Shown here: in pieces, positions 1 through 64,000 of the stretch
Layout of the letters: each line of letters starts with the position of its first letter
Position numbering within the stretch: position 1 is the first letter of the stretch
Assembly: GCA_001769655.1 (NCBI GenBank)
Contig: MEPC01000004.1
Location: 62,001 to 126,000, forward strand
Length of the DNA: 64,000 nt
Direction: 5' to 3'
Source: Bacteroidetes bacterium RIFCSPLOWO2_12_FULL_37_12
Lineage (GTDB): Bacteria; Bacteroidota; Bacteroidia; 2-12-FULL-37-12
The notes under the pieces: generated by a model
Told to the model about the DNA's origin: nothing
Seen by the model: only the letters and a program-made list of their open reading frames with translations
The model's database searches: none
Program-made: the position numbers and the translations under genes

Positions 1-504
1 ATCAGAATAGTTGCTTTTGCTTTATCAAAAATATGTGTCAGTGGAAAATGAAATGTTAAACTACCAATTTTTTGGATTTGCCAATTATAGCTATTAACAG
101 TTAAGGCATTATATAATTTGTATTCTCCGTTTTCTTTCTTTGCAAACACGGAAGTGATACAAAGAGCATAAATATTCTTTAAACTATCAGACCATCCGAA
201 CAAAGTTTTGATTTCAATAAAACCATTTTGAGATTTCATATATAAAATTGTCGGATACCCCATTGAATAAGTTGGGGTCTCGGTATTGATTGCGTTGAGC
301 AGTTGGTCAACTTTCGGATATTTTATTTTCTCAGATTCAGCCCAGTAAGGACTGTTTTTAATGTTGTCTTTGTTTGGTTTTGAAATAAGATAATTTGTCC
401 AAAGAGTATAAACCGCTTTTAACTCTTTATCTGTCGTGTCAACCCCGGGATTTAAAGGAATTTGTCCAAATGCTGTAGTTGTAATTGTCAGAAGCAGTAT
501 GTAG
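1..504 (-). pseudogene. partial secreted protein, 5' end replaced by an IS end
   Basis: An open minus-strand frame runs off the left edge of the window. It starts inside a hydrophobic stretch (ILLLTITTTAFGQ) that looks like the end of a signal peptide, then continues with a soluble segment rich in K, N, Y and T. No ATG precedes the signal peptide. Upstream the frame runs straight into an IS-like end at 505-517. A GTG at 528-530 inside that IS end is in frame and could in principle serve as a new start. I do not recognise the family. The native start appears to have been removed by an insertion, so it is called a probable pseudogene. Without the left flank I cannot tell whether the 3' part is intact. 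Confidence 0.5.
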
Positions 505-517
505 TGTCTCGTCCTGA
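505..517 (+). mobile_element. IS-like terminal sequence (left)
   Basis: TGTCTCGTCCTGA is followed by AAAAAGTTGACAC, reading rightwards. From memory it resembles the termini of Bacteroidota IS481-type elements. The same 13-mer occurs inverted at 12235-12247. It cuts the upstream gene at its signal peptide. No intact transposase adjoins it. An IS481-family transposase remnant lies further inside, at 2796-3229. Confidence 0.5.
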
Positions 518-628
518 AAAAAGTTGACACTTTTATAGCGGTTTGACACGGGAAACAAAAACAAAAAAAGAATAAACCCACGCTTAGCATTTTTGAAATT
601 TTTTTTTTCTCTCGCTCATTTGGCACAT

Positions 629-684
629 TCCGATTTTTGCAACGCTCAAAAAATCGGAAAGAGCCAAATTTTTCCACCCAAAAA
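629..684. terminator. long hairpin downstream of the M43 protease gene
   Basis: Two arms of about 20 bp, TTTGGCACATTCCGATTTTT and its near-reverse-complement ending GAGCCAAA, are separated by a loop of about 11 bases. Only the three central bases (ACA against TCT) mismatch. It lies just past the stop of the minus-strand protease and is followed by a T-rich tract, so it could terminate that transcript. Similar hairpins are common in Bacteroidota accessory DNA, so a recombination-site role is also possible. Confidence 0.5.
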
Positions 685-708
685 AAAATAAATGATGAAT
701 TCAAAAAC

Positions 709-2688
709 TTACTCACTCACTATCAATTTCCCTATTGCTATTATCTGCTTCTCTTTCTTCACCCGGTAAAAATAAATTCCTTTCGCAAAATCTTTCACTT
801 CCACCGTCAAGTGATTGTTTTTTATTCCGGTGGTGCTGAATACCTGCTGACCGAGAATGTTGGTGAGGGTGACTTCATCGGGTTGCAGATTATTAAAGTC
901 AATATTGAGAAGTGAGGTGGCGGGGTTGGGGTATATATTAACGAAACCGGAAAAGAACATATTAGAAATTCCGGCCCCTAATCCGTTTATTATGATAGTA
1001 TAATCCTCTGCTTGTCCATACTTGACACTATCGCAAGAACCGAGAATACTATATGTAAAAAGATCTGAAATAGCCCTCATTCTTATTGGAGTATTTAATG
1101 CAGTTCCTGATGAAGGGATAGTAATTATCCCAGAGTGATAAACAAGGGAATCATTGGTAAAAAAAACTAATTCTGTTATTTCAAGCACTCCATCATTGTC
1201 ATAATCGATAAAAACTTTTACATCTTCTTTTAGAGTAGTGCCTATCCTACCTGTTGTTATAGAAATCGGATAGCTAACCCCCGTATCCAGAGTGGTCATT
1301 TTAGTACAAGTGAAATCCTTATATCCACCATCATTCTTGGCTACATCGGTAGTATTATTAATAGTATTGAAAACGATATTGCGAATTCCTATTCCATAGT
1401 TATTGGATAAATTTTTTGCATAAACTGTGCATGCTGGCAAGGGTGCATCGTAAAGAGTAAGGAAATTGGTTTTGATGATTGAATCACTCCAATTGTTATT
1501 GCTGATTTTTAATTTGACTGAATAAATTCCGGAGGAAGAATAAGTATGATTAGGATTCCGGTTTGTATAATCTACTATTCCATTGTTATCAACATCCCAT
1601 TCCCATGAAGTTGCCCATAAACTTGAATCTATAAACTGTATTGGAGTGCCTACACAAAATGAAGTGTTATTAACATTTCCTATTTGAGCAATGGGTTTAT
1701 TGCTACCTACACAACCAGTAAGATTTAGATTTGATGCAGTTGGATAATTGGATAAATATTGTCTTCCTCCCGGTCCTATGTTTGCACGGATGCGCATTAT
1801 TTGCTCATTGGTAAATTGATTCTTACAATCGTCAGATGAATAGTCCATATAATTATGGACAAATAAATTATTAGAAGAACTACCATCACAAGCATTAGTG
1901 CCCGATGAATCACAATAGACGGAGCTTCTTTTATGGGGTGGCGTATCGCCACAACAATCACCTAAATCACTGCCACATTGATTGCCGACCGGACAAGTAG
2001 TTCCACCTAAATCTCCCTCAAAAGTATGAAATAATCCTAAAGCATGCCCCATTTCATGCGTAGCGACATGAGAATTTACTGAAAGTCCAAATACACCATA
2101 CCCAACTAAAAAACTTGCTACTTGCGAAAACCCTGCCAAGCCGCTTGCAAATTTATTGACAACCCAGATACTCAAATAGTTGTTTTTACTCCAAAAGCCG
2201 GTCAATGCCATAAGTTGATTTAGATTAGTACCCGTAACCCCGTTAGCAACATAATCGGGCACTCCTGAAGCGTCTACTCTATTGATTCCTGAATGTGGGT
2301 TTCCGTACGGGTCTATTGAAGCTAAGCAAAACTCTATTTTTGCATCAACACCCATTCCATTTATATTGCTATAATCTTCGTTCAGAATATTTATTGCATT
2401 AATCACCTGCAAATCGGGAATATTTTCATTGGCTCCAACTGATGAACCAACATGCATAATATGAACAGCTACTGGAATTGTATAAATAGTATCCGAATTA
2501 ATTTTCCCACTTGTGGAAATTATTTTTTGCAAAATATTCAGTGATTCATTTTGGTATGCAAGATATGTGGAATCGCTTTTCATTATTTGTTCATCACAAA
2601 TTGCCTTCTCAAAAGTGATTTGTGCTTTTGAATTGAATGCAATGAAAATCAAAATTATCGCCTTTAAAAAAAGTAATTGTTTTTTCAT
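709..2688 (-). CDS. secreted M43-type zinc metalloprotease with T9SS sorting domain
   Basis: This 659-residue protein has an N-terminal signal peptide (about residues 1-23). It has the extended zinc motif HEMGHALGLFH near residue 210, as in pappalysin/cytophagalysin (M43) proteases, with the cysteine-rich segments usual around it. A PKD-like domain follows at about 335-415, then a GEVED-type beta domain at about 430-565. The last 80 residues form a type A Por sorting domain (YPNPATSLLNIDF; ends KLIVSE). Family knowledge predicts export by T9SS and attachment to, or release from, the cell surface, where it would cleave extracellular protein. It stands alone: the IS-interrupted gene lies downstream and the transposase remnant upstream. 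The only plausible start is the ATG that opens the signal peptide. Confidence 0.9.
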   Translation of the reverse strand: MKKQLLFLKAIILIFIAFNSKAQITFEKAICDEQIMKSDSTYLAYQNESLNILQKIISTSGKINSDTIYTIPVAVHIMHVGSSVGANENIPDLQVINAINILNEDYSNINGMGVDAKIEFCLASIDPYGNPHSGINRVDASGVPDYVANGVTGTNLNQLMALTGFWSKNNYLSIWVVNKFASGLAGFSQVASFLVGYGVFGLSVNSHVATHEMGHALGLFHTFEGDLGGTTCPVGNQCGSDLGDCCGDTPPHKRSSVYCDSSGTNACDGSSSNNLFVHNYMDYSSDDCKNQFTNEQIMRIRANIGPGGRQYLSNYPTASNLNLTGCVGSNKPIAQIGNVNNTSFCVGTPIQFIDSSLWATSWEWDVDNNGIVDYTNRNPNHTYSSSGIYSVKLKISNNNWSDSIIKTNFLTLYDAPLPACTVYAKNLSNNYGIGIRNIVFNTINNTTDVAKNDGGYKDFTCTKMTTLDTGVSYPISITTGRIGTTLKEDVKVFIDYDNDGVLEITELVFFTNDSLVYHSGIITIPSSGTALNTPIRMRAISDLFTYSILGSCDSVKYGQAEDYTIIINGLGAGISNMFFSGFVNIYPNPATSLLNIDFNNLQPDEVTLTNILGQQVFSTTGIKNNHLTVEVKDFAKGIYFYRVKKEKQIIAIGKLIVSE

Positions 2689-2795
2689 TTCATTTTGATT
2701 TTTAATTGTTAAAAAATATTTTTCGGTTCATAAATCTGTTTCAATCATTATTTTATTTTCTGTCAAGTTTCACAAGGTTGTTGGGTTAAACAAAC

Positions 2796-3229
2796 TTACT
2801 TTGTCTTAAATTTGTTTTGCAAATATAAAATTTTATTTTTAAACCTATACGGTTTTTGTAAAAACAATTCTGGATTGAGTTCGTACCATTTTTTGACTGC
2901 CTAAAAAGGTGTTTTCACATTCAATTATTTTTTCAAACTACCGTGCCTCCTGTAAAGAAGATAATACACTAAAAACTTCATCAGTTGTGTATTCATTTCA
3001 TCCTTTATTATATTGCTCTCTGAGGATATTGTTTGATTTAATAATTCCGTTTGCTCTTTCTACCATACCATTTGTTTTTGGAGCGCTGGGTTTGGTTAAA
3101 CGATGGTCAATATTTTCTATTTTGCACAATTCGTCCATTTTAGAGGGCTTGGAGCAACTATCTCCTTTTTTAGATACCAATAAATTCAAGAGCGTTGTGT
3201 GTGTCCAGAATGGCAAATAAATCCAAAGG
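2796..3229 (-). pseudogene. IS481-family transposase remnant (C-terminal half)
   Basis: The minus strand carries pieces of an integrase-core transposase in more than one frame. One piece (2998-3216) reads KIENIDHRLTKPSAPKTNG then MVERANGIIK, the HRLTKP...NGxVER signature of IS481/IS3-type DDE transposases. A stop follows. A second in-frame piece ends at a TAA at 2796-2798 with AVKKWYELNPELFL, which matches the usual C-terminus of the family. The N-terminal half is missing: at about 3230 the similarity ends and intron-like sequence begins. The gene is broken by a stop and frameshifts and cannot make active transposase. Confidence 0.8.
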
Positions 3230-3480
3230 GTGAATGTCCATTATGCGTCCCGATAGTATCGGGAAAACATTAGTCCCAACAGTAATGTCGTGACAAGGTG
3301 ATTTACCGTAAGGTATGCACTGAAATAAGCGGGACTGTAAAGGTCTGTACTGACGAACAGAAATCGGATAGGAGGCAAAACTGAAAAGACGAGGTAGCAA
3401 AGCTTACTAAAGTCCAAAGATTAAATCATTCAGTTTTGTAGATCTGACCTTATAAGTGTCCGCCAGAAGCCGTGTCGTCT
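3230..3480 (+). mobile_element. probable 5' fragment of a group II intron
   Basis: About 250 bases begin GTGAATGTCC and contain AATGTCGTGACAAGGTGA, GGGACTGTAAAGG, TACTGACGAACAG, GAGGCAAAACTGAAA, GCTTACTAAAGTCC and AAGTGTCCGCCAGAAGC. I recognise this order of motifs as domain I of Bacteroidota group II introns. That is from memory, not alignment. It interrupts the IS481 remnant in the opposite orientation. No reverse transcriptase ORF, domain V or 3' end follows, because the acetyltransferase cassette starts at once. It is therefore a truncated relic. Only weak minus-strand ORFs cross it, and I regard them as chance. Confidence 0.5.
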
Positions 3481-3484
3481 CATG

Positions 3485-4024
3485 CTATACTGTTTCATTG
3501 GTTAAAACGAAGATAATGTCTTTGCTTTTGTCTCCCGTTTTACGAGTTGTATCCAGTTTAAATTTATTTCTTAATAAAAGTTTGGTTGAATTAACATTGT
3601 CCTTATGAGTGTATGCTTCAATTTTTCTTAGTTTCATTTTATTAAATCCGAAGTCAAGAACTTTTACCAACGCTTCTTGCATATATCCCATGCCTTGAAA
3701 GTCGGGGTTAAGTGTGTAACCTGTTTCTGCTTTACATTCTATTTTTGAAATATTCCAAAGACAGATTGTCCCGATAAATTTATTTGTCCCTCTTTGAGTA
3801 ATTATCCATAACACTGATTCATTATTTACTATTTCCTTTTGTATTTTGGCAATGAACTCTTGCGTCTGCTCAATAGATGTATGTCTGAACCCTTCAAGAT
3901 ATTTATTTACTCTATCGTCTGAACGATGCAAAAAAATGTCTTTGTCATCAGTTGTTTCAAGTTGCCTTAAAATTAAACGGTCAGTTGTCAAAATTGGAAA
4001 AGGTGTGAATCTAGTTTCAATCAT
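3485..4024 (-). CDS. GNAT-family N-acetyltransferase (RimJ/RimL-like)
   Basis: This 179-residue protein fits the RimJ/RimL acetyltransferase subfamily in length and layout. It opens with TTDRLILRQLETTDD, has the central beta strands around WIITQRGTNKFIGTICLW, and has the acetyl-CoA-binding turn region ETGYTLNPDFQGMGYMQEAL at about residues 100-120. Members transfer acetyl from acetyl-CoA to the N-terminus of a ribosomal protein or to small amines. The substrate here cannot be told. It is the first of a run of minus-strand single-gene cassettes, and a copy of the shared intergenic repeat lies just upstream of its start. Confidence 0.85.
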   Translation of the reverse strand: MIETRFTPFPILTTDRLILRQLETTDDKDIFLHRSDDRVNKYLEGFRHTSIEQTQEFIAKIQKEIVNNESVLWIITQRGTNKFIGTICLWNISKIECKAETGYTLNPDFQGMGYMQEALVKVLDFGFNKMKLRKIEAYTHKDNVNSTKLLLRNKFKLDTTRKTGDKSKDIIFVLTNETV

Positions 4025-4060
4025 TGGTCGTCACTTTTTAATTTTGTAGTGTCGGAGTGT

Positions 4061-4130
4061 AGAGGAAGATTTAGTGCAACAGTGGCTGAATTGCATGTCC
4101 TATGGACGCAAAGAAACTCTAGTTGTTAGC
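4061..4130 (-). repeat. cassette-border repeat, short copy A
   Basis: About 70 bases matching one end of the repeat seen in full at 10518-10883. On the minus strand it begins GCTAACAACTAGAG and runs through GCAATTCAGCCACTGTTGCA. It lies between the acetyltransferase and the next cassette gene. The other end of the repeat is absent here. Confidence 0.75.
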
Positions 4131-4165
4131 ATCAGTGCATTTTTGTCTTTCGTGTCTGTTGTTCG

Positions 4166-4933
4166 TTACTGATGTTGCTTTAAAATCATTGTTAGTAAAA
4201 GCCCAAAACTTCTGTCTACCGATTTAAGTTTACCCGTTGTAAAGGAAACGCCAATTCCTGGACTCCCGTAGTAAGTAGGGGTTGGATAAATACCAAAAGG
4301 TACATCAGCAAGTCCAAAACCTGAAAGAGAATAAAACTTACAGATTTTATTTTCCTCCCAAACAATTGTTGCAGTTGCCCCGAAGAAACCGCCTTTATTA
4401 ATTTTAACTTTTTCGTTTTGTTTGATTGTATGTTTATAATATGTACCTGATTTAATTATTCGTTTTACTTTGTCTGCTCTGAAAGTATATGTTTTATTGT
4501 TAAAGTTGCCGTCACTGATAATGTAAACTGTATTTTTTTCGTGATTATTTAAATTGTTTTTAATAAAAGTGTCATCACCGTAATAAGTGTCAAGCGTCAG
4601 AGTCATTGTCCCTATGCTGTCACACGTGAAGTTTTTAAATTTAAAACAATTTGCTCCTTTCCCATGTGCTTGCTGTTTGATTGCTCTATAAAGTGATGCG
4701 ATGTCATCCCCTTTTTTGCTTATACATTTAAAGGTTTGGATAAATTTTAATGAGGAACTATCTGATGAATTTTCAATAAATGCAAATAAGTTGTTATTAC
4801 TTTTTGTTTGTCCGTTGCTTCTTTGTCCAAGTAGCAGAAAAATTGTCGCTATGAAAAGGATTATCCACCTAATAATTGTCTGATTTTGTGGTGTCAATTT
4901 GCTGTAAAAATATGTACGAAAAACGGTCGTCAT
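4166..4933 (-). CDS. unknown protein with an N-terminal hydrophobic segment
   Basis: This 255-residue protein has one hydrophobic stretch at about residues 24-38 (IRWIILFIATIFLLL) followed by a polar region rich in N, S and K. It would therefore be a signal-anchored or exported protein. The C-terminal third is rich in G, Y, F and P (GLADVPFGIYPTPTYYG), suggesting beta structure. I do not recognise the family. It is a single-gene cassette: the intergenic repeat lies downstream and the GCTAAT...GTTAGC spacer (4943-5073) upstream. Nothing shows a role. Given the neighbours, a stress or defence function is possible but unsupported. Confidence 0.6.
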   Translation of the reverse strand: MTTVFRTYFYSKLTPQNQTIIRWIILFIATIFLLLGQRSNGQTKSNNNLFAFIENSSDSSSLKFIQTFKCISKKGDDIASLYRAIKQQAHGKGANCFKFKNFTCDSIGTMTLTLDTYYGDDTFIKNNLNNHEKNTVYIISDGNFNNKTYTFRADKVKRIIKSGTYYKHTIKQNEKVKINKGGFFGATATIVWEENKICKFYSLSGFGLADVPFGIYPTPTYYGSPGIGVSFTTGKLKSVDRSFGLLLTMILKQHQ

Positions 4934-4942
4934 TGCATTGGT

Positions 4943-5073
4943 GCTAATGTTTTGAGGGTTTAAGAAGTGGCGATGTTAATATGACTTCCCTGTCAGAAAG
5001 CACAAAGTTAATTTAAAATTACGAACTGTCAAATTTTCAAGTAGCCAGCTATTTCTTTAAACCATATGTTAGC
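4943..5073. repeat. cassette-border spacer with GCTAAT...GTTAGC ends
   Basis: A spacer of 131 bases without a gene lies between the unknown membrane protein and the endonuclease. It starts GCTAAT and ends GTTAGC, the same inverted hexamers that end the 366-bp repeat at 10518-10883. The interior is unrelated to that repeat. Confidence 0.45.
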
Positions 5074-5094
5074 GGTATGTGGCACTTTTGTCCG

Positions 5095-5682
5095 CTATTT
5101 TGAAAGTCGTTTAATTTCATTTTCAATTTGCCCGATTACTTCTTCGTTTCTTATTTTGTCATCAATGCTGAACACGATAAAAACTTTTCCGCCAAACTTT
5201 TTTGTAAATTCGTCAAAACTCACTCTCATTCTTTCTGTCGCTGAATAGTTACCGAAATTTGCTTTTGCCGTGACGGGTTTGATTTGTATGCCAAATGCTT
5301 TTTTGCCAACCCAACCGAGATAATCAATGTCTCCAGCGTGGTCAAGCTCAGGGTCGCTTTCTACAAATTTTACATTTGGAAATTCTTTTGCAAGATTGTC
5401 TTCAATAACTGATTTCTCTCTTATGAAACCGTCATAAGTTCTGTTGATGGTTAAATTAAAAATATAATCAACACAGTCCTGTAATGTAAGTTGGTTAAAT
5501 GCTTCTGTCCATTCAGGAATTACAATTTCTTTGATTTTTACATAGAGCCGTTCACCAAGCTCTTCCAAACTTTCTTTTGTAATTTTACTTGGTGTTTTTC
5601 CGTCCGTATTGGCATTTTGAAAATACCATTTCTGCCATTCTTCAAATGATTTCGGTTGACATTCACGAATGAGAGCCATCAC
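5095..5682 (-). CDS. MjaI-like type II restriction endonuclease
   Basis: The protein resembles the MjaI restriction endonuclease family, whose prototype cuts CTAG. It has the family block ALIRECQPKSFEEWQKWYF near the N-terminus. A PD-(D/E)XK-like centre follows: GDIDYLGWVGKKAFGIQIKP supplies the acidic residue and the QIK lysine. The first usable start is GTG at 5682 or the ATG next to it. The same frame stays open upstream to 5859, overlapping the methyltransferase gene, and encodes a family-like segment EKVLNYTCQTYQLSRPNKVG with no ATG, GTG or TTG. The true N-terminus is therefore uncertain. The methyltransferase immediately upstream makes an R-M pair. I infer CTAG specificity from the family only. 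Confidence 0.8.
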   Translation of the reverse strand: MMALIRECQPKSFEEWQKWYFQNANTDGKTPSKITKESLEELGERLYVKIKEIVIPEWTEAFNQLTLQDCVDYIFNLTINRTYDGFIREKSVIEDNLAKEFPNVKFVESDPELDHAGDIDYLGWVGKKAFGIQIKPVTAKANFGNYSATERMRVSFDEFTKKFGGKVFIVFSIDDKIRNEEVIGQIENEIKRLSK

Positions 5683-5773
5683 TGTGCCGACTTTATTGGG
5701 ACGAGATAACTGATATGTTTGACAGGTGTAATTGAGAACTTTCTCTTTCTTTCCGAATTCTTTTAAATATCGC

Positions 5774-7084
5774 TTAAATGTTGATTTGGGTATTGGATTC
5801 GTTAAAAAGGGTAATGAATTTTTGTTTGTACTTAAAATCAGTTTTGCTGTCCACTTGCACTAACCCGTTTTTGATTAAATGAGCATTGATAAAAGTTTGG
5901 TTTTCAAGGTATAAGTAGCAAAGTAAATTATTTTCGCTGTCGTATTTTACATTGTCGTATTTAAGAAAAACTCTATTGCCTTTTGTTTTGTTTGTAAGAA
6001 AAGCAATGGCTTTCCCATTTATTTTTTTATCCTCTCTAATACCAATAAGTTTTACAGTCAGGTTATTGCTTAACCGAATTTTTTCAGGACTGACAATTTC
6101 TTTGACTGTAAAAAATTCTTCTCTTTCTACCGAACTATTTTTGTCAATCTTAGAACCGAATTGTAATTTTTTAATATCTATTTTTTTGTCAAGTGTATGA
6201 GGGTCTTTGAAGATATATGGTTGCTTTTGAATTTCCATTTGAAAATCTATATGGGTTTTCTCCACCATAAATTCAAAAGTTGTTTCGTGCCCGCCATAGG
6301 TGGATTGATTTGCTGAAAGTTTTTGCTTTATGACAGGAATAAATTCAGGATTGATTTCATAGCCAACCGAATTTCTTCCAAGATTTTTTGCGGCAAGGTT
6401 TGTAGTTCCACTGCCTGCGAAAGGGTCAAGAACCGTGTCGCCAACAAATGCAAACATTTTTATTAATCTTCTCGGCAATTCTTCGGGAAACATTGCAATG
6501 TGATTGTCTTGCCTTGCTCCTGCAAAATTCCAATGCCCTGCAAAGAATGTATTCCATTCTGTTGCTGTCATTTTTGAAAGTTGTTTATTTTCATTTGTCG
6601 GTTTTGGCGCGTCTCCCAATTTTTTGAAAACCAAAATAAATTCGTAGTCCAATTTCAAAATTCCATTTCGTGGATATGGATAAGAACCCATCTGAACACC
6701 ACCACCTGTCGTGTTGGATGTAGTTACTTTTTGCCATATAATAGCGCCCATATAGTCAAATCCAATGTTTTCGCAGAACTTAACAATTTCCTCTCGGATA
6801 GGAATTACTTTGTAGCGTCCGTAATAAACAGCACGAGCAAATTGATCTCCAATATTTACGCATAAACGGCAACCATTGTGAAGAGTACGGTAACACTCTT
6901 TCCAAACTAAATTGAGGTTGTTGATATAACTTTCGTAACTGTCGTGAAAACCGATTTGATTGTCTGTCCCATAGTCCTTGAGTTGCCAGTAGGGCGGTGA
7001 AGTGATAACCAAATGAACGGAATTGTCTGCCAATGCAGTCATTTGCCTGCTGTCACCGTTTATTATTTTATGATGTGTTTTCAA
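5774..7084 (-). CDS. DNA methyltransferase (N4/N6 type) with degenerate SNase-like tail
   Basis: This 436-residue protein is the modification partner of the MjaI-like nuclease. Residues 1-260 form the methylase: the catalytic motif SPPYWQLKDYG at 29-39 and the AdoMet motif DPFAGSGTTNLAAKNLG at 220-236. The catalytic motif precedes the AdoMet motif, the beta-class order. SPPY suggests N4-cytosine or N6-adenine amino methylation. Residues about 320-428 look like a staphylococcal-nuclease fold (VKLIGIRED, FLKYDNVKYDSENNLLCYLYL, INAHLIKNGLVQV). The catalytic Arg, Glu and Arg of SNase appear replaced by K, K and N, so it may bind rather than cut nucleic acid. The start is TTG at 7084, since no ATG lies between it and the upstream in-frame stop. 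It overlaps the stop of a truncated upstream frame. Confidence 0.9.
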   Translation of the reverse strand: MKTHHKIINGDSRQMTALADNSVHLVITSPPYWQLKDYGTDNQIGFHDSYESYINNLNLVWKECYRTLHNGCRLCVNIGDQFARAVYYGRYKVIPIREEIVKFCENIGFDYMGAIIWQKVTTSNTTGGGVQMGSYPYPRNGILKLDYEFILVFKKLGDAPKPTNENKQLSKMTATEWNTFFAGHWNFAGARQDNHIAMFPEELPRRLIKMFAFVGDTVLDPFAGSGTTNLAAKNLGRNSVGYEINPEFIPVIKQKLSANQSTYGGHETTFEFMVEKTHIDFQMEIQKQPYIFKDPHTLDKKIDIKKLQFGSKIDKNSSVEREEFFTVKEIVSPEKIRLSNNLTVKLIGIREDKKINGKAIAFLTNKTKGNRVFLKYDNVKYDSENNLLCYLYLENQTFINAHLIKNGLVQVDSKTDFKYKQKFITLFNESNTQINI

Positions 7085-7176
7085 TCGCCTTTTATTTTGG
7101 TCAAATTTACAATAAAAAGATTGTCTTTGTCTGCAAGTTGTAAACCGTCATGGTCTTTTTTGCCATTACCGCCAAC
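7081..7176 (-). pseudogene. C-terminal fragment of a gene upstream of the methyltransferase
   Basis: About 31 codons (VGGNGKKDHDGLQLADKDN, then LFIVNLTKIKGD and stop) read on the minus strand. They end in a TGA that overlaps the TTG start of the methyltransferase. Upstream the frame enters the end of intergenic repeat copy B and soon stops. It looks like the tail of a gene once translated together with the methyltransferase and cut off where the repeat joins. I cannot name the family. Confidence 0.35.
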
Positions 7177-7472
7177 GCCAGTCCATCTAAAAACTATCTT
7201 TCACCAGCAAAAATACACAAAAATCAGATGTATTAGAAGCAAAATACGGAAGGGGAAAAAAATAGACCGAATGAAAATTAAAAATAAATTCTCTCAGGTA
7301 CTTCTTGAACACATTTTCATAAATAAGCCACTCCACCTTTTTAACGAAATCCCCATAGAGAAAAAAAGGGAAAAAATCAAGGGAAAAAAAAACTTCCGAC
7401 CAGAGGCAGATTCAGTGCAACAGTGGCTGAATTGCATGTCCAATGGGCGCAACGAAGCCTTAGTTGTTTTAG
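7171..7472 (-). repeat. cassette-border repeat, copy B
   Basis: About 300 bases similar over their length to copy C (10518-10883). Shared blocks include CAGTCC(A/G)TCTAAAAACTA, GACCGAATGAAAATTAAAAA, AAATTCTCTC, AACGAAATCCCCAT, GTGCAACAGTGGCT and GGGCGCAACGAAGCCTTAG. Its ends are GCCAAC and GTTTTAG instead of GCTAAC and GTTAGC. It fills the gap of about 400 bases between the methyltransferase and the STAND gene, and I see no gene in it. Confidence 0.75.
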
Positions 7473-7488
7473 TTGTAGTTTTATGTAA

Positions 7489-10400
7489 TTAATTGGCATT
7501 ATCGCTCATTTTCCACTCTGGAAATATATTTTCATTTGCTATAAAATTGAGCCTTTCTTGTAATTCAAAGGGACAGTTTGAGGCATTCACCATGTCTTTA
7601 CATAAAACAAGAACTTCTGCTCTTAGTTCGGTTTGTTTTTGAATAGTAGGATGAGCCAAACATCGGATAAAATACCCCCAACGTTTTTTTGGATGCTTAA
7701 ATTCATTGCGCCAATTTCGAATAATATATATGCAGGCGTCAGCAAGAGGAAAAGAATTATCAATGTGACTTATTGTCAAAGAATAAAATAAATTTCGATT
7801 AATAATTTTGTAATTGTGGAGCAATCTATCAACTTCATTCTGCCAAACACTTATATCAAAAAGTGACACTTTGAGAATTTGTAGATAATAATTATATACT
7901 GGTATTGGAAAAGCAATATCATTTTTTGCTATGAAAATTTGATTTACTATTTTCTCGATAATAGGGTTCTGTTTATCTACTTTTAAAAAAATTATAAGTG
8001 AACGGTAAACAGATTGAGCTCGATATTTTCCAAGCGGTGATGTAAGTATTTCCGATGCAATATCAAACGCTTCAATATCCAATACAGTCAAGCATGTTGT
8101 AAAATCAGCATTAAAATTTTTAGTACAATATAAGTTTATGTGCTCGCGTGCTTTTTTATTTGCAATAGGTTCTCCTTTAACGGCGATTAAACAGTTAACA
8201 AAAACATCAGGCTGATATTTAAGATTGACAGAATTCAAGTACGTGCGAGCTTTTTCTTTAGCAATTTCTTCATCTTTAAGAATTCTAATGCAAATTCCAA
8301 AGCACTCAGAATATTTACTATGATCATATAATAAAAGAAACCTATTAGCAGCATCTCTGGCTATTCTATTCTTCTTAATTAGTTTTAAACAGGCAGTAAA
8401 AATATGATTTGAATATTCAGCACCATCGGTATTAATAAAATTACAAATTGTTGGATAAATACTTGCATGCAAGCCAAGTCTTTCTATAAAAACAAATAAA
8501 CTTTCGGTATTATAGCGAACTAACAATTTTTCAGCCGTGAAATCATTTGGAACTCTTTTTATTAATTCATCCTTTTCTAACATGCGATAGAAATTGGAAA
8601 GAACTGGATTACAAACAATCTCAGACTTAACCAAATTATTTAAGATAGTTAAAACACTTGTCTGACTTAAGTGCTTTTTTATCCAATTAATGATAGGTTG
8701 CCAAATTCTATCATATGATATGCCTAATTGCATGAGTTTGTTTATATAATCAATCCTTTTTTCATTAGAAATGTCTAAAAAATCATCTTTGAATAAAATT
8801 TTAACGTAACCGGGTGATTCGGTTTTTGCTTGAATGAGGAAATCGCAGAAGGAAAGAATTTGATTTTGAGTCAATATCTCATTATTTGGCGAAATACTTT
8901 GAATTAATGATGATAAATCATCTTTAGTATTTTCTGTTTTTAGCGAATTAATTATCTGAAATAGCGAGGAGTTTATTTTGTACTTTATATATGATTTTAT
9001 CTGAATACTTTTCCAACCTTCATCCGCCAAGGTATCATGCAGGAAGCGTACTTGTAAGTATTGTTTATCGCCACTTTTTTTAATACGTATGTAGAAATAG
9101 CGCTTAATAATGGTCTCATTAAGCAAAGTAGCACTATTCGAGTTTAATTCTAAAGGTCTCCTTTCTCCTGAATAAGTTTCTGCTAATACAAGAATTGCTT
9201 CTGGTGACAGTATTACTGAATATTCGGAATACAAATTAGCATACAAGTTTAATATTTGGGCAATGCCTTCATAAAAAGCACTATCTCTTGTGCATAATTG
9301 TTTATAATCGCTTTGAATTATTTCAAGAAAATAATTATTAGCATTACTTTGAATTATTGAGGCATCGGCATGTTGATAAACAAAAAGCATTTGAAAAAGT
9401 CCCGTTTTTAATAATCGTTCTTTTTGTTCTTCAGAAAATTTGTTTTTCCATTTGGGAATTTGGTCTATAATAAATGAAAGTAGTGATCCATTCTCATCAG
9501 AAGTTAAATCATGTGTTACTCTTTCCGAAACAGGGTAGTAGCTTTGATTGGAATATCTGTCCCCAATTAACAGTCTTACATTGGATTTCGTTTTTACCTT
9601 TTGCAACAAAGTTTTTGCTGTAATTCGATCATTGGTTTTTGAGAAATTTCTATACCAATCCTCAAGGACAAGAAGATATTTTTCATTTGGATTATTTTCT
9701 ATATCATATAGCCATTCATTTTTGAGAAAATCTTCTGCATTATCTGCAATCCAATAAACTGTAAATTGATTTCTTAAGTCATGTGCAATTCTTCTGAGTA
9801 AAACTGATTTACCGCTTCCTCCATCTCCGCGAACTATAGTAGCTATTGGATTATCATTAAAAGGGATGGAAAAAGAGTTATTGATTTCTTGACAAATATT
9901 TGAGTAATGTTCTCTCTGAGCGTCCCATTTTTTTATGATTCCATACCATTGAGTAAAATAATTACCTGAATAAAAGTTGAGTGGTTGCCAATTTTCATTG
10001 TTTCCCTTCATTAGTTCTGCCTGAATAAAATCATCATAAATCCATTGTGCACCTGGAATGTAATTCAGATAATAGCGAAGTAACCATTTTGAGCGGGCAA
10101 TGTCCTCTTGCATTTGATTCCAAAACCAAGGTGTAACAATTATATTAGCGGCACTAAGCGTTTTGCAGGTATTTTGAATCTCAGGACTGGTCTCAATGCT
10201 AACAGCGAAAATAAATTGTTTTAGATCAGGAAATTTTTCTACAGCTTGAGCTAAATCATTTTTAAGTTGTGAAATTAGAATAGCACTAGGCACTTCTTTT
10301 TTGCATAACTTACACTGTAAATATCTTCCATCGTAATAAGTTGAATAAATATCAATACCGTATTGCTTTTGCCCCCTTCTTCCATAACGATAATATTCGG

Positions 10401-10494
10401 CTCCATACTTATCACGGGCAATCAAAAGACAAAGACGTTCAAAATCATCATCTGTTGTTGGAAGTGGTATGGAAGAAGGGTCTCTGTAGTCCAT
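7489..10494 (-). CDS. STAND-type NTPase with N-terminal PD-(D/E)XK-like nuclease domain
   Basis: This 1001-residue cytoplasmic protein has three parts. Residues about 10-140 resemble a restriction-endonuclease fold: FERLCLLIA, then GQKQYGIDIY and RYLQCK, the E...D...QxK pattern of Mrr-like nucleases. Residues 215-320 hold a P-loop ATPase: Walker A GDGGSGKS at 223-230, Walker B LLVLED at 274-279, and a conserved-looking IGDRYS near 310. The rest (about 480-1001) is helical-repeat sequence suited to ligand sensing. This layout matches the Avs/STAND anti-phage proteins, in which sensing triggers the nuclease, though it is shorter than most. It stands alone between two repeat copies, next to an R-M pair. 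The defence role is inferred from architecture and neighbours. Confidence 0.75.
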   Translation of the reverse strand: MDYRDPSSIPLPTTDDDFERLCLLIARDKYGAEYYRYGRRGQKQYGIDIYSTYYDGRYLQCKLCKKEVPSAILISQLKNDLAQAVEKFPDLKQFIFAVSIETSPEIQNTCKTLSAANIIVTPWFWNQMQEDIARSKWLLRYYLNYIPGAQWIYDDFIQAELMKGNNENWQPLNFYSGNYFTQWYGIIKKWDAQREHYSNICQEINNSFSIPFNDNPIATIVRGDGGSGKSVLLRRIAHDLRNQFTVYWIADNAEDFLKNEWLYDIENNPNEKYLLVLEDWYRNFSKTNDRITAKTLLQKVKTKSNVRLLIGDRYSNQSYYPVSERVTHDLTSDENGSLLSFIIDQIPKWKNKFSEEQKERLLKTGLFQMLFVYQHADASIIQSNANNYFLEIIQSDYKQLCTRDSAFYEGIAQILNLYANLYSEYSVILSPEAILVLAETYSGERRPLELNSNSATLLNETIIKRYFYIRIKKSGDKQYLQVRFLHDTLADEGWKSIQIKSYIKYKINSSLFQIINSLKTENTKDDLSSLIQSISPNNEILTQNQILSFCDFLIQAKTESPGYVKILFKDDFLDISNEKRIDYINKLMQLGISYDRIWQPIINWIKKHLSQTSVLTILNNLVKSEIVCNPVLSNFYRMLEKDELIKRVPNDFTAEKLLVRYNTESLFVFIERLGLHASIYPTICNFINTDGAEYSNHIFTACLKLIKKNRIARDAANRFLLLYDHSKYSECFGICIRILKDEEIAKEKARTYLNSVNLKYQPDVFVNCLIAVKGEPIANKKAREHINLYCTKNFNADFTTCLTVLDIEAFDIASEILTSPLGKYRAQSVYRSLIIFLKVDKQNPIIEKIVNQIFIAKNDIAFPIPVYNYYLQILKVSLFDISVWQNEVDRLLHNYKIINRNLFYSLTISHIDNSFPLADACIYIIRNWRNEFKHPKKRWGYFIRCLAHPTIQKQTELRAEVLVLCKDMVNASNCPFELQERLNFIANENIFPEWKMSDNAN

Positions 10495-10517
10495 TAAATA
10501 GGTCTTGAAAAATTACA

Positions 10518-10883
10518 GCTAACGTCAGTCCGTCTAAAAACTACCTTTAAATAGCAAAAATACATTAAAATCGGATAGCATAGAAGCGATATACGAAAGG
10601 TACATAAAAATTGAACGGAATGAAAATTAAAAATTTGGTATCAACCGGAGGTCGTATTTTGCTTTTAAGGATTTCAAAAATTTGGAAAATAAAAAAATTA
10701 ATTCTCTCGGGAACTTCTTGTACACATTTTTATAAATAAAACCACTCTACCTTTTTAATGAAATCCCCATTGAGAAACAAAACTCAACATTCAAAAGGGA
10801 AAAAAACTTCCTCAGAGGAAGATTTAGTGCAACAGTGGCTTCATAGCTTGTCCTATGGACGCAACGAAGCCTTAGTTGTTAGC
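10518..10883 (-). repeat. cassette-border repeat, full copy C with GCTAAC...GTTAGC ends
   Basis: A unit of 366 bases lies upstream of the STAND gene, bounded by the inverted hexamers GCTAAC (10518-10523) and GTTAGC (10878-10883). It shares its interior with copy B (7171-7472) and its right end with copy A (4061-4130). Small ORFs inside it are not convincing. It behaves like a non-coding element that accompanies cassettes. Confidence 0.75.
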
Positions 10884-11055
10884 TACTGGTTTTCTGTCTG
10901 TCCGAGAATGTGTCGTTTCCATTCTTGCACGAAGGTAATTAAAAGCGATATACATTAAACGCAATGTCGTGTCAAGTTTGCAGTATGCCCGTGCGGTAGG
11001 AAAAAATAAATTTCTTTTTAAAGAAGGGGGGGCAAAAAATTTTCTTGGTTGGGAG

Positions 11056-11124
11056 AAAAAAATACTCTCTTGCAAGCTTTGGTTTCAGCGTAGGCTTTAG
11101 CGGCTTGCAAGAGTGTATTTTTTT
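11056..11124. terminator. long perfect-type hairpin between cassettes
   Basis: The arms AATACTCTCTTGCAAGC and GCTTGCAAGAGTGTATT, flanked by A and T runs, form a stem of about 22 bp with one mismatch and a loop of about 25 bases. It lies downstream of the minus-strand DUF2798 gene, and the A/T runs suit a bidirectional terminator. The rest of 10884-11160 shows no gene that I can support. Confidence 0.6.
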
Positions 11125-11160
11125 GGTGCGGTGGCTGTCTTTCTTCTCTCAGGTTTGAAC

Positions 11161-11376
11161 TTACTTATCTGCAAATATTTTATCTACAAGTTTTTGAATT
11201 ATTGGACTGATAATTAGAATTGCGGGAATAACCACTAAATAGGCAATCCCCCAAGATTTTAACCATATCCCCAAAAACTTTTCAGAAAAATCAACATTTA
11301 TAAGAATTAGAGCAAAGGAAATAATGGCTGTCGTTATACTTCCCATTATCAGGGCAAATGCTATTTTTTGTTTCAT
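11161..11376 (-). CDS. DUF2798 small membrane protein
   Basis: This 71-residue protein has two transmembrane helices (about residues 6-26 and 42-62). It matches the DUF2798 pattern: KIAFALIMGSITTAIISF, then WLKSWGIAYLVVIPAILI, then SPIIQKLVDKIF. The function of the family is unknown. It starts two bases after the thioesterase stop, so the two are probably one transcript. Confidence 0.85.
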   Translation of the reverse strand: MKQKIAFALIMGSITTAIISFALILINVDFSEKFLGIWLKSWGIAYLVVIPAILIISPIIQKLVDKIFADK

Positions 11377-11377
11377 T

Positions 11378-11821
11378 CTATATTGACATTTTTATATTAC
11401 TGACTACTAAATTGGAAGTTGCCTGCGCAACAAGTTTTTTGGTATTTTCATTAATCACATCAGCCTTAATATTGATAATAGTTTTGCCTTGCTTTATTAC
11501 TTGCGTTTTTACAATAACCGTTTCTCCTTCAGATGCAGGACTGAAAAACTCAACATTAAGATTAACAGTCGGATAAAAATATTCCAAAGCAAGTATGAAA
11601 AAATTTACTCCCACACAATCGTCTATCATTCCCGAGATTACTCCTCCATGTAGCATCCCAACGGGATTAGTCATATCCTTTCTTACTAAGAATTGGAATT
11701 CAACTGATTTTTCTTCTACAGAAATTACTTTTCCGTTTAGCCAACGAGCAAAAGGCGAAGGGCTTCCCGTAAAGTGTTTACCTATAAAGCTTTGAAGGTG
11801 TTTTAATCTTTGATTGTCCAT
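11378..11821 (-). CDS. PaaI/YdiI-like hotdog-fold thioesterase
   Basis: The product has about 147 residues from the ATG at 11821. An upstream TTG at 11836 lies inside the hydrolase reading frame and is less likely. The hotdog-fold signature is clear: NPVGMLHGGVISGMIDDCVG in the middle supplies the HGG/D active-site loop, followed by the beta strands ending in VAQATSNLVV. Members hydrolyse acyl-CoA thioesters. The specific acyl group is not evident. It lies between the hydrolase remnant and the DUF2798 gene, with overlaps or minimal spacing, as in an operon. Confidence 0.85.
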   Translation of the reverse strand: MDNQRLKHLQSFIGKHFTGSPSPFARWLNGKVISVEEKSVEFQFLVRKDMTNPVGMLHGGVISGMIDDCVGVNFFILALEYFYPTVNLNVEFFSPASEGETVIVKTQVIKQGKTIINIKADVINENTKKLVAQATSNLVVSNIKMSI

Positions 11822-11825
11822 TTGT

Positions 11826-12085
11826 TTATTGTTCAAGAAATTTCAATGCACTTTTCACAAACTCCTCGTTATACTGAAATATACCACCATGACCTGCATC
11901 TTTATAAATGATGATTTCAGAATTAGGAATACGGTTTTTCAATTCCGTTGTGTTACTGCTTGGCACCATTTTGTCGCTATCACCGTTCACGACCAAAACA
12001 GGTTGTTTTATTACCGATAAATCTTGTGGTTTTTGCAAGCCCCATGCACGAATGGCTTGTTGTTGGCTACCTACGTGGTTTCACA
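11826..12085 (-). pseudogene. alpha/beta hydrolase, C-terminal remnant
   Basis: The frame encodes QAIRAWGLQKPQDLSVIKQP, then PVLVVNGDSDKMVP and DAGHGGIFQY. These are the last two active-site regions (Asp and His) of an alpha/beta hydrolase. The nucleophile Ser half is absent: upstream the frame reaches a stop near 12087 and then non-coding, IS-end-like sequence. About 85 of the expected 270 or so residues remain. It is very probably non-functional, truncated at the border of the accessory region. Confidence 0.75.
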
Positions 12086-12234
12086 AGAGTTTACAGCAGA
12101 TTTTGTTTCTTATTAGAAACATGAAGAAATAATTGTCCAATGATAGAGAATTTATTTGTGTCGGCAAAGCAGCCGGTGAATATTTTTTATTGCTTGTCTG
12201 TCCCATTTGTCTACAAATTTATTGTAAACCTATA

Positions 12235-12247
12235 TCAGGACGAGACA
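12235..12247 (-). mobile_element. IS-like terminal sequence (right, inverted)
   Basis: TCAGGACGAGACA is the reverse complement of the terminal 13-mer at 505-517 and points back into the accessory region. The bases inside it (to about 12090) carry no transposase. Flanking bases do not form an obvious target duplication with the left end. Confidence 0.5.
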
Positions 12248-12314
12248 TTCGCGGTTTTGTACTGTGAAAACCGTATGAATGTGTATTTGTGTATAGGTAT
12301 TAGCCATGTTCTTA

Positions 12315-12436
12315 ATATTCCGTCCCTAAAGGGACTTAGATTTGGTGCTATGACTTTTCTACCGATATTCCGTCCCTAAAGGGACTTAGGTTTGGTGCAA
12401 TGTCTTTTCTACCGATATTCCGTCCCTAAAGGGATT
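12315..12436. repeat. 50-bp tandem repeat with GTCCCTAAAGGGAC hairpin
   Basis: Three copies of ATATTCCGTCCCTAAAGGGA start at 12315, 12365 and 12415, spaced exactly 50 bases apart. The spacers (CTTAGATTTGGTGC, then TTTTCTACCG) are almost identical. Each copy holds the palindrome GTCCCTAAAGGGAC. It fills the gap between the accessory region and serA, and the rest of 12090-12589 shows no gene. Confidence 0.9.
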
Positions 12437-12589
12437 GAATTTGTAATTGAATTGGCGAAATTAATTATTTTCCAGCACATCAAAAAAAGAATTAGTCAGT
12501 ATGAGATATAAAGGTTTAGTCCCTATACCCTTAACAAATTATCCAAATTTACAGGATATTTACGCCCTAATCAATTAACCTTTCAACAA

Positions 12590-13564
12590 ATGAATATCCT
12601 CATCAACGACGGAATCGACAAAGAAGCAAAATCAATGCTTGAAAAAGCAGGTTTTACGCTTGATATGAATAAAATCCCTCAGCAGGAACTTGCGGGAAAA
12701 ATTCAGAATTACTCTGCCATTTTAGTACGAAGCGCTACGAAAGTGAAAAAAACGGAAATTGATGCCGGAGTTAATTTAAAACTGATTGGCAGAGGTGGTG
12801 TAGGATTAGATAATATAGATGTTGAATACGCCCGCGCTAAAGGAATTGCTGTAATCAATACTCCCGATGCCTCTACCCTATCGGTTGCCGAGCTTGTTAT
12901 TGCGCATACGTTTGGTATGGCGCGTTTTCTTCATCAATCAAATCGAGAAATGCCGGCTGTTGGAATTAATAAATTTGAAGAACTCAAGAAAAAATACAGC
13001 GCCGGCAAAGAATTACGGGGAAAAACCATGGGAATTATTGGTTTTGGGAGAATAGGTCAGGAAACCGCCCGGATTGCTTTCCGGCTGGGAATGAAAGTCA
13101 TCCTGCATAACAGAACCGATAGAGAATTCAGTTTGAAAGTTGACTTCGCTCAAAATGATGTGAACATTAACCTTGAGTTTAAAGTGAAAGCCACCACTTT
13201 TGAACACGTACTCGAAAATTCAGATTTTATCTCTATACATGTCCCATTTAAAAAAGGGGATAAACCCATTATTTCCTCTAAAGAATTTGAAATGATGAAA
13301 CCCGGCACCGGTCTGATTAATTGTTCACGCGGAGGAGTCGTGGATGAAAAAGCACTGCTCTCTGCGCTCAATACTAATAAAATTGCGTATGCCGCCGTAG
13401 ATGTTTACGAATCGGAACCCACCGACAATCTTGAATTATTATCTCATTCTGCTGTATCTTTAACGCCCCATACAGGCGCTTCCACCGTGGAAGCACAACA
13501 GCGTGTGGGTACACAACTCGCCTCACAGGTAATTGATTTTTTCAGAGGGAAAGGGTTGATTTGA
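12590..13564 (+). CDS. serA: D-3-phosphoglycerate dehydrogenase family protein
   Basis: This 324-residue NAD-dependent D-2-hydroxyacid dehydrogenase probably oxidises 3-phosphoglycerate in the first step of serine synthesis. It shows the nucleotide-binding motif GKTMGIIGFGRIGQE at about residues 143-157, the substrate-side RSATKVKKTEID and GRGGVGLDNID early on, and the C-terminal catalytic segment INCSRGGVVDE, with the catalytic His in LTPHTGAST. It has no ACT regulatory domain, so it is the short form. Its stop overlaps the start region of a DUF1015 gene, a pairing common in Bacteroidota. Related hydroxyacid dehydrogenases cannot be fully excluded. Confidence 0.85.
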   Translation: MNILINDGIDKEAKSMLEKAGFTLDMNKIPQQELAGKIQNYSAILVRSATKVKKTEIDAGVNLKLIGRGGVGLDNIDVEYARAKGIAVINTPDASTLSVAELVIAHTFGMARFLHQSNREMPAVGINKFEELKKKYSAGKELRGKTMGIIGFGRIGQETARIAFRLGMKVILHNRTDREFSLKVDFAQNDVNINLEFKVKATTFEHVLENSDFISIHVPFKKGDKPIISSKEFEMMKPGTGLINCSRGGVVDEKALLSALNTNKIAYAAVDVYESEPTDNLELLSHSAVSLTPHTGASTVEAQQRVGTQLASQVIDFFRGKGLI

Positions 13565-13587
13565 AAATTTTTTTAAATTTTAATTAT

Positions 13588-14835
13588 ATGGCTATTCTTA
13601 ACCCCTTTTGCGGTCTTCGCCCTTCGGCTGATAAAGTAAGCCAGGTTGCTTGCAGACCTTATGACGTGCTTGATTCTGAAGAAGCCAGAATCGAAGCAGG
13701 TGACAACTCGCTTTCGTTTTACCATGTGATAAAACCTGAAATTGATTGGCCTCACGGAACTGACCCCTATTCCTCATTAATTTATCAAACGGGCAAAAAA
13801 AATTTTAAAAAATTAGTGAAAAGCGGAGTTTTTACAAAAGACCCTGCTCCTTATTTTTACATTTACCAGCTTACAATGAATGGCAGAACACAAACAGGTA
13901 TTGTAGGATGTGCCTCCGTAGATGATTATATGAATGACAAAATAAAAAAGCACGAATTAACAAGACCTGTTAAAGAAAACGACCGGAAAAATCATGTGCG
14001 CGTAAGTGAAATTAATGCAGAACCCGTATTTTTTGCCTACAGAGATGATCCTACGATTGATTTTATTACAGACAGAATCACAAGGGAAAAACCGGAATAT
14101 GATTTTATAACCGCCGATGGAATTCAGCATACTTTATGGTTAGTAAATGACAATCATACTATTTTTCAAATTACGGAACAATTCAAAAAAATTCCTTACT
14201 TGTATGTAGCTGACGGGCATCACCGTACTGCCGCCGCCGCTTTAGTAGGAAAGGAACTGCGCGAAGCAAATAAAAATCATACCGGAACTGAAGAATATAA
14301 TTTTTTTATGGCGGTTGTTTTCCCGGCAAGTCAGTTAAAAATCTTAGATTATAACCGCTTGGTTAAAGACCTGAATGGATTAAGTCATGAGAATTTTTTG
14401 GCGAAAATTTCCGAATCATTCAACGTTGTAAAATTAGGCGGTAAGGAAGAGTTTGCCCCTTTGGAGAAACATAATTTCAGCATGTACCTTGACGGAATCT
14501 GGTACTCTCTGACAGCTAAAACAGGAACATTTCCCAAAGAACATCCTATTGAAAGTCTTGATGTGTCTATTCTTCAAAAGAATCTGTTTGAGCCCATACT
14601 TGGAATCTTAGACCAGCGTACCGATAAAAGGATTGATTTTGTAGGGGGAATCCGTGGACTTGGAGAACTCTCAAGGAGAGTGGACAGCGGAGAAATGAAA
14701 GTGGCTTTTGCATTATACCCTGTATCAATCAATGATTTATTCAAAGTGGCTGATACCGGCAATATAATGCCACCAAAAACAACCTGGTTTGAACCGAAAC
14801 TCAGAAGCGGGCTCGTGGTGCATAGTTTAAGATAA
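13588..14835 (+). CDS. DUF1015 family protein
   Basis: The product has about 415 residues from the ATG at 13588. The frame is open back to a TTG at 13561, but the family starts with AILNPFCGLRPSADKV, which favours the ATG. Family blocks are present: VACRPYDVLDSEEAR near the N-terminus, LTRPVKENDRKNHVR in the middle, and YVADGHHRTAAAAL at about residue 215. The biochemical function of DUF1015 is not established, though a kinase- or ParB-like role has been proposed for related proteins. Its tight linkage to serA suggests serine or phosphoserine metabolism. Confidence 0.9.
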   Translation: MAILNPFCGLRPSADKVSQVACRPYDVLDSEEARIEAGDNSLSFYHVIKPEIDWPHGTDPYSSLIYQTGKKNFKKLVKSGVFTKDPAPYFYIYQLTMNGRTQTGIVGCASVDDYMNDKIKKHELTRPVKENDRKNHVRVSEINAEPVFFAYRDDPTIDFITDRITREKPEYDFITADGIQHTLWLVNDNHTIFQITEQFKKIPYLYVADGHHRTAAAALVGKELREANKNHTGTEEYNFFMAVVFPASQLKILDYNRLVKDLNGLSHENFLAKISESFNVVKLGGKEEFAPLEKHNFSMYLDGIWYSLTAKTGTFPKEHPIESLDVSILQKNLFEPILGILDQRTDKRIDFVGGIRGLGELSRRVDSGEMKVAFALYPVSINDLFKVADTGNIMPPKTTWFEPKLRSGLVVHSLR

Positions 14836-14852
14836 ATAGAATTACGATTTTA

Positions 14853-16241
14853 ATGTCATTAACTTTTCACATAAATTCAATTTTGAGAATAGCTACATTT
14901 TTTTTACTATTATTTTTTTCTCTATCAGCTAACTTAAAGGTAACAGCTCAACCCGCTCCCGGAAATCCCTGGACTTTTGAAGATTGTGTTAATTATGCGT
15001 TGAATCATAATATAACCGTCAGGCAAAGTCAATTGAATCAATTAACTAAAAAATTAAATTTGACTCAAAGCCAGATGGCGCTGATTCCCAGTTTAAATGC
15101 CAACGCATCGCATAATTTTAATTACGGAAGAAATATTGATGAGACCAGTTATGAATATGTTAATCAGAATTCAGAATCCGGAAATTATTTTGCCGGGTCT
15201 GAAGTGACACTGTTTGAAGGGTTCAGTAAATTACAAACCATCAAGCAAAATCTTGCGGAAGTCAAGGCGGCAGGTTTTGAATATCAAAAAGCTAAAAATG
15301 ATATTACACTTAACCTGGCTATGATTTTTCTTCAGATTCTTTTTTACAAAGACCAGGTCAAAATTGCTGATGAACAATTACAAATTACGAAAGAACTGGA
15401 ACAAAAGAACCGGATATTATTTACTGCCGGCACTATTTCGGAAGGAAATTTACTCAATGTTCAATCGCAAATTGCCGCTGAAGAATTGGAATTAGTAACC
15501 AAGCAAAACCAGCTTGATTTAAGTATATTAACCATGCGTCAGTTACTTGATCTGGATGATTTAATGGAATTTGATATTAAAAGACCTGCACTTCTGGATC
15601 CTGAAAGCAATAACCTGCTGTCGGTCACAGATATCTACTATAAAGCATTGGAAAATATGCCTGAAATAAAAGGGGCAGAACAAACATTACTAGCCAGCCG
15701 TCATGCATTAAAAGTGGCACAAAGCTCCAGGTATCCAACTTTAAACATGAATGGGGGAATGTCAAGCCGTTATTTTTCACTTACCAAAGATTTTTTTACC
15801 GGTGAAAAAGTTCCGTTCAACACTCAATTTGATAATAATTTTAATCAGAATTTTGGATTCTCATTAAATGTAAAATTATTTAACGGTTACATGGTAAACC
15901 ATGCCATTTCAAGAGCAAAAATCGGCGTCATGGCAAATGATTATGCGTTTACAGATGCAAAGAAAAAACTTAAAAACAATATTCAGAATGCGTATGCAGA
16001 TGCGTTGGCGGCTTTTAAAAAATATCAAGCCGCAGAGAAAAGCGTAAATTCCCAGAAGACATCATTCCAATATGCCGAAAAAAAATATTCAGCAGGTTCA
16101 ATTCCTTCATTCGAATATAATGATTTGAAAAACAGATTTCATAAATCGGAAACGGAATATCTTCAGGCAAAATATGATTATGTGTTTAAAATGAAAATTC
16201 TTGATTTTTATTCGGGGAAAAATATTGAAATTGGTAATTAG
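14853..16241 (+). CDS. TolC-family outer-membrane efflux protein
   Basis: This 462-residue protein has a signal peptide (about residues 1-31) and two TolC-like repeats of helical hairpins and strands. The first follows PWTFEDCVNYALNHNI and the second ends near KKYSAGSIPSFEYNDLKNRF. TolC proteins form trimeric channels through the outer membrane and periplasm. The next gene encodes a membrane-fusion adaptor, so the two should form part of one pump. The inner-membrane transporter is not in the next position. A 27-bp palindrome follows the stop. Confidence 0.9.
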   Translation: MSLTFHINSILRIATFFLLLFFSLSANLKVTAQPAPGNPWTFEDCVNYALNHNITVRQSQLNQLTKKLNLTQSQMALIPSLNANASHNFNYGRNIDETSYEYVNQNSESGNYFAGSEVTLFEGFSKLQTIKQNLAEVKAAGFEYQKAKNDITLNLAMIFLQILFYKDQVKIADEQLQITKELEQKNRILFTAGTISEGNLLNVQSQIAAEELELVTKQNQLDLSILTMRQLLDLDDLMEFDIKRPALLDPESNNLLSVTDIYYKALENMPEIKGAEQTLLASRHALKVAQSSRYPTLNMNGGMSSRYFSLTKDFFTGEKVPFNTQFDNNFNQNFGFSLNVKLFNGYMVNHAISRAKIGVMANDYAFTDAKKKLKNNIQNAYADALAAFKKYQAAEKSVNSQKTSFQYAEKKYSAGSIPSFEYNDLKNRFHKSETEYLQAKYDYVFKMKILDFYSGKNIEIGN

Positions 16242-16270
16242 GTAGAGACGGGTTTAAAACCCGTCTGTAC
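16242..16270. repeat. dispersed palindrome (AGACGGGTTTAAAACCCGTCT)
   Basis: GTAGAGACGGG then TTTAAAACCCGTCTGTAC is a near-perfect 29-base palindrome between the TolC and adaptor genes. A second copy overlaps the yajC stop at 48459-48487, and a variant lies at 44105-44132. It is probably a REP-like unit that also forms an RNA hairpin. Confidence 0.8.
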
Positions 16271-16342
16271 GTAATTTATTGCCTTCGTTTATGTCTTCAC
16301 AAACGAAGGAATTGTAAATCGTAATTTGTAAATCATTATATT

Positions 16343-17710
16343 ATGGCAAACAAAAACAATAACCGTACTTTATATATAATTATAGGAGTATTAGTACTTG
16401 CTGGAATTGGAATTTTTTTACGTGAAAAATTCAAAGAAAATCCACCTATGGTGATTTTCGGCAAAGTAAAAAGAGCTGACATTACAGAAGTTGTTTCTGC
16501 TTCAGGCAAGATACATCCGGAAATGGAAGTGAAAATCAGTTCCGATGTTTCAGGAGAAATTGTAGAACTTCCGGTAGCGGAAGGTGATTCTGTAAAAGCG
16601 GGGATGATATTGGCTAAAATTAAGCCGGATAATTATATTTCGGCTGTTGACAGAGCCGAATCGGCTTTAAATTCCATTAAGGCACAATTAGCCCAGGCAA
16701 AGGCAAGAAAATCGCAAAATGAGGCAAACTTTATTAAAACGGACCTCGCCCATAAAAGAAATATTTCCTTGTATGATCAAAAGGTAATCTCTGAATCAGA
16801 ATTTGAAGCGAGTAAAGCGGCTTATGAAATTTCAAAACATGAATTAAACGCCGCAAAAGAGGCAGTGATAGCCGCTGAGTATGAAGTAAACAGCGCATTG
16901 GCAACTGTAAAAGAAGCGAAGGAAAATCTTGCAAAAACCACTATTCTTTCTCCGGTTATAGGAATTATTTCGAAATTGAATGTTGAAAAAGGGGAACGTG
17001 TCGTGGGGACTTTGCAAATGTCGGGAACCGAACTCATGCGGATTGCAAACCTGAATACAATGGAAGTGAGGGTGAATGTCAACGAGAATGATATCATACG
17101 AGTGTCACCCGGTGACACTGCATCCATCGAAGTGGATTCTTATACACATCAGAAAGAAAAATTTAAAGGGGTGGTGACACAGATTTCAAGCACAGCCAAC
17201 GAAACCATGAATCTTGACCAGGTTACCGACTTTGAAGTTAAAATCAGGATTTTGAGAGAGTCCTATTTTCATTTATTAAAAAATGAATTGAAGTTCCCCT
17301 CCCCTTTCCGCCCGGGGATGACTGCATCTGTGGAAATTGTAACAGAAAGAAAACATCAGGTTTTGTCTGTTCCGGTTACTTCTGTCACCATTCGTAGCAA
17401 AGATGAACTGATGGAAGAAGAAGAAAAAGAGTCAAGGCAAGTGTCTGAGAAGGCAAATGAAAAACCCAATGCAGAAAAAGATAAAAAGGGAAAAGATGAG
17501 GTAATTGAAATCGTTTTTGTTAATGAAAACGGGAAAGCTAACGTACAGGAAGTTAAAACCGGCATTAGCGATGATAATAATATTGAAATTCTCTCGGGGT
17601 TGAAGGAAGGAATGTCTATAGTTGAAGGACCGTATAATGTAATTGCAAAGGTACTTAAAAATGGAACGATGGTGAAGGAAAAAGAGAAGAAAGGGAAAGG
17701 GGGGAAATAG
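16343..17710 (+). CDS. HlyD/MacA-type periplasmic efflux adaptor
   Basis: This 455-residue membrane-fusion protein has an N-terminal anchor helix (about residues 9-24), a biotinyl-lipoyl half-motif (SGEIVELPVAEGDSVKAG), a coiled-coil hairpin rich in A, E and K (about 100-200), a second lipoyl half (LSPVIGIISKLNVEKGERV), a beta-barrel and a membrane-proximal domain. The pairing with TolC upstream supports tripartite export. An unusual highly charged insertion of about 40 residues rich in E and K (MEEEEKESR...KDKKGKDEV) lies near residues 353-392. The C-terminus ends in a Lys/Gly tail. No MacB or RND gene follows. Confidence 0.9.
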   Translation: MANKNNNRTLYIIIGVLVLAGIGIFLREKFKENPPMVIFGKVKRADITEVVSASGKIHPEMEVKISSDVSGEIVELPVAEGDSVKAGMILAKIKPDNYISAVDRAESALNSIKAQLAQAKARKSQNEANFIKTDLAHKRNISLYDQKVISESEFEASKAAYEISKHELNAAKEAVIAAEYEVNSALATVKEAKENLAKTTILSPVIGIISKLNVEKGERVVGTLQMSGTELMRIANLNTMEVRVNVNENDIIRVSPGDTASIEVDSYTHQKEKFKGVVTQISSTANETMNLDQVTDFEVKIRILRESYFHLLKNELKFPSPFRPGMTASVEIVTERKHQVLSVPVTSVTIRSKDELMEEEEKESRQVSEKANEKPNAEKDKKGKDEVIEIVFVNENGKANVQEVKTGISDDNNIEILSGLKEGMSIVEGPYNVIAKVLKNGTMVKEKEKKGKGGK

Positions 17711-17806
17711 AAGGTAGAAAATAGAAGATAGAAAATAGAAGATAGGAAATAGAAGATAGAAAATAGAAGATAGGAAATAGGAGATAGAAAATAGTAGATA
17801 GAAAAT
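17711..17806. repeat. 7-bp word repeat (AGAAAAT/AGAAGAT)
   Basis: About 13 tandem purine-rich words of seven bases (AGAAAAT, AGAAGAT, AGGAAAT) directly follow the adaptor stop. They contain no gene and lie upstream of gpsA. Confidence 0.85.
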
Positions 17807-17863
17807 CACTTTTGTCATACTAAAACATAAATTTGTAGCATATTTGGTAATATTAATTTTTAA

Positions 17864-17876
17864 GCCCTGAAAGGGC
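17864..17876. repeat. short palindrome GCCCTGAAAGGGC
   Basis: A 13-base hairpin sequence with a three-base loop lies 20 bases before the gpsA start. It is of a type widespread in Bacteroidota intergenic DNA. Its position could affect the 5' leader. Confidence 0.6.
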
Positions 17877-17895
17877 GTAATATAATGTACGTTAT

Positions 17896-18891
17896 ATGAA
17901 CAAAACTAAAATAACTATTCTGGGTGGAGGAAGTTGGGCGACCGCACTTGTGAAAATACTTTCTGAGAAAGATATTTCCATAAGATGGTGGGTAAGAAAT
18001 AAAGAAAATGCGGATTTTATTTGCCAGAATAAAAGAAATCCCAACTACCTGAGCGATGTCTTGATTAATCCCGATAAGGTTGAAATTACATCTGAAATTA
18101 ATAAAGCTATTGACGGAACTGATTATGTTCTGATGGCTATTCCTTCAGCTTTTTTAAAAAATTCACTGGCAGATCTGGATGAAAATCTTCTTAAAAATAA
18201 AAAAATAATCAGCGCCATTAAAGGGATCATTCCGGAAAGCAATCAGTTAATCTGCGAGTTCCTGCATGAAATTTACCAGATTCCTTTTTCTGATTTATTA
18301 GTGATCACCGGACCTTGTCACGCCGAAGAGGTCGCACTTGAAAAGTTATCGTATCTTACGATTTCATGCCAGAAAATTGAAAACGCTGTTGATTTTTCAA
18401 ATCATCTTAACTGCAAGTACATACGCACGCAAAATTCAAATGATATTTATGGAACGGAATACGCCGCTGTATTAAAAAATATTTATGCTATTGCCAGTGG
18501 GATTGCTCATGGACTGCACTACGGCGATAATTACCAAGCCGTGCTGATTTCAAATGCCATTCAGGAAATAAAAAGATTTATAGATATAGTTCATCCTATA
18601 AAACGCGATATAAATGATTCCTCTTATCTTGGCGATTTGTTAGTCACTGCCTATTCCCAATTTAGCCGGAACCGGACGCTGGGTAACATGATTGGGAAAG
18701 GATATTCTGTTAAATCGGCGTTACTTGAAATGAATATGATTGCTGAGGGTTATTACGGAACCCGGTGTATTTATCAACTAAATCAAAAATATAAAGCAGA
18801 TTTACCGATAGCACAGGCAGTGTATCATATATTATATGATAAAACATCCCCTGCTCTCGAATTCACTTTGCTTGCTGAAAAATTAAGGTAA
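17896..18891 (+). CDS. gpsA: glycerol-3-phosphate dehydrogenase [NAD(P)+]
   Basis: This 331-residue cytoplasmic enzyme reduces dihydroxyacetone phosphate to sn-glycerol 3-phosphate for phospholipid synthesis. The N-terminal dinucleotide motif GGGSWATALVKIL is at about residues 10-22. The middle block ITGPCHAEEVA and the catalytic Lys in YGTEYAAVLKNIYAIASG are as expected, and the C-terminal block LGDLLVTAYSQFSRNRTLG is typical of GpsA. Length is normal. The ATG at 17896 lies just after a short palindrome. Confidence 0.95.
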   Translation: MNKTKITILGGGSWATALVKILSEKDISIRWWVRNKENADFICQNKRNPNYLSDVLINPDKVEITSEINKAIDGTDYVLMAIPSAFLKNSLADLDENLLKNKKIISAIKGIIPESNQLICEFLHEIYQIPFSDLLVITGPCHAEEVALEKLSYLTISCQKIENAVDFSNHLNCKYIRTQNSNDIYGTEYAAVLKNIYAIASGIAHGLHYGDNYQAVLISNAIQEIKRFIDIVHPIKRDINDSSYLGDLLVTAYSQFSRNRTLGNMIGKGYSVKSALLEMNMIAEGYYGTRCIYQLNQKYKADLPIAQAVYHILYDKTSPALEFTLLAEKLR

Positions 18892-18906
18892 GTTAAACTA
18901 AAAGAA

Positions 18907-18996
18907 AAGAGGTATAGGGTATAAGGGTATAGGGTATAAGGAGTGACAAAAGATACATTCCCTTTATACCTTATACCCATATACCTTTTTACCTGT
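18907..18996. repeat. imperfect long hairpin of GGTATA(A/G)GG words
   Basis: GGTATAGGGTATAAGGGTAT repeats and then, after about 25 bases, returns inverted (TTATACCTTATACCC). It separates the convergent gpsA and MORN-like genes and could act as a bidirectional terminator. A related array lies at 45428-45562. Confidence 0.8.
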
Positions 18997-19028
18997 TAAT
19001 TTCCGCAAACTGATTCAGCGTGGGTGTA

Positions 19029-20399
19029 TTACAAAGGATTACTCTCAATTTTGGTTTCTCTGTTTTCAACATAGTATCTTGTTTCTGAAACATCTCCATT
19101 TATGTTAAAATTTTTTTCAATTCCGTTTTTCTTCCCATTTTTGTAAACAGTTGTTTTTTTGATATTTCCCGTGGGATAATACCGGTTAATAGTGCCGGCG
19201 CCATTTTTCAGTGTGCCACTATCTACTATTTTTCCCTGACGGTCATACGTATTCTGAATATTCCAGTATAAACCATTATTAAAAACCACTTCTTGCTCCA
19301 AGTCCTCGCTTTTATAATAAAACTTCCAGAGTCCTTGTTCCTTGCCTGCTATCCAATTACCTTCTTTTTCCAATTTCCCGTTTTCATAGTAAAATTTCCG
19401 GAAACCTTCTATTTTTCCTTCTTTATAGATATCTTCATTTTTAAGTTTTCCGTTTTCCCAATACGTTTTCCATAAGCCCTTTTTTATAGCATCTCTGAAT
19501 ATACCATCCGATTCAGGATTGCCATTTGCCCAAAAATATTTCCAAATCCCATCTTTTATTCCTGATTGGTAAGTTCCGGATTTTTTTACATTTCCATTAT
19601 CCCAGAAAACAGTCCATAAACTATCCTTGCGTCCTTCAAAATAATTACCTTCCGTTTCAAGAATACCGTTTTTGCGATAGAATTTCCAAGTACTATCTCT
19701 TGTATCATTTTTAAACCAACCGGAAGATAATAACTGGCCTGTACGATAATAAAATTTCCATAAGCCGCTTTTCAAGTTATCTTTATACCTTCCTTCTTTT
19801 TCTATTTTCCCATTTTCCCAGTAGGATACATGAACCCCATCTTTTAAATCATTCTTATATACGCTGATATAAAAAACCCTATTCTTAGCCAAGTAAAAAT
19901 AATGATTACTGTTTCCATTAAGAATTCCATTCAGGTAGGATTCCTGACTGTAAATATTTCCATTTTCGAAAAAACTGCTCCAAACACTGTCACGTTTATC
20001 TTCTCTGAAAATTCCTGATTGATAAATAGTTCCATTTTCAAAATATTTTTTCCAAACGCCTTCCCGCTTGTTTTTTTGAAAACCTCCTTCTTCCCGTATC
20101 TTCCCACTTGCAAAATATCCTGAGAATTTTCCATGTAAAATCCCATTGAGATAATAATAATCGTCTTTAATCATTCCATTTTTATAGTACGTTTTCCAAC
20201 TACCCTGTTTTAGACCTTCTTCATCAAGCAGATTAATGGTATCTCCATCCACTATTTCAAATTTTTGCTTCTTTACAGTTTTTTTAAGGTTCGATGAAAC
20301 TTCCCGCACGGAAGATGATTTATCCTGACACGATGGGAATAGTATCCCAATTAATATAAGAGAATAAACAAGAAATTTACAGTTTAGCTTTAAATCCAT
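19029..20399 (-). CDS. MORN-variant repeat lipoprotein (YwqK-like)
   Basis: From the ATG at 20399 this is a protein of about 456 residues. A longer frame starts at 20453 but has no signal peptide in front. The start region MDLKLNCKFLVYSLILIG and LFPSC form a lipoprotein signal with Cys near residue 24. The rest is some 17 repeats of about 22-24 residues of the form GxWKxYYxNGxLxxEGxY, the MORN_2/YwqK type. The repeats predict a long beta solenoid at the cell envelope. The YwqK 'antitoxin' label is a family name and need not apply. The MITE-like element lies just upstream. Confidence 0.85.
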   Translation of the reverse strand: MDLKLNCKFLVYSLILIGILFPSCQDKSSSVREVSSNLKKTVKKQKFEIVDGDTINLLDEEGLKQGSWKTYYKNGMIKDDYYYLNGILHGKFSGYFASGKIREEGGFQKNKREGVWKKYFENGTIYQSGIFREDKRDSVWSSFFENGNIYSQESYLNGILNGNSNHYFYLAKNRVFYISVYKNDLKDGVHVSYWENGKIEKEGRYKDNLKSGLWKFYYRTGQLLSSGWFKNDTRDSTWKFYRKNGILETEGNYFEGRKDSLWTVFWDNGNVKKSGTYQSGIKDGIWKYFWANGNPESDGIFRDAIKKGLWKTYWENGKLKNEDIYKEGKIEGFRKFYYENGKLEKEGNWIAGKEQGLWKFYYKSEDLEQEVVFNNGLYWNIQNTYDRQGKIVDSGTLKNGAGTINRYYPTGNIKKTTVYKNGKKNGIEKNFNINGDVSETRYYVENRETKIESNPL

Positions 20400-20452
20400 T
20401 AGAAAACTTAGTTTGTCAAAAACCCTAAATATACAATTTTTTATAAAAATCA

Positions 20453-20609
20453 TAACTGTTCAGTCCAAAATGAAAAAATAAAATTTAGCCACGGATTACA
20501 CGGATTAATGTTACAATAAATCTTAATACCATTTTTAATCAGTGTAATCCGTGGCTAAAATTTTTTTCTTATTCAATTAATGGTTAATTGCGTGGGTACT
20601 GAACAGTAA
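20453..20609. mobile_element. MITE-like element, copy 1
   Basis: A 157-base element with inverted ends TAACTGTTCAGTCC and GGTACTGAACAGTAA holds an inner inverted pair (TTAGCCACGGATTACACGG and GTGTAATCCGTGGCTAA). It is about 90% identical to copy 2 at 23802-23959. It holds no gene. Confidence 0.85.
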
Positions 20610-20625
20610 TTAAAAATCATAAAAT

Positions 20626-21843
20626 TTAATCTGATTTTAAAATAGTAACGGGTTTGAATTGTGATGCAATGTATCCAGGAATTACAAGCATTAACAACGT
20701 GAGCAAAAGGGTACCGGCATTTAAAAGAATTATAACCGGCACATTCAACAAAACAGGCACATGATTCATGTAATAATTTTCGGGTTGAAGTGGAATGACT
20801 TTAAAATAATATTGGATTAATGAAACGCCAATGCCAATTAAATTACCCCATATTAATCCTTTAGTAATAATACCAGCGCCCAAATAAAGAAAGAGTTTCA
20901 TAATCTGCCTGTTGGTAGCGCCAATTGTTTTTAAGATGGCTATCATTTTCATTTTTTCAAGAATTAAAAACAGCAATGCAGAAATTAAATTAAAACCGGC
21001 TACCCACAAAACTAATGTTATAATAATGATTACATTCCTGTCGAGAAGTTTTAACCAGTCAAATAAATGACCGAACAAATCATAAACTGTCAATATCTGC
21101 AAATCGTATGGTAAATGTGATGACAATTCTTCATACACGCTTCCAATTTTCCTTTCGTCTTTCAGCCATATTTCAATCCCACCGATATTATCCTGCGATG
21201 TTCCGTTTACTGAATTAATTAACCTTCTTCCTCCAATTATCATAAAATCATCAAACTCTTCCATGCCCGATTCAAATATTCCGCTTACTTTTACCTTCCT
21301 GTATTTTGGAGGGTTTTGCGCAAAATACAATAAACATTCATCCTTTGATTTAATTTTAAGTTTATCAGCGATTTTTTTGCTTATCATTACATCCCTTTCC
21401 GAGAGCGAGTCCCCAAAATCCGGGATAGTGCCACTCATCATATACTCTTTCCAGGAATTTTTTTTAAAATTTTTGTCCACCCCTTTGATGATAACACCAA
21501 GCACTCCTTCATTTGTTTTCATTAAGGAGGTCTTATAAATATAGGGCTGAATATTAGCAATACTTTTCTTATTAAAATGACTTTTCTGACTAAGATAATT
21601 TATTGAAAAAGGGGGCTCTTCGTAACTTTCATTGTTTGAAAATTTTTTTATGGTAAGGTGCGAGGTGAACGTAAAAATCTTATCCTTGATTTTTTGTTGA
21701 AAACCAAATAATACGGATGTAGCTATTATCATTACAGCTAATCCAATGCTTAACCCCCAGGTAGCGATGGTTAAAATGGTGCGTGAAAAGGTCTTGTCAC
21801 TTTTGCGTCCGATTCGGTTTGAAATAAAAAACCAGGGGTTCAT
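20626..21843 (-). CDS. LolC/E-FtsX-family ABC transporter permease
   Basis: This 405-residue inner-membrane protein begins PWFFISNRIGRKSDKTFSR, the start typical of lipoprotein-releasing LolC/E permeases. One TM helix (about 25-45) is followed by a periplasmic domain (about 50-265) and three C-terminal TM helices in the FtsX arrangement, with the LEKMKMIAILKTIGATNRQI coupling motif. It probably moves lipoproteins out of the inner membrane. No LolD ATPase lies nearby. It diverges from ahcY. Confidence 0.88.
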   Translation of the reverse strand: MNPWFFISNRIGRKSDKTFSRTILTIATWGLSIGLAVMIIATSVLFGFQQKIKDKIFTFTSHLTIKKFSNNESYEEPPFSINYLSQKSHFNKKSIANIQPYIYKTSLMKTNEGVLGVIIKGVDKNFKKNSWKEYMMSGTIPDFGDSLSERDVMISKKIADKLKIKSKDECLLYFAQNPPKYRKVKVSGIFESGMEEFDDFMIIGGRRLINSVNGTSQDNIGGIEIWLKDERKIGSVYEELSSHLPYDLQILTVYDLFGHLFDWLKLLDRNVIIIITLVLWVAGFNLISALLFLILEKMKMIAILKTIGATNRQIMKLFLYLGAGIITKGLIWGNLIGIGVSLIQYYFKVIPLQPENYYMNHVPVLLNVPVIILLNAGTLLLTLLMLVIPGYIASQFKPVTILKSD

Positions 21844-21878
21844 GATTTGGTGTCTTTTTTTTTACAAAAAATTTTTAC

Positions 21879-21886
21879 TATCTTTG
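21879..21886 (+). promoter_or_regulatory. possible promoter -7 element of ahcY
   Basis: TATCTTTG fits the Bacteroidota -7 consensus TAnnTTTG. It lies 35 bases before the ahcY start. The upstream -33 region is a T-run without a clear TTTG, so support is partial. Confidence 0.5.
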
Positions 21887-21920
21887 CACTTCAAAATTAA
21901 AATCAAAAATACTTAAAATC

Positions 21921-23228
21921 ATGGTAGAAACCTATTTGCAACATAAAGTAAAAGACATGACTCTTGCACGTTGGGGTCGTGAAGAAATACATTTAGCTGA
22001 GGCAGAAATGCCCGGGTTAATGGCATTGAGAGCTGAATACAAAAAAACTCAACCTTTAAAAGGAGCAAGAATTGCCGGTTGTCTTCACATGACTATTCAA
22101 GCGGCTGTTCTTATTGAAACCCTTAAAGAGCTGGGAGCCGAAGTAAATTGGTCGTCATGTAATATTTTCTCAACCCAGGACCATGCCGCCGCCGCTATTG
22201 CTGAAGCCGGTTTTTCTGTCTATGCCTGGAAAGGTATGAATGCAGAAGAGTTTGACTGGTGCATCGAACAAACGTTGTACTTTGGAAAAGAACGTAAACC
22301 ATTAAATATGATTCTGGATGATGGCGGGGACCTCACCAACATGGTGTTAGACAAATATCCTCAACTGATTCCGGAAGTAAAAGGAATTACTGAAGAAACC
22401 ACCACTGGGGTTCATCGTCTTTATGAAAGAGTGGCAAAAGGCACATTACCCATGCCCGCAATCAATGTTAATGATTCGGTGACCAAATCAAAATTTGATA
22501 ATCTTTATGGTTGTCGTGAATCGTTAGCCGATGGGATTAAGCGCGCCACCGATGTGATGGTAGCTGGAAAAATTGTGGTCGTTGCCGGTTATGGGGATGT
22601 AGGTAAAGGATCCGCTAAGTCAATGCTTGGAATGGGTGCTCGTGTAATTATTACAGAAATTGACCCGATCTGTGCGTTACAAGCCGCCATGGAAGGTTTT
22701 CAAATAATGAAAATGGATAATGCCGCTAAAATCGGTGACATTTTTGTGACTGCAACCGGAAATAAAGATATTATTTCTGAAAGACATTTCAGAAGTATGA
22801 AAGACAAAGCCATTGTTTGTAACATCGGACATTTTGATACTGAAATTGATATGGCGTGGCTTGAAAAAAATTACGGAAAGTCAAAAAGAAATGTCAAACC
22901 ACAGGTTGATATTTTCACTATTGAAGGTAAAGAAATAATTGTGCTCGCCGAAGGGAGATTAGTGAATCTGGGTTGTGCCACCGGACATCCTTCCTTTGTC
23001 ATGTCGAATTCGTTTACTAACCAAACCCTTGCTCAGATTGAATTATGGACTAATCCTAAAAAATATGAGAACAGGGTTTACATGCTTCCTAAAATCCTTG
23101 ATGAAAAAGTGGCACGTTTGCATCTCGCAAAATTAGGAGTTGACCTTGAAGAACTTACTACTGAACAAGCCGACTACATCGGGGTAAAAGTAAAGGGTCC
23201 GTTTAAGCCGGAGTACTATCGGTATTAG
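21921..23228 (+). CDS. ahcY: adenosylhomocysteinase
   Basis: This 435-residue cytoplasmic NAD enzyme hydrolyses S-adenosylhomocysteine to adenosine and homocysteine, clearing the product of methyltransfer. Diagnostic segments are [36 protein letters not shown], the NAD site [16 protein letters not shown], and the C-terminal [20 protein letters not shown]. The protein ends KPEYYRY, the conserved C-terminal tail. It is a single-gene unit divergent from the FtsX permease. Confidence 0.97.
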
Positions 23229-23324
23229 TAAGGTAAAAATCTCTATCTGGTTTAAGTATGTAGTAAAGCACGCGCGAGAGATACTTAAACCTAAGTGACA
23301 GAAAAAACAGGAGTACTAAAGGTA

Positions 23325-23771
23325 TCAGGAAGGTAAAAATTCTTTTATATCTCCTCCATTATTATAAATATCCCTCACAATCGTAGAGCTGATTTGTGCC
23401 AGAGTGGGATCCGTAATTATAAAAATCGTTTCTATTTCGGGATAGAGAATTTTATTCATTTGTGACACTGATTTTTCAAATTCAAAATCCGTTGTATTCC
23501 TCAGTCCTCGTATCATAAACTTGATTTTCTTTTTCTTCATAAAATCTACTGTTAAATTTTGATAGGATTCTACTGAAATCTTTCTATTCCTTCTAAAAAC
23601 ATTCCGTATTTCTATCATGCTTTTTTCAACCGGAAAACATCTTGTTTTAGCAGTGTTTTCACCAATGGCAATGATTATCTTATCAAATACATGTAAAGCC
23701 CTCATGACCACATTAAAATGACCTTTTGTGAAAGGGTCAAAGGAGCCGGGGAAGATGGCGGTTTTATTCAT
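23325..23771 (-). CDS. coaD: phosphopantetheine adenylyltransferase
   Basis: This 148-residue enzyme transfers AMP from ATP to 4'-phosphopantetheine, the penultimate step of CoA synthesis. It has the nucleotidyltransferase motif PGSFDPFTKGHFNVV (the (T/H)xGH signature), RGLRNTTDFEFE, and the C-terminal ISSTIVRDIYNNGGD. All are usual for CoaD. CoaE, the last enzyme, is also in this window at 49455. The MITE-like element lies just upstream of the gene. Confidence 0.95.
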   Translation of the reverse strand: MNKTAIFPGSFDPFTKGHFNVVMRALHVFDKIIIAIGENTAKTRCFPVEKSMIEIRNVFRRNRKISVESYQNLTVDFMKKKKIKFMIRGLRNTTDFEFEKSVSQMNKILYPEIETIFIITDPTLAQISSTIVRDIYNNGGDIKEFLPS

Positions 23772-23801
23772 GAGTTATCTAAAAAAAATTATGAGAAATC
23801 G

Positions 23802-23959
23802 TAACTGTTCAGTCCAAGATGAAAAAATACAAATTAGCCACTGATTACACGGATTAATGTTATAAAAAATTTTAATAACATTTTTAATCCGTGTAATCAG
23901 TGGCTAAAAATTTTTTTCTTATTCAATTTATGGTTAATTGCGTTGGTACTGAACAGTAA
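23802..23959. mobile_element. MITE-like element, copy 2
   Basis: A 158-base element matches copy 1 (20453-20609) in ends and inner palindrome. It lies between coaD and paaN. Two copies within 3.5 kb share terminal inverted repeats but carry no transposase. Confidence 0.85.
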
Positions 23960-23977
23960 CAAAATCAATTCAAAAGT

Positions 23978-25642
23978 TCATGCAGGTATCCGTACTCCCA
24001 CAAGCGAAAATCTCTTCAAAATAAACTCCGGATTTGTAAATGAGGCATTTCCTGCCGGATTGCACCCGGTCACATGAAAATCAGAAAATCCTGCATGCTG
24101 GTTTACCCAGATGGGTCCCGTCAAATTGAATGAAACAGGTGCGCCTGCGGATGTCATTTCTGTCTCAATTTTTTCTATCATCGAGTTGTCAGTTGAATAT
24201 GCGGCGCAGGATAATGCTCCTTTTTTGAAAGAAAGCTCTTTTGCAAGTTCTATAGATTCCTCCGAATTTTTTGTTTTGACTACCATCGAAATCGGTCCAA
24301 ACCATTCCTTACTGAAAATTTCTTTATCTTTATTCGCATCCGCTTCCAGCAATACCGGTGACACTGTTCTTGACTCCGGAAACTCCGGATTCGTTACTTT
24401 CTCTGAATTTAACAAAATCTTTAGTCCCGTATCGGTTGCTTCTTTTATCCGATTAAGTATGTTTTCATTTTGAACAGCCCCCAAGGTAGCAAAACCCATT
24501 TTGGGATGGGTGGTTAAACCTTTAATACTGTTTATCAACGATGTCACTGTTTCGGCGTAACTTATTTTTTTTCCGTTATTATTAACACCCTCTTCAGGAA
24601 TAAAAATATTTTGCGGTGCAGTGCACATTTGTCCGGAGTAAAGTGAGAGCGAAAATGCCAGATTCTGCATCACAAGATTCAGGTCATTTACACTATCAAT
24701 AATTGCAGAATTTACACCTGCTTTTTCAGTAAAAATAATTTTATTTTTGAGCGACTCCACATATTCGCCGAATACAGGTCCGCCTGTAAAATCAATTAAC
24801 TTCACAGATGGATTTTCACACAGTTTTTTAGAAATAAGATTTTCAGATGTATCTGAAGTAAGAAAACATATATCCGGATTAAACCCGTTATCCGCCAACG
24901 TTTTTTGTATTTCAATAACTACAATGGCTATCGGTAATACGGATGCAGGATGAGGTTTTACAATGGTGGAATTCCCTGTGATCAGATTGGCAAAAATTCC
25001 GGGGACTGAGTTCCATACCGGAAAGGTTGAACAACCGATAACTAATCCAATTCCTCTTGGTATGATTTTCCATTTCTTTTTCAAAGTCACATTAATTTTT
25101 CCCATGGGTTTATCCCAGATGGCATTATCGGGAAAACGGGTTTGCTCTTCATATCCTAACGCAATGGCTTCGAGTGCTCTGTCATTTGCATGGGGACCTG
25201 ATGCCTGAAACGACATCATAAACGCCTGCCCGGTGGTATGCATGGTTGAGTAAGCAATTTCAAAAAATTTATGTTTTATTTTTTCCAATGCCTCCATTAA
25301 AATGCCAGCGCGGTCTGCTGGGGAAGTATTCTTCCATTGCAAAAACGCTTTCTCAGAATAGGAAATAATTTCCTGTGGTTCGTTTACAGGGTAATTAACT
25401 CCAAGCGGTTTCAAGGTATAAGGAGATTGTTCTTCTCCCGCAAACTTTTTTTGTCCGCTTTGCAATAGACCTTCAAAGTTTTTTGAAAGCATTGCTGTAA
25501 AATTTGCTTTGCCGGAATCATTAGCTGATTCTCCGTAGTTGCTGGCTGAGGGCATTTCTGGAAAATGAGCGTAAAATTCGCGTTTATGAACTGCCGATAT
25601 GGCTTTCATTAATTCTGGTTGGTGCTTCTCAAACAGATTCAT
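23978..25642 (-). CDS. paaN: PaaN-type aldehyde dehydrogenase
   Basis: This 554-residue member of the aldehyde dehydrogenase superfamily matches PaaN of the phenylacetate pathway in length and N-terminus. The N-terminal region is PaaN-like (AISAVHKREFYAHFPEMPSA). The NAD-binding block is IVKPHPASVLPIAIVVIE, the general base lies in FTEKAGVNSAII, and the catalytic Cys lies in LYSGQMCTAPQNIF. PaaN acts on ring-opened or CoA-linked aldehydes. No other paa genes lie here, so the physiological substrate is uncertain. Confidence 0.85.
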   Translation of the reverse strand: MNLFEKHQPELMKAISAVHKREFYAHFPEMPSASNYGESANDSGKANFTAMLSKNFEGLLQSGQKKFAGEEQSPYTLKPLGVNYPVNEPQEIISYSEKAFLQWKNTSPADRAGILMEALEKIKHKFFEIAYSTMHTTGQAFMMSFQASGPHANDRALEAIALGYEEQTRFPDNAIWDKPMGKINVTLKKKWKIIPRGIGLVIGCSTFPVWNSVPGIFANLITGNSTIVKPHPASVLPIAIVVIEIQKTLADNGFNPDICFLTSDTSENLISKKLCENPSVKLIDFTGGPVFGEYVESLKNKIIFTEKAGVNSAIIDSVNDLNLVMQNLAFSLSLYSGQMCTAPQNIFIPEEGVNNNGKKISYAETVTSLINSIKGLTTHPKMGFATLGAVQNENILNRIKEATDTGLKILLNSEKVTNPEFPESRTVSPVLLEADANKDKEIFSKEWFGPISMVVKTKNSEESIELAKELSFKKGALSCAAYSTDNSMIEKIETEMTSAGAPVSFNLTGPIWVNQHAGFSDFHVTGCNPAGNASFTNPEFILKRFSLVGVRIPA

Positions 25643-25682
25643 GGTTTTGTTGGGTTTTGGTTAAACTTATGATAGTTAATTA

Positions 25683-26126
25683 TTATTTCAGATTTTCTAT
25701 ATCATCTAAGTCCTTATTTCTACCGGATGCTTTTTTGTTTTTGATTAAATTATCAAGGTCTATAAAGTTCACCTCCAGGTTCTTTTCTAATTCCATTTTT
25801 ACTCTTTGCGCATAACATTCATCAAAAGTAATTCCATCAGGTGTAGTTACAATATCAATCCGGCATGGTGGATAACCTAACTGGATTATCGTATTTTCTT
25901 TTTCTACATCTTTTGTTTGGATATTTAACGAATCAAATCCAAATTCATTAAGGCATTTTACTACTTTGATGGCATTGATTGGTGAGTTTTTTACCCATAC
26001 ATCCATATCACCTGTGGCTCGCACATAACCATGGAAAACAACTGCATATCCGCCAATAACAAGATATTCAACTTTATTTTTGTTTAACAATTGAATAAAT
26101 TCTTTGAAGTCGCTGTGAAGTATCAT
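25683..26126 (-). CDS. nucleotidyltransferase (MNT-like)
   Basis: This 147-residue protein has the pol-beta-type nucleotidyltransferase motif: LVIGGYAVVFHGYVRATGDM with DMDVWV supplying the metal-binding acidic residues, and RIDIVTTPDG as the third. Such proteins are often partners in toxin-antitoxin or defence modules and may modify a partner by nucleotide transfer. It overlaps the next upstream small frame by 53 bases. Which one is the toxin, if any, is not shown. Confidence 0.75.
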   Translation of the reverse strand: MILHSDFKEFIQLLNKNKVEYLVIGGYAVVFHGYVRATGDMDVWVKNSPINAIKVVKCLNEFGFDSLNIQTKDVEKENTIIQLGYPPCRIDIVTTPDGITFDECYAQRVKMELEKNLEVNFIDLDNLIKNKKASGRNKDLDDIENLK

Positions 26127-26271
26127 CTGTATAGTTAAAAAAATGCTGTCTCAATGATTCCAAAGCAAGCAATCGTTCCACAGCTGATTTTGTTTTCCAA
26201 AAAGCAAAGTCAGTAGGTTGGTTTTTCATATCAACAATAGTAACCTTATTTCTATTTATGTGTGATTTCAT
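26074..26271 (-). CDS. small partner protein of the nucleotidyltransferase
   Basis: This 65-residue frame overlaps the start of the nucleotidyltransferase gene by 53 bases. Its content FWKTKSAVERLLALESLR and QRLQRIYSIVKQK resembles small proteins found next to such nucleotidyltransferases in Bacteroidota. The start could be the first ATG or the one before KNQPTDF. Expression as a pair is inferred from the overlap. Confidence 0.55.
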   Translation of the reverse strand: MKSHINRNKVTIVDMKNQPTDFAFWKTKSAVERLLALESLRQHFFNYTDDTSQRLQRIYSIVKQK

Positions 26272-26278
26272 AACTTTG

Positions 26279-26539
26279 CTATAGGGTTTTAAATGGTTTT
26301 ATCGTAAATTCATAATTCTCAATCACTAAATTTGCAAGAAGTTTTTTACATGCAATATCTATTTGCTCCCTTGCGGAATTTTCATTTTCAGCTTCTAAAA
26401 CGATATTTATTTTTTTTCCAACCCTTACATCTTGAATTCCCTTAAATCCAAGATTATGGAGACCTGAAAGTACAGCTTTTCCCTGTGGGTCAAGCAGTTC
26501 TTTGAGGGGTAAGATGTTGATTTCGGCTAAATATTTCAT
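26279..26539 (-). CDS. purS: phosphoribosylformylglycinamidine synthase subunit PurS
   Basis: The product has 86 residues from the ATG at 26539. The frame is open to 26581, but homologues start MKYLAEINILPL. PurS is the small structural subunit of the PurL/PurQ/PurS FGAM synthase complex and helps pass ammonia between the two large subunits. Motifs are PQGKAVLSGLHNLGF and VRVGKKI. PurL and PurQ are not beside it. Its upstream neighbour is pssA. Confidence 0.9.
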   Translation of the reverse strand: MKYLAEINILPLKELLDPQGKAVLSGLHNLGFKGIQDVRVGKKINIVLEAENENSAREQIDIACKKLLANLVIENYEFTIKPFKTL

Positions 26540-26577
26540 AATGCAAAAGTAAGAAATTAAATTTAATATTATTTTTT

Positions 26578-27285
26578 TCATTTTTCAACCGTTGCACTGC
26601 GAAAAAAAATGATAGAATACGCTACATAAAAAATAATACTCAAAGGCAAAGCATAAAGCCCGAAGAGTAAGAACAGGATCAACACACAACACATAAATAT
26701 ATACAAAACCTTGTTCTCTTTCCATGAAAAAGTTTTAAATTTCAAAGAAAATAGCCCGATTTCAGATACGAGCATGTAACTTGATAATAATGTGATTGCA
26801 ATAAGGAAAATTTCATTCAATGTAATATTTCTGATAATTTCATTATCAGTGTTAGCCACCAAGCCCAGTGACACTATAAAAATGGTATTTGCCGGTGTTG
26901 GAAGTCCTATAAAATGAACCGTTTGTCGTGTGTCGAGATTGAATTTCGCCAGTCGAATTCCTGAAAATACAGTAATTATAAATCCAACATAAGGTACCAT
27001 TCCATTTGTTAATTCGGAATTTTTTTGCAACAATTGAAATATCACCAACCCGGGTAAAACTCCGAATGACACCATGTCAGCCAGCGAATCGAGTTCTTTT
27101 CCAATCGGGGAACTTACTTTTAACCACCTTGCCGCAAAACCATCTGAAAAATCAAATATCAAAGCCGCTATCAACCAATAAAACGCAAGTTGAAAATTAT
27201 CCTGAAAAGTATAGACAATGGCGATGGTGCCCGAAAAAAGATTCAGACAGGTTAAGGTGTTTGGGATGTTGTCTTTGATTTTCAT
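26578..27285 (-). CDS. pssA: CDP-diacylglycerol-serine O-phosphatidyltransferase
   Basis: This 235-residue integral membrane protein makes phosphatidylserine from CDP-diacylglycerol and serine. It has the CDP-alcohol phosphotransferase signature DFSDGFAARWL...GKELDSLAD at about residues 46-71, with all four catalytic aspartates. About seven TM helices follow. Motif and length fit the Bacteroidota PssA type. Confidence 0.92.
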   Translation of the reverse strand: MKIKDNIPNTLTCLNLFSGTIAIVYTFQDNFQLAFYWLIAALIFDFSDGFAARWLKVSSPIGKELDSLADMVSFGVLPGLVIFQLLQKNSELTNGMVPYVGFIITVFSGIRLAKFNLDTRQTVHFIGLPTPANTIFIVSLGLVANTDNEIIRNITLNEIFLIAITLLSSYMLVSEIGLFSLKFKTFSWKENKVLYIFMCCVLILFLLFGLYALPLSIIFYVAYSIIFFRSATVEK

Positions 27286-27300
27286 TGTAAGTCAAAATTT

Positions 27301-27846
27301 TCACAAAAATTCCTTTTTCACGAATTCTTCCTCTTTCCGCAAACCCTTTAATACATCTATCCATAGAAAAGAGGAAATGAAAAACCGAACGGCTGATAAA
27401 AAAAAGCTAAGCGGAAGTATTAAAATAATAATCCAAATGGGGATTTCGAGCACGATGTCTTTATCGCCAAGTTCTAAACTTTGTAATAAAAAACTTATGG
27501 AAAGAACAGAAAATATTAAACAAATCATTGATGAAACTAATTCTGAAATAAAATTGAGAATGTACCTTGTTCTGGGGTTAACTTTTTGAGTGATAAATCC
27601 TACTTCAATATGCCGCATGCGGCTGGTGGCAATCTGAAATCCCAAAAATCCGAGCCAAATCATGAGATAGGTTGAAATTCGTTCAGCCCCAAAAAGTGAT
27701 GCGTTGAATAGATAACGGCTTACAGTGGCACTAAAGATAATGAGGACAATCAGAGAAATAATCAGGACAGCTATAAATTTCTCCACTTTTTCGACACGGC
27801 GGTTAATAATAAAATAGCTATCTGTAAATCGTGACATTGAAATCAT
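27301..27846 (-). CDS. TRAP transporter small permease (DctQ-like)
   Basis: This 181-residue protein has four TM helices (about 20-40, 55-75, 98-118 and 130-155) in the DctQ layout, with the conserved SRYLFNASLFGAERISTYLM block. Together with the large DctM subunit it would form the TRAP membrane complex, and the upstream DctP is the binding protein. The ATG overlaps the DctP stop by four bases (ATGA), which favours translational coupling. DctM does not follow: the next gene is pssA. Confidence 0.9.
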   Translation of the reverse strand: MISMSRFTDSYFIINRRVEKVEKFIAVLIISLIVLIIFSATVSRYLFNASLFGAERISTYLMIWLGFLGFQIATSRMRHIEVGFITQKVNPRTRYILNFISELVSSMICLIFSVLSISFLLQSLELGDKDIVLEIPIWIIILILPLSFFLSAVRFFISSFLWIDVLKGLRKEEEFVKKEFL

Positions 27847-28862
27847 TTTAGCTTATTCATCCGGTATTTTTTCAACTCATTAATAACCTGCGACATTATG
27901 TCTTCACTTATTTTACCAGTCATTACCTTATATACACTCTGAATAGATTTTTTAAATTCATTTATTTGCTGGGCATCAAGATAATTTACCTGCACATTGA
28001 AATCATTTTGTAAGGATTTTAAAATCTCATCATTATCATTTCGCACGTAATTTCTGGACTTAATGGAAATTTCAATTCTTTTATCCTGTATCAAACATGC
28101 TTTTTTGGAAGATTCATTTAACTTATCATAAAATTTTTTGGAAACCAGAATCACCCCCGGTTGGTAAATGTGATTTGAAACTGTAAAATATTTAACGGTT
28201 GTCGCCCATCCTACAGAGACAGAAAAAATGGGTGTTTGGTCAAAACCGTCCACCATACCCGTTTTTAAAGATACAAGCACATCCGGTGTAGCAATAGGGA
28301 CGGGAGTGGCGCCAAGCGCTTTGTAAAACTCCAGATAAACATCCGCCTCCTGAGAACGCATTTTTAGTCCTTTGAGGTCCGATGGTTTTTTAACCGGTTT
28401 ATCAACTGTGCCGAAACCCCGCCATCCGTTAGTTCCCCACATAATAAGTATCACTCCTTTTTTTTTAAGAAGTTCTGCCATGGGCTCGAACATGATTCTA
28501 TCAAGGATAAAATCCACTTCTTCGTTGTTGTTAAAAAGAAAAGGAAGTTCAAACACCTGAAATTCGGGAATATCAAGCGCTTCTGCCACTGCCGCTGAGG
28601 AAAAAGCACCTGCATCCAAGGTTCCCATGGCGAGACCTTTAATCATTTCAACTTCGCCGCCCATCTGCCCTCCCAGATACGTTCTGAATTTAAGCGCACT
28701 CCCCGACTTGGATTCTACTTCTTTAATATAGTCGTTTATTCCCATTTCCCAAGGACTATCTTTCGGAATCACACTTCCAAAACGCACCTTGGTTTGAGCG
28801 AAAAGTGAGGTAAATGAAAATGCGAGGATTATAATAAGTGTGTACCGGAAATATTTATTCAT
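27843..28862 (-). CDS. TRAP transporter solute-binding protein (DctP-like)
   Basis: This 339-residue protein has a signal peptide (about 1-22) and the DctP-family periplasmic fold. It shows VRFGSVIPKDSPWEMG, MSRF-coupled spacing to DctQ, and the helix-strand block GLKMRSQEADVYLEFYKALG near residue 170 that carries the carboxylate-binding Arg. It should bind an organic acid or related solute for Na+-driven uptake. The upstream TPR gene resembles TatT, suggesting a hydrophobic or less usual ligand. Confidence 0.92.
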   Translation of the reverse strand: MNKYFRYTLIIILAFSFTSLFAQTKVRFGSVIPKDSPWEMGINDYIKEVESKSGSALKFRTYLGGQMGGEVEMIKGLAMGTLDAGAFSSAAVAEALDIPEFQVFELPFLFNNNEEVDFILDRIMFEPMAELLKKKGVILIMWGTNGWRGFGTVDKPVKKPSDLKGLKMRSQEADVYLEFYKALGATPVPIATPDVLVSLKTGMVDGFDQTPIFSVSVGWATTVKYFTVSNHIYQPGVILVSKKFYDKLNESSKKACLIQDKRIEISIKSRNYVRNDNDEILKSLQNDFNVQVNYLDAQQINEFKKSIQSVYKVMTGKISEDIMSQVINELKKYRMNKLK

Positions 28863-28869
28863 ATAACAT

Positions 28870-28980
28870 GAAATTAAACTGTTAACATCGAATATCCAAT
28901 ATCAAACATCTAACATCCCAAATAATATAAAATAACACATAACATATAACACAAAACACATAACATCTAACAAAAAAACC
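28870..28980. repeat. AACATCT/ACATAAC word repeat
   Basis: Short seven- to eight-base words (AACATCT, AACATCC, ACATAAC) tile this gap between the TRAP binding protein and the TatT-like gene. Similar words recur at 31664-31697. Confidence 0.75.
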
Positions 28981-28985
28981 CTCCC

Positions 28986-29843
28986 CTATTCAAACAATTC
29001 CTTCTCCTGCTCCAATAATTTTTTGGCTTTGGCTTTTGCAAGTGTATTTTCCGGAAAAATTTCAGGATGGGTGGAAATATCGGCGTTCAAAACCTCATTC
29101 AGTAACTTTTCGAAAAGCGCTTTGTCTTTAATTTTTGCATGAGTGCAATAAATTTCTGCATATAATATTTTTGAATCAAGGTATTCGGGACCTGCCTGAA
29201 TTGCTTTTTCAAACATCTCTTTTGATTTTGCAGGGTCTTGTTCTCCGGTAATGGTAGGAACCAAAGCATAGTACCCTCCGAAAAATCTATAGACACCCCC
29301 GTAAAAATAATTTGGGTTTAGTTCAAGCACTCTATCCCATAGTGCTCTCACTTTCGATTTTACTTTTATTTTATTAATAAAAGAGGCGTATTTAGCCCAC
29401 CGAGCTAGGTTGGCGGCAGACCAGAATAAAGGGGATATATTTTCAATGGTTAACAATTTAATGGATTCTTCCTCTTTTTTTTTGTCTTTCATGGCTGTTG
29501 AAAAAGAAGGTATTAATTTCAAAGCACGTTCACCATAGTTGAAACCTTTATCATAGGAGTATAATTTTTTTTCTATTTCATCTTCGTAATCGGCTAACAC
29601 ATGATACGCTCTGGAAGCTAAAACCAGATTACCTGCATCTTCATTTTTTGCAAGGAGTGAATCTAATAATGTTATGCATTGGACTAATTTATTTTTATCA
29701 CCTCTCTCTTCGAAAAGGCGCAAAGCATTTTCATCAGTACTGCTTTGTGAATTTATTTGGTGGCTAACTGCAAAACAAAAATTATTTTCAGATTGCAGAA
29801 ATATAAAAGCAATTAAAAGGATAGAATAGCATCTTGTTTTCAT
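28986..29843 (-). CDS. TatT-like TPR protein of a TRAP-T system
   Basis: This 285-residue exported protein has a signal peptide (about 1-25) and TPR-like helices throughout. Segments LASRAYHVLADYEDEIEKKL, YSYDKGFNYGERALKLIPSF and the F-G-G-Y-Y region before QDPAKSKEMFEKAIQAGPEY match the TatT family. In Treponema, TatT forms a complex with the TatP binding protein. The gene lies immediately upstream of dctP and dctQ in the same orientation, which agrees with that role. No lipobox Cys is evident at the expected position. Confidence 0.82.
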   Translation of the reverse strand: MKTRCYSILLIAFIFLQSENNFCFAVSHQINSQSSTDENALRLFEERGDKNKLVQCITLLDSLLAKNEDAGNLVLASRAYHVLADYEDEIEKKLYSYDKGFNYGERALKLIPSFSTAMKDKKKEEESIKLLTIENISPLFWSAANLARWAKYASFINKIKVKSKVRALWDRVLELNPNYFYGGVYRFFGGYYALVPTITGEQDPAKSKEMFEKAIQAGPEYLDSKILYAEIYCTHAKIKDKALFEKLLNEVLNADISTHPEIFPENTLAKAKAKKLLEQEKELFE

Positions 29844-29960
29844 AAAAGAAATAGTTATTTATCTTGAAAATTTCTCAAAGGTACACACTTACAAGCTATT
29901 TTAAAAGGTAAAAGTTTAAATGTAAAAGGTAGAATATGTTGGCAAATACGTGTAAAGCCG

Positions 29961-31625
29961 TTAATGAGTAAGACACCCATTTGCATCGCGCACAGTATAG
30001 GTATAGGAACCGGCGCATAAACCAGAATAAGTAACAGCCGCCTGATCATTAAATTGCCATGCGGCTCCACCATTATTGGAATAATCATAAGGGCTTGTCC
30101 CTCCGGATGCCTGGATAGTCACAGAACCATTGCATTGACTAAAACAAGCTACATTAGTTTGCGAGTTCAAAGCGATTGAAATTTGTGCAGGTTCGGTGAT
30201 TGCATAACTCCTTGTAGTGGTACATGACTTTGAATCGGTAATGGTCACTGTATAAGTACCTGCTACTACTGAAGTAATATCTTCAACAGAAGCGCTATTT
30301 GACCATAAATAGGTATATGGACTTGTAGCTCCTGAAACCGTAATATTTACAGCACCAGTTGAAGCACACGGGCATAAAACATTTGTAGTTGTATTGGTAA
30401 CAGACCACGCCGCAGGTGCAGTAATTGAATTAGTATAAGTTGCAGTGCAACCACCTGTTTCCGTTACTGTTACTGTATAATTGCCGGCGGCAAGTGAAGT
30501 TAAATCCTGTGTTGAACCACCGTTTGACCATGCGTAGGTATAAGGCGCAGTTCCACCTGAAACACTTATGTCAATGGCTCCATTTGTTCCACCAGGGCAG
30601 GTCACATTGGTTTTAGAAACAAGAGAAATAGTGGGTGGAGTACAACATACTGAAACAGTTATAGTAGTGTTAGCTGTAGCAGTGCCTGTGCATGCACCCA
30701 TACCAGAACCTACTGTTAATGTTACTGTTTTGCTTCCGGAAGTAGTCCAGCAAAAAGTGGCATCATCCGTAGTTTGATTAGCTAAACCCGTAGCTGTCCA
30801 CGTAACATTTGCAGTATTGTAACATGTGGAAGTATTTGTAAAAGTCACGCAGTTGTTTGGAGCTACTGTGCACGCTGTCGATGCGCTTGATGTGAAAGAA
30901 GCAACGGGTGTTGGAGCCGTCATATTAAATGTCCATGAACATACTGCCTTGGCATTTCCATCAAACATGAGAATATAGCAGGAGCCGGCTGTCATGGTAG
31001 GGGTAGCTGAATAATTTGTTGTTCTTCCGTTTTCGCATGGGATTATTGAACCGGCACCGTCAGGGTTAGAAGTAAGCATGTTGGCACAAGTTGTTGTAGA
31101 AGGATAAAGCACCCATTGTAAAGAAGCACCACCGCCAGCACAGGAAATACCAGTAACTGAAAATGTAGGTGCACAACTACCTACATAAGTAGCTGGAATG
31201 CATATTCGTGAGTAGGAAGTATTTTCAACAGTTCCGCATAAAGGGTCATTTTGGGTGCAAGATGCTAATCCAGCCATATTTACGGTTACAGTTGCATTAC
31301 ATTCACCACTTGCATCTGTATAAGAACCACTACCATCTACTACACATCCTTCATTACATAGGGCACGGTCACATTCATCAAAAACAAAATCTACTGGGCA
31401 ACCACAAGTGCTGGCATTATCTGTACTTGCATCACATATATCGGAGGTAGTGCAATTTTCGTTACTGGCTGAAACGGGAGAACAAAAAGTAAAATTCGTG
31501 GCACTGCCGCAGTTATCTGAAAAAGAACACGAACCACCGGCGTGAACACGATTTGTTGAAAATAAAAAAAACAGTATGGGTAGAATACTTAAAACAACTT
31601 GTGAATATTTAGTAAGAATTTTCAT
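29961..31625 (-). CDS. SprB/PKD-like repeat surface protein without sorting domain
   Basis: This 554-residue protein has a signal peptide (1-28) and a Cys-rich N-terminal domain (SCSFSDNCGSA ... DRALCNEGCVVDG). A PKD-like domain follows (about 250-325), then SprB-type repeats with the pattern VTCPGGTNGAIDISVSGGTA and YTYAWSNG...LAAGNYTVTVTE. It ends NGCLTH and stop, with no T9SS type A or B tail that I can see. The last module is near-identical to the end of the 1122-residue protein at 39353. A small secreted charged protein is encoded just upstream. A surface adhesin or gliding role is plausible. Confidence 0.85.
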   Translation of the reverse strand: MKILTKYSQVVLSILPILFFLFSTNRVHAGGSCSFSDNCGSATNFTFCSPVSASNENCTTSDICDASTDNASTCGCPVDFVFDECDRALCNEGCVVDGSGSYTDASGECNATVTVNMAGLASCTQNDPLCGTVENTSYSRICIPATYVGSCAPTFSVTGISCAGGGASLQWVLYPSTTTCANMLTSNPDGAGSIIPCENGRTTNYSATPTMTAGSCYILMFDGNAKAVCSWTFNMTAPTPVASFTSSASTACTVAPNNCVTFTNTSTCYNTANVTWTATGLANQTTDDATFCWTTSGSKTVTLTVGSGMGACTGTATANTTITVSVCCTPPTISLVSKTNVTCPGGTNGAIDISVSGGTAPYTYAWSNGGSTQDLTSLAAGNYTVTVTETGGCTATYTNSITAPAAWSVTNTTTNVLCPCASTGAVNITVSGATSPYTYLWSNSASVEDITSVVAGTYTVTITDSKSCTTTRSYAITEPAQISIALNSQTNVACFSQCNGSVTIQASGGTSPYDYSNNGGAAWQFNDQAAVTYSGLCAGSYTYTVRDANGCLTH

Positions 31626-31663
31626 AATAAATATCAGCGAAAAATAAAGTGTATTTAAACTTC

Positions 31664-31697
31664 AAATATCTAACATCAAACATCCAACATCTAACTA
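31664..31697. repeat. AACATCT/AACATCC word repeat
   Basis: TCTAACATCAAACATCC and following words are a small copy of the array at 28870-28980, lying at the end of the small secreted-protein gene. Confidence 0.65.
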
Positions 31698-32062
31698 CCT
31701 TTCTTACTTTTCAATTGCAATTTAATATTACTTTTCATTTCTTTCAGCAATCTTTTCCTTTCTTTCTCCGACTTTTTATCATTCAATTTATCTGCTGGGT
31801 TAGAAAGTGATTGGTTTATTAAATAAATTTTCTCTTTACAAATTTGCTCAGGAGTTTTGTTGTCCGTATTAATCTTGCTAAAGAAAGCATTTTCCATTAC
31901 TACAACTAATGGTCTATCTGAACCATCATCTTTACTTATTTCTTTATTGTAGGAATTTTCGGAATTCTTGTTATCGTCACTCGAGATAGATTGGGCATTC
32001 GTCAAAATAGGGAGAAGAAATAAAAATGCAAAAAGAGATAAACAGGAGTATAGATGCCTCAT
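31691..32062 (-). CDS. small secreted charged protein upstream of SprB-repeat gene (1)
   Basis: This 123-residue protein has a signal peptide (about 1-23), then an acidic and polar middle and a Lys-rich C-terminal helix (SEKERKRLLKEMKSNIKL). The C-terminal helix resembles that of the 133-residue protein at 42816, and both precede a SprB-repeat protein. I do not recognise a family. Co-transcription with the following surface protein is likely from spacing and orientation. Confidence 0.7.
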   Translation of the reverse strand: MRHLYSCLSLFAFLFLLPILTNAQSISSDDNKNSENSYNKEISKDDGSDRPLVVVMENAFFSKINTDNKTPEQICKEKIYLINQSLSNPADKLNDKKSEKERKRLLKEMKSNIKLQLKSKKGS

Positions 32063-32157
32063 GGTGTTAAAAGCTAGTTAAACTAATCCTGCAATATTAC
32101 TGTTTATTTTGGGGAAAAACAACATTTCTATCATTTTTTTTCATTTTTTTGTAAATT

Positions 32158-33690
32158 ATGAGAACCCGGAGCTTATTTTACATTTTAGCGGCTTTAGAAG
32201 GATTTATTGCTTTATCCTACGAAATTATTTGTACCCGTTTAATTGCCACTTATTTTGGAATTAACCTGACGGGATGGGCGGCTATTTTAGGAACAGCCAT
32301 GTCAGGATTAGCTCTTGGGTATTATACAGGTGGCATTCTCAGTAAAAAGGAGAAATTTTATAATGCGTTGTGGGTAATTTTATATCTTTTATCCTGTTTT
32401 CTCGGTTTTCTGCCAATGATTAGTTTTCAAACACTTGAATATTTTTTCTCTTACGGGATTGGTTTATTTTTAAGTAGTTTCATTTTGGTTTTTCCGATCT
32501 GTTTTATACTTGGAAATATTGGTCCCTTGACTATACAACTTCTCGCGACTGATTATGAAAAATCTGGAAAGCTTTCCGGGCTATTTTTTACATTATCCAG
32601 CTTGGGGGGCATAATTGGTTGTTTTTCCATGGCTTTTTTCCTTTTGGAAATAATGGAAATCAACCAGATTCTTCTTTCGTTCAGTTTGTTAATAAATTTT
32701 ATCATTACCCTGTATTTAATACTTTCAGGCATGCCTAAATATCTTTTGGCAGGGATATTTACAGGGTTAATTGCTTTAGGAGGATATAATGCCGGTAAGA
32801 ATCTTTCCTATTTGAAAGACAGAACCATTTTACACAATTCAAATGGTATAATGGGACAGCTAATAGTAGAAGACAAGTTAGAAAAATTCAGGAAAAACAG
32901 AATAATGTATTCAGACCGTCTTCCTCAATCGTGGATAAATCCATTTACTAAAATTTCTTACTATAACTACGTTCATAAGATTTCTGCATTAAGCAGTGTG
33001 TATCCTGAAAACTCCAACGCGTTAGTCATGGGAATTGGCGGCGGAAGTTCTATTATAGAATATTTACGTCTTGGATTTAGAGTTGATGCAGTTGAATTAG
33101 ATAAAAATATCATACAGGTTGCCAACGAATTTTTTGGATTGAAAGAATTTTCTGTGAATATGATAAACGATGATGCACGGCATTATATCAATACCTGCAA
33201 TAAAAAATATAATGTGATTTTATTGGATATTATCACAGGAGAATCTGTTCCCTCCTACTTGTTTACAATGGAATCATTTGAAAAGATGGTTTCTCTTCTG
33301 GAAGAAGATGGCACCCTGTTCATTCATTTTTTTGGAGCTGTATCCGGAGATAAAAGCGAGGGTTTATTATCTTTGATTGCTACATTGAAAAAAATCAATA
33401 GTAACTTTGCTTTGTTTGTTGAGCCATCTATCGCGGATGGGATGAAAATATTCCGGTTGAGCAAAAAAAAGAACATGGAAGATCAGGATGTCAAAAGGAT
33501 GAATGTATGTTGCAGGAAATATTTGCACCAATTTTTAAAAGCAGACACTACCAGAATGGGTTACTCTCAATTATTAACAGACGATAAACCCATCATGGAT
33601 ATTTATTATCAAAAGATGCGTTCGGGTTTGAATGGAAGGTTTTATACATGGAAAACAGGGAAAGTCGAACAGCAGAAGACAAATCCATAA
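32158..33690 (+). CDS. membrane-anchored spermidine-synthase-like protein
   Basis: This 510-residue protein joins about six N-terminal TM helices (residues 1-230) to a C-terminal class I methyltransferase-like domain of spermidine synthase type: ALVMGIGGGSSIIEYLRLGF, DAVELDKNIIQVAN, DDARHYI, LLDIITG. Such fused proteins resemble MFS-like membrane proteins with an aminopropyltransferase. The polyamine substrate is not established. It faces the opposite way to its neighbours, so it is a single-gene unit. Confidence 0.85.
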   Translation: MRTRSLFYILAALEGFIALSYEIICTRLIATYFGINLTGWAAILGTAMSGLALGYYTGGILSKKEKFYNALWVILYLLSCFLGFLPMISFQTLEYFFSYGIGLFLSSFILVFPICFILGNIGPLTIQLLATDYEKSGKLSGLFFTLSSLGGIIGCFSMAFFLLEIMEINQILLSFSLLINFIITLYLILSGMPKYLLAGIFTGLIALGGYNAGKNLSYLKDRTILHNSNGIMGQLIVEDKLEKFRKNRIMYSDRLPQSWINPFTKISYYNYVHKISALSSVYPENSNALVMGIGGGSSIIEYLRLGFRVDAVELDKNIIQVANEFFGLKEFSVNMINDDARHYINTCNKKYNVILLDIITGESVPSYLFTMESFEKMVSLLEEDGTLFIHFFGAVSGDKSEGLLSLIATLKKINSNFALFVEPSIADGMKIFRLSKKKNMEDQDVKRMNVCCRKYLHQFLKADTTRMGYSQLLTDDKPIMDIYYQKMRSGLNGRFYTWKTGKVEQQKTNP

Positions 33691-33720
33691 GTTGTGAAAC
33701 TTGAAACTTGAAACTTAAAA

Positions 33721-34218
33721 CTACGGGTTTCTTTTAATTACATTCAAAATTATATCGTCCTGTTTTCCGATAGGTTTTCTGATAAAACGTTGCAATGCAA
33801 TTTTATTATTTTCAAGAAAATAGGAAAACATGAAATAAAACGTTCCACATTCCATTTCACATTCATATACGCAGTGAACCATTTTTTTAAAGTAGGTATT
33901 ATTGTCTTCCAGAAAAAAACCTATATACGCACAAATCCGTTTGGATAAGTTGCAACTTTCATTCAGATGTATAAAATAATTGTGGAGGGTAGTTGTGTCA
34001 TAATATTCATAAAGTTGATCGAAATAGCCGGTTACATCCGGTTTATCAATGGCAGACATAATGCGTTCAGAATGACGTTCTGCCTGACGGATAAGAATTT
34101 CATATTTGTGGAACTCCCTCTCTTTTAAGACCTCACTTTGAATAGTGCTTTTTTGGGCAAAAGCTGAGAGAAAGAAAAAGGAAAAAATAAAAATTGAAAA
34201 AAAAGATTTGTATTTCAC
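33721..34218 (-). CDS. unknown secreted protein
   Basis: This 165-residue protein has a signal peptide (about 1-21, ending AFAQ). The mature part is helical and contains several Cys residues (SCNLSKRICAY and CVYECEMECGTFY). I do not recognise the family. It is encoded next to the T9SS repeat protein at 34234 in the same orientation with a short gap, so the two are likely transcribed together. Confidence 0.6.
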   Translation of the reverse strand: MKYKSFFSIFIFSFFFLSAFAQKSTIQSEVLKEREFHKYEILIRQAERHSERIMSAIDKPDVTGYFDQLYEYYDTTTLHNYFIHLNESCNLSKRICAYIGFFLEDNNTYFKKMVHCVYECEMECGTFYFMFSYFLENNKIALQRFIRKPIGKQDDIILNVIKRNP

Positions 34219-34233
34219 GGGTTTCGTTTTTAA

Positions 34234-36615
34234 TTAATCAGCAAAGATTTTATGATGAGTTTTTCCTTGCGAGGTTTTAATTTCTAACAAATAAAGATTA
34301 CCGGAAATGTTTTTAAAAGGCAAGGAATAAAACGATATACCGGAAGTATTTAAAGAAACATCGGCAATCTTTTGCCCGATTATGTTGTAAAGATTAATTT
34401 CTTTTAAATCATTAAGATTATTACTTCCGGATGGAAATAGAATAATCCCCGAAGTAGAAATTGAAATTAAGAAAGGGAAATGATTATCATTAACAGATTT
34501 CTCATCCGTACTTGTCAAATTATCCACAAAAATAATTTTACTCACATTACAACTGTTTCCATCTGTAACTGTGATGGAATGATTTCCCGTGCAAAGGTCT
34601 GTGACATCGTCAGTGTTTTTTCCATTACCCCACAAATAAGTGTAATTAAGAGTGCCACCTGTTACAGATATTTCAATGGCGCCGTCACAGGTTGTTGAAT
34701 TACTTGCCCTCTTAATTGTGTCCACTATTATTTCTAACTGTGCCGGTGTATTAACTGAAAAGTCCTTTGTATTCGTGCAACTATTTGCATCCGTGACTGT
34801 CACAGTATAAGTTCCGGCAAGTAAATTTTGAATATCTTCAGAGATAGTGGCATTTGACCATGCGTACGTATAAGATGAAGCGCCGCCTGTAACCGTAAGA
34901 TCTATTGAACCATTGCTATCTCCGAAACATTTTACCCCATTTATTGAAGAAGTTAATGTTATTATTGTTGGTTCATTGACACTGAAGGATGCTACTTTGG
35001 TTAATCCTACTCCATCAGTTACTGTCACGGTATAAGTTCCTGCAATTAATCCGGAGATTCCAGAATTAGTTTGACCTGCTGACCATAAATAAGTGTAGGG
35101 AGAAGTACCGTTGGCAACAACTATGTTTATCAAACCATTATTTCCACCTTTGCAACTGACATTATCAATAGTCGCAGTGACAGAGAGTGATCCTGTCATC
35201 GGAACATTCTGATAAATTTTTGAAATAAAAATATCTTCCCCGTCTGATTCGTCACCGCCATTGCTGGTTAATGCTTTTGTACCAAAGGTAGGATTTGCCT
35301 CAATCCAGCCGGTTGCAACCACACTTCCGTTTCTGTCAATGGCTACATCGTTTCCGCAAGTCCAATCGTTTGAAGTTGTATTGGAACCGGCTCCCATAAC
35401 CCATAACGGAGAACCTGTGGAATCCATTTTCAGAATAAAAAGATCATCGGTGCCCGATGAAACACTTGTCAGTGATTTTACACCAAAGTTAACGGTGGAC
35501 ATATAACCACCAATGATGATAACGTTATTATTAAAATCTGTAGCAATATCATACGCGTAATCATATTGGGAAGCACCATATTTTTTTGCCCATACCGCTA
35601 CCCCATCGTTATCGAATTTTGCAACAAAAGCATCCCATTGACCACTGTTTGTCAGGGTAGTGGTTCCAAACGAAAGTGAGGACCCTCCTTTAAAATAACC
35701 ACAAATTATAATATTACCGGAGCGGTCTGCCGCTACACCATACCCATATTCATAAGCGCCACTTTGAGAGATTCCTTTTTTCGCCCAGATTGCATCTCCG
35801 GCATTATTGTATTTTGCAAGAAAAACATCAAAACCCACTGCTCCCGAAGCTGTAACAGAAATAGCATCAAATTTTACGGTACCGGAAAAAACGCCGGTTA
35901 TGAAAATATTGTTGTTAAAATCACAGGCAATGTCTAACCCTTGATCACCACTAGGGCTCCCAGCTTTTTTAGCCCATGAAAAAGTTCCATCAGATTGATA
36001 TTTTGCAATAAATATATCTTGCTGACCATAAGTAGTTAATTGGGTAGTGCCGAAAGTAGCAGTTGAAGTAAAATAACCGGTTACTACTACATCACCTGAA
36101 GGTGAAACAGCCACAGATTCACCGAAGTCAGCATCAGTTGAACCTCCCATTGCTTTTGCCCACTGAATAATGCCGTTTGAATTATATTTAGCCAAAAAAG
36201 CATCATTCAAACCAAAATTAGTTAAGGTAACCGTGCCGTCAATGGTTATGGTAGTAGTAAAATTTCCAGTAACATAAATATTTCCACTTGCGTCCACAGC
36301 CACTCCTTTTCCCTGATCGTTGGTAACACCTCCAATTTGCTTTACCCATTGAAGAGTACCATCATAAGAATATTTTGCAATAAAAATATCCTGCATTCCA
36401 GCCGAAGTAAGCGATTGCCCTCCAAAATCAGTGGTGAATTTGAATTGACCGGTGACTATAATGTTGCTGTCAACATCGGTTGTTATGGAATTCCCCATAT
36501 CGGTTCCCGTAGAGCCAAAATTTTTAGCAAAAGTGAAGTCGGTGGGTATTTGGGCAGATACCATTATTGATATCAGTAAAAAAAGTGCCAAGCAGAGTTG
36601 AAATTTGGTTTTCAT
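34234..36615 (-). CDS. T9SS repeat protein (SBBP-type and SprB-type repeats)
   Basis: This 793-residue protein has a signal peptide (1-22). About nine repeats of 50 residues follow, of the SBBP kind (GKGVAVDASGNIYVTGNF...DAFLAKYNSNGIIQWAK), predicting a beta-propeller or solenoid. Three SprB-type domains follow (about 480-710), and a type A C-terminal sorting domain ends the protein (LKEINLYNIIGQKIADV ... HHKIFAD). T9SS export to the surface is expected. It belongs to the surface cluster 29961-43217. Confidence 0.88.
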   Translation of the reverse strand: MKTKFQLCLALFLLISIMVSAQIPTDFTFAKNFGSTGTDMGNSITTDVDSNIIVTGQFKFTTDFGGQSLTSAGMQDIFIAKYSYDGTLQWVKQIGGVTNDQGKGVAVDASGNIYVTGNFTTTITIDGTVTLTNFGLNDAFLAKYNSNGIIQWAKAMGGSTDADFGESVAVSPSGDVVVTGYFTSTATFGTTQLTTYGQQDIFIAKYQSDGTFSWAKKAGSPSGDQGLDIACDFNNNIFITGVFSGTVKFDAISVTASGAVGFDVFLAKYNNAGDAIWAKKGISQSGAYEYGYGVAADRSGNIIICGYFKGGSSLSFGTTTLTNSGQWDAFVAKFDNDGVAVWAKKYGASQYDYAYDIATDFNNNVIIIGGYMSTVNFGVKSLTSVSSGTDDLFILKMDSTGSPLWVMGAGSNTTSNDWTCGNDVAIDRNGSVVATGWIEANPTFGTKALTSNGGDESDGEDIFISKIYQNVPMTGSLSVTATIDNVSCKGGNNGLINIVVANGTSPYTYLWSAGQTNSGISGLIAGTYTVTVTDGVGLTKVASFSVNEPTIITLTSSINGVKCFGDSNGSIDLTVTGGASSYTYAWSNATISEDIQNLLAGTYTVTVTDANSCTNTKDFSVNTPAQLEIIVDTIKRASNSTTCDGAIEISVTGGTLNYTYLWGNGKNTDDVTDLCTGNHSITVTDGNSCNVSKIIFVDNLTSTDEKSVNDNHFPFLISISTSGIILFPSGSNNLNDLKEINLYNIIGQKIADVSLNTSGISFYSLPFKNISGNLYLLEIKTSQGKTHHKIFAD

Positions 36616-36841
36616 GTTATTTTATGGTTATGAAGGTAATAAATTTTTAATCTCATAAATTTGCCAAAGGTATTAAAAAAAAATGTTTTACATACTAAAA
36701 GACCTCACCCCAGCACCTCTCCAAAAAATGGAGAGGGTGTAGAGATTCTCTGCACATAAAATAATAAAGATTTATTTCTTAGAAACGCAAAAAACTTAAT
36801 CCATTTTTTCATATCCCCACTAAATTATTCTCTGAACCCTT
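36616..36841. other. intergenic gap with a CCTCACCCC palindrome
   Basis: This 226-base gap holds a copy of the dispersed palindrome family (GACCTCACCCC ... CTCTCC-loop-GGAGAGG) at 36701-36740. I see no gene in it. Confidence 0.75.
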
Positions 36842-39142
36842 TTAAGGAACTACAACCCGTACGGATTTTTTCCAAGTTCCGTTGAAAAATGTTGCATAAT
36901 ACAATCCTTTTTTTAAATTTGGTAGTGTAGCCACCTGCTTTTCTGAAGGTATCAAATTTTTTGCCGTGAAAATTGTTCTTCCGAAATTATCATAAATTAT
37001 CAAGCAATTGTTTTTCAAAAGTTCATAACCATAAAAATTTAAGGTTTGTTCTGTGATAGGATTAGGAAATATAGAGATGTTATTTTTGGGAAAATGAAGT
37101 TCGTTAACACCCGTTGACAAGATTTTAATATTCGAGCAAATTGAATCAGAACCACCTTGATTTGATACTAACAAACAAACTTGAAAATTGCCGGTATCTG
37201 AATAAATATGTGAAGGATTCTGTAAGATGGATGTGTTGCCATCTCCGAAATCCCAAAACCATGCGGTTGGATTTTCTGATGAAGAATCCGTAAAACTAAC
37301 CGATGATTCTGAAATAATATAACCAAATAATGCTGTGGGAGGGTCAAATACAATCACTGTCTTGCAATCAATACTATTTCCAAAAGTATTTCCTACGCCG
37401 AGACAAACTTCATAACTGCCTCCTTTTAAATAAGTATGTGTAGGATTTTGTAATGTTGAAGAAGCAGTGCTGTCCCCAAAATACCATGACCATGTAGAAG
37501 GAGAACCGCTTGACAAATCCGTAAACACAACATCATATCCTGAGACAACAAATGAAAAATCTGCATCCGGGGGTTGGTTGCTGGTTAAAGTTATATCTTT
37601 ACAAACTGTATGAGTTCCTGCGCAATTTGTCACAGTTAAACAAATAGTATAAGTGCCATACGTTGAAAAAATGTGTTCAGGGTTTTGATTTGTTGATGTA
37701 TTGGAATCCCCAAAATTCCAGGAAAATACAGCAGGTGAATTTTGTGAATTGTCAGTAAATGAAACCGTCTTATCATTAATAGTAAAACTGAAATCAGCTA
37801 TCGGAATAACCTCATTACACGAAAAACAAAGGGTTTTTAGCAAAGTCGAAACCGATGTAACTGTGGGTGACACTGTTGAAATGGAATTTCCTGTAGATAT
37901 TATTATAGTGGGTGTTGAAGCAACAAGGGGTGCATCATTTACAACTGCAGTGGTTACCAATGATTCATTACATCCAGTTGAAAGATCAGAAATATCTACT
38001 TTTGCAAAAAGCCAATCTATAGACCCGGAGCCAAAAGAGGAAGTTTGTCCAAAAACCCACAGATTATCTTCACGGATTGATAAGGATACTCCTGTTTCAT
38101 GGACTGCGCCGCCTAAAACACGAAATGTTAATAAAGCGCCTGAAGAGTCAGTTTTCAATAAGGCAATGTCTCTTCCACCTGCTCCGAAACTTTTTGTTAA
38201 ACCGGTAATAACATAATCTCCATTGGATAATTGTCCAACCGATAAACCTTCATCATCAGCAGTGCCACCATACGATTTAGCCCATTCAAAATCACCGGAA
38301 CTATTTATTTTCATTAATAAAATATCTCTCAATCCCGCAGTATAACTCATCGTATATCCTGTAATGGCAAAACCACCATCACCGGTCTCCATTAAATTAT
38401 ACCCATAATCATGTGTAGTGCCACCATACGTTTTTGACCAGGATACTGTAGCTGTACTATCTAATTTAATTAAAAATACATCGGCTTGTCCTGCTCCAAA
38501 ACTTTCCGTTTTACCTGTGATTGCATATCCGCCGTCATTAGTTTTTATAATTTTAAGAGCGTCATCATACATGGTTCCTCCAATAGTTGTTGCAGATAAT
38601 AAACTACCCGTTTTACTGATTTTAATCAAATAAATATCATCAATACCGGCACCATAACTTGCAGTTTGACCAACTGCCAGAAAATTTCCGTCCGCCATTT
38701 CAACAACCGATTTTCCTATCTGACTTTGAGATCCAGAAATTGTTTTTGACCACACTTTATTTCCGATGGAATCAAGTTTAAGTAAATAAAAATTAGCATT
38801 ACCGGAACCATTGGGTTGGTAAGAACCACAAATAATATATCCCTTATCGGAGGTCTCATGAATAGAAAAGCCATATTCAACGTTGGAATTGGTACTACCG
38901 CCAATTGCTTTGCTCCATTTAACATTACTCTCGATATCAACTTTTGTAACATAAACGTCTTCTTTGGTAATACCAAAACTTGTGGTTCTTCCTACAAAAA
39001 CAAAACCTCCGTCAGAGGTATTTGCCATATTAAATGCCTCCTCTCCCCCACTGCCACCGTAGGTAATTTGAAATTTGTTTGTTTGTGAAAACCCGGTAAA
39101 CGAGTTTAAAAAAATGAAGGAAATAATTATAATTCTGGTCAT
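36842..39142 (-). CDS. T9SS protein with propeller-like repeats and three PKD domains
   Basis: This 766-residue protein has a signal peptide (1-19). Seven repeats of about 50 residues (TSDGGFVFVGRTTSFG ... DVYVTKVD) occupy residues 20-390. Three PKD domains (about 440-690) carry SFNFGD/WFFGD-type motifs such as PSTWSWYFGDSTASS and PTAWFWDFGDGNTS. A type A sorting domain forms the last 80 residues (SIFPNPITEQTLNFYGY...). It should be secreted by T9SS. Its role, probably a surface or matrix protein, is inferred. Confidence 0.88.
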   Translation of the reverse strand: MTRIIIISFIFLNSFTGFSQTNKFQITYGGSGGEEAFNMANTSDGGFVFVGRTTSFGITKEDVYVTKVDIESNVKWSKAIGGSTNSNVEYGFSIHETSDKGYIICGSYQPNGSGNANFYLLKLDSIGNKVWSKTISGSQSQIGKSVVEMADGNFLAVGQTASYGAGIDDIYLIKISKTGSLLSATTIGGTMYDDALKIIKTNDGGYAITGKTESFGAGQADVFLIKLDSTATVSWSKTYGGTTHDYGYNLMETGDGGFAITGYTMSYTAGLRDILLMKINSSGDFEWAKSYGGTADDEGLSVGQLSNGDYVITGLTKSFGAGGRDIALLKTDSSGALLTFRVLGGAVHETGVSLSIREDNLWVFGQTSSFGSGSIDWLFAKVDISDLSTGCNESLVTTAVVNDAPLVASTPTIIISTGNSISTVSPTVTSVSTLLKTLCFSCNEVIPIADFSFTINDKTVSFTDNSQNSPAVFSWNFGDSNTSTNQNPEHIFSTYGTYTICLTVTNCAGTHTVCKDITLTSNQPPDADFSFVVSGYDVVFTDLSSGSPSTWSWYFGDSTASSTLQNPTHTYLKGGSYEVCLGVGNTFGNSIDCKTVIVFDPPTALFGYIISESSVSFTDSSSENPTAWFWDFGDGNTSILQNPSHIYSDTGNFQVCLLVSNQGGSDSICSNIKILSTGVNELHFPKNNISIFPNPITEQTLNFYGYELLKNNCLIIYDNFGRTIFTAKNLIPSEKQVATLPNLKKGLYYATFFNGTWKKSVRVVVP

Positions 39143-39352
39143 GGTATTATAAATAAATAATGTTTAAAAAAGTAAGTGAATACGTAGTATATAAATATTT
39201 TTCTTAAAAAAAATAACACTTAACATAAAACACAAAATAAAAAATTTTAAATAGCTTTTAGATGAGTGGTATTTTCGTTAGGCATTAAGTATTTTATGTT
39301 TTATGTTTTTTATTATTAAAAATGAAATATCTAATATACAATTACCAATTCC
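39143..39352. other. intergenic gap with word repeats
   Basis: The stretch holds AACACTTAACATAAAACAC and, later, its inverted form TTTTATGTTTTATGTT, so the two ends can pair. I see no gene. Confidence 0.65.
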
Positions 39353-42300
39353 TTAATGCGTCAAACACCCATTCGCATCCCGCACTGTATAAGTATAAGA
39401 GCCAGCGCATAAACTGGAATAGGTAACCGCAACTGCCTGATCAAGAAATTGCCATGCGCCCCCTCCATTGTTTGAATAATCATAAGGGCTGGTGCCACCC
39501 GATGCTTGAATAGTTGCCGATCCAATGCAAACACCAAAACAACTTAAATTTGTTTGCGAATTTAAAGTAATGGTAATCTGTGCAGGTTCAGTAATCGCAT
39601 AACTCCGTGTAGTCGTGCACGATTTTGAATCGGTGATGGTGACTGTATAAGTTCCGTCAACCACACCTGAAATATCTTGTGTTGTAGCTGTTGTTGACCA
39701 AAGATATGTATAAGGACTCGTTGCCCCGGAAACTGTGATATCAACACCTCCAGTGGCATCGCATGCGCAAAGTACGTTCGTAGTCACATTAGTGACACTC
39801 CATGCACCCGGTTGAGTGATGATATAAGATGCGGTGGCAGTGCATCCTCCTGTTTCAGTGACAGTAACCGTATAAGTTGCCGCCACCAATGTAGTAATAT
39901 CCTGAGAAGTAGCCGCATTTGACCAAATATAAGTATAAGGTGCTGTGCCACCGGCAACGCTAATGTCAAGAGCGCCATCCGTGCCACTCGGACAAGTTAC
40001 GTTAGTTTGAGTAACCAATGAAACCGTAGGTGTTCCTGCCGCAACAAGAGTCCCATTAATAGTGGCAGTACATGAATTTACGTCAGTTACTGTCACTGTA
40101 TAAGTGCCTGCCGCGAGAGATGAAATATCTTCTATTGTTGCCGCATTAGACCATGCATAAGTAAATGGAGCAGTGCCATTACTGACAGTAAGATTTATAG
40201 AACCATTTGATAAACCGCAGGAAGGATTTACTAAGGTCCTTGATAAAGTAGGACCTGTTACTATTATATTTACTACGTCAGTTAATGTACAAGAATTATC
40301 AGTAACAGAAAGTGTATAAGTATATGTTCCGGGACCAGGGTTAGTAAAAGTAGGGTTAAGAACATTTGTGGCAGAAAGATTTGTAGCAGGTGACCATGAA
40401 ATAGTGGGAGGTACTGTTGAAGTAACCACATAACTCCAGCTATTTAAAGTTCCCCCAACGAACATTGCATCGTCGGTAATACGTAAGGTCCATGTACCAT
40501 TACTGGCGCAACCATCAAGACCTGAGAGTGCTTGTTCAGGAAGAAAATTTCCTGTAATGTTAGAATTGACTCCTGAATAGGTATTCACATTGGTACCGGA
40601 AGTTCTATTAAAGCATACGGTTGTGTAGTTAACTCCATTTCCGCCGTTATCAGAGCTAAGATCAATTGTTGTACCACCAGGACAGATAAATGAAATATCA
40701 AGGTCTTCATTCCAACTATGTGAAATATCCAAACATACGGAAGTAATAGTTCCACCGGAAGTAGCGGATACGTTAGTAAAATCTGTAGTAGCATTATCTG
40801 TAACTGTACCCCCTGTACCGTTATAGGTAGTATTAGTAGTACTTAAAGTGGGATTAGCATAAGATCCACTCAGGGTTGTAGAGGCGGTATTTGGGCAAAT
40901 CGTAATATCGGTGCCGGCACTAACTGTAAATGCAGAATTTGCCACAGCGGAGGCAAGAGTTGCAGTACATCCTTTTGAATCGGTAACGGTTACAGTGTAA
41001 GTTCCCACTGCCTTACCAGTTAAATCTTCAATGGTTGCTCCCGATGACCAATTATAAGTATAAGCTGGCGATCCACCCGTTACAGTAATATTTACTGCCC
41101 CTGTGGATTGCGCAACACACGTTGGTGTGATAACGCTGGTAATCGCTAACGCAGTATAAGGAGCTACAACAAAGGGCGCAATCTGAATACATCCATCAGC
41201 TTCTGTAACAGATACGGTATAGGTACCAGCCGCCAATGATGTAAGATCCTGAGTAGTCGCGCCATTTGACCATGCATAGACGTAGGGTGTAGTGCCACCT
41301 GCTACTGTTATATTGATAGCTCCTGAATTAACGCCGGCACAACTTACATTTGTAACAACACCCGTTACTGTTGGAGCTACACATGGAAGAACGGCAGTAG
41401 TTAAAATAAAATCAAAAGTACAAGCATCTCCTGCTTCTCCGTCCATTGATATATAGTATGTAGTATTTGGGTCAGCGGGAAAACCAACATTAATATCGGC
41501 TGAACTGTTTTGGTCCACAAGTGCATTACATTCAGCAGAGCCCCCCGTAATGGTGCCGCAACTCTCAGTGGATTTGTAAATAGACAACTGAGTACCACCA
41601 ACTTGGTCACCCGCTGAACAATTCTGATTATATAAATTAAAGAATGCCTGTTGCCCCGATACCCAAGTTGCCGGGGCAGTCCAAGTGAACCATATATTAT
41701 TTTCAGTAGAACCAGAACAGTTTGCCTTATCAGCCGTAGCACATGCGGTTGACGCGGTATAGATTGTATTAGCGGAAATAGTAGAGGCATCAGCGCATTC
41801 ATCATTTAGTGGTACAGTACAAGGATTTCCTGTAACGCAAATATCTGTTCTTATTTCAGAAGTAGAACCGGACTGGGGAGTAATTAAAATATAATAAGTG
41901 GTTCCTACAACTGTAGTAATATTGGTGCTACCACCACTGGCAACGCCCGTACAACTTGAACAGGTTGTGCAGTTTCCTGTAAAAAGTGTATAATCGTGAG
42001 CTACCTGATTTGCACCTGCTGTTAGGTTTTCAAGAGTAGTGGAGGTACTATTGGCAGTAAACTTTATCCATGTACCGTTTTGGGCTGTCTCATTATCACA
42101 CCCACAAAAATCTGTACCAACAGTACCGTTAATCGTAGTGTTATTGTAGGTTAAACTACCGTCAAACTTATCGCAGACATCAGAAGGAAACATCTGGGTT
42201 GCATCAACACAGGAAACGCCTTCGGGTGTCTCAGCAGGAGGTGTCTCAAAAGTAGCTAAACAGAAGTCACCTGTAGCTGTGCTAAACCCGTCCACGCGGA

Positions 42301-42721
42301 TAAAATAAGTATTACCTACTGTAAGACCGGTGACGTTTAAAAGTGAGTTATTTATAACATTTACGCCCCCATTTTCATCACATCCAATTTGAGTAAGAGT
42401 GCCTGTACATGTATTATCGCTTGAACTGTACAAAGCAAGTTGTGTATCTGTCAAGTCACCCGCGCCGTTCCCGTAATAATCGGTGCTTAGGGTAATACTA
42501 TCATCGGTAGCGGTAAATGTGTACCAGACGTCATTACTTTTAGTCCAACAGGTTGGGGATGCCTGGGTGCTGGAAGTTGCCGCCACATTAGTATTGGGAG
42601 TGGCACAACCCCCGTTTATTGTTACAGCTGCCGCTGAACAAATATTATCGTTTGCCGGCTGGGCATAAACGTCAATGTGTAATAGAATAGATGTAAAAAA
42701 AAGAAAGTAAAGATGTTTCAT
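39353..42721 (-). CDS. large SprB-repeat surface protein without sorting domain
   Basis: This 1122-residue protein has a signal peptide (about 1-20). Two or three PPC-like beta domains in the first 450 residues (SNDVWYTFTATDDSITLSTD; NTYFIRVDG) are followed by SprB repeats (CAGVNSGAINITVAGG...), a proprotein-convertase-P-like domain (about 660-770, SHSWNEDLDISFICPGG) and further SprB repeats. It ends NGCLTH without a T9SS tail. The final module repeats the one ending the protein at 29961. A small secreted protein is encoded upstream. Adhesion is likely but unproven. Confidence 0.87.
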   Translation of the reverse strand: MKHLYFLFFTSILLHIDVYAQPANDNICSAAAVTINGGCATPNTNVAATSSTQASPTCWTKSNDVWYTFTATDDSITLSTDYYGNGAGDLTDTQLALYSSSDNTCTGTLTQIGCDENGGVNVINNSLLNVTGLTVGNTYFIRVDGFSTATGDFCLATFETPPAETPEGVSCVDATQMFPSDVCDKFDGSLTYNNTTINGTVGTDFCGCDNETAQNGTWIKFTANSTSTTLENLTAGANQVAHDYTLFTGNCTTCSSCTGVASGGSTNITTVVGTTYYILITPQSGSTSEIRTDICVTGNPCTVPLNDECADASTISANTIYTASTACATADKANCSGSTENNIWFTWTAPATWVSGQQAFFNLYNQNCSAGDQVGGTQLSIYKSTESCGTITGGSAECNALVDQNSSADINVGFPADPNTTYYISMDGEAGDACTFDFILTTAVLPCVAPTVTGVVTNVSCAGVNSGAINITVAGGTTPYVYAWSNGATTQDLTSLAAGTYTVSVTEADGCIQIAPFVVAPYTALAITSVITPTCVAQSTGAVNITVTGGSPAYTYNWSSGATIEDLTGKAVGTYTVTVTDSKGCTATLASAVANSAFTVSAGTDITICPNTASTTLSGSYANPTLSTTNTTYNGTGGTVTDNATTDFTNVSATSGGTITSVCLDISHSWNEDLDISFICPGGTTIDLSSDNGGNGVNYTTVCFNRTSGTNVNTYSGVNSNITGNFLPEQALSGLDGCASNGTWTLRITDDAMFVGGTLNSWSYVVTSTVPPTISWSPATNLSATNVLNPTFTNPGPGTYTYTLSVTDNSCTLTDVVNIIVTGPTLSRTLVNPSCGLSNGSINLTVSNGTAPFTYAWSNAATIEDISSLAAGTYTVTVTDVNSCTATINGTLVAAGTPTVSLVTQTNVTCPSGTDGALDISVAGGTAPYTYIWSNAATSQDITTLVAATYTVTVTETGGCTATASYIITQPGAWSVTNVTTNVLCACDATGGVDITVSGATSPYTYLWSTTATTQDISGVVDGTYTVTITDSKSCTTTRSYAITEPAQITITLNSQTNLSCFGVCIGSATIQASGGTSPYDYSNNGGGAWQFLDQAVAVTYSSLCAGSYTYTVRDANGCLTH

Positions 42722-42722
42722 T

Positions 42723-42805
42723 ATTACATTGTTAAATTGTTATATGGTTAGATGGTTATTTTGTTACATTGATGGGCTAAAGCCATTTAACCATTTAACC
42801 ATCCA
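42723..42805. repeat. GGTTA/CATTTAACC word repeats
   Basis: ACATTGTTAAATTGTTATAT and TAACCATTTAACCATTTAAC-type words form an inverted, hairpin-capable stretch between the large SprB-repeat gene and its small partner. Confidence 0.7.
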
Positions 42806-42815
42806 TTCACTTATT

Positions 42816-43217
42816 TTAATATTGCTTCAACCCTTCAATCTCTGCCAGAGTAATATCCTTTTGTTTTTGAAGTATTTTAACTCGTTCTTTCTCAGATGAT
42901 GAATTTTTTAGAGTACTTTCAGGGTCAATTAAACTACGGTCTATCAAACGGATTTTAAAGTCAAGCATTTTTGATTTAAAAGTAACTAATTCTTCTTTCT
43001 GTTCTTTGGTTGTGGAAGGTGAATTTAATGCTTTTGTGATTCTACTCAAACGCTCATCGAGCAATTCTATATCCGTATTCCAGGATATGTCTTTAAACAT
43101 ATTTTCATAGGTGATTGCATTTTTATCTTCTGTTCCAGGTTTTCTGAGTTCCTGTGCGCTTAAAAATAAAAAAGGTAAAAAGTTTAGGAGGAGAATTAGC
43201 GTAAATTTTAACTTCAT
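42816..43217 (-). CDS. small secreted charged protein upstream of SprB-repeat gene (2)
   Basis: This 133-residue protein has a signal peptide (about 1-22). It then has two helical, charged segments (ELLDERLSRITKAL; SSSEKERVKILQKQKDITLA). It sits upstream of the 1122-residue SprB-repeat protein, as the 123-residue protein at 31691 sits upstream of the other. Their C-terminal SEKER... helices are alike. No known family recognised. Confidence 0.7.
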   Translation of the reverse strand: MKLKFTLILLLNFLPFLFLSAQELRKPGTEDKNAITYENMFKDISWNTDIELLDERLSRITKALNSPSTTKEQKEELVTFKSKMLDFKIRLIDRSLIDPESTLKNSSSEKERVKILQKQKDITLAEIEGLKQY

Positions 43218-43327
43218 ATTTGTTTCTTATATATAGTTTAAAACTTTATGTCACTAAAGAGTGCAAACGTATAAAAAGTTAATGTAAAAAACAACATTTT
43301 CTTAAGAAAAATTATTTATTTAAAAAA

Positions 43328-43350
43328 GACCTCACCCCAGCCCATCACCA
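43328..43350. repeat. CCTCACCCC dispersed repeat, partial
   Basis: GACCTCACCCCAGCCCATCACC is a partial copy of the family also at 36701, 54301 and 62137. It lies just before the ZIP transporter gene. Confidence 0.6.
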
Positions 43351-43382
43351 AAAATCAAATTTTTCATGTAAGTTTGCGTGTT

Positions 43383-44108
43383 ATGTTGCTTCCAATTACT
43401 CTTTTGTTCGTTTCTACTTTTTTAACTGGAATATTAGTTCTTAATTTTCCACAAAAAAAGAATTTAGTTCCTATTTTGCTTTCTTTTAGCGGGGCATACT
43501 TATTTACCCTTACCATACTTGATTTGTTGCCTACGCTTTACCTGAAAAACCCTTCCTTTAAGGAAATAGGATATTTCGTTTTAACGGGCTTTTTTTTACA
43601 AGTTGTTCTCGAAAGGTTTTCCACGGGTGTGGAACATGGTCATGTGCATTTCGAAGATCAGGAAAAATATTCTGATAAGATTCCTTTTGGTATTTTTATT
43701 TCATTAAGCATTCATGCTTTTTTGGAAGGTGTGCCGCTTCTTAAACTTGATTCTAATAATGAAATTACCATTCACTATGGCATGTTGGCAGGAATTATTA
43801 CACATAAAATTCCGGAATCATTTGCCTTAATCAGTATCTTAACTTTTATCATCCGTAGGAATAGAACTATTGTACTTTTACTGATAATATACTCAGTTAT
43901 AACTCCGGCAGGAATGTACCTTGAAAAATATTTGTACCTATCACAGACGCAAACAATTCCATTTTTCACCTATCTGATGGCATTGGTATGCGGAGCTTTA
44001 ATCCATGTGAGCACTACAATACTTTTTGAATCGGGAACCAATCATAAAGTAATGATAAAAAAACTCCTGGCGATTGCCGGAGGGGTGATGCTGGGAATAC
44101 TTTTGTAA
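43383..44108 (+). CDS. ZIP-family metal transporter
   Basis: The product has about 241 residues from the ATG at 43383. The frame runs back to a TTG that I judge false. It has about eight TM helices. The metal-binding helices have SLSIHAFLEGVPLL and GIITHKIPESFALISIL, and a His-rich loop (EHGHVHFED) sits between TM3 and TM4. ZIP proteins bring zinc or other divalent metals into the cytoplasm. It is convergent with the saccharopine-dehydrogenase-like gene, and a terminator palindrome separates them. Confidence 0.88.
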   Translation: MLLPITLLFVSTFLTGILVLNFPQKKNLVPILLSFSGAYLFTLTILDLLPTLYLKNPSFKEIGYFVLTGFFLQVVLERFSTGVEHGHVHFEDQEKYSDKIPFGIFISLSIHAFLEGVPLLKLDSNNEITIHYGMLAGIITHKIPESFALISILTFIIRRNRTIVLLLIIYSVITPAGMYLEKYLYLSQTQTIPFFTYLMALVCGALIHVSTTILFESGTNHKVMIKKLLAIAGGVMLGILL

Positions 44109-44132
44109 AGACACGATGCACCGTGTCTCTAC
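44105..44132. terminator. palindrome between convergent genes
   Basis: AGACACG, a short loop, then CGTGTCTCTAC form a stem-loop starting at the ZIP stop. It belongs to the TAGAGAC-type palindrome family seen at 16242 and 48459, and probably ends both convergent transcripts. Confidence 0.7.
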
Positions 44133-44143
44133 GTTTCTGTCCA

Positions 44144-45352
44144 TTATTGAACAAAATCGCTCAAATACTCAAATGGCATTGTCAATCTTCCTCCTTTAGT
44201 GATTGTGGCTCTATCAATCATATCATCTTCTACTCCACTTAAGAGGGCGGGCACAACTTTTTGGGAAAGATCAATTCCAAAATCATTCGATGTATCTCTG
44301 GGAAGTGCGCAGGGTAAATTATCAACTGCCATGACATCCACCGTGTTTTTCAAATATGGGTTTGTCTCTTTTTGAGTACCGGCATCATAGCCATATACAG
44401 GGTCTTCATTAGTACTTGACCTCAACGTAGAAGGAATTGGTCCATGTAAATCGCAGGAAATGTCACCTATAACTTTGATGGTAAATTCTGGATTCAGATA
44501 AGTTTCATTTGTAAAAAAAACAGGGGCTTCCCGATGCCAGAAGGCACAGTGAATGAAAATAACGCAGGAAGAAATAAATTGATTCATTGTAGAAACATAC
44601 TGGGAGGGGTTTTTATAAAAATGCAACATTTCCCAGTTACGACCATTTTTATGTTCGTTATAATTTTCTTCCATAAGTTGGGCATAAACGGGTTCATTGA
44701 ATTTTTTTGTACGAATTTCATCCGGTGTGCATGATTTTATTTTTAATAATCTCAAAATTTCCAATGCTCCGTGTGAAACCCTGCCATTTCCGGTAAATAA
44801 TATTTTTATTGGAGGTAATTTAATGGGTTTTATTTCCTTAATAAGATTCTGATATGTTTTACATTCAATAGCAGGTTTCATATCAAAAAGACCGTATTTT
44901 TTTCCATAAGCAAGAAAAGAATTATAAGTTCCAACGATGCCTGCATATCGCCCAAATCCTATCAACCGTTCTCCGGTGGCTTTTGTCAAACATTCATAGT
45001 CAATAAGACGAATGTTTTTTTTCAGAATTGTCTGGAGTAATTTCCGGTTATGCTCCTGCTTTTTTATTGTATGTGAGAAAAAAAAGTATGTTTTATCAGC
45101 AATTAATTCATCAACAGGAACTTCTTTTATTCCAAATAAAATATCACAATGGCTCATATCATTACAAACTTCAACTCCTTTCGATAGATATTCATTATCA
45201 GAATAACAACGAAAGGGAGAATGTTGAACTACAAACTTGTGCGCAGGGAATTCAATGTTCAATTGTGCAATCTGGTCGGGTGTAAAGGGGGTACGAAAAT
45301 CGTGAGGGACTCTACCCTCTCTGATAATACCCACGGTTATTTTGTTTTGCAT
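44144..45352 (-). CDS. saccharopine-dehydrogenase-like (AlaDH/PNT-fold) oxidoreductase
   Basis: This 402-residue protein has the AlaDH/PNT N-terminal domain of lysine-forming saccharopine dehydrogenases: VGIIREGRVPHDFRTPFTP, FGIKEVPVDELIADKTYFFF and FSHTIKKQEHNRKLL. An NAD-binding region follows (KILFTGNGRVSHGALEIL, near residue 190). Lys1-type enzymes interconvert saccharopine and lysine with 2-oxoglutarate. In Bacteroidota the substrate of this paralogue is unclear. It is convergent with the ZIP gene. Confidence 0.8.
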   Translation of the reverse strand: MQNKITVGIIREGRVPHDFRTPFTPDQIAQLNIEFPAHKFVVQHSPFRCYSDNEYLSKGVEVCNDMSHCDILFGIKEVPVDELIADKTYFFFSHTIKKQEHNRKLLQTILKKNIRLIDYECLTKATGERLIGFGRYAGIVGTYNSFLAYGKKYGLFDMKPAIECKTYQNLIKEIKPIKLPPIKILFTGNGRVSHGALEILRLLKIKSCTPDEIRTKKFNEPVYAQLMEENYNEHKNGRNWEMLHFYKNPSQYVSTMNQFISSCVIFIHCAFWHREAPVFFTNETYLNPEFTIKVIGDISCDLHGPIPSTLRSSTNEDPVYGYDAGTQKETNPYLKNTVDVMAVDNLPCALPRDTSNDFGIDLSQKVVPALLSGVEDDMIDRATITKGGRLTMPFEYLSDFVQ

Positions 45353-45427
45353 AAAATTTAGAAATTGAGGCGCAAAGGTAAAGATTTGGAATTGAATTTC
45401 ATGTCAGGAATATATAGTACTTTTGTA

Positions 45428-45562
45428 ATGGTATAGAGGAATGGGGGTATAGGGATATAGGAGTATAAGGGTATAGGGGTATAGGGGTATAAAGGTTTGA
45501 AATACGAATTTCCTTATACCATATACCCTAATACCCCTATATCCCTATACCTTTATATCTTC
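45428..45562. repeat. GGTATAGGG word-repeat hairpin upstream of tmRNA
   Basis: About six words of GGTATAGGGG and AGTATAAGG, then inverted words (CCTTATACC, CCCTATATCCCTATACC). It can fold on itself. It lies directly before the tmRNA and resembles the array at 18907-18996. The gap 45353-45572 holds no ORF that I support. Confidence 0.8.
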
Positions 45563-45572
45563 CACGACTCAC

Positions 45573-45942
45573 GGGGCTGACCGGCTTTGACAGCAGGTAT
45601 AAATAAGTGTAAGCATGCAGGGTGTTACAGGAGAATCACCCTTAAATAACTCCTCCTGAAATTTAAGCGACAACTACGCTTACAGAATGGCGGCTTAATT
45701 CTAGGAATTAGCCATTGCCATTGTCCCTCAGAACCTAATCTCTGTTGGTTTTGAATCAGGGGCATCGTAAATCAGAGAACCTTCTGAAGTCCGTTGCGGC
45801 AGATGAAAGGGAGTAAATAGCAACTAAGGGACAGGCAGGTAGGTTTCTGACCAGCTTCTCCCCTACAATTTACAGAAACCAAGCATGTAGAAAGCGCTCT
45901 ATTTATCTTGTTTGGACGAGGGTTCGATTCCCTCCAGCTCCA
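45573..45942 (+). ncRNA. ssrA: transfer-messenger RNA (tmRNA)
   Basis: The sequence starts GGGGCTGACCGGCTTTGAC and ends GTTCGATTCCCTCCAGCTCCA, the tRNA-Ala-like ends of tmRNA; GGGGCTG pairs with CAGCTCC. A T-arm motif (GAGGGTTCGATTCCCTC) is present. CCA is not encoded. The tag frame reads SDNYAYRMAA then TAA at 45666-45698, with the resume codon probably AGC or GAC. The end YxxxAA is the usual degradation signal type. It rescues stalled ribosomes with SmpB. Length, about 370 bases, is normal. Confidence 0.95.
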
Positions 45943-46036
45943 CGAATTTTAATAGCAGTGGCAGTATTTTCGTTTGTGGGGACACAAACGAACGCTATCC
46001 CTTTATTTTCGCCATCCCATTTCAGATTGATATACA

Positions 46037-47170
46037 ATGATGACACAAAGACAACTCCGGATACGCGCCATGCAGGCAATTTATAGTTATCATGTATGTC
46101 AAAAAGCCAATTATCAAATATCACTTGATTTTTTAGAAGACAAATTACGCCCGGGATATACGAATAAGGAAATTCTTACGGAAAATGAAATCCGGGAAAA
46201 TATCAAACTTCATACTACTGAATATGAAAAAAATTATCTATTGGATTTCCCTAAAAATTGTTTTAAAGAGAGCTTGGCTGAGAAAAAACTTGTTGAAACA
46301 AGCCAATATTTTGTTGAGTTGAATAAAACAGACATAGAAAATATCATCAACTATTCTAATGCAAGTTTTGATTTATTTGAGAAATGTTGTTTGATTTATT
46401 TTTCTATATTGACGGACTTAAACAATTATTTTATAAATTCAAATAGCAAAAAGAACTTCGAATTTCTTTATTCATTTTTTACCCAGGAAAATACTCAAAA
46501 ACTTATTGAAGAGTGTAAAAAAAATATTCAGAAAAATAAATTCAAGCCGACTTATAAAAATGAAAATGGTTTTTTAAATGATTTAATAAAAAATGATATT
46601 GAAAAATACAACCTGAAAGAAAATCAAGACAATCTTTCAATTCATAATAATAAAACGCTTTCACCTTCTTATTTCGTAACCGAAATTCTTTTTAACAGCC
46701 CAACCCTTGAAGATTTTTTTGAAAATTTTAATATTTATTGGAACGATGACTCTTCCATGGTGAAACATAAAGTGTTTCAATCATTGATTGATATAAACAA
46801 ACCGGATACGGATAAAACAGTGGAGGATGTGGAGATTTCCAGTAAAGAGGGGACTATTTTTTTTAATAAATTAGTGAGGAAAACCATTTCGAATGAAAAA
46901 AGTTACCTTCCGTGGTTGGCAAACAATACCAAAAACTGGGATGTAAACCGAATTCAGGAATTGGACAGGATTTTAATACTTATGGCATTATGCGAATTAT
47001 TGGAATTTGAAAATATCCCACCGAAGGCGACTTTAAACGAATATCTGGAAATAGCTAAGCATTATTGCTCTCCCAAGAGCAGACAATTTGTTAATGGGAT
47101 CATAGATGGCATTTTTAAAGAACTTACAAGAGACAAGAAAATTAAAAAATCCGGAAAAGGATTGTCCTGA
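46037..47170 (+). CDS. nusB: transcription antitermination factor NusB, long form
   Basis: This 377-residue protein has the start RQLRIRAMQAIYSYHVCQKA and the C-terminal block RIQELDRILILMALCELLEF with YLEIAKHYCSPKSRQFVNGI. The N- and C-terminal parts of the NusB fold are thus split by a long helical, Lys- and Asn-rich insertion (about residues 50-270). That form is normal in Bacteroidota. NusB binds boxA RNA with NusE for rRNA antitermination. It is the first of a run of plus-strand genes. Confidence 0.9.
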   Translation: MMTQRQLRIRAMQAIYSYHVCQKANYQISLDFLEDKLRPGYTNKEILTENEIRENIKLHTTEYEKNYLLDFPKNCFKESLAEKKLVETSQYFVELNKTDIENIINYSNASFDLFEKCCLIYFSILTDLNNYFINSNSKKNFEFLYSFFTQENTQKLIEECKKNIQKNKFKPTYKNENGFLNDLIKNDIEKYNLKENQDNLSIHNNKTLSPSYFVTEILFNSPTLEDFFENFNIYWNDDSSMVKHKVFQSLIDINKPDTDKTVEDVEISSKEGTIFFNKLVRKTISNEKSYLPWLANNTKNWDVNRIQELDRILILMALCELLEFENIPPKATLNEYLEIAKHYCSPKSRQFVNGIIDGIFKELTRDKKIKKSGKGLS

Positions 47171-47201
47171 TTTGAGTTTATAAAAAAAACAAGTACCTTT
47201 G
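47171..47201 (+). promoter_or_regulatory. Bacteroidota-type promoter upstream of YtxH gene
   Basis: TTTG at 47171-47174, a spacer of exactly 19 bases, and TACCTTTG at 47194-47201 fit the -33/-7 consensus (TTTG-N19-TAnnTTTG) of the phylum's housekeeping sigma factor. It begins directly after the nusB stop and lies 19 bases before the YtxH start codon. Confidence 0.8.
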
Positions 47202-47219
47202 CCCTTTAATTTTACAAAC

Positions 47220-47519
47220 ATGGGAAAAAGCAGTAATACATTCTTTGCATTTATTTCCGGTGTCGCTGTTGGAGCGGTTATTGGAATACTCTACGCTCCT
47301 GACAAGGGTAAAAACACCAGAGATAAACTTGCATTTCAACTTGATAAATACAAGGAGAAACTATCCGATTTAACCCGTCAATGGTTTGATGAAAAAGGGA
47401 ATATCATACCCACGCTGGCAAAGCAGGAATCGGCTAAGGTTGTTAGTGAAGCGAGCCGTAAAGCAGAGCAACTGCTGGGAGATGTTGAGCAATTGATAGG
47501 ACAAATTCAAGGGAAGTGA
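47220..47519 (+). CDS. YtxH-domain small membrane protein
   Basis: The product has about 99 residues from the ATG at 47220. The frame opens slightly earlier without a better start. One TM helix (about 7-25, FFAFISGVAVGAVIGILYAP) is followed by a charged helical tail (DKGKNTRDKLAFQLDKYKEK) typical of YtxH/DUF883-type proteins. The function is not known, though envelope stress links have been suggested for the family. It has its own promoter. Confidence 0.8.
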   Translation: MGKSSNTFFAFISGVAVGAVIGILYAPDKGKNTRDKLAFQLDKYKEKLSDLTRQWFDEKGNIIPTLAKQESAKVVSEASRKAEQLLGDVEQLIGQIQGK

Positions 47520-47521
47520 CA

Positions 47522-47630
47522 GGAAAAAGAGGTTTTAAGTTTCAGGTTTTAAGTTACTAAAAGAAAAAGAGTTTCACATTATAGTAAAGTTTGAGCATAA
47601 CTTAAAACTTAAAACCTAAAATATCCAATT
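47522..47630. repeat. TTTTAAGTTT / AACTTAAAAC inverted words
   Basis: GGTTTTAAGTTTCAGGTTTT and its inverted counterpart ACTTAAAACTTAAAACCT can pair across about 60 bases in the gap before the DUF1573 gene. It contains no gene. Confidence 0.75.
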
Positions 47631-47634
47631 TCAA

Positions 47635-48129
47635 ATGCACATCAATAGTATATTAATTGCAGGAGCACTTTTATGCATTTTTGCCTCTTGTGAGCCGAAA
47701 AAAGGTCCTAATCCGGGGGAGCCATTATCAGCCGGTGAGCTTGTTCAAAACAGTCAGACCGCTGAACCGGAAAAGTCAAAAATTGACCCAGCCACTCTCC
47801 CCATCATTGAGTTTGCTGATAGCATAAAAGATTTTGGAACTATAACAGAAGGTGACTTGGTCAGCTATATTTTCCGGTTTAAAAATACAGGTAAATCACC
47901 TTTAATCATTTCCAATGCCTCCGGTTCATGCGGATGTACGGTACCAAGATGGCCGAAGGACCCGATTGTACCAGGTGACACCGGTTCAGTATCAGTGGCG
48001 TTCAATAGTCAGGGAAAGTTTGGTCATCAGGTAAAAACGGTGACCGTGGTTTCAAATACAGAACCAAGTGTAAAGAAATTAACCTTTCAAGCTGAAGTTA
48101 TCAAAAAGATTGATTCACCCTTAAAATAA
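47635..48129 (+). CDS. DUF1573 lipoprotein
   Basis: This 164-residue protein has a lipoprotein signal (LLCIFASC, Cys near 19) and one DUF1573 beta-sandwich domain. Its marks are DSIKDFGTITEGDLVSYIFR and GSCGCTVPRWPKDPIVPGDT. The domain is abundant in Bacteroidota and its role is not defined. The yajC start follows within a few bases, so the two are probably one operon. Confidence 0.88.
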   Translation: MHINSILIAGALLCIFASCEPKKGPNPGEPLSAGELVQNSQTAEPEKSKIDPATLPIIEFADSIKDFGTITEGDLVSYIFRFKNTGKSPLIISNASGSCGCTVPRWPKDPIVPGDTGSVSVAFNSQGKFGHQVKTVTVVSNTEPSVKKLTFQAEVIKKIDSPLK

Positions 48130-48135
48130 CCACTC

Positions 48136-48462
48136 ATGATTAATTTATTAATTCTATTGCAAACTGCTCCTGCTAAATCATCATTTAACTGGAGTACACC
48201 GGTAATGTTTTTGCTGATTTTTCTGGTTTTTTACTTTTTTATGATAAGGCCACAGCAAAAAAAACAAAAAACACTTCAGAAATTCAGAGAGAATTTAAAC
48301 AAGGGAGATAAAGTGGTTACTATTGGTGGAATTCATGGAAAAATAGCACAAATAGAAAATGACCATCTTTTTCTTGAAATTGATAACGAAGTTAAGATAA
48401 AGGTTGAAAAATCCGCTATCTCACAGGAATATTCGGCTAAAGTAATGGAATTAAGAAAGTAG
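48136..48462 (+). CDS. yajC: preprotein translocase subunit YajC
   Basis: This 108-residue protein has one TM helix (about residues 20-40, VMFLLIFLVFYFFMIRPQQK) and the conserved VVTIGGIHGKIAQIENDHLF. YajC accompanies SecDF in protein export. Here it lies between the DUF1573 and YbbR genes. The stop overlaps a palindrome. Confidence 0.93.
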   Translation: MINLLILLQTAPAKSSFNWSTPVMFLLIFLVFYFFMIRPQQKKQKTLQKFRENLNKGDKVVTIGGIHGKIAQIENDHLFLEIDNEVKIKVEKSAISQEYSAKVMELRK

Positions 48463-48487
48463 AGACGGGTTTAAAATCCGTCTGTAC
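48459..48487. repeat. dispersed palindrome, copy 2 (AGACGGGTTTAAAATCCGTCT)
   Basis: One base differs from a perfect copy of the palindrome at 16242. It starts at the yajC stop codon and may shape the 3' end of the transcript. Confidence 0.75.
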
Positions 48488-48499
48488 ATTCATTAGAAA

Positions 48500-49480
48500 A
48501 TGGCACTCTTAAAGAGTTTTAAATCAATTTTTCTCTCCCTCCCCGGAAGCCGGCAGAAAAAAGATATTTTTGCTTTTACCCTTTGCTTTTTTGTAGCCAC
48601 TGCCTTTTGGTTTTTAAACCGCCTGAATAGTAATTTTACTACTACCCTTTCCTATCCATTAGAAATTTCTTACGACAGGGAATCTTATACATTTACAAGA
48701 AAGTTGCCCGATAAACTGAATGTAAATATCTCCGGTTTTGGTTGGAAGATTCTCGATAAAATGTATGGTTTTCATAAAGAACCGCTTACACTGAATAACG
48801 AAAGCATTTTTCGCAACAACTTTCTCTCTGCAAAAGAAATAATGCCGGTATTAAATCAATCATTTAATGAAATAAAAATAAACTCAATTTCGCCTGACAC
48901 TTTATATTTCTCATTTGATAAAAGGTTAGTCAGAAAGGTTCCTGTGATTTTATCGTCTTCACTTGAATTTAAGCCAGATTTTGGTCTATCGGGAGACCCC
49001 AGGGTTTTCCCGGATTCTGTTATTATTGAAGGAGCTTCTTCCATGGTAAATCAGATCAAATCAATTCATACAAAAAAAATAACCAAAAATAATCTGCATG
49101 AGGATTTTACGTTGGAAGTAAAGTTGGATTTTCAGGAAAAACAGGGAATTAAAATCAGTCATACTACTATTAAAATACATTTCCCTATTGATGAGTTTAT
49201 AGAACAAAAAAAACAAATTAGATTTACAAGATTAAACTTTCCTGAACAGTTTTCTTCTGATTCAACCATTCCGGAATTTTGTAATGTTGGATTCAGAATG
49301 CCTGCAAAAAAATTAAATGAATTTTCCAGTGATTCGTTTCGTCTGATTCTGGATTATAGATTTATTGACCCTGAAAAACAAATTATTTTACCTCTGGTAG
49401 AACATCTTCCAGGATATATTCACGATTTTACTATCATAAATCCTTCCATCATTAATGTTAAAGATAGGAATTACCGGTAG
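48500..49480 (+). CDS. YbbR-like domain protein
   Basis: This 326-residue protein has an N-terminal TM segment (about 23-41, KDIFAFTLCFFVATAFWFLN). Beta-rich YbbR-type repeats follow (PLEISYDRESYTFTRKLPDK; VPVILSSSLEFKPDFGLSGD). YbbR proteins bind or regulate the diadenylate cyclase CdaA in other bacteria. No cdaA gene is in the window. It overlaps the coaE start by 26 bases, which suggests translational coupling. Confidence 0.83.
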   Translation: MALLKSFKSIFLSLPGSRQKKDIFAFTLCFFVATAFWFLNRLNSNFTTTLSYPLEISYDRESYTFTRKLPDKLNVNISGFGWKILDKMYGFHKEPLTLNNESIFRNNFLSAKEIMPVLNQSFNEIKINSISPDTLYFSFDKRLVRKVPVILSSSLEFKPDFGLSGDPRVFPDSVIIEGASSMVNQIKSIHTKKITKNNLHEDFTLEVKLDFQEKQGIKISHTTIKIHFPIDEFIEQKKQIRFTRLNFPEQFSSDSTIPEFCNVGFRMPAKKLNEFSSDSFRLILDYRFIDPEKQIILPLVEHLPGYIHDFTIINPSIINVKDRNYR

Positions 49481-50072
49481 CATGGGTAGTGGGAAAAGCA
49501 CTATTGCCAGAGTATTTGAATCATTTGGTATTCCCGTTTATTATACGGATGAGATTGCTAAAAAACTTTATAATTCAGACCCGCTTTTAAAAGAAAAAAT
49601 CAAATTAAATTTTGGGAATGAGATGTATGATTCTAACGATAAATTAATGACTCCTGCTTTAGCAAAAAAAGTATTTCATTCCCCCGAAAAACTCGCCTTG
49701 TTAAATTCAATAGTACATCCATTGGTCATCGCTGATTTTGTGAGATGGTCCGGTTTGCATTTATCTAAATTTATTTATGTAATAAAAGAAGCCGCGCTTT
49801 TATTTGAAAGTAACGCAGATAAAGTATTGGATCAGGTTATCTGCGTCGTTTGCCCATTGGAAATCCGAATTGAAAGAATAAAGAAACGGAATCCTGAACA
49901 GACGATTGAAGAAATAAAAAAGAGAATTGAAAATCAATTGGCAGAGGAAATCAAATCGGAAAAATCTGACTTTATAATTATTAATGACGGAGTAAAGGCA
50001 ATATTACCACAAGTAATCGCTTTGCACAAATTATTTCTTGAAAATGGTAATACAGTGGTAATACAATGGTAA
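49455..50072 (+). CDS. coaE: dephospho-CoA kinase
   Basis: This 205-residue enzyme phosphorylates dephospho-CoA to CoA. P-loop GSMGSGKS, VHPLVIADFVRW and the lid region IERIKKRNPEQT are as expected. The last ten residues (NTVVIQW) lie inside the 11-bp repeat array: GGTAATACAGTGG TAATACAATGG TAA. So the repeat supplies the stop codon. This may be a slightly extended C-terminus. The other CoA gene, coaD, is at 23325. Confidence 0.93.
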   Translation: MLKIGITGSMGSGKSTIARVFESFGIPVYYTDEIAKKLYNSDPLLKEKIKLNFGNEMYDSNDKLMTPALAKKVFHSPEKLALLNSIVHPLVIADFVRWSGLHLSKFIYVIKEAALLFESNADKVLDQVICVVCPLEIRIERIKKRNPEQTIEEIKKRIENQLAEEIKSEKSDFIIINDGVKAILPQVIALHKLFLENGNTVVIQW

Positions 50073-50250
50073 TACAATGGTAATACTGTGGTAATACTGT
50101 GGTAATACAATCGTTTTACAATCGTATTACAATCGTATTACAACTGTATTACAATCGTATTACAATCGTATTACAATCGTATTACAACCGTATTACAACC
50201 GTATTACTACCGTATTACTACCGTATTACTATCGTATTACCATTGTACTG
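50045..50250. repeat. 11-bp tandem repeat array (upstream of SWIB gene)
   Basis: About 18 units of 11 bases start inside the coaE end. The first six are TGGTAATACAA-like; the rest are TCGTATTACAA-like, so the core palindrome-like GTAATAC turns to GTATTAC partway. A second array of similar TCGTATTACAA units lies at 50790-50911. The remaining part of the gap (to 50451) shows no gene. Confidence 0.95.
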
Positions 50251-50451
50251 CTATTCCCTCTAAATCCACCAAAATTCCATTTTCCCTCTAAAAATCCCGT
50301 TTTTCCCTATGAAAACGTCCCTTTTTCTGTAAATTTCATGAAAATGTCAATAAATTGTGGATTAAATTTCTGTTTTATAGAGGAAAATTCAAAAAATAGC
50401 TATAATTTTGACCCCGTAATATTTTAACGTTTTAATTAAAACTAAATAACT

Positions 50452-50727
50452 ATGGCAACAAAGAAGAAAGCACCAAGAAAAGCAAATGCGGCTTTCATGA
50501 AACCATTAAAACCCAGCCCAGCGCTGGCGGCAGTTGTTGGTGATAAAGCTATCCCAAGAACTGAAGTGGTAAAAAAACTCTGGGCATACATAAAGAAAAA
50601 TGGATGCCAGGACAAAAAAAACAGACGTATGATCAATGCCGATGCTAAATTAAAACCGGTCTTCGGTGGCAAAGGTTGTGTCAATATGTTTGAAATGACC
50701 AAGCTCATCGGAAAACATCTTTCCTAA
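50452..50727 (+). CDS. SWIB/MDM2-domain protein
   Basis: This 91-residue protein has a basic tail rich in Lys, Pro and Ala (ATKKKAPRKANAAFMKPLKP). A SWIB domain follows (LAAVVGDKAIPRTEVVKKLW ... INADAKLKPVFGGKG... FEMTKLIGKHLS). SWIB domains are known from chromatin remodelling in eukaryotes and occur in Chlamydiae and Bacteroidota, some next to topoisomerase. The tail is DNA-binding-like. Direct target unknown. The arrays of 11-bp repeats on either side mark it out. A terminator follows. Confidence 0.9.
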   Translation: MATKKKAPRKANAAFMKPLKPSPALAAVVGDKAIPRTEVVKKLWAYIKKNGCQDKKNRRMINADAKLKPVFGGKGCVNMFEMTKLIGKHLS

Positions 50728-50743
50728 GCGAGCTAAGAGTTTG

Positions 50744-50783
50744 AAAAGCGTGATGCTCCTAAAGAGTGTCACGCTTTTTTTTT
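50744..50783 (+). terminator. intrinsic terminator after SWIB gene
   Basis: AAAAGCGTGA pairs with TCACGCTTTT (10 bp), loop of 15 bases, followed by a T-run. It lies 17 bases after the SWIB stop. Confidence 0.85.
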
Positions 50784-50789
50784 GTAGGT

Positions 50790-50911
50790 TTTACAATCGA
50801 ACTACAACTTATTACAACTGTATTACAATCGTATTACAACCGTATTACAGCCGTATTACAACCGTATTACAACCGTATTACAACCGTATTACAACTGTAT
50901 TACAATCGCAT
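50790..50911. repeat. 11-bp tandem repeat array (downstream of SWIB gene)
   Basis: About 11 units of CCGTATTACAA or CTGTATTACAA follow the terminator. They match the second half of the upstream array. No gene is seen. Confidence 0.95.
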
Positions 50912-50998
50912 TCCCATAATCAAGTGCAATCAACATCTCTTAAATTCTCTTTATCCCCGATTATTTCCTACCTTTGTGAACTTAAATTCATTTAGCAC

Positions 50999-52336
50999 AT
51001 GACACAATTTGAACTTAAAATGCCTAAATTAGGTGAGAGTATAGTAGAAGCAACTGTACTTAAATGGCTTAAAAAAGAAGGAGAAAAAGTAAATGCAGAT
51101 GAATCCATATTGGAAATAGCCACAGACAAAGTTGATACGGAAGTTCCTTCACCCGTATCCGGTATTATCTCCGGAATTCTTGCAAAAGAGGGTGAGAAGG
51201 TGAAAGTAGGCGCTACCCTTGCATTTATTAATATCACTGAAAATGGTTCCATTGTTCAAAAGGAGGAAATAGCCGAACCAGCTAATGTATTGGTAAATGA
51301 ATCACAGATTCCAAGTGTTTCTGCCCCGGTCGCTCCCAAAGAAAATTTACAACGGTTTTATTCGCCTCTGGTGATGAGCATAGCTATGACAGAAGGAATA
51401 TCTCCAACGGAACTTGAATTGATCCCAGGAACAGGAAAAGAAAACCGTGTCACCAAACAGGATATTCTTGCTTATATTGAAAGGAAAAAAATAGAACCTT
51501 CACTTTCCGCTATCACAAAAGAGAAATCTGAAATACAAATTCAAAAATCTGCAACACCCATTTCCACTTCTGTTTCGTCTGTTCAAAAAGAGCCCCTTGT
51601 AACTGAAAAACTAACAACAGCAAGAGGTAAAACTGAAATTATTGAAATGGAACGTATGAGAAAAATAATTGCGGAAAGAATGGTTGAGTCAAAACGCATC
51701 TCACCGCATGTGACTTCTTTTATTGAAGCCGATGTGACTACTCTTGTTACTTGGAGAAATCAACGTAAAGAGGAATTTAAAAAGAAAGAAGGAGAAAATC
51801 TTACGCTTACACCGATATTTACTGAAGCAGTTGTCAATGCCATTAAAGATTTTCCTATGATAAATGTTTCGGTGGAGGGTACTAAAATCATTCTAAAGAA
51901 ATTCATAAATATTGGAATTGCGGTTGCTCTGAATGACTTTAATCTGATTGTTCCTGTGTTAAAAAATGCTGACAGGTATAATTTAACAGGATTGGCCAAA
52001 GCCGTTAACGATTTATCATCAAGAGCCAGAAACGGAAAATTATTGCCTGATGACCTTCAGGATGGTACATTCACTATATCAAATGTGGGCACATTTGGCA
52101 GTATCATGGGTACTCCTATAATTCTTCAACCACAGGTCGCTATTTTAGCAACCGGAGCCATCCGGAAAATACCGGCGGTTATTGAAACCTCTTCGGGTGA
52201 CACGATTGGAATCCGTCATAAAATGTTCTTATCATTATCTTATGATCACAGGGTAGTGGATGGTTCATTGGGCGGAATGTTTCTAAAACGTGTGGCAGAG
52301 AATCTCGAAAAGTTTGAAACGTCGAGAAATATTTAG
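50999..52336 (+). CDS. 2-oxoacid dehydrogenase E2 (dihydrolipoamide acyltransferase)
   Basis: This 445-residue E2 has one lipoyl domain with the lipoylated Lys near 44 (ILEIATDKVDTEVPSP). A peripheral-subunit-binding domain lies at about 120-160 (FYSPLVMSIAMTEGISPTEL) and the C-terminal catalytic core ends with LSYDHRVVDGSLGGMFLKR, which holds the catalytic His. It transfers acyl groups to CoA in a pyruvate, 2-oxoglutarate or branched-chain complex; which one cannot be fixed from this gene alone. E1 and E3 are not adjacent. A TACCTTTG -7-like element lies 23 bases before the start. Confidence 0.93.
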   Translation: MTQFELKMPKLGESIVEATVLKWLKKEGEKVNADESILEIATDKVDTEVPSPVSGIISGILAKEGEKVKVGATLAFINITENGSIVQKEEIAEPANVLVNESQIPSVSAPVAPKENLQRFYSPLVMSIAMTEGISPTELELIPGTGKENRVTKQDILAYIERKKIEPSLSAITKEKSEIQIQKSATPISTSVSSVQKEPLVTEKLTTARGKTEIIEMERMRKIIAERMVESKRISPHVTSFIEADVTTLVTWRNQRKEEFKKKEGENLTLTPIFTEAVVNAIKDFPMINVSVEGTKIILKKFINIGIAVALNDFNLIVPVLKNADRYNLTGLAKAVNDLSSRARNGKLLPDDLQDGTFTISNVGTFGSIMGTPIILQPQVAILATGAIRKIPAVIETSSGDTIGIRHKMFLSLSYDHRVVDGSLGGMFLKRVAENLEKFETSRNI

Positions 52337-52413
52337 AAACTCTCTAAAAGTTTTTTATTCATCCATACCTTGATGTATGATAGCTTTCGTTTGTGTCCTC
52401 ACAAACGAAAGTG

Positions 52414-53271
52414 TTACATAGTTGGTATAGAATAAATAAAGTTGGATTGAGTAGGGCAAATACTCAGAATAGGAGTTTTTGAAGAGTTTAGAATTTTACT
52501 CGCAAAGGAACCAATTAAATACTCGCCTATACTTTTTTCTTGTTGTGTCATTAATAGAATTAAATCCCCTTGAACAGCATTAATTCCACCTGACTCGGCA
52601 AAATCAATAATGGCTTTCGGTAAATAATCAGCTATCAGAAGTTTCGAACGACAACTGATATTCTTTGATTTTATTTTTTCCTCTACCTCTTCCAACTGTG
52701 ATTCGAGTTTAATTTTTGCATCCAATCTGGCATTATAAAGTACGGAGCAAACGGTAATAGTGGAATTAAATGCTTTGGCAATTTCCATCGCATATTTTAC
52801 TTTCTGCTTGGTCTCTTTTGATAAATCAAGTGGTAGGATTATTTCATCGAAGCCGGTGTGTTTTCTTTTCATTTTGAAGGTAAATACTGGGCAATTTGCC
52901 TGTCCTACAATCTTTGTCGTTGTACTCCCCATTAATTTTTCCTGGAAACCGGTTTCTCCATGTCCACCCATCACAATAAATTTTGCTTTAATGTGAGATG
53001 AAACTTCTAAAATAATTTTATGGGGCTTTCCACTCCTAACTAAATAATCAACCTTTAGCCCTTGTTTTTCTGCAGTTTTTCCCAACTCCTTTAATTTAAG
53101 TTTAAGACCTGATTCAATTACATCGCTGTAATCGTTGCTTTGAAATAACGATGTCTCATGGACAAAAAGTAAAACCAGATCGTGCTTCAATTGTTTTGCA
53201 ATTACGATTGCTTCTTCGTATGCAATAAGGGATGACTTGCTATAGTCAATAGGAACTAAAATTTTATTCAT
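52414..53271 (-). CDS. tandem universal stress protein
   Basis: This 285-residue protein holds two Usp folds (about 1-140 and 150-285). The first has the ATP-type motif GGHGETGFQEKLMGSTTTKI (G-x2-G-x9-G(S/T)), the second is more divergent (TQQEKSIGEYLIGSFASKIL). It probably binds ATP in a stress response. The gene is convergent with the E2 gene. Confidence 0.9.
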   Translation of the reverse strand: MNKILVPIDYSKSSLIAYEEAIVIAKQLKHDLVLLFVHETSLFQSNDYSDVIESGLKLKLKELGKTAEKQGLKVDYLVRSGKPHKIILEVSSHIKAKFIVMGGHGETGFQEKLMGSTTTKIVGQANCPVFTFKMKRKHTGFDEIILPLDLSKETKQKVKYAMEIAKAFNSTITVCSVLYNARLDAKIKLESQLEEVEEKIKSKNISCRSKLLIADYLPKAIIDFAESGGINAVQGDLILLMTQQEKSIGEYLIGSFASKILNSSKTPILSICPTQSNFIYSIPTM

Positions 53272-53334
53272 TGTGTTTATGGGTTAAATTGTTAATTGTG
53301 CTTGTAAAATTTCCGCAAATTTACAAGAAAATTT

Positions 53335-54207
53335 TTAATTTCTGATATCCAGTCCCCAATTCAACTTTGTTCTAAGTGTAAACAAAAAGTTCTCATCATT
53401 CATTCTGACTAATTTAGCACTGAAATTTTCCTTTTTCACTGCTAATTGAACCCCGGTAGAGACAACTTTTGACCGGGAATCTAAGGAAATCAGAAAATTA
53501 TCGCTTCTGCTTTCTACTTCAAATGAAATTACTGCACTATCAGCCACTACAATAGGTCGTACGGTTAAATTATGTGGGCTTATGGGAGTGATTAAAAGAT
53601 TCCCGGATCTTGGAAAAATAATAGGACCGCCACAGCTTAAAGAGTAACCGGTAGAGCCTGTGGGGGTAGTAATCAACATTCCATCTGCCCAGTAAGAGTT
53701 GAGAAATTCACCATTTACAAAAGTGTGAATGGTAATCATGGAAGATGTATCGCTTTTATGAATCCCAATGTCGTTCAAAGCAAAATTAAGTTCACCAAAC
53801 AATCCCTTTTCTGATTCGAGACGAATCATCATTCTTGAATCAATGGTGTATAGACCTTTATCAAGGTCTTCAAATACCTGTCCGATGGCATCGTGAGAAG
53901 TAGTAGCTAAAAATCCTAATCTTCCTGTGTTAATTCCTAAAATAGGTATTTCATTCTGCCTGATATACGTCACGGACTCAAGGATAGTCCCATCCCCTCC
54001 TACGCTAAACATAAAATCAATATCTTTCAGAATATCCCCTTCACCAAAATTTTTGAATGGAGGTGTACTTGTAAAATTCTCTATTTGTTTTCTAAAATTT
54101 TCATGAATGATAACTTCATATCCTCTTCTCTTGATAATTTCAAATAAATTTTCAATAAAGGGTAAGTTTTCTTCTTCAAATTTTCTTCCGAAAATTGCTA
54201 TACGCAT
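53335..54207 (-). CDS. nadK: NAD kinase
   Basis: This 290-residue enzyme phosphorylates NAD to NADP. It has FSVGGDGTILESVTYI, ILGINTGRLGFLATTS, ALNDIGIHKSDTSSMI, and the NE/GGxG-type segment PTGSTGYSLSCGGPI. The length is normal. Its neighbours are not functionally related, and it forms part of a loose minus-strand run with the Usp gene. Confidence 0.95.
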   Translation of the reverse strand: MRIAIFGRKFEEENLPFIENLFEIIKRRGYEVIIHENFRKQIENFTSTPPFKNFGEGDILKDIDFMFSVGGDGTILESVTYIRQNEIPILGINTGRLGFLATTSHDAIGQVFEDLDKGLYTIDSRMMIRLESEKGLFGELNFALNDIGIHKSDTSSMITIHTFVNGEFLNSYWADGMLITTPTGSTGYSLSCGGPIIFPRSGNLLITPISPHNLTVRPIVVADSAVISFEVESRSDNFLISLDSRSKVVSTGVQLAVKKENFSAKLVRMNDENFLFTLRTKLNWGLDIRN

Positions 54208-54300
54208 GGGGGATGGTTTTATGAAATGAAAATTAACACAAATTTACATGAAAATTTTGATTTACAGGTAAATAGTATATATATTCAAGCTCTCTTTAAC

Positions 54301-54339
54301 TCCTCTCCATTTTTTTGGAGATGGGCTGGGGTGAGGTCG
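54301..54339. repeat. CCTCACCCC dispersed palindrome (inverted copy)
   Basis: CTCTCCATTTTTTTGGAGAT then GGGCTGGGGTGAGGTC is an inverted member of the family at 36701 and 62137, located at the end of the Omp85-like gene. Confidence 0.75.
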
Positions 54340-54365
54340 GTTTTATTGAAGAAAGTAATGAAAAT

Positions 54366-55847
54366 TTAAAACGCCTTAACCGCATGAAAGAAGAATCCGG
54401 ATTCTCCCAGATGATTAAAAGAATATTCGAAACGCATAACCAGGTCATAATAACTCACCGCAGTCAGCCCATAACCCCAACCGCTCATCCAACGGTTCAC
54501 AAGCGTATTTGAATCATAAGTTGGTACGAAAGAATAAATATTTTCCCAGGTTCTGCCTGTGTCATAAAAAATGCTTGCATATAAGGAAAATGGGATGGTG
54601 TTGAATTTCTTGCTCTCTATAGATCCTGCTTTAATAATTTTATCTTTTACTAATGCCTTTGATAACGTTTGTTTAAATAAAAAGAAGTGTTGTCCATCCA
54701 CAACATATAATTGATACCCTCTGACATAAGATGAATAACCAAGTGCTGTGTTTTCTGCATAACTGGTTTCTTTGTTTATCAAGTACATTATTTTAAAACC
54801 CGTAGAATAATAAAAATTATTTCCAAGCGGAAAATAATTGGACATAATGGCGTATATCTGATTGAACCGGAACCCACTGTTGCTTAAAGGGATAAAATGA
54901 ATGCTGTAGAATTCGGCAAAAAATCCTTTTAGTGGAAAAGCATTATCATTCCTGCGACTGAATGTATAATCAAATTCTGCCATGAAAAAACGAATCTCTT
55001 TGAATCCGGAGTAAAACTCTTTATTCAGGTTAAATACAGAGTCAGATAACTGGTTAAAACGGTAGGTTAGTTTTATATAAGTTTTTTGATGCAATGAAGG
55101 ACGATAAAATAATGTGGGTCCTGCTCTGAACTTGCGGATGGGAAATTCGTTGTCATTTTTGTAAGATAGTTTATCATTGTTTTTAGTCAGGTATTCTAAC
55201 GAATGACTTTGGATTTGTGATACTTCAAATGCAAATCCCAGATTTTGTTTCCGGTTTAAATTCGGAATTTCATACCGTATTTCGTATTTACGGTCATAGC
55301 CGTGTTGTACCTTTATTCTTAGAAATTCCTTTCTTCCCCTGAAATTATCTACTACTAAGACCAACCCATAATTTAACCTTTCAATGCTTTTTCTTTCCCA
55401 CCAGACATTAAAATTCCGTTCCGAAAATTCAAGAATGGGTATAGGCCAGATGTACCACCTTTCCTGTACAACAAAATTAATTGTTACCTGCAATAGGTCA
55501 TTTCCTTCGAATTTCATAGAGGTAGTATCAATATATGCTGATACAAAATTGAAAATGCTGAGGTTGTAAATCCGTTGTCTGTTTAATTCAATTTTACCTG
55601 CTAATTTGTTAAAAGCCAACGTATCATTTTCATTAATATCCAATTCAACTAATACTATTCTTGGTTTAGTGATATCCAATCCTGAAATATTTATTTTTTT
55701 TATAATGACAGTGGTTAGTTTTCTTTGTGTGGAATCCATTTGAAAATTAAAAACCGTTTCATTTTTCTGTGCATAAGTGCATGTTCCTGTTCCAGAAATA
55801 ATAATTACAGTAATGAAAGAAATAATTAAATATTGAATTTTTACCAT
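54366..55847 (-). CDS. Omp85/BamA-like outer-membrane protein
   Basis: This 493-residue protein has a signal peptide (about 1-26) and one POTRA-like N-terminal domain (VIIKKINISGLDITKPRIVL; NRQRIYNLSIFNFV). The rest is an aromatic-rich beta-barrel (FFMAEFDYTFSRRNDNAFPL; YSFNHLGESGFFFHAVKAF at the end). It is shorter than BamA and probably belongs to the TamA/D15-type relatives seen in Bacteroidota. Function in outer-membrane assembly or transport is inferred. Confidence 0.8.
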   Translation of the reverse strand: MVKIQYLIISFITVIIISGTGTCTYAQKNETVFNFQMDSTQRKLTTVIIKKINISGLDITKPRIVLVELDINENDTLAFNKLAGKIELNRQRIYNLSIFNFVSAYIDTTSMKFEGNDLLQVTINFVVQERWYIWPIPILEFSERNFNVWWERKSIERLNYGLVLVVDNFRGRKEFLRIKVQHGYDRKYEIRYEIPNLNRKQNLGFAFEVSQIQSHSLEYLTKNNDKLSYKNDNEFPIRKFRAGPTLFYRPSLHQKTYIKLTYRFNQLSDSVFNLNKEFYSGFKEIRFFMAEFDYTFSRRNDNAFPLKGFFAEFYSIHFIPLSNSGFRFNQIYAIMSNYFPLGNNFYYSTGFKIMYLINKETSYAENTALGYSSYVRGYQLYVVDGQHFFLFKQTLSKALVKDKIIKAGSIESKKFNTIPFSLYASIFYDTGRTWENIYSFVPTYDSNTLVNRWMSGWGYGLTAVSYYDLVMRFEYSFNHLGESGFFFHAVKAF

Positions 55848-55891
55848 TGGAAATTTACTAAATATATCATCATTAAAATAAAATTACATTA

Positions 55892-56650
55892 TTAATCAGC
55901 ATGACTCATCCCTTCAATTTCCCTCTGCCTCATTATTTCAAATATAAAAATTGCAGCGGCGGAGCTGACGTTTAAGGATGCGATTTCTCCCTTCATAGGG
56001 ATACGAATCAATTTATCAGCGATTCGCAGGACATCAGCGGATAGCCCTTTATCCTCCGAGCCCATTATCAAAGCCATTGGGTCTTTTAATTTGCTGTCAA
56101 ATAAAGTGTCACTGGCTTCGTGAGTGGCACCTACAAGCTGAAGCCCGGAGCTTTTTAAATAAAGCAAACTCTTTTTTAAATTATCGGTTCTGCAAACAGG
56201 GATTTTCAATAATGCGCCGGATGATGACTTTAACGAATCTCGGTTAACGGGGGCTGTGTGGGTTGTTGGAATCAAAAGCGCATGCACTCCTCCACATTCG
56301 GCAGTTCTTGCAATAGCGCCAAAATTTCTGACATCTGTAATATTATCCATAATCAAAATAAAGGGAATTTTGCCTTCTTCAAATAATGATGGGATGACAT
56401 GCTCCAGGTTACTATAGGTTAAAGGGGAAAGTAAACATACTACGCCCTGATGGTTTTTTGAAGTTAGTCGATTTAGTTTTTCAACCGGCACTATAGCAAG
56501 TGGAATATTATTTTTTTTTGCTAATTCTTTAAGTTCAACTAACGTTGAAGGATTTTTACCCTGTTGTATAAAAATTCGTTGGATATCCTTACCTTCCCTG
56601 AGTGCTTCAAGCACCGGGTGAATACCATACGCTATTTCAGATGAATTCAT
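55892..56650 (-). CDS. rlmB: 23S rRNA 2'-O-methyltransferase RlmB-type (SpoU family)
   Basis: This 252-residue TrmH/SpoU enzyme has an N-terminal substrate-binding part (IAYGIHPVLEALREGKDIQR) and the knotted SPOUT domain: DNITDVRNFGAIARTAECGG, ALIMGSEDKGLS and IPMKGEIASLNVSSAAAIF. RlmB methylates G2251 of 23S rRNA. A paralogue with another target cannot be fully ruled out. It is not close to other translation genes. Confidence 0.9.
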   Translation of the reverse strand: MNSSEIAYGIHPVLEALREGKDIQRIFIQQGKNPSTLVELKELAKKNNIPLAIVPVEKLNRLTSKNHQGVVCLLSPLTYSNLEHVIPSLFEEGKIPFILIMDNITDVRNFGAIARTAECGGVHALLIPTTHTAPVNRDSLKSSSGALLKIPVCRTDNLKKSLLYLKSSGLQLVGATHEASDTLFDSKLKDPMALIMGSEDKGLSADVLRIADKLIRIPMKGEIASLNVSSAAAIFIFEIMRQREIEGMSHAD

Positions 56651-56869
56651 TGAGAATTTATGATAAATTTTTTGTAACTGCTCAGCGTATTGACATTTTT
56701 ATTATAAAAATAACACTAAACATAAAACACTAAACAAAAAATGTTTAAGTGCTTATCGATTAAATCATATTTCGGTTTTCGTTTATTATTTAATGTTTTT
56801 TGTTATTTGTTATGTGTTCTTTTTGTAGTTAAAGACATCGGTTGAATAGTTACAATTTTTTTACCAGAT
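56651..56869. other. intergenic gap with ACATAAAACAC words
   Basis: AACACTAAACATAAAACACT and the partly inverted TTTTTTGTTATTTGTTATGTG fill this gap. It contains no gene that I support. Confidence 0.65.
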
Positions 56870-58270
56870 TTATTCTCTTACCTTCAATACCCCCGCCCTC
56901 CATTGCTCAACCGCCGTGTACCAAATTTCAGTGTAACCGGGTGAGCGTAACATTTCATAATGGTTTAAACTGAAAATATTCTCCCTGTTCACAAATTTAA
57001 AGGCAATGGATTGAAAATCCAATTGATAAAAATATTCCCAAATTTCACTGTTTCCCGTGCGATAAACACTTTGTGGTTCTCCAAAAATAATATAGATCAT
57101 TCCCCTGTCGGTTTTCCAACCTTCTTTGTGGGAAGTGAATAAACTATTGGCATTTTCTACACGTCTGTAAAATTCCCTTATCATGTTTCTTGCATGATTT
57201 TTATCCTTGGCAATCGTTAACCAGAAATCATCAACAATTTTTTTACGGTCAAGCGTGTCATTGAAACTTTTATATTCATCAGAGGTACTGATATAAATTA
57301 AAGGGGGTATCATGATACTTGCCTCTTCAATATGAGGATAGTTGCTGTTTACTACCAACACAGAATTGATATACTCATCATTTATCGGTGGGACTTTCAA
57401 CAGAAAAAGATAAAGACCTTCCTTATTGAATTTTTCTACGTTGTTTGTTTTGATGTTGAATGTTTCTTTACTTTCTAAAAATTGAGAACTTCCCGGATTT
57501 GCCCTAACCTTTTCTTCCATTTCTTTCTGAACGGATGCCATGGGCGGGGGAGCAGGAATAAATCTCTTATCAAAATAATGAACATCCAGTTTCATGCTCT
57601 CTTGCAGATACAAAGGAAATTCAACAATAAATGGCTCGTTCACTTTCAGATAATTTCTGAATAATGGATAATTATTCTCCGGCGATCTCAAATAAAAAAA
57701 TTGGGTGGTGTTACCTTTTTTTTCCTGTATGGTTTTATAAATTGTTTTTGAGTGAACTATGATTTGTGAACTGTTTTTGTTTTTTGAATTCAACTGTTCA
57801 TCTTTTTCCGGCATATAATTTACTTCTGATACATTCAACCCAAGTAATGAATTTTGATTTTTAAATCGTGGAATCCTGAATGATAAATACGTGATAATAT
57901 TTCCATCTTCCTGATTGGGTTTCTCATTATAATTACTATTTTCCTTAAAAACAATCGTATCATTAAACAGCGTTTTTCTGCTTTCATAAGAAGTAATAAT
58001 TCTTACTCGTACTACCAACTTGTTTTTTAACGTATCGGCTATAGTTTTGCCAAGTATCTCTTTGTCTTTTGATTGAGCCAGCGGATTTTTAATTATTTTA
58101 AGGAAGACAAGAGAACTGTCTTTTTCATGCACTAATTCGGTTAACACATTAAATGACTCCGGCACGGAAGAATATTCATTGGCAAGATTGAGATTACTGA
58201 TTCTCCCCGTGGAAAGGCAGGAAAACAAGAGGCAAGATATAAGGTATAGCGAAAGTTTTGACGTTTGCAT
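56870..58270 (-). CDS. GWxTD-domain lipoprotein
   Basis: This 466-residue protein has a lipoprotein-like signal (LISCLLFSCLSTGR) and long beta-rich region. The GWxTD domain sits near the C-terminus (SHKEGWKTDRGMIYIIFGEP, then YRTGNSEIWEYF). GWxTD proteins are found in Bacteroidota and Acidobacteria with unknown function. It lies directly beside the DUF2723 gene in the same orientation. Confidence 0.85.
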   Translation of the reverse strand: MQTSKLSLYLISCLLFSCLSTGRISNLNLANEYSSVPESFNVLTELVHEKDSSLVFLKIIKNPLAQSKDKEILGKTIADTLKNKLVVRVRIITSYESRKTLFNDTIVFKENSNYNEKPNQEDGNIITYLSFRIPRFKNQNSLLGLNVSEVNYMPEKDEQLNSKNKNSSQIIVHSKTIYKTIQEKKGNTTQFFYLRSPENNYPLFRNYLKVNEPFIVEFPLYLQESMKLDVHYFDKRFIPAPPPMASVQKEMEEKVRANPGSSQFLESKETFNIKTNNVEKFNKEGLYLFLLKVPPINDEYINSVLVVNSNYPHIEEASIMIPPLIYISTSDEYKSFNDTLDRKKIVDDFWLTIAKDKNHARNMIREFYRRVENANSLFTSHKEGWKTDRGMIYIIFGEPQSVYRTGNSEIWEYFYQLDFQSIAFKFVNRENIFSLNHYEMLRSPGYTEIWYTAVEQWRAGVLKVRE

Positions 58271-58307
58271 GTATAAGGGATTGCAAGGATGAATGATACA
58301 ATCATTA

Positions 58308-61283
58308 TCACTGAAGTTGCATCAATTTTTCATAATGCTTCCTTACCATCGGTTCAATTTTCTCTGCCTCTGATTTATAGCCGGATTTATCTAATTCTTC
58401 GTAAATTTCTCTTAAAATGTGCCAGTTTAATCCTATTTGCTCCCTTAAATATCTTGTCATTTTATTCCGTTCGAATTTTAAAAAATATTCAAGATTTTCA
58501 TTCGCTCTATTGACCATTTTAAGGGCGACATTTTTTGCAAGTGTGTCTTCTTTTAACCGGAATAATGTTCCAACTATACCGGTAGTAAATACATCAAAAT
58601 TAAAAGTAGTGTCGGGTAAAATTTTCATGCAATACTTTATTAGTTCCTTCGCTTTATCCGTTTGCCCTTCCCGTATCAATTCATTGGCTAAACGTGTGTA
58701 ATTATTTCTTGCATTTAAGGCAAATCGTGTGTGGTTTTCATCATAATAAACTTTCGGATTATCCATATTTCTCCAGAAAAATTTGTTCATGAGCGTATTA
58801 TACATCTTCTCCGTATTTACTCTTCCGTTTTTGGCGCCTGGTATTTTTACGGGGGTTACACGATAGGCAAAACCTTCCAATTCAAAAAATTCTTCTAAAC
58901 CCAAAAAATTAGAAGGACCAACAGTGATTGCAAAATAAATGGGACGTTGCCAATTATTGGTTGATAATAAATCAAGAATAAATAAATCCTGTTTGCTAAG
59001 AGACGATTTATTGATTTTCCATGACATTTTATCAGGAACCAAGGAAGCAAATTTTGGAGAAACGGTGCCATTTGAAATAACTTTTTCCTTGTCAACGGAT
59101 AATTCAAATGTCTTTGTAGGATAAGAGTTTATCATTTCTCCGGACTGCAACGGAACTGAAATAGAACGGCTTTTTGCTTTAATTAATTTTATAAAAATAT
59201 CGAGAGGAAGTGAAGTAACTTTTTTATTTTCAACAAATGGAATATATTCATTTGTTCCCTGTTGATAATCATCTTCCCCGAGTGTCACCGGCAATGCCTC
59301 TGACTCGTATGTCTTACGTTTCATCTGGGAAATATACCAGTCGGTGTTTATCAAACTTAAATTACAAACGCGGACGTCTGTTCTGAATCCCTCAACCTCC
59401 TGCGCGTACCACAAAGGAAAAGTGTCATTGTCGCCATTGGTAAACATCACTGCATTTTTTTCGCAGGAATTCAAAAGATTTTTGGCTGAGTCCACCGCAG
59501 TATAACGATTTGAACGGTCATGATCATCCCAACCCTCTTTCGCCATGATGGCTGGAGCTACAAGTCCTAACAGAATGCAAAAAGCTGAAAGCAAAGAGGC
59601 AGATTTAATAAATTTTGACAAATAATTATAAAGCGCGATTACTCCAAAGCCAATCCAGATTGAAAAAGTAAAAAATGATGCCGCATAAGCATAATCCCGT
59701 TCTCTCGGTTGAAGAGGATATTGATTCAAATACACTATGATGGCAATGCCGGTCATGATAAATAATAAAAAAACAAAAAATGAATTCCGGGGATCTGCCT
59801 TACTATGAAAATAAAGTCCTAAAATGCCAAGCACCAACGGGATCATGTAGAAATTATTTCGAGCTCTGTTGTTACGAATCTGTTCCGGCACTCCTTTGTT
59901 TGTTTCTAAGGGTGAAAGCCATCCACAATCCTGTATATCACTTTCGCGTCCCGAAAAATTCCATAAAAAATATCTCCAATACATGTGATTCAACTGATAG
60001 ACAAAAAAGAATTTCATATTTTGTATAAAGGTTGGTTTTCGTCCACCTTTAGCTCCACTTTCTTCTTCATATATTTCTTTATGATCCGGCTGATTGGAAT
60101 ACATCCTCGGAAAAAGTGTTTCATGCTTAGGGTCAAAAATATTTATTATTTTATAATCATAGACCTCATATTTTTGTTTGCCTTTTTTAAAACGTTCTTC
60201 CCCCCTTTGCTGGTCTATCAATTTGGCAGTGAATTGTTGACCGTGTAATAAGGGACGGTCCCCATATTGTTCCCGTTTAAGATAGGATAAAAAACTCATC
60301 ACATTATCAGGACTGTTTTCATTGATGGGGGGATTGAAAGTAGATTTAATGATAATTAGCGTGTAAGATGAATATCCAATCATTATAAACATCAAACAAA
60401 GCAATGAAGTGTGCAGTGCCACAAACCCTTTTTGTTTCGCCCATCTGAAACCGTAGATCATGCTTCCTACAACCAATACAATTAAAAATAGAATGCCGGA
60501 ACCAAATGGTAATCCAAGGTTATTTACGAAAAATAAATCGAGCCCCCCTCCTATGGACGCTGATTCCTGAATGACACCGTATTGGATGAACCCAAGAATC
60601 AGAACGCTTATTAAAAGAGTAATAAAAGTTCCTTTTTTGCTCGGTACCGGGTACTTCTTATAATAATAAATTAAAGCAAGAGCAGGAATAGTAAGCAAAT
60701 TCAATAAGTGTACGCCGGTGGACAATCCTACCAAATAAGCGATTAAAACAATCCATCTGTCGGCATGTTTTTCATCGGCTATCAATTCCCATTTCAATAT
60801 TGCCCAAACAGTTATAGAAGTAAAAAACAAAGACATACCATATACTTCTCCTTCAACAGCCGAAAACCATACGGAATCACAATAAGTGCCTGCTAATGCG
60901 CCTACCACACCTGCTCCCATAATTATGATTGTCTTAGCATTATCAAGGGGTTCTTTACTTGTACAAACAACTTTCTTAGCAAGCATGGTAATAGTCCAGA
61001 ATAAAAACAAAGATGCAAAAACGCTGGAAAGCACCGAGAGCATATTTATCCAAAAGGCAACCTGTTGTACATTCCCAAAAGATAAAAATGAAAATACTCT
61101 GCCTAATAGAAGAAACAGAGGGGCTCCGGGAGGGTGAGGAACCTGAAGTTTAAAGGAAACAGCTATAAACTCCCCGCAGTCCCAGAAACTGGCAGTCGGT
61201 TCTACTGTAGTGCCATACGTCCAAAATGCAACGGCAAAAACAAGCCAGCCGGTGATGTTGTTTATTTTTTGGTAAGAATTCAT
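58308..61283 (-). CDS. DUF2723 membrane protein (mannosyltransferase-like)
   Basis: This 991-residue integral membrane protein has about 11-13 TM helices in the first 600 residues and a helical soluble tail. The start (NNITGWLVFAVAFWTYGTTV, then EPTASFWDCGEFIA) is the DUF2723 signature. The acidic residues in DCGEF resemble the catalytic motif of GT-C glycosyltransferases. The role is unproven; an O-glycosylation function is suspected in Bacteroidota. Confidence 0.87.
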   Translation of the reverse strand: MNSYQKINNITGWLVFAVAFWTYGTTVEPTASFWDCGEFIAVSFKLQVPHPPGAPLFLLLGRVFSFLSFGNVQQVAFWINMLSVLSSVFASLFLFWTITMLAKKVVCTSKEPLDNAKTIIIMGAGVVGALAGTYCDSVWFSAVEGEVYGMSLFFTSITVWAILKWELIADEKHADRWIVLIAYLVGLSTGVHLLNLLTIPALALIYYYKKYPVPSKKGTFITLLISVLILGFIQYGVIQESASIGGGLDLFFVNNLGLPFGSGILFLIVLVVGSMIYGFRWAKQKGFVALHTSLLCLMFIMIGYSSYTLIIIKSTFNPPINENSPDNVMSFLSYLKREQYGDRPLLHGQQFTAKLIDQQRGEERFKKGKQKYEVYDYKIINIFDPKHETLFPRMYSNQPDHKEIYEEESGAKGGRKPTFIQNMKFFFVYQLNHMYWRYFLWNFSGRESDIQDCGWLSPLETNKGVPEQIRNNRARNNFYMIPLVLGILGLYFHSKADPRNSFFVFLLFIMTGIAIIVYLNQYPLQPRERDYAYAASFFTFSIWIGFGVIALYNYLSKFIKSASLLSAFCILLGLVAPAIMAKEGWDDHDRSNRYTAVDSAKNLLNSCEKNAVMFTNGDNDTFPLWYAQEVEGFRTDVRVCNLSLINTDWYISQMKRKTYESEALPVTLGEDDYQQGTNEYIPFVENKKVTSLPLDIFIKLIKAKSRSISVPLQSGEMINSYPTKTFELSVDKEKVISNGTVSPKFASLVPDKMSWKINKSSLSKQDLFILDLLSTNNWQRPIYFAITVGPSNFLGLEEFFELEGFAYRVTPVKIPGAKNGRVNTEKMYNTLMNKFFWRNMDNPKVYYDENHTRFALNARNNYTRLANELIREGQTDKAKELIKYCMKILPDTTFNFDVFTTGIVGTLFRLKEDTLAKNVALKMVNRANENLEYFLKFERNKMTRYLREQIGLNWHILREIYEELDKSGYKSEAEKIEPMVRKHYEKLMQLQ

Positions 61284-61286
61284 TTA

Positions 61287-61340
61287 GAGGGTATTGTTGG
61301 AATGTTGGAATATTGGAATGTTGGAATAATGAAAAAAGCG
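61287..61340. repeat. 8-bp word repeat (TTGGAATG/TTGGAATA)
   Basis: Four to five tandem copies of TTGGAATG or TTGGAATA lie just upstream of the DUF2723 start. The stretch holds no gene. Confidence 0.8.
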
Positions 61341-61395
61341 CTTTTCAACGAAAATAATCCGGCGAAGTTATGAAAGAAAATGAAAAGTTTATGTA

Positions 61396-62130
61396 TTATC
61401 CCGCTATATCTAACATATCCCTTAAAATTTTGCTCTTTTCCCGACTTACAAGCACTTCGTCACCCGTAGAAAGTTTCAGTTTATATCTTCCGGTAAACCA
61501 GATAATGACTTCTTTCACCATATTCAGATTTACCATATCACTCCGGCTGACTCTGAAAAAAAACCCTGGTAGTTTTGTTTCAAAATATTCCAATGTTTGA
61601 ATCATAGAAAACGTTTTACCCGATGCATGAATGGTGCAATATCTCCCTTCAATATGAATGAGAGAAATATCATTATAGGAGATAAGGCGGAATCTGTCGG
61701 CTTCGGGTAGTGCAATTTTTTCTGTAGTTGTAGTGAACTCCTTCTTTTGCTTAAATGTTTTAGAATCAGTTTCTATTACTTTATTTCGTTTTAAAATCTT
61801 ATCAAAACATTGTTGGAGACGTTCCTGATTGATAGGTTTCAAAAGATAATCCGAGACATTTTGGTCGAATGCCTTCAAGGCATGTTCGGAATAAGCGGTG
61901 GTAAAAACTTTTGCACAATCATTTTCGGTTTTTGCCACTACTTCGATGCCGGTTAATCCGGGCATGTTGATATCGAGGAAGGCAATATCAATGTCTTCGG
62001 TATTTAGTAATTTAAGCGCTTCGGTGCCGTTAGTGGCAGTCAGAGTTCTTTCAATCCCTTGAATGTTTTGCAATAATCGTTGCATTTTTTGACGAGCGGG
62101 TTCTTCGTCGTCTGCGATGAGTATGTTCAT
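61396..62130 (-). CDS. LytTR-family response regulator
   Basis: This 244-residue regulator has a receiver domain (about 1-120; phosphoacceptor Asp in FLDINMPGLTGIEV) and a LytTR DNA-binding domain (about 145-240; IEGRYCTIHASGKTFSM, FRVSRSDMVNLNMVKEVIIW). It should be phosphorylated by a sensor kinase and bind direct-repeat DNA. No histidine kinase is adjacent in the window, so its partner is elsewhere. Confidence 0.92.
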   Translation of the reverse strand: MNILIADDEEPARQKMQRLLQNIQGIERTLTATNGTEALKLLNTEDIDIAFLDINMPGLTGIEVVAKTENDCAKVFTTAYSEHALKAFDQNVSDYLLKPINQERLQQCFDKILKRNKVIETDSKTFKQKKEFTTTTEKIALPEADRFRLISYNDISLIHIEGRYCTIHASGKTFSMIQTLEYFETKLPGFFFRVSRSDMVNLNMVKEVIIWFTGRYKLKLSTGDEVLVSREKSKILRDMLDIAG

Positions 62131-62136
62131 TTTTTT

Positions 62137-62178
62137 ACCTCACCCCAGCCCCTCTCCAAAAAAATGGAGAGGGGTGAG
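62137..62178. repeat. CCTCACCCC dispersed palindrome
   Basis: ACCTCACCCCAGCCCCTCTC followed by CAAAAAAATGGAGAGGGGTG forms a strong stem-loop immediately upstream of the LytTR gene. It is the best copy of the family. Confidence 0.8.
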
Positions 62179-62232
62179 AGTGACGTTGGTTTGATTTTGA
62201 GTTATTGAATTATTTTAAATATTTATTTAACA

Positions 62233-62736
62233 CTAAAGAAACGACTTATTAAATTTAAAGGGTAATAAATCAGCTACGGAATCAATGACAATTATTTTTT
62301 TTGTTTTTCCATTTCTTATAAGCACTTTAATCGGGGATTTAAAATATTCTTCATATTCAAGCAAAACCTGCCGGCAAGCGCCGCAAGGTGGCACGGGTAC
62401 GGTTGGCTTTTGTTTTCCTTTCGCGGCACAAATAGCAATGGCTGATATAGGAATTGTGGGAAATTGCGAAACGGCAGAAAATACAGCCACTCTTTCGGCG
62501 CAAAGACCGGATGAGTATGCGGCATTTTCCTGATTATTTCCGGTAACAATTTTCCCATTTTTCAATCGAACAGCTGCTCCAACGTGAAAATCTGAATAGG
62601 GTGCATAAGCATTTTTAACAGCGTTTTCCGCGTTTTTTAAAAGTAATTCATCGGTAGTATTAATCTTATCGCTACGGTTGAATACTTTGTATTTTATTTT
62701 GATTTCTTCGGTCTTGGGCATAATAAAGGCGGGCAA
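62233..62736 (-). CDS. cdd: cytidine deaminase
   Basis: This 167-residue zinc enzyme deaminates cytidine and deoxycytidine. It has the zinc-ligand block GLCAERVAVFSAVSQFP (Cys-Ala-Glu) and PVPPCGACRQVLLEYE. An N-terminal lead of about 25 residues precedes the usual start, so translation may begin at a second Met (MPKTEE). Salvage of pyrimidines is its role. No cognate genes are near. Confidence 0.93.
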   Translation of the reverse strand: MPAFIMPKTEEIKIKYKVFNRSDKINTTDELLLKNAENAVKNAYAPYSDFHVGAAVRLKNGKIVTGNNQENAAYSSGLCAERVAVFSAVSQFPTIPISAIAICAAKGKQKPTVPVPPCGACRQVLLEYEEYFKSPIKVLIRNGKTKKIIVIDSVADLLPFKFNKSFL

Positions 62737-62810
62737 AGGTACGGATTATGACTGAGATAACAGTTGCATTCCAGTGCACCACTATCAACCGCCAATTCCT
62801 AACAACCCTC

Positions 62811-63416
62811 TCAGTATATTATCAACTCCTTAAAAAATTTAAGAAAAACAGGACTTTCGGAAATTCCTATAATTTTTGCAATTTCCAGAATTTCATTTTT
62901 TTCTTTTGTAGAAACTTTACGGGGTTTGATTTCATTTTCATCGGTAAAAAATAAAAATGCAATAAATCTTACAAAAAAGTAGGGAGCATCCAACACTTCT
63001 TTTGATAAGTCAACATGCGTCAATTCTTTTTTCCCGCGTTTTGCAGAAAATGCCATTCCATTACCTGAGTGAACCTCAAGACAGTAACGGATAAGTTCCA
63101 GAAATTTCTTTTTCCAATGCCCGATACGTTTGATTAAAAATTTCATGGATAGAATTACCGGGTCCGGTTCAAAAAAATACCTGCCGGTTGATAACATTCT
63201 CGCTTTTTTATTTAACTCCCATTCTTCCGATAAGCTGATTTCATCGTTGGCAAGCGCCATTAAAATCATAGGAGTCAGAAAAACAAGTCCCAGAAAATCA
63301 TGATCATTCACGTCAAGTCCTGACGCTGACTTACGTATAAATTCTGATTTTAGCTGGTGAACTTTCTGACGGATAGATTCGTCTTCCATTAAAATCCGGA
63401 TGTCATTTTCAGTCAT
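62811..63416 (-). CDS. unknown protein paired with an HTH_34 regulator
   Basis: This 201-residue cytoplasmic protein is largely helical (RILMEDESIRQKVHQLKSEF; SMKFLIKRIGHWKKKFLELI). I do not recognise it. It begins immediately after the wHTH gene (the stop and start are adjacent, TAACATG), so the two are co-translated. Being downstream of a regulator it may be a sensor, effector or modulator partner. Confidence 0.65.
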   Translation of the reverse strand: MTENDIRILMEDESIRQKVHQLKSEFIRKSASGLDVNDHDFLGLVFLTPMILMALANDEISLSEEWELNKKARMLSTGRYFFEPDPVILSMKFLIKRIGHWKKKFLELIRYCLEVHSGNGMAFSAKRGKKELTHVDLSKEVLDAPYFFVRFIAFLFFTDENEIKPRKVSTKEKNEILEIAKIIGISESPVFLKFFKELIIY

Positions 63417-63417
63417 G

Positions 63418-63711
63418 TTAAGCCGCTTTAATATAATTCTGTAACGCTTTCACATAATTTCCAAAAGCTTCCATGCCTGTGTCATTGATCCGGCAGATGG
63501 TTACGGGCTTGTTTTCCCGGAATTTTTTGGTGACTGTTAAATACCGCTCTCTCTTCAAAATGTTGATTTGAGCGCTGAGGTTACCGGATGTTGCCTTGGT
63601 AACTTCTTTCAGATAATTAAACTCTGCCTGTTCCTCAGCTACCAGAATTGACATGATAAACAACCGGAGTTGTGAGTGTAATAAAGGGTCTAGTTCTCTG
63701 TAAATTTTCAT
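63418..63711 (-). CDS. winged-helix transcriptional regulator (HTH_34 type)
   Basis: This 97-residue DNA-binding protein has the HTH_34 winged helix: HSQLRLFIMSILVAEEQAEF, LKEVTKATSGNLSAQINILK and a wing (YLTVTKKFRENKPVTICRI). It is a small MarR/ArsR-like repressor that often controls its own operon. The next gene is its likely operon partner. The target is unknown. Confidence 0.85.
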   Translation of the reverse strand: MKIYRELDPLLHSQLRLFIMSILVAEEQAEFNYLKEVTKATSGNLSAQINILKRERYLTVTKKFRENKPVTICRINDTGMEAFGNYVKALQNYIKAA

Positions 63712-63813
63712 GATACAAAATTGTTAAGAAATTGTTAAATTGTTACTATTTGTTATTAAGTTTTTACCAACATATTTATTAACATTCTACAAAATTGGAA
63801 ATGCTGAAGCAAT

Positions 63814-64000
63814 TTAAAGATTGTAATACAAGCCGAAATAAGGATTAAAATATTCAAATTTGTTTTCTCCCGCTTTACTCCTCAGTCCTTCAATCTGCAC
63901 ATCTAAATATTCAGAAACATATATTCCAATTTTCTGATGAAAATTCCATGAAATGGTAATTCCTGGTTTTACCCCCAAAAGCAGGAAGGTCTTATTTGTC
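63814..64000 (-). CDS. partial outer-membrane-like protein (C-terminal end)
   Basis: A minus-strand frame enters from the right edge and stops at 63814-63816. It encodes about 61 residues (KTFLLLGVKPGITISWNF; KIGIYVSEYLDVQIEG; ENKFEYFNPYFGLYYNL), with the alternating pattern of an outer-membrane beta strand and an aromatic ending. The 5' part lies outside the window, so the family cannot be named. Confidence 0.6.
   Translation of the reverse strand, partial: TNKTFLLLGVKPGITISWNFHQKIGIYVSEYLDVQIEGLRSKAGENKFEYFNPYFGLYYNL

Follow-up and report, generated by a model that had tools for sequence, protein, structure and literature searches.

What does the long reverse-strand gene at 7489-10494 encode, and what is to be made of the repeats on either side of it? 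The window, which here means the whole 64,000-nucleotide stretch of DNA analysed, had been described in a sequence-only reading as holding a STAND protein with a nuclease-like N-terminus, a candidate anti-phage effector lying beside a restriction-modification (R-M) pair. The protein was compared with known immune receptors, and the flanking repeats were followed through the rest of the genome.

Architecture of the protein

The gene is one unbroken frame of 1001 codons, as the sequence-only reading had claimed, and is present in a single copy in the genome. Its product combines an Mrr-like PD-(D/E)XK nuclease domain (residues 1-145), a STAND ATPase (173-315) and a helical C-terminus, and the order of nuclease, P-loop STAND ATPase and helical repeats proposed earlier was upheld when each part was checked. 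An N-terminal effector, a central STAND ATPase and a C-terminal repeat sensor in one chain constitute the layout of Avs proteins. Avs types I-V are further marked by oligomerisation and by directly recognising a conserved phage protein, terminase or portal. The parts are located as follows:

7489..10494, (-): REase-nSTAND5-helical-repeat protein, 1001 aa, single ORF
10060..10494, (-): Mrr-like PD-(D/E)XK nuclease domain, residues 1-145, from alignment and predicted structure
10438..10440, (-): predicted catalytic E19 (FE motif), invariant in 10 of 10 aligned proteins
10351..10353, (-): predicted catalytic D48 (GRRGQKQYGID), invariant in 10 of 10 aligned proteins
10309..10317, (-): predicted catalytic Q60-C61-K62 (QxK), Q60 invariant, C61 and K62 in at least 90%
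9550..9978, (-): STAND ATPase core, Pfam PF25199 nSTAND_NTPase5, residues 173-315, 51.6 bits against a cut-off of 34
9805..9828, (-): Walker A GDGGSGKS, residues 223-230, from motif reading and Pfam
9655..9675, (-): Walker B-like LLVLEDW, residues 274-280, with EDWYR also in relative L035
7492..8997, (-): all-helical C-terminal half, residues 500-1001, putative sensor, predicted helices with low pLDDT
8011..8418, (-): four tandem helical repeats of 33-34 aa, residues 693-828, from self-similarity against shuffles

The nuclease domain is common to eleven loci in five phyla, detected with a degenerate-pattern scan built from a three-sequence alignment. Across ten aligned proteins from several phyla the pattern FE...GRRGQKQYGID...QCK is kept, with F18, E19, G38, R39, G41, Q42, Q44, G46, D48 and Q60 invariant, and this E...D...QxK layout is the pattern of Mrr-type PD-(D/E)XK nucleases. 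Pfam Mrr_cat matches six of the ten aligned relatives (best 2e-6), but residues 1-145 of the window protein itself gave no direct match to any nuclease family, Mrr_cat included. AlphaFold2 predicts an alpha-beta-beta-beta-alpha-beta-alpha-beta fold for the domain (mean pLDDT 84, pTM 0.79), with helices at residues 15-30, 70-87 and 104-113 and strands at 35-37, 49-51, 57-62, 93-98 and 119-123; both the E, D, (E/Q)xK site and the alpha-beta3-alpha-beta core that define PD-(D/E)XK enzymes are thus found in it. Searched against the PDB, this model finds EcoO109I (E 1.1e-3, prob 0.99) and the nuclease of Avs4 (E 6e-3, prob 1.00) as its best matches; the E-values are marginal, but each of these top targets is a PD-(D/E)XK enzyme. 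Together, the conserved E19, D48 and QxK residues and the nuclease-like predicted fold bear out the PD-(D/E)XK-like N-terminus of the sequence-only reading, which had named a fold of another kind as what would speak against it.

The P-loop GDGGSGKS seen earlier lies inside the nSTAND_NTPase5 match, whose score exceeds the curated cut-off, and a sensor-like LIGDR is found at residues 309-313. NACHT (PF05729) matched over the P-loop only, at 19.8 bits against a cut-off of 26.7, which does not place the protein among bNACHT/NACHT proteins, and further P-loop families match weakly, all below their cut-offs. In the C-terminal half, the tandem repeats reach a best self-match score of 47 at offset 33, compared with a maximum of 31 in 60 shuffles. 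These repeats match no Pfam repeat family, and the half as a whole has no sequence relative among 395 Bacteroidota genomes.

The full-length structure model is poor (mean pLDDT 60, pTM 0.33). When it was searched against the PDB with Foldseek, only two chains had E < 1e-3, both of them Avs4 bound to phage portal (8dgf; best 4.1e-7, prob 1.00), and BFVD gave no match with E < 1e-3. The TM-scores of the Avs4 matches, 0.12 and 0.09, are low because the full-length model is poor, and the Avs4 match therefore backs the domain order, not the detailed shape.

Relatives and known receptors

Close homologues of the whole protein were found neither in a search of genome contigs with this protein, nor by tblastn of plasmids and phages, nor in viral contigs. 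A PDB sequence search returned one chance match, and the N-terminal profile gave noise only against the PDB. None of the PADLOC models of Avs or other STAND systems matches the protein; at E<1 there are just weak mad8 and PtuA P-loop matches.

Among known systems, Avs4 (AVAST type IV, PDB 8dgf) is alike in carrying a PD-(D/E)XK nuclease, then a STAND ATPase and then a helical repeat sensor on a single chain. It is also the sole significant whole-chain Foldseek match, and the nuclease domain alone matches its nuclease as well. However, the deposited Avs4 chains have 1534-1541 residues compared with 1001 aa in the window protein, which lacks a PADLOC Avs profile even at E<1, has an NTPase of the nSTAND_NTPase5 family and a sensor half without sequence relatives. 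The impression that the sensor looked unrelated to Avs stands by sequence (no PADLOC Avs match, no relatives among the 395 Bacteroidota genomes), while for the overall architecture Avs4 is the best solved structure. Judged by sequence, the window protein is outside the catalogued Avs types, and its anatomy suggests that it probably acts like an Avs protein; because no catalogued type matches by sequence, the name Avs fits the probable mode of action and not family membership. Avs5, which is SIR2-nSTAND3-TPR/Sel1 (PMC12931631), shares the three-part logic and a variable C-terminal repeat sensor (PMC12931631), but its effector is SIR2 and its core nSTAND3.

The closest architecture is that of a REase-nSTAND5-TPR protein of Chlorobium ferrooxidans (L036/L053), which has the same N-terminal nuclease and the same NTPase family, with 26% identity over residues 18-251 (L036). 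Its C-terminus is a canonical TPR, whereas the window repeats match no Pfam family. The closest STAND relative is encoded in a Bacteroidia genome (L035, genome G329) and is 29% identical over residues 146-567, the STAND core and what follows; however, its N-terminus is another region, not the window nuclease, and the similarity fades past residue 620. PF25199 is over its cut-off in 15 of the 395 Bacteroidota genomes, and in the examined proteins elsewhere it bears SIR2, Cap4-like, SLFN_AlbA_2 or REase heads, the last in Chlorobium ferrooxidans. With such varied heads on the same NTPase family, the window protein falls within an already known modular kind, and head swapping on nSTAND_NTPase5 is the modularity typical of immune effectors. 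Neighbours of the relatives include a type IIG R-M system, an Argonaute-associated nuclease and an E1/JAB conjugation operon, so that homologues do adjoin defence genes, a point on which the sequence-only reading had staked its proposal; the exception is the Chlorobium relative, which lies among apparent housekeeping genes with no visible defence island.

Repeat-bounded cassettes

The gene is flanked by direct repeats. Searching the genome for the repeat gave 33 matches, spread over many contigs and in several cases located at the end of one: three copies are in the window and about 30 more elsewhere in the same genome (G000, loci L101-L116). The surroundings had been called a cassette region, which is correct and stronger than first claimed, as repeat copies bound cassettes genome-wide. 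The R-M pair noted beside the STAND gene is also real, consisting of an MjaI-type endonuclease and a methyltransferase. The features of this neighbourhood are:

10519..10880, (-): full repeat of about 364 bp directly upstream of the STAND gene, whose ATG follows the 3' end of the repeat (GGACTGACGTTAGC) at a distance of 24 nt
10555..10562, (-): TATTTTTG, which fits the -7 consensus TAnnTTTG
7172..7468, (-): internally deleted copy of the repeat, beginning 20 nt past the STAND stop codon
5774..7084, (-): type II DNA methyltransferase (N6_N4_Mtase), from Pfam and PADLOC
5095..5682, (-): MjaI-type restriction endonuclease, from Pfam and PADLOC
4060..4127, (-): short copy of the repeat, hairpin end only, after a 255-aa gene, from repeat alignment

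The 255-aa cassette gene (4166-4933) has no significant Pfam, NCBIfam or PADLOC match and could be an unrecognised defence gene. At its C-terminus, the methyltransferase of the MjaI-type pair has a match to a staphylococcal-nuclease-like domain (PF00565, E 7.5e-6). Elsewhere in the window, a 50-bp direct repeat with GTCCCTAAAGGGAC as its palindromic core occurs two and a half times at 12315-12434, before the gene at 12590, and an apparent remnant of an IS-type transposase frame lies at 2680-3480, in the gap past a GNAT gene.

Twelve long copies have sharp ends, TAACAAC at 5' and the same 3' end as the copy upstream of the STAND gene, about 364 bp apart; the end alignment over all copies comprised 26 5' ends and 21 3' ends. 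Read in gene orientation, most 5' ends lie -17 to +40 nt from an upstream same-sense stop codon, at +20 for the STAND gene and at +8 to +29 for many others. All of the 21 copies long enough to include the 3' end retain TAnnTTTG, the -7 promoter consensus of Bacteroidota, at a distance of 31-44 nt from where the match ends. A sigma-70 promoter scan was uninformative, with fewer matches than in shuffles. The TAnnTTTG motif makes it probable that each repeat carries an outward promoter for the next cassette, and because it is conserved, the STAND gene is probably expressed from the promoter of the repeat upstream. The repeat was not found in plasmids or viral contigs. In a second Bacteroidia genome (G027, L139 7300-12125), a related though different repeat that shares the 3' end occurs four times, interleaved with toxin-antitoxin-like genes; around its copies lie a gene of PIN-domain-like type, an HTH/RelE-like pair and other genes read by eye only.

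Where the repeat comes from is indicated by its hairpin end, which is shared with a Y2-transposase element, as in an IS91 derivative. In another genome (G003, L134 7443-10022), an intact tyrosine recombinase and IS91-type transposase (Phage_integrase, Y2_Tnp, Zn_Tnp_IS91) are bounded by two inverted hairpins, and the right one is the hairpin of the window repeats, TAACAACTAAGGCTTCGTTG...CAATGAAGCC.CTGTTGCAC. The window's genome has just two Y2_Tnp (IS91-type) matches, both remnants (C20 and C39); they adjoin repeat copies in convergent orientation, each at the same distance, 186 bp, from the shared part of the repeat. In L103 and L113 the first ~150 positions of the repeat end beside Y2_Tnp remnants; in L134, positions 2-82 end beside the intact IS91-type pair. 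With this hairpin common to Y2-transposase elements, the first ~150 bp are taken as an IS91-type terminus, the promoter motif lying in the other ~210 bp. Folding is best in the copies adjoining transposase remnants, at about -25 to -26 kcal/mol; the hairpin is degraded to varying degrees in most cassette copies, and a convincing fold is confined to the first ~55 nt of the better-preserved copies. Of 100 shuffles on each strand, 5-6 folded as well as the whole 372 nt, and the full repeat is therefore not taken as one hairpin.

An integron origin was the first idea and is retained as a comparison only. Like attC sites, the repeat follows stop codons in the same orientation, and it has TAAC...GTTA termini; however, its ~364 bp exceed the usual attC size and each copy bears a promoter motif. 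No integron integrase was found over cut-off in this draft genome, which is 97.9% complete: the TIGR02249 scan gave partial tyrosine-recombinase matches only, the best at 93 bits against 265. The idea was set aside because of the missing IntI match over cut-off and the hairpin end common to IS91-type elements. IS91/ISCR rolling-circle elements share that end, through both the intact G003 element and the Y2 remnants of the same genome, although the cassettes themselves are without a transposase. ISCR1 carries outward promoters (PMC6218425).

Besides the MjaI pair, R-M cassettes of HindIII (L106), SacI (L104) and MvaI/BcnI (L103) type are present. Other cassettes hold an AAA_15 NsnB/AriA-like protein with PIN (L101), an OLD/GajA-like TOPRIM protein (L112), PDC-S42 (L110), a PDC-S49 KAP NTPase with a Fic protein (L105), an RmrA-like peptidase with DUF4411 (L102), Gp49/HTH (L107) and HTH, also in L103; toxin-antitoxin pairs are among them. 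Also carried are DinB_2, a UbiE-like methyltransferase, a trypsin-like protein and unknowns. This list comes from chosen scanned proteins and is not an unbiased census. Independently of that choice, four of the nine N6_N4_Mtase loci lie within 1.5-3 kb of a repeat, an interval covering 2.1-3.3% of the genome (P 2e-5 to 1e-4).

Proposed function and meaning

The protein most likely stops phage-infected cells, and it is likely to do so as an NLR-like single-protein sensor of phages (or of mobile elements), a nuclease-STAND receptor in which ligand-gated oligomerisation leads to DNA degradation. At rest, the ATP-binding STAND core would keep the protein inactive. A conserved phage product would be recognised by the C-terminal helical solenoid, and its binding would promote ATP-driven oligomerisation through the STAND core, gathering several N-terminal Mrr-like PD-(D/E)XK domains. 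The gathered nucleases would then cut double-stranded DNA of the phage, the host or both and so stop phage production, with the cell probably paying in an abortive outcome. We infer ligand binding, oligomerisation, DNA cutting and this outcome from a gene seen here with intact predicted catalytic residues, a predicted nuclease fold, a STAND family assignment, helical tandem repeats and defence cassettes around it. The candidate anti-phage effector of the sequence-only reading is supported at the same level by the architecture, the conserved predicted active site, the defence context and the neighbours of relatives.

Other functions fit these observations less closely. The position of the N-terminal domain in the Mrr_cat neighbourhood, and the type IIG R-M genes that adjoin its relatives, might suggest a stand-alone, modification-dependent (type IV-like) restriction enzyme, in which an NTPase-driven Mrr-like nuclease recognises modified DNA and not a phage protein. 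This is unlikely, as the P-loop is of the STAND family and not of a McrB-type AAA+ protein or SF2 helicase, the long C-terminal solenoid suits protein sensing, and the same NTPase family elsewhere bears NAD-targeting SIR2 heads, a poor fit to DNA restriction. Several toxin-antitoxin pairs among the other cassettes could point instead to a selfish stabiliser that kills or arrests on loss or stress, with anti-phage action secondary. With repeats 20 nt past the stop and 24 nt before the start, however, the cassette holds no antitoxin-sized partner, and STAND proteins are generally self-inhibited and ligand-gated; this reading is less probable again. That the gene is decayed or repurposed, for example as a STAND regulator whose nuclease-like domain is dead, is very improbable: no orthologue was found and many repeat copies in the genome are degraded, but the 1001-codon frame is intact, all three catalytic positions are kept and no Pfam HTH DNA-binding family is over its cut-off in the protein. 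Altogether, an intact active site, a STAND core and sensor repeats fit these alternatives less well than they fit a ligand-gated receptor.

As a ligand-gated receptor, the protein extends the nuclease-STAND kind to a helical sensor without known sequence relative and to the nSTAND_NTPase5 family, so the phage product that it recognises may differ from those of known Avs types. The repeats on either side may be more important than the STAND protein itself. It is conceivable, at rather less than even confidence, that immunity and toxin-antitoxin genes are stored across this genome as a dispersed stock of repeat-bounded, self-promoted cassettes, each a gene or operon with a ~364-bp IS91-derived element that has a hairpin end and an outward promoter. 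Capture would then be integron-like while needing neither an integron integrase nor a shared promoter, and one of the passengers would be the nuclease-STAND gene, whose sensor type has been seen nowhere else. Integrons are rarely found in Bacteroidota genomes (PMC9024848). The repeat-bounded cassettes are more novel than the nuclease-STAND protein, and no description of them was found in the titles and abstracts that searches of open-licence papers returned. The flanking repeats provide a sequence tag for locating defence genes in Bacteroidota genomes, and they suggest an IS91-type element capable of spreading immunity genes and having them expressed, much as integrons do.
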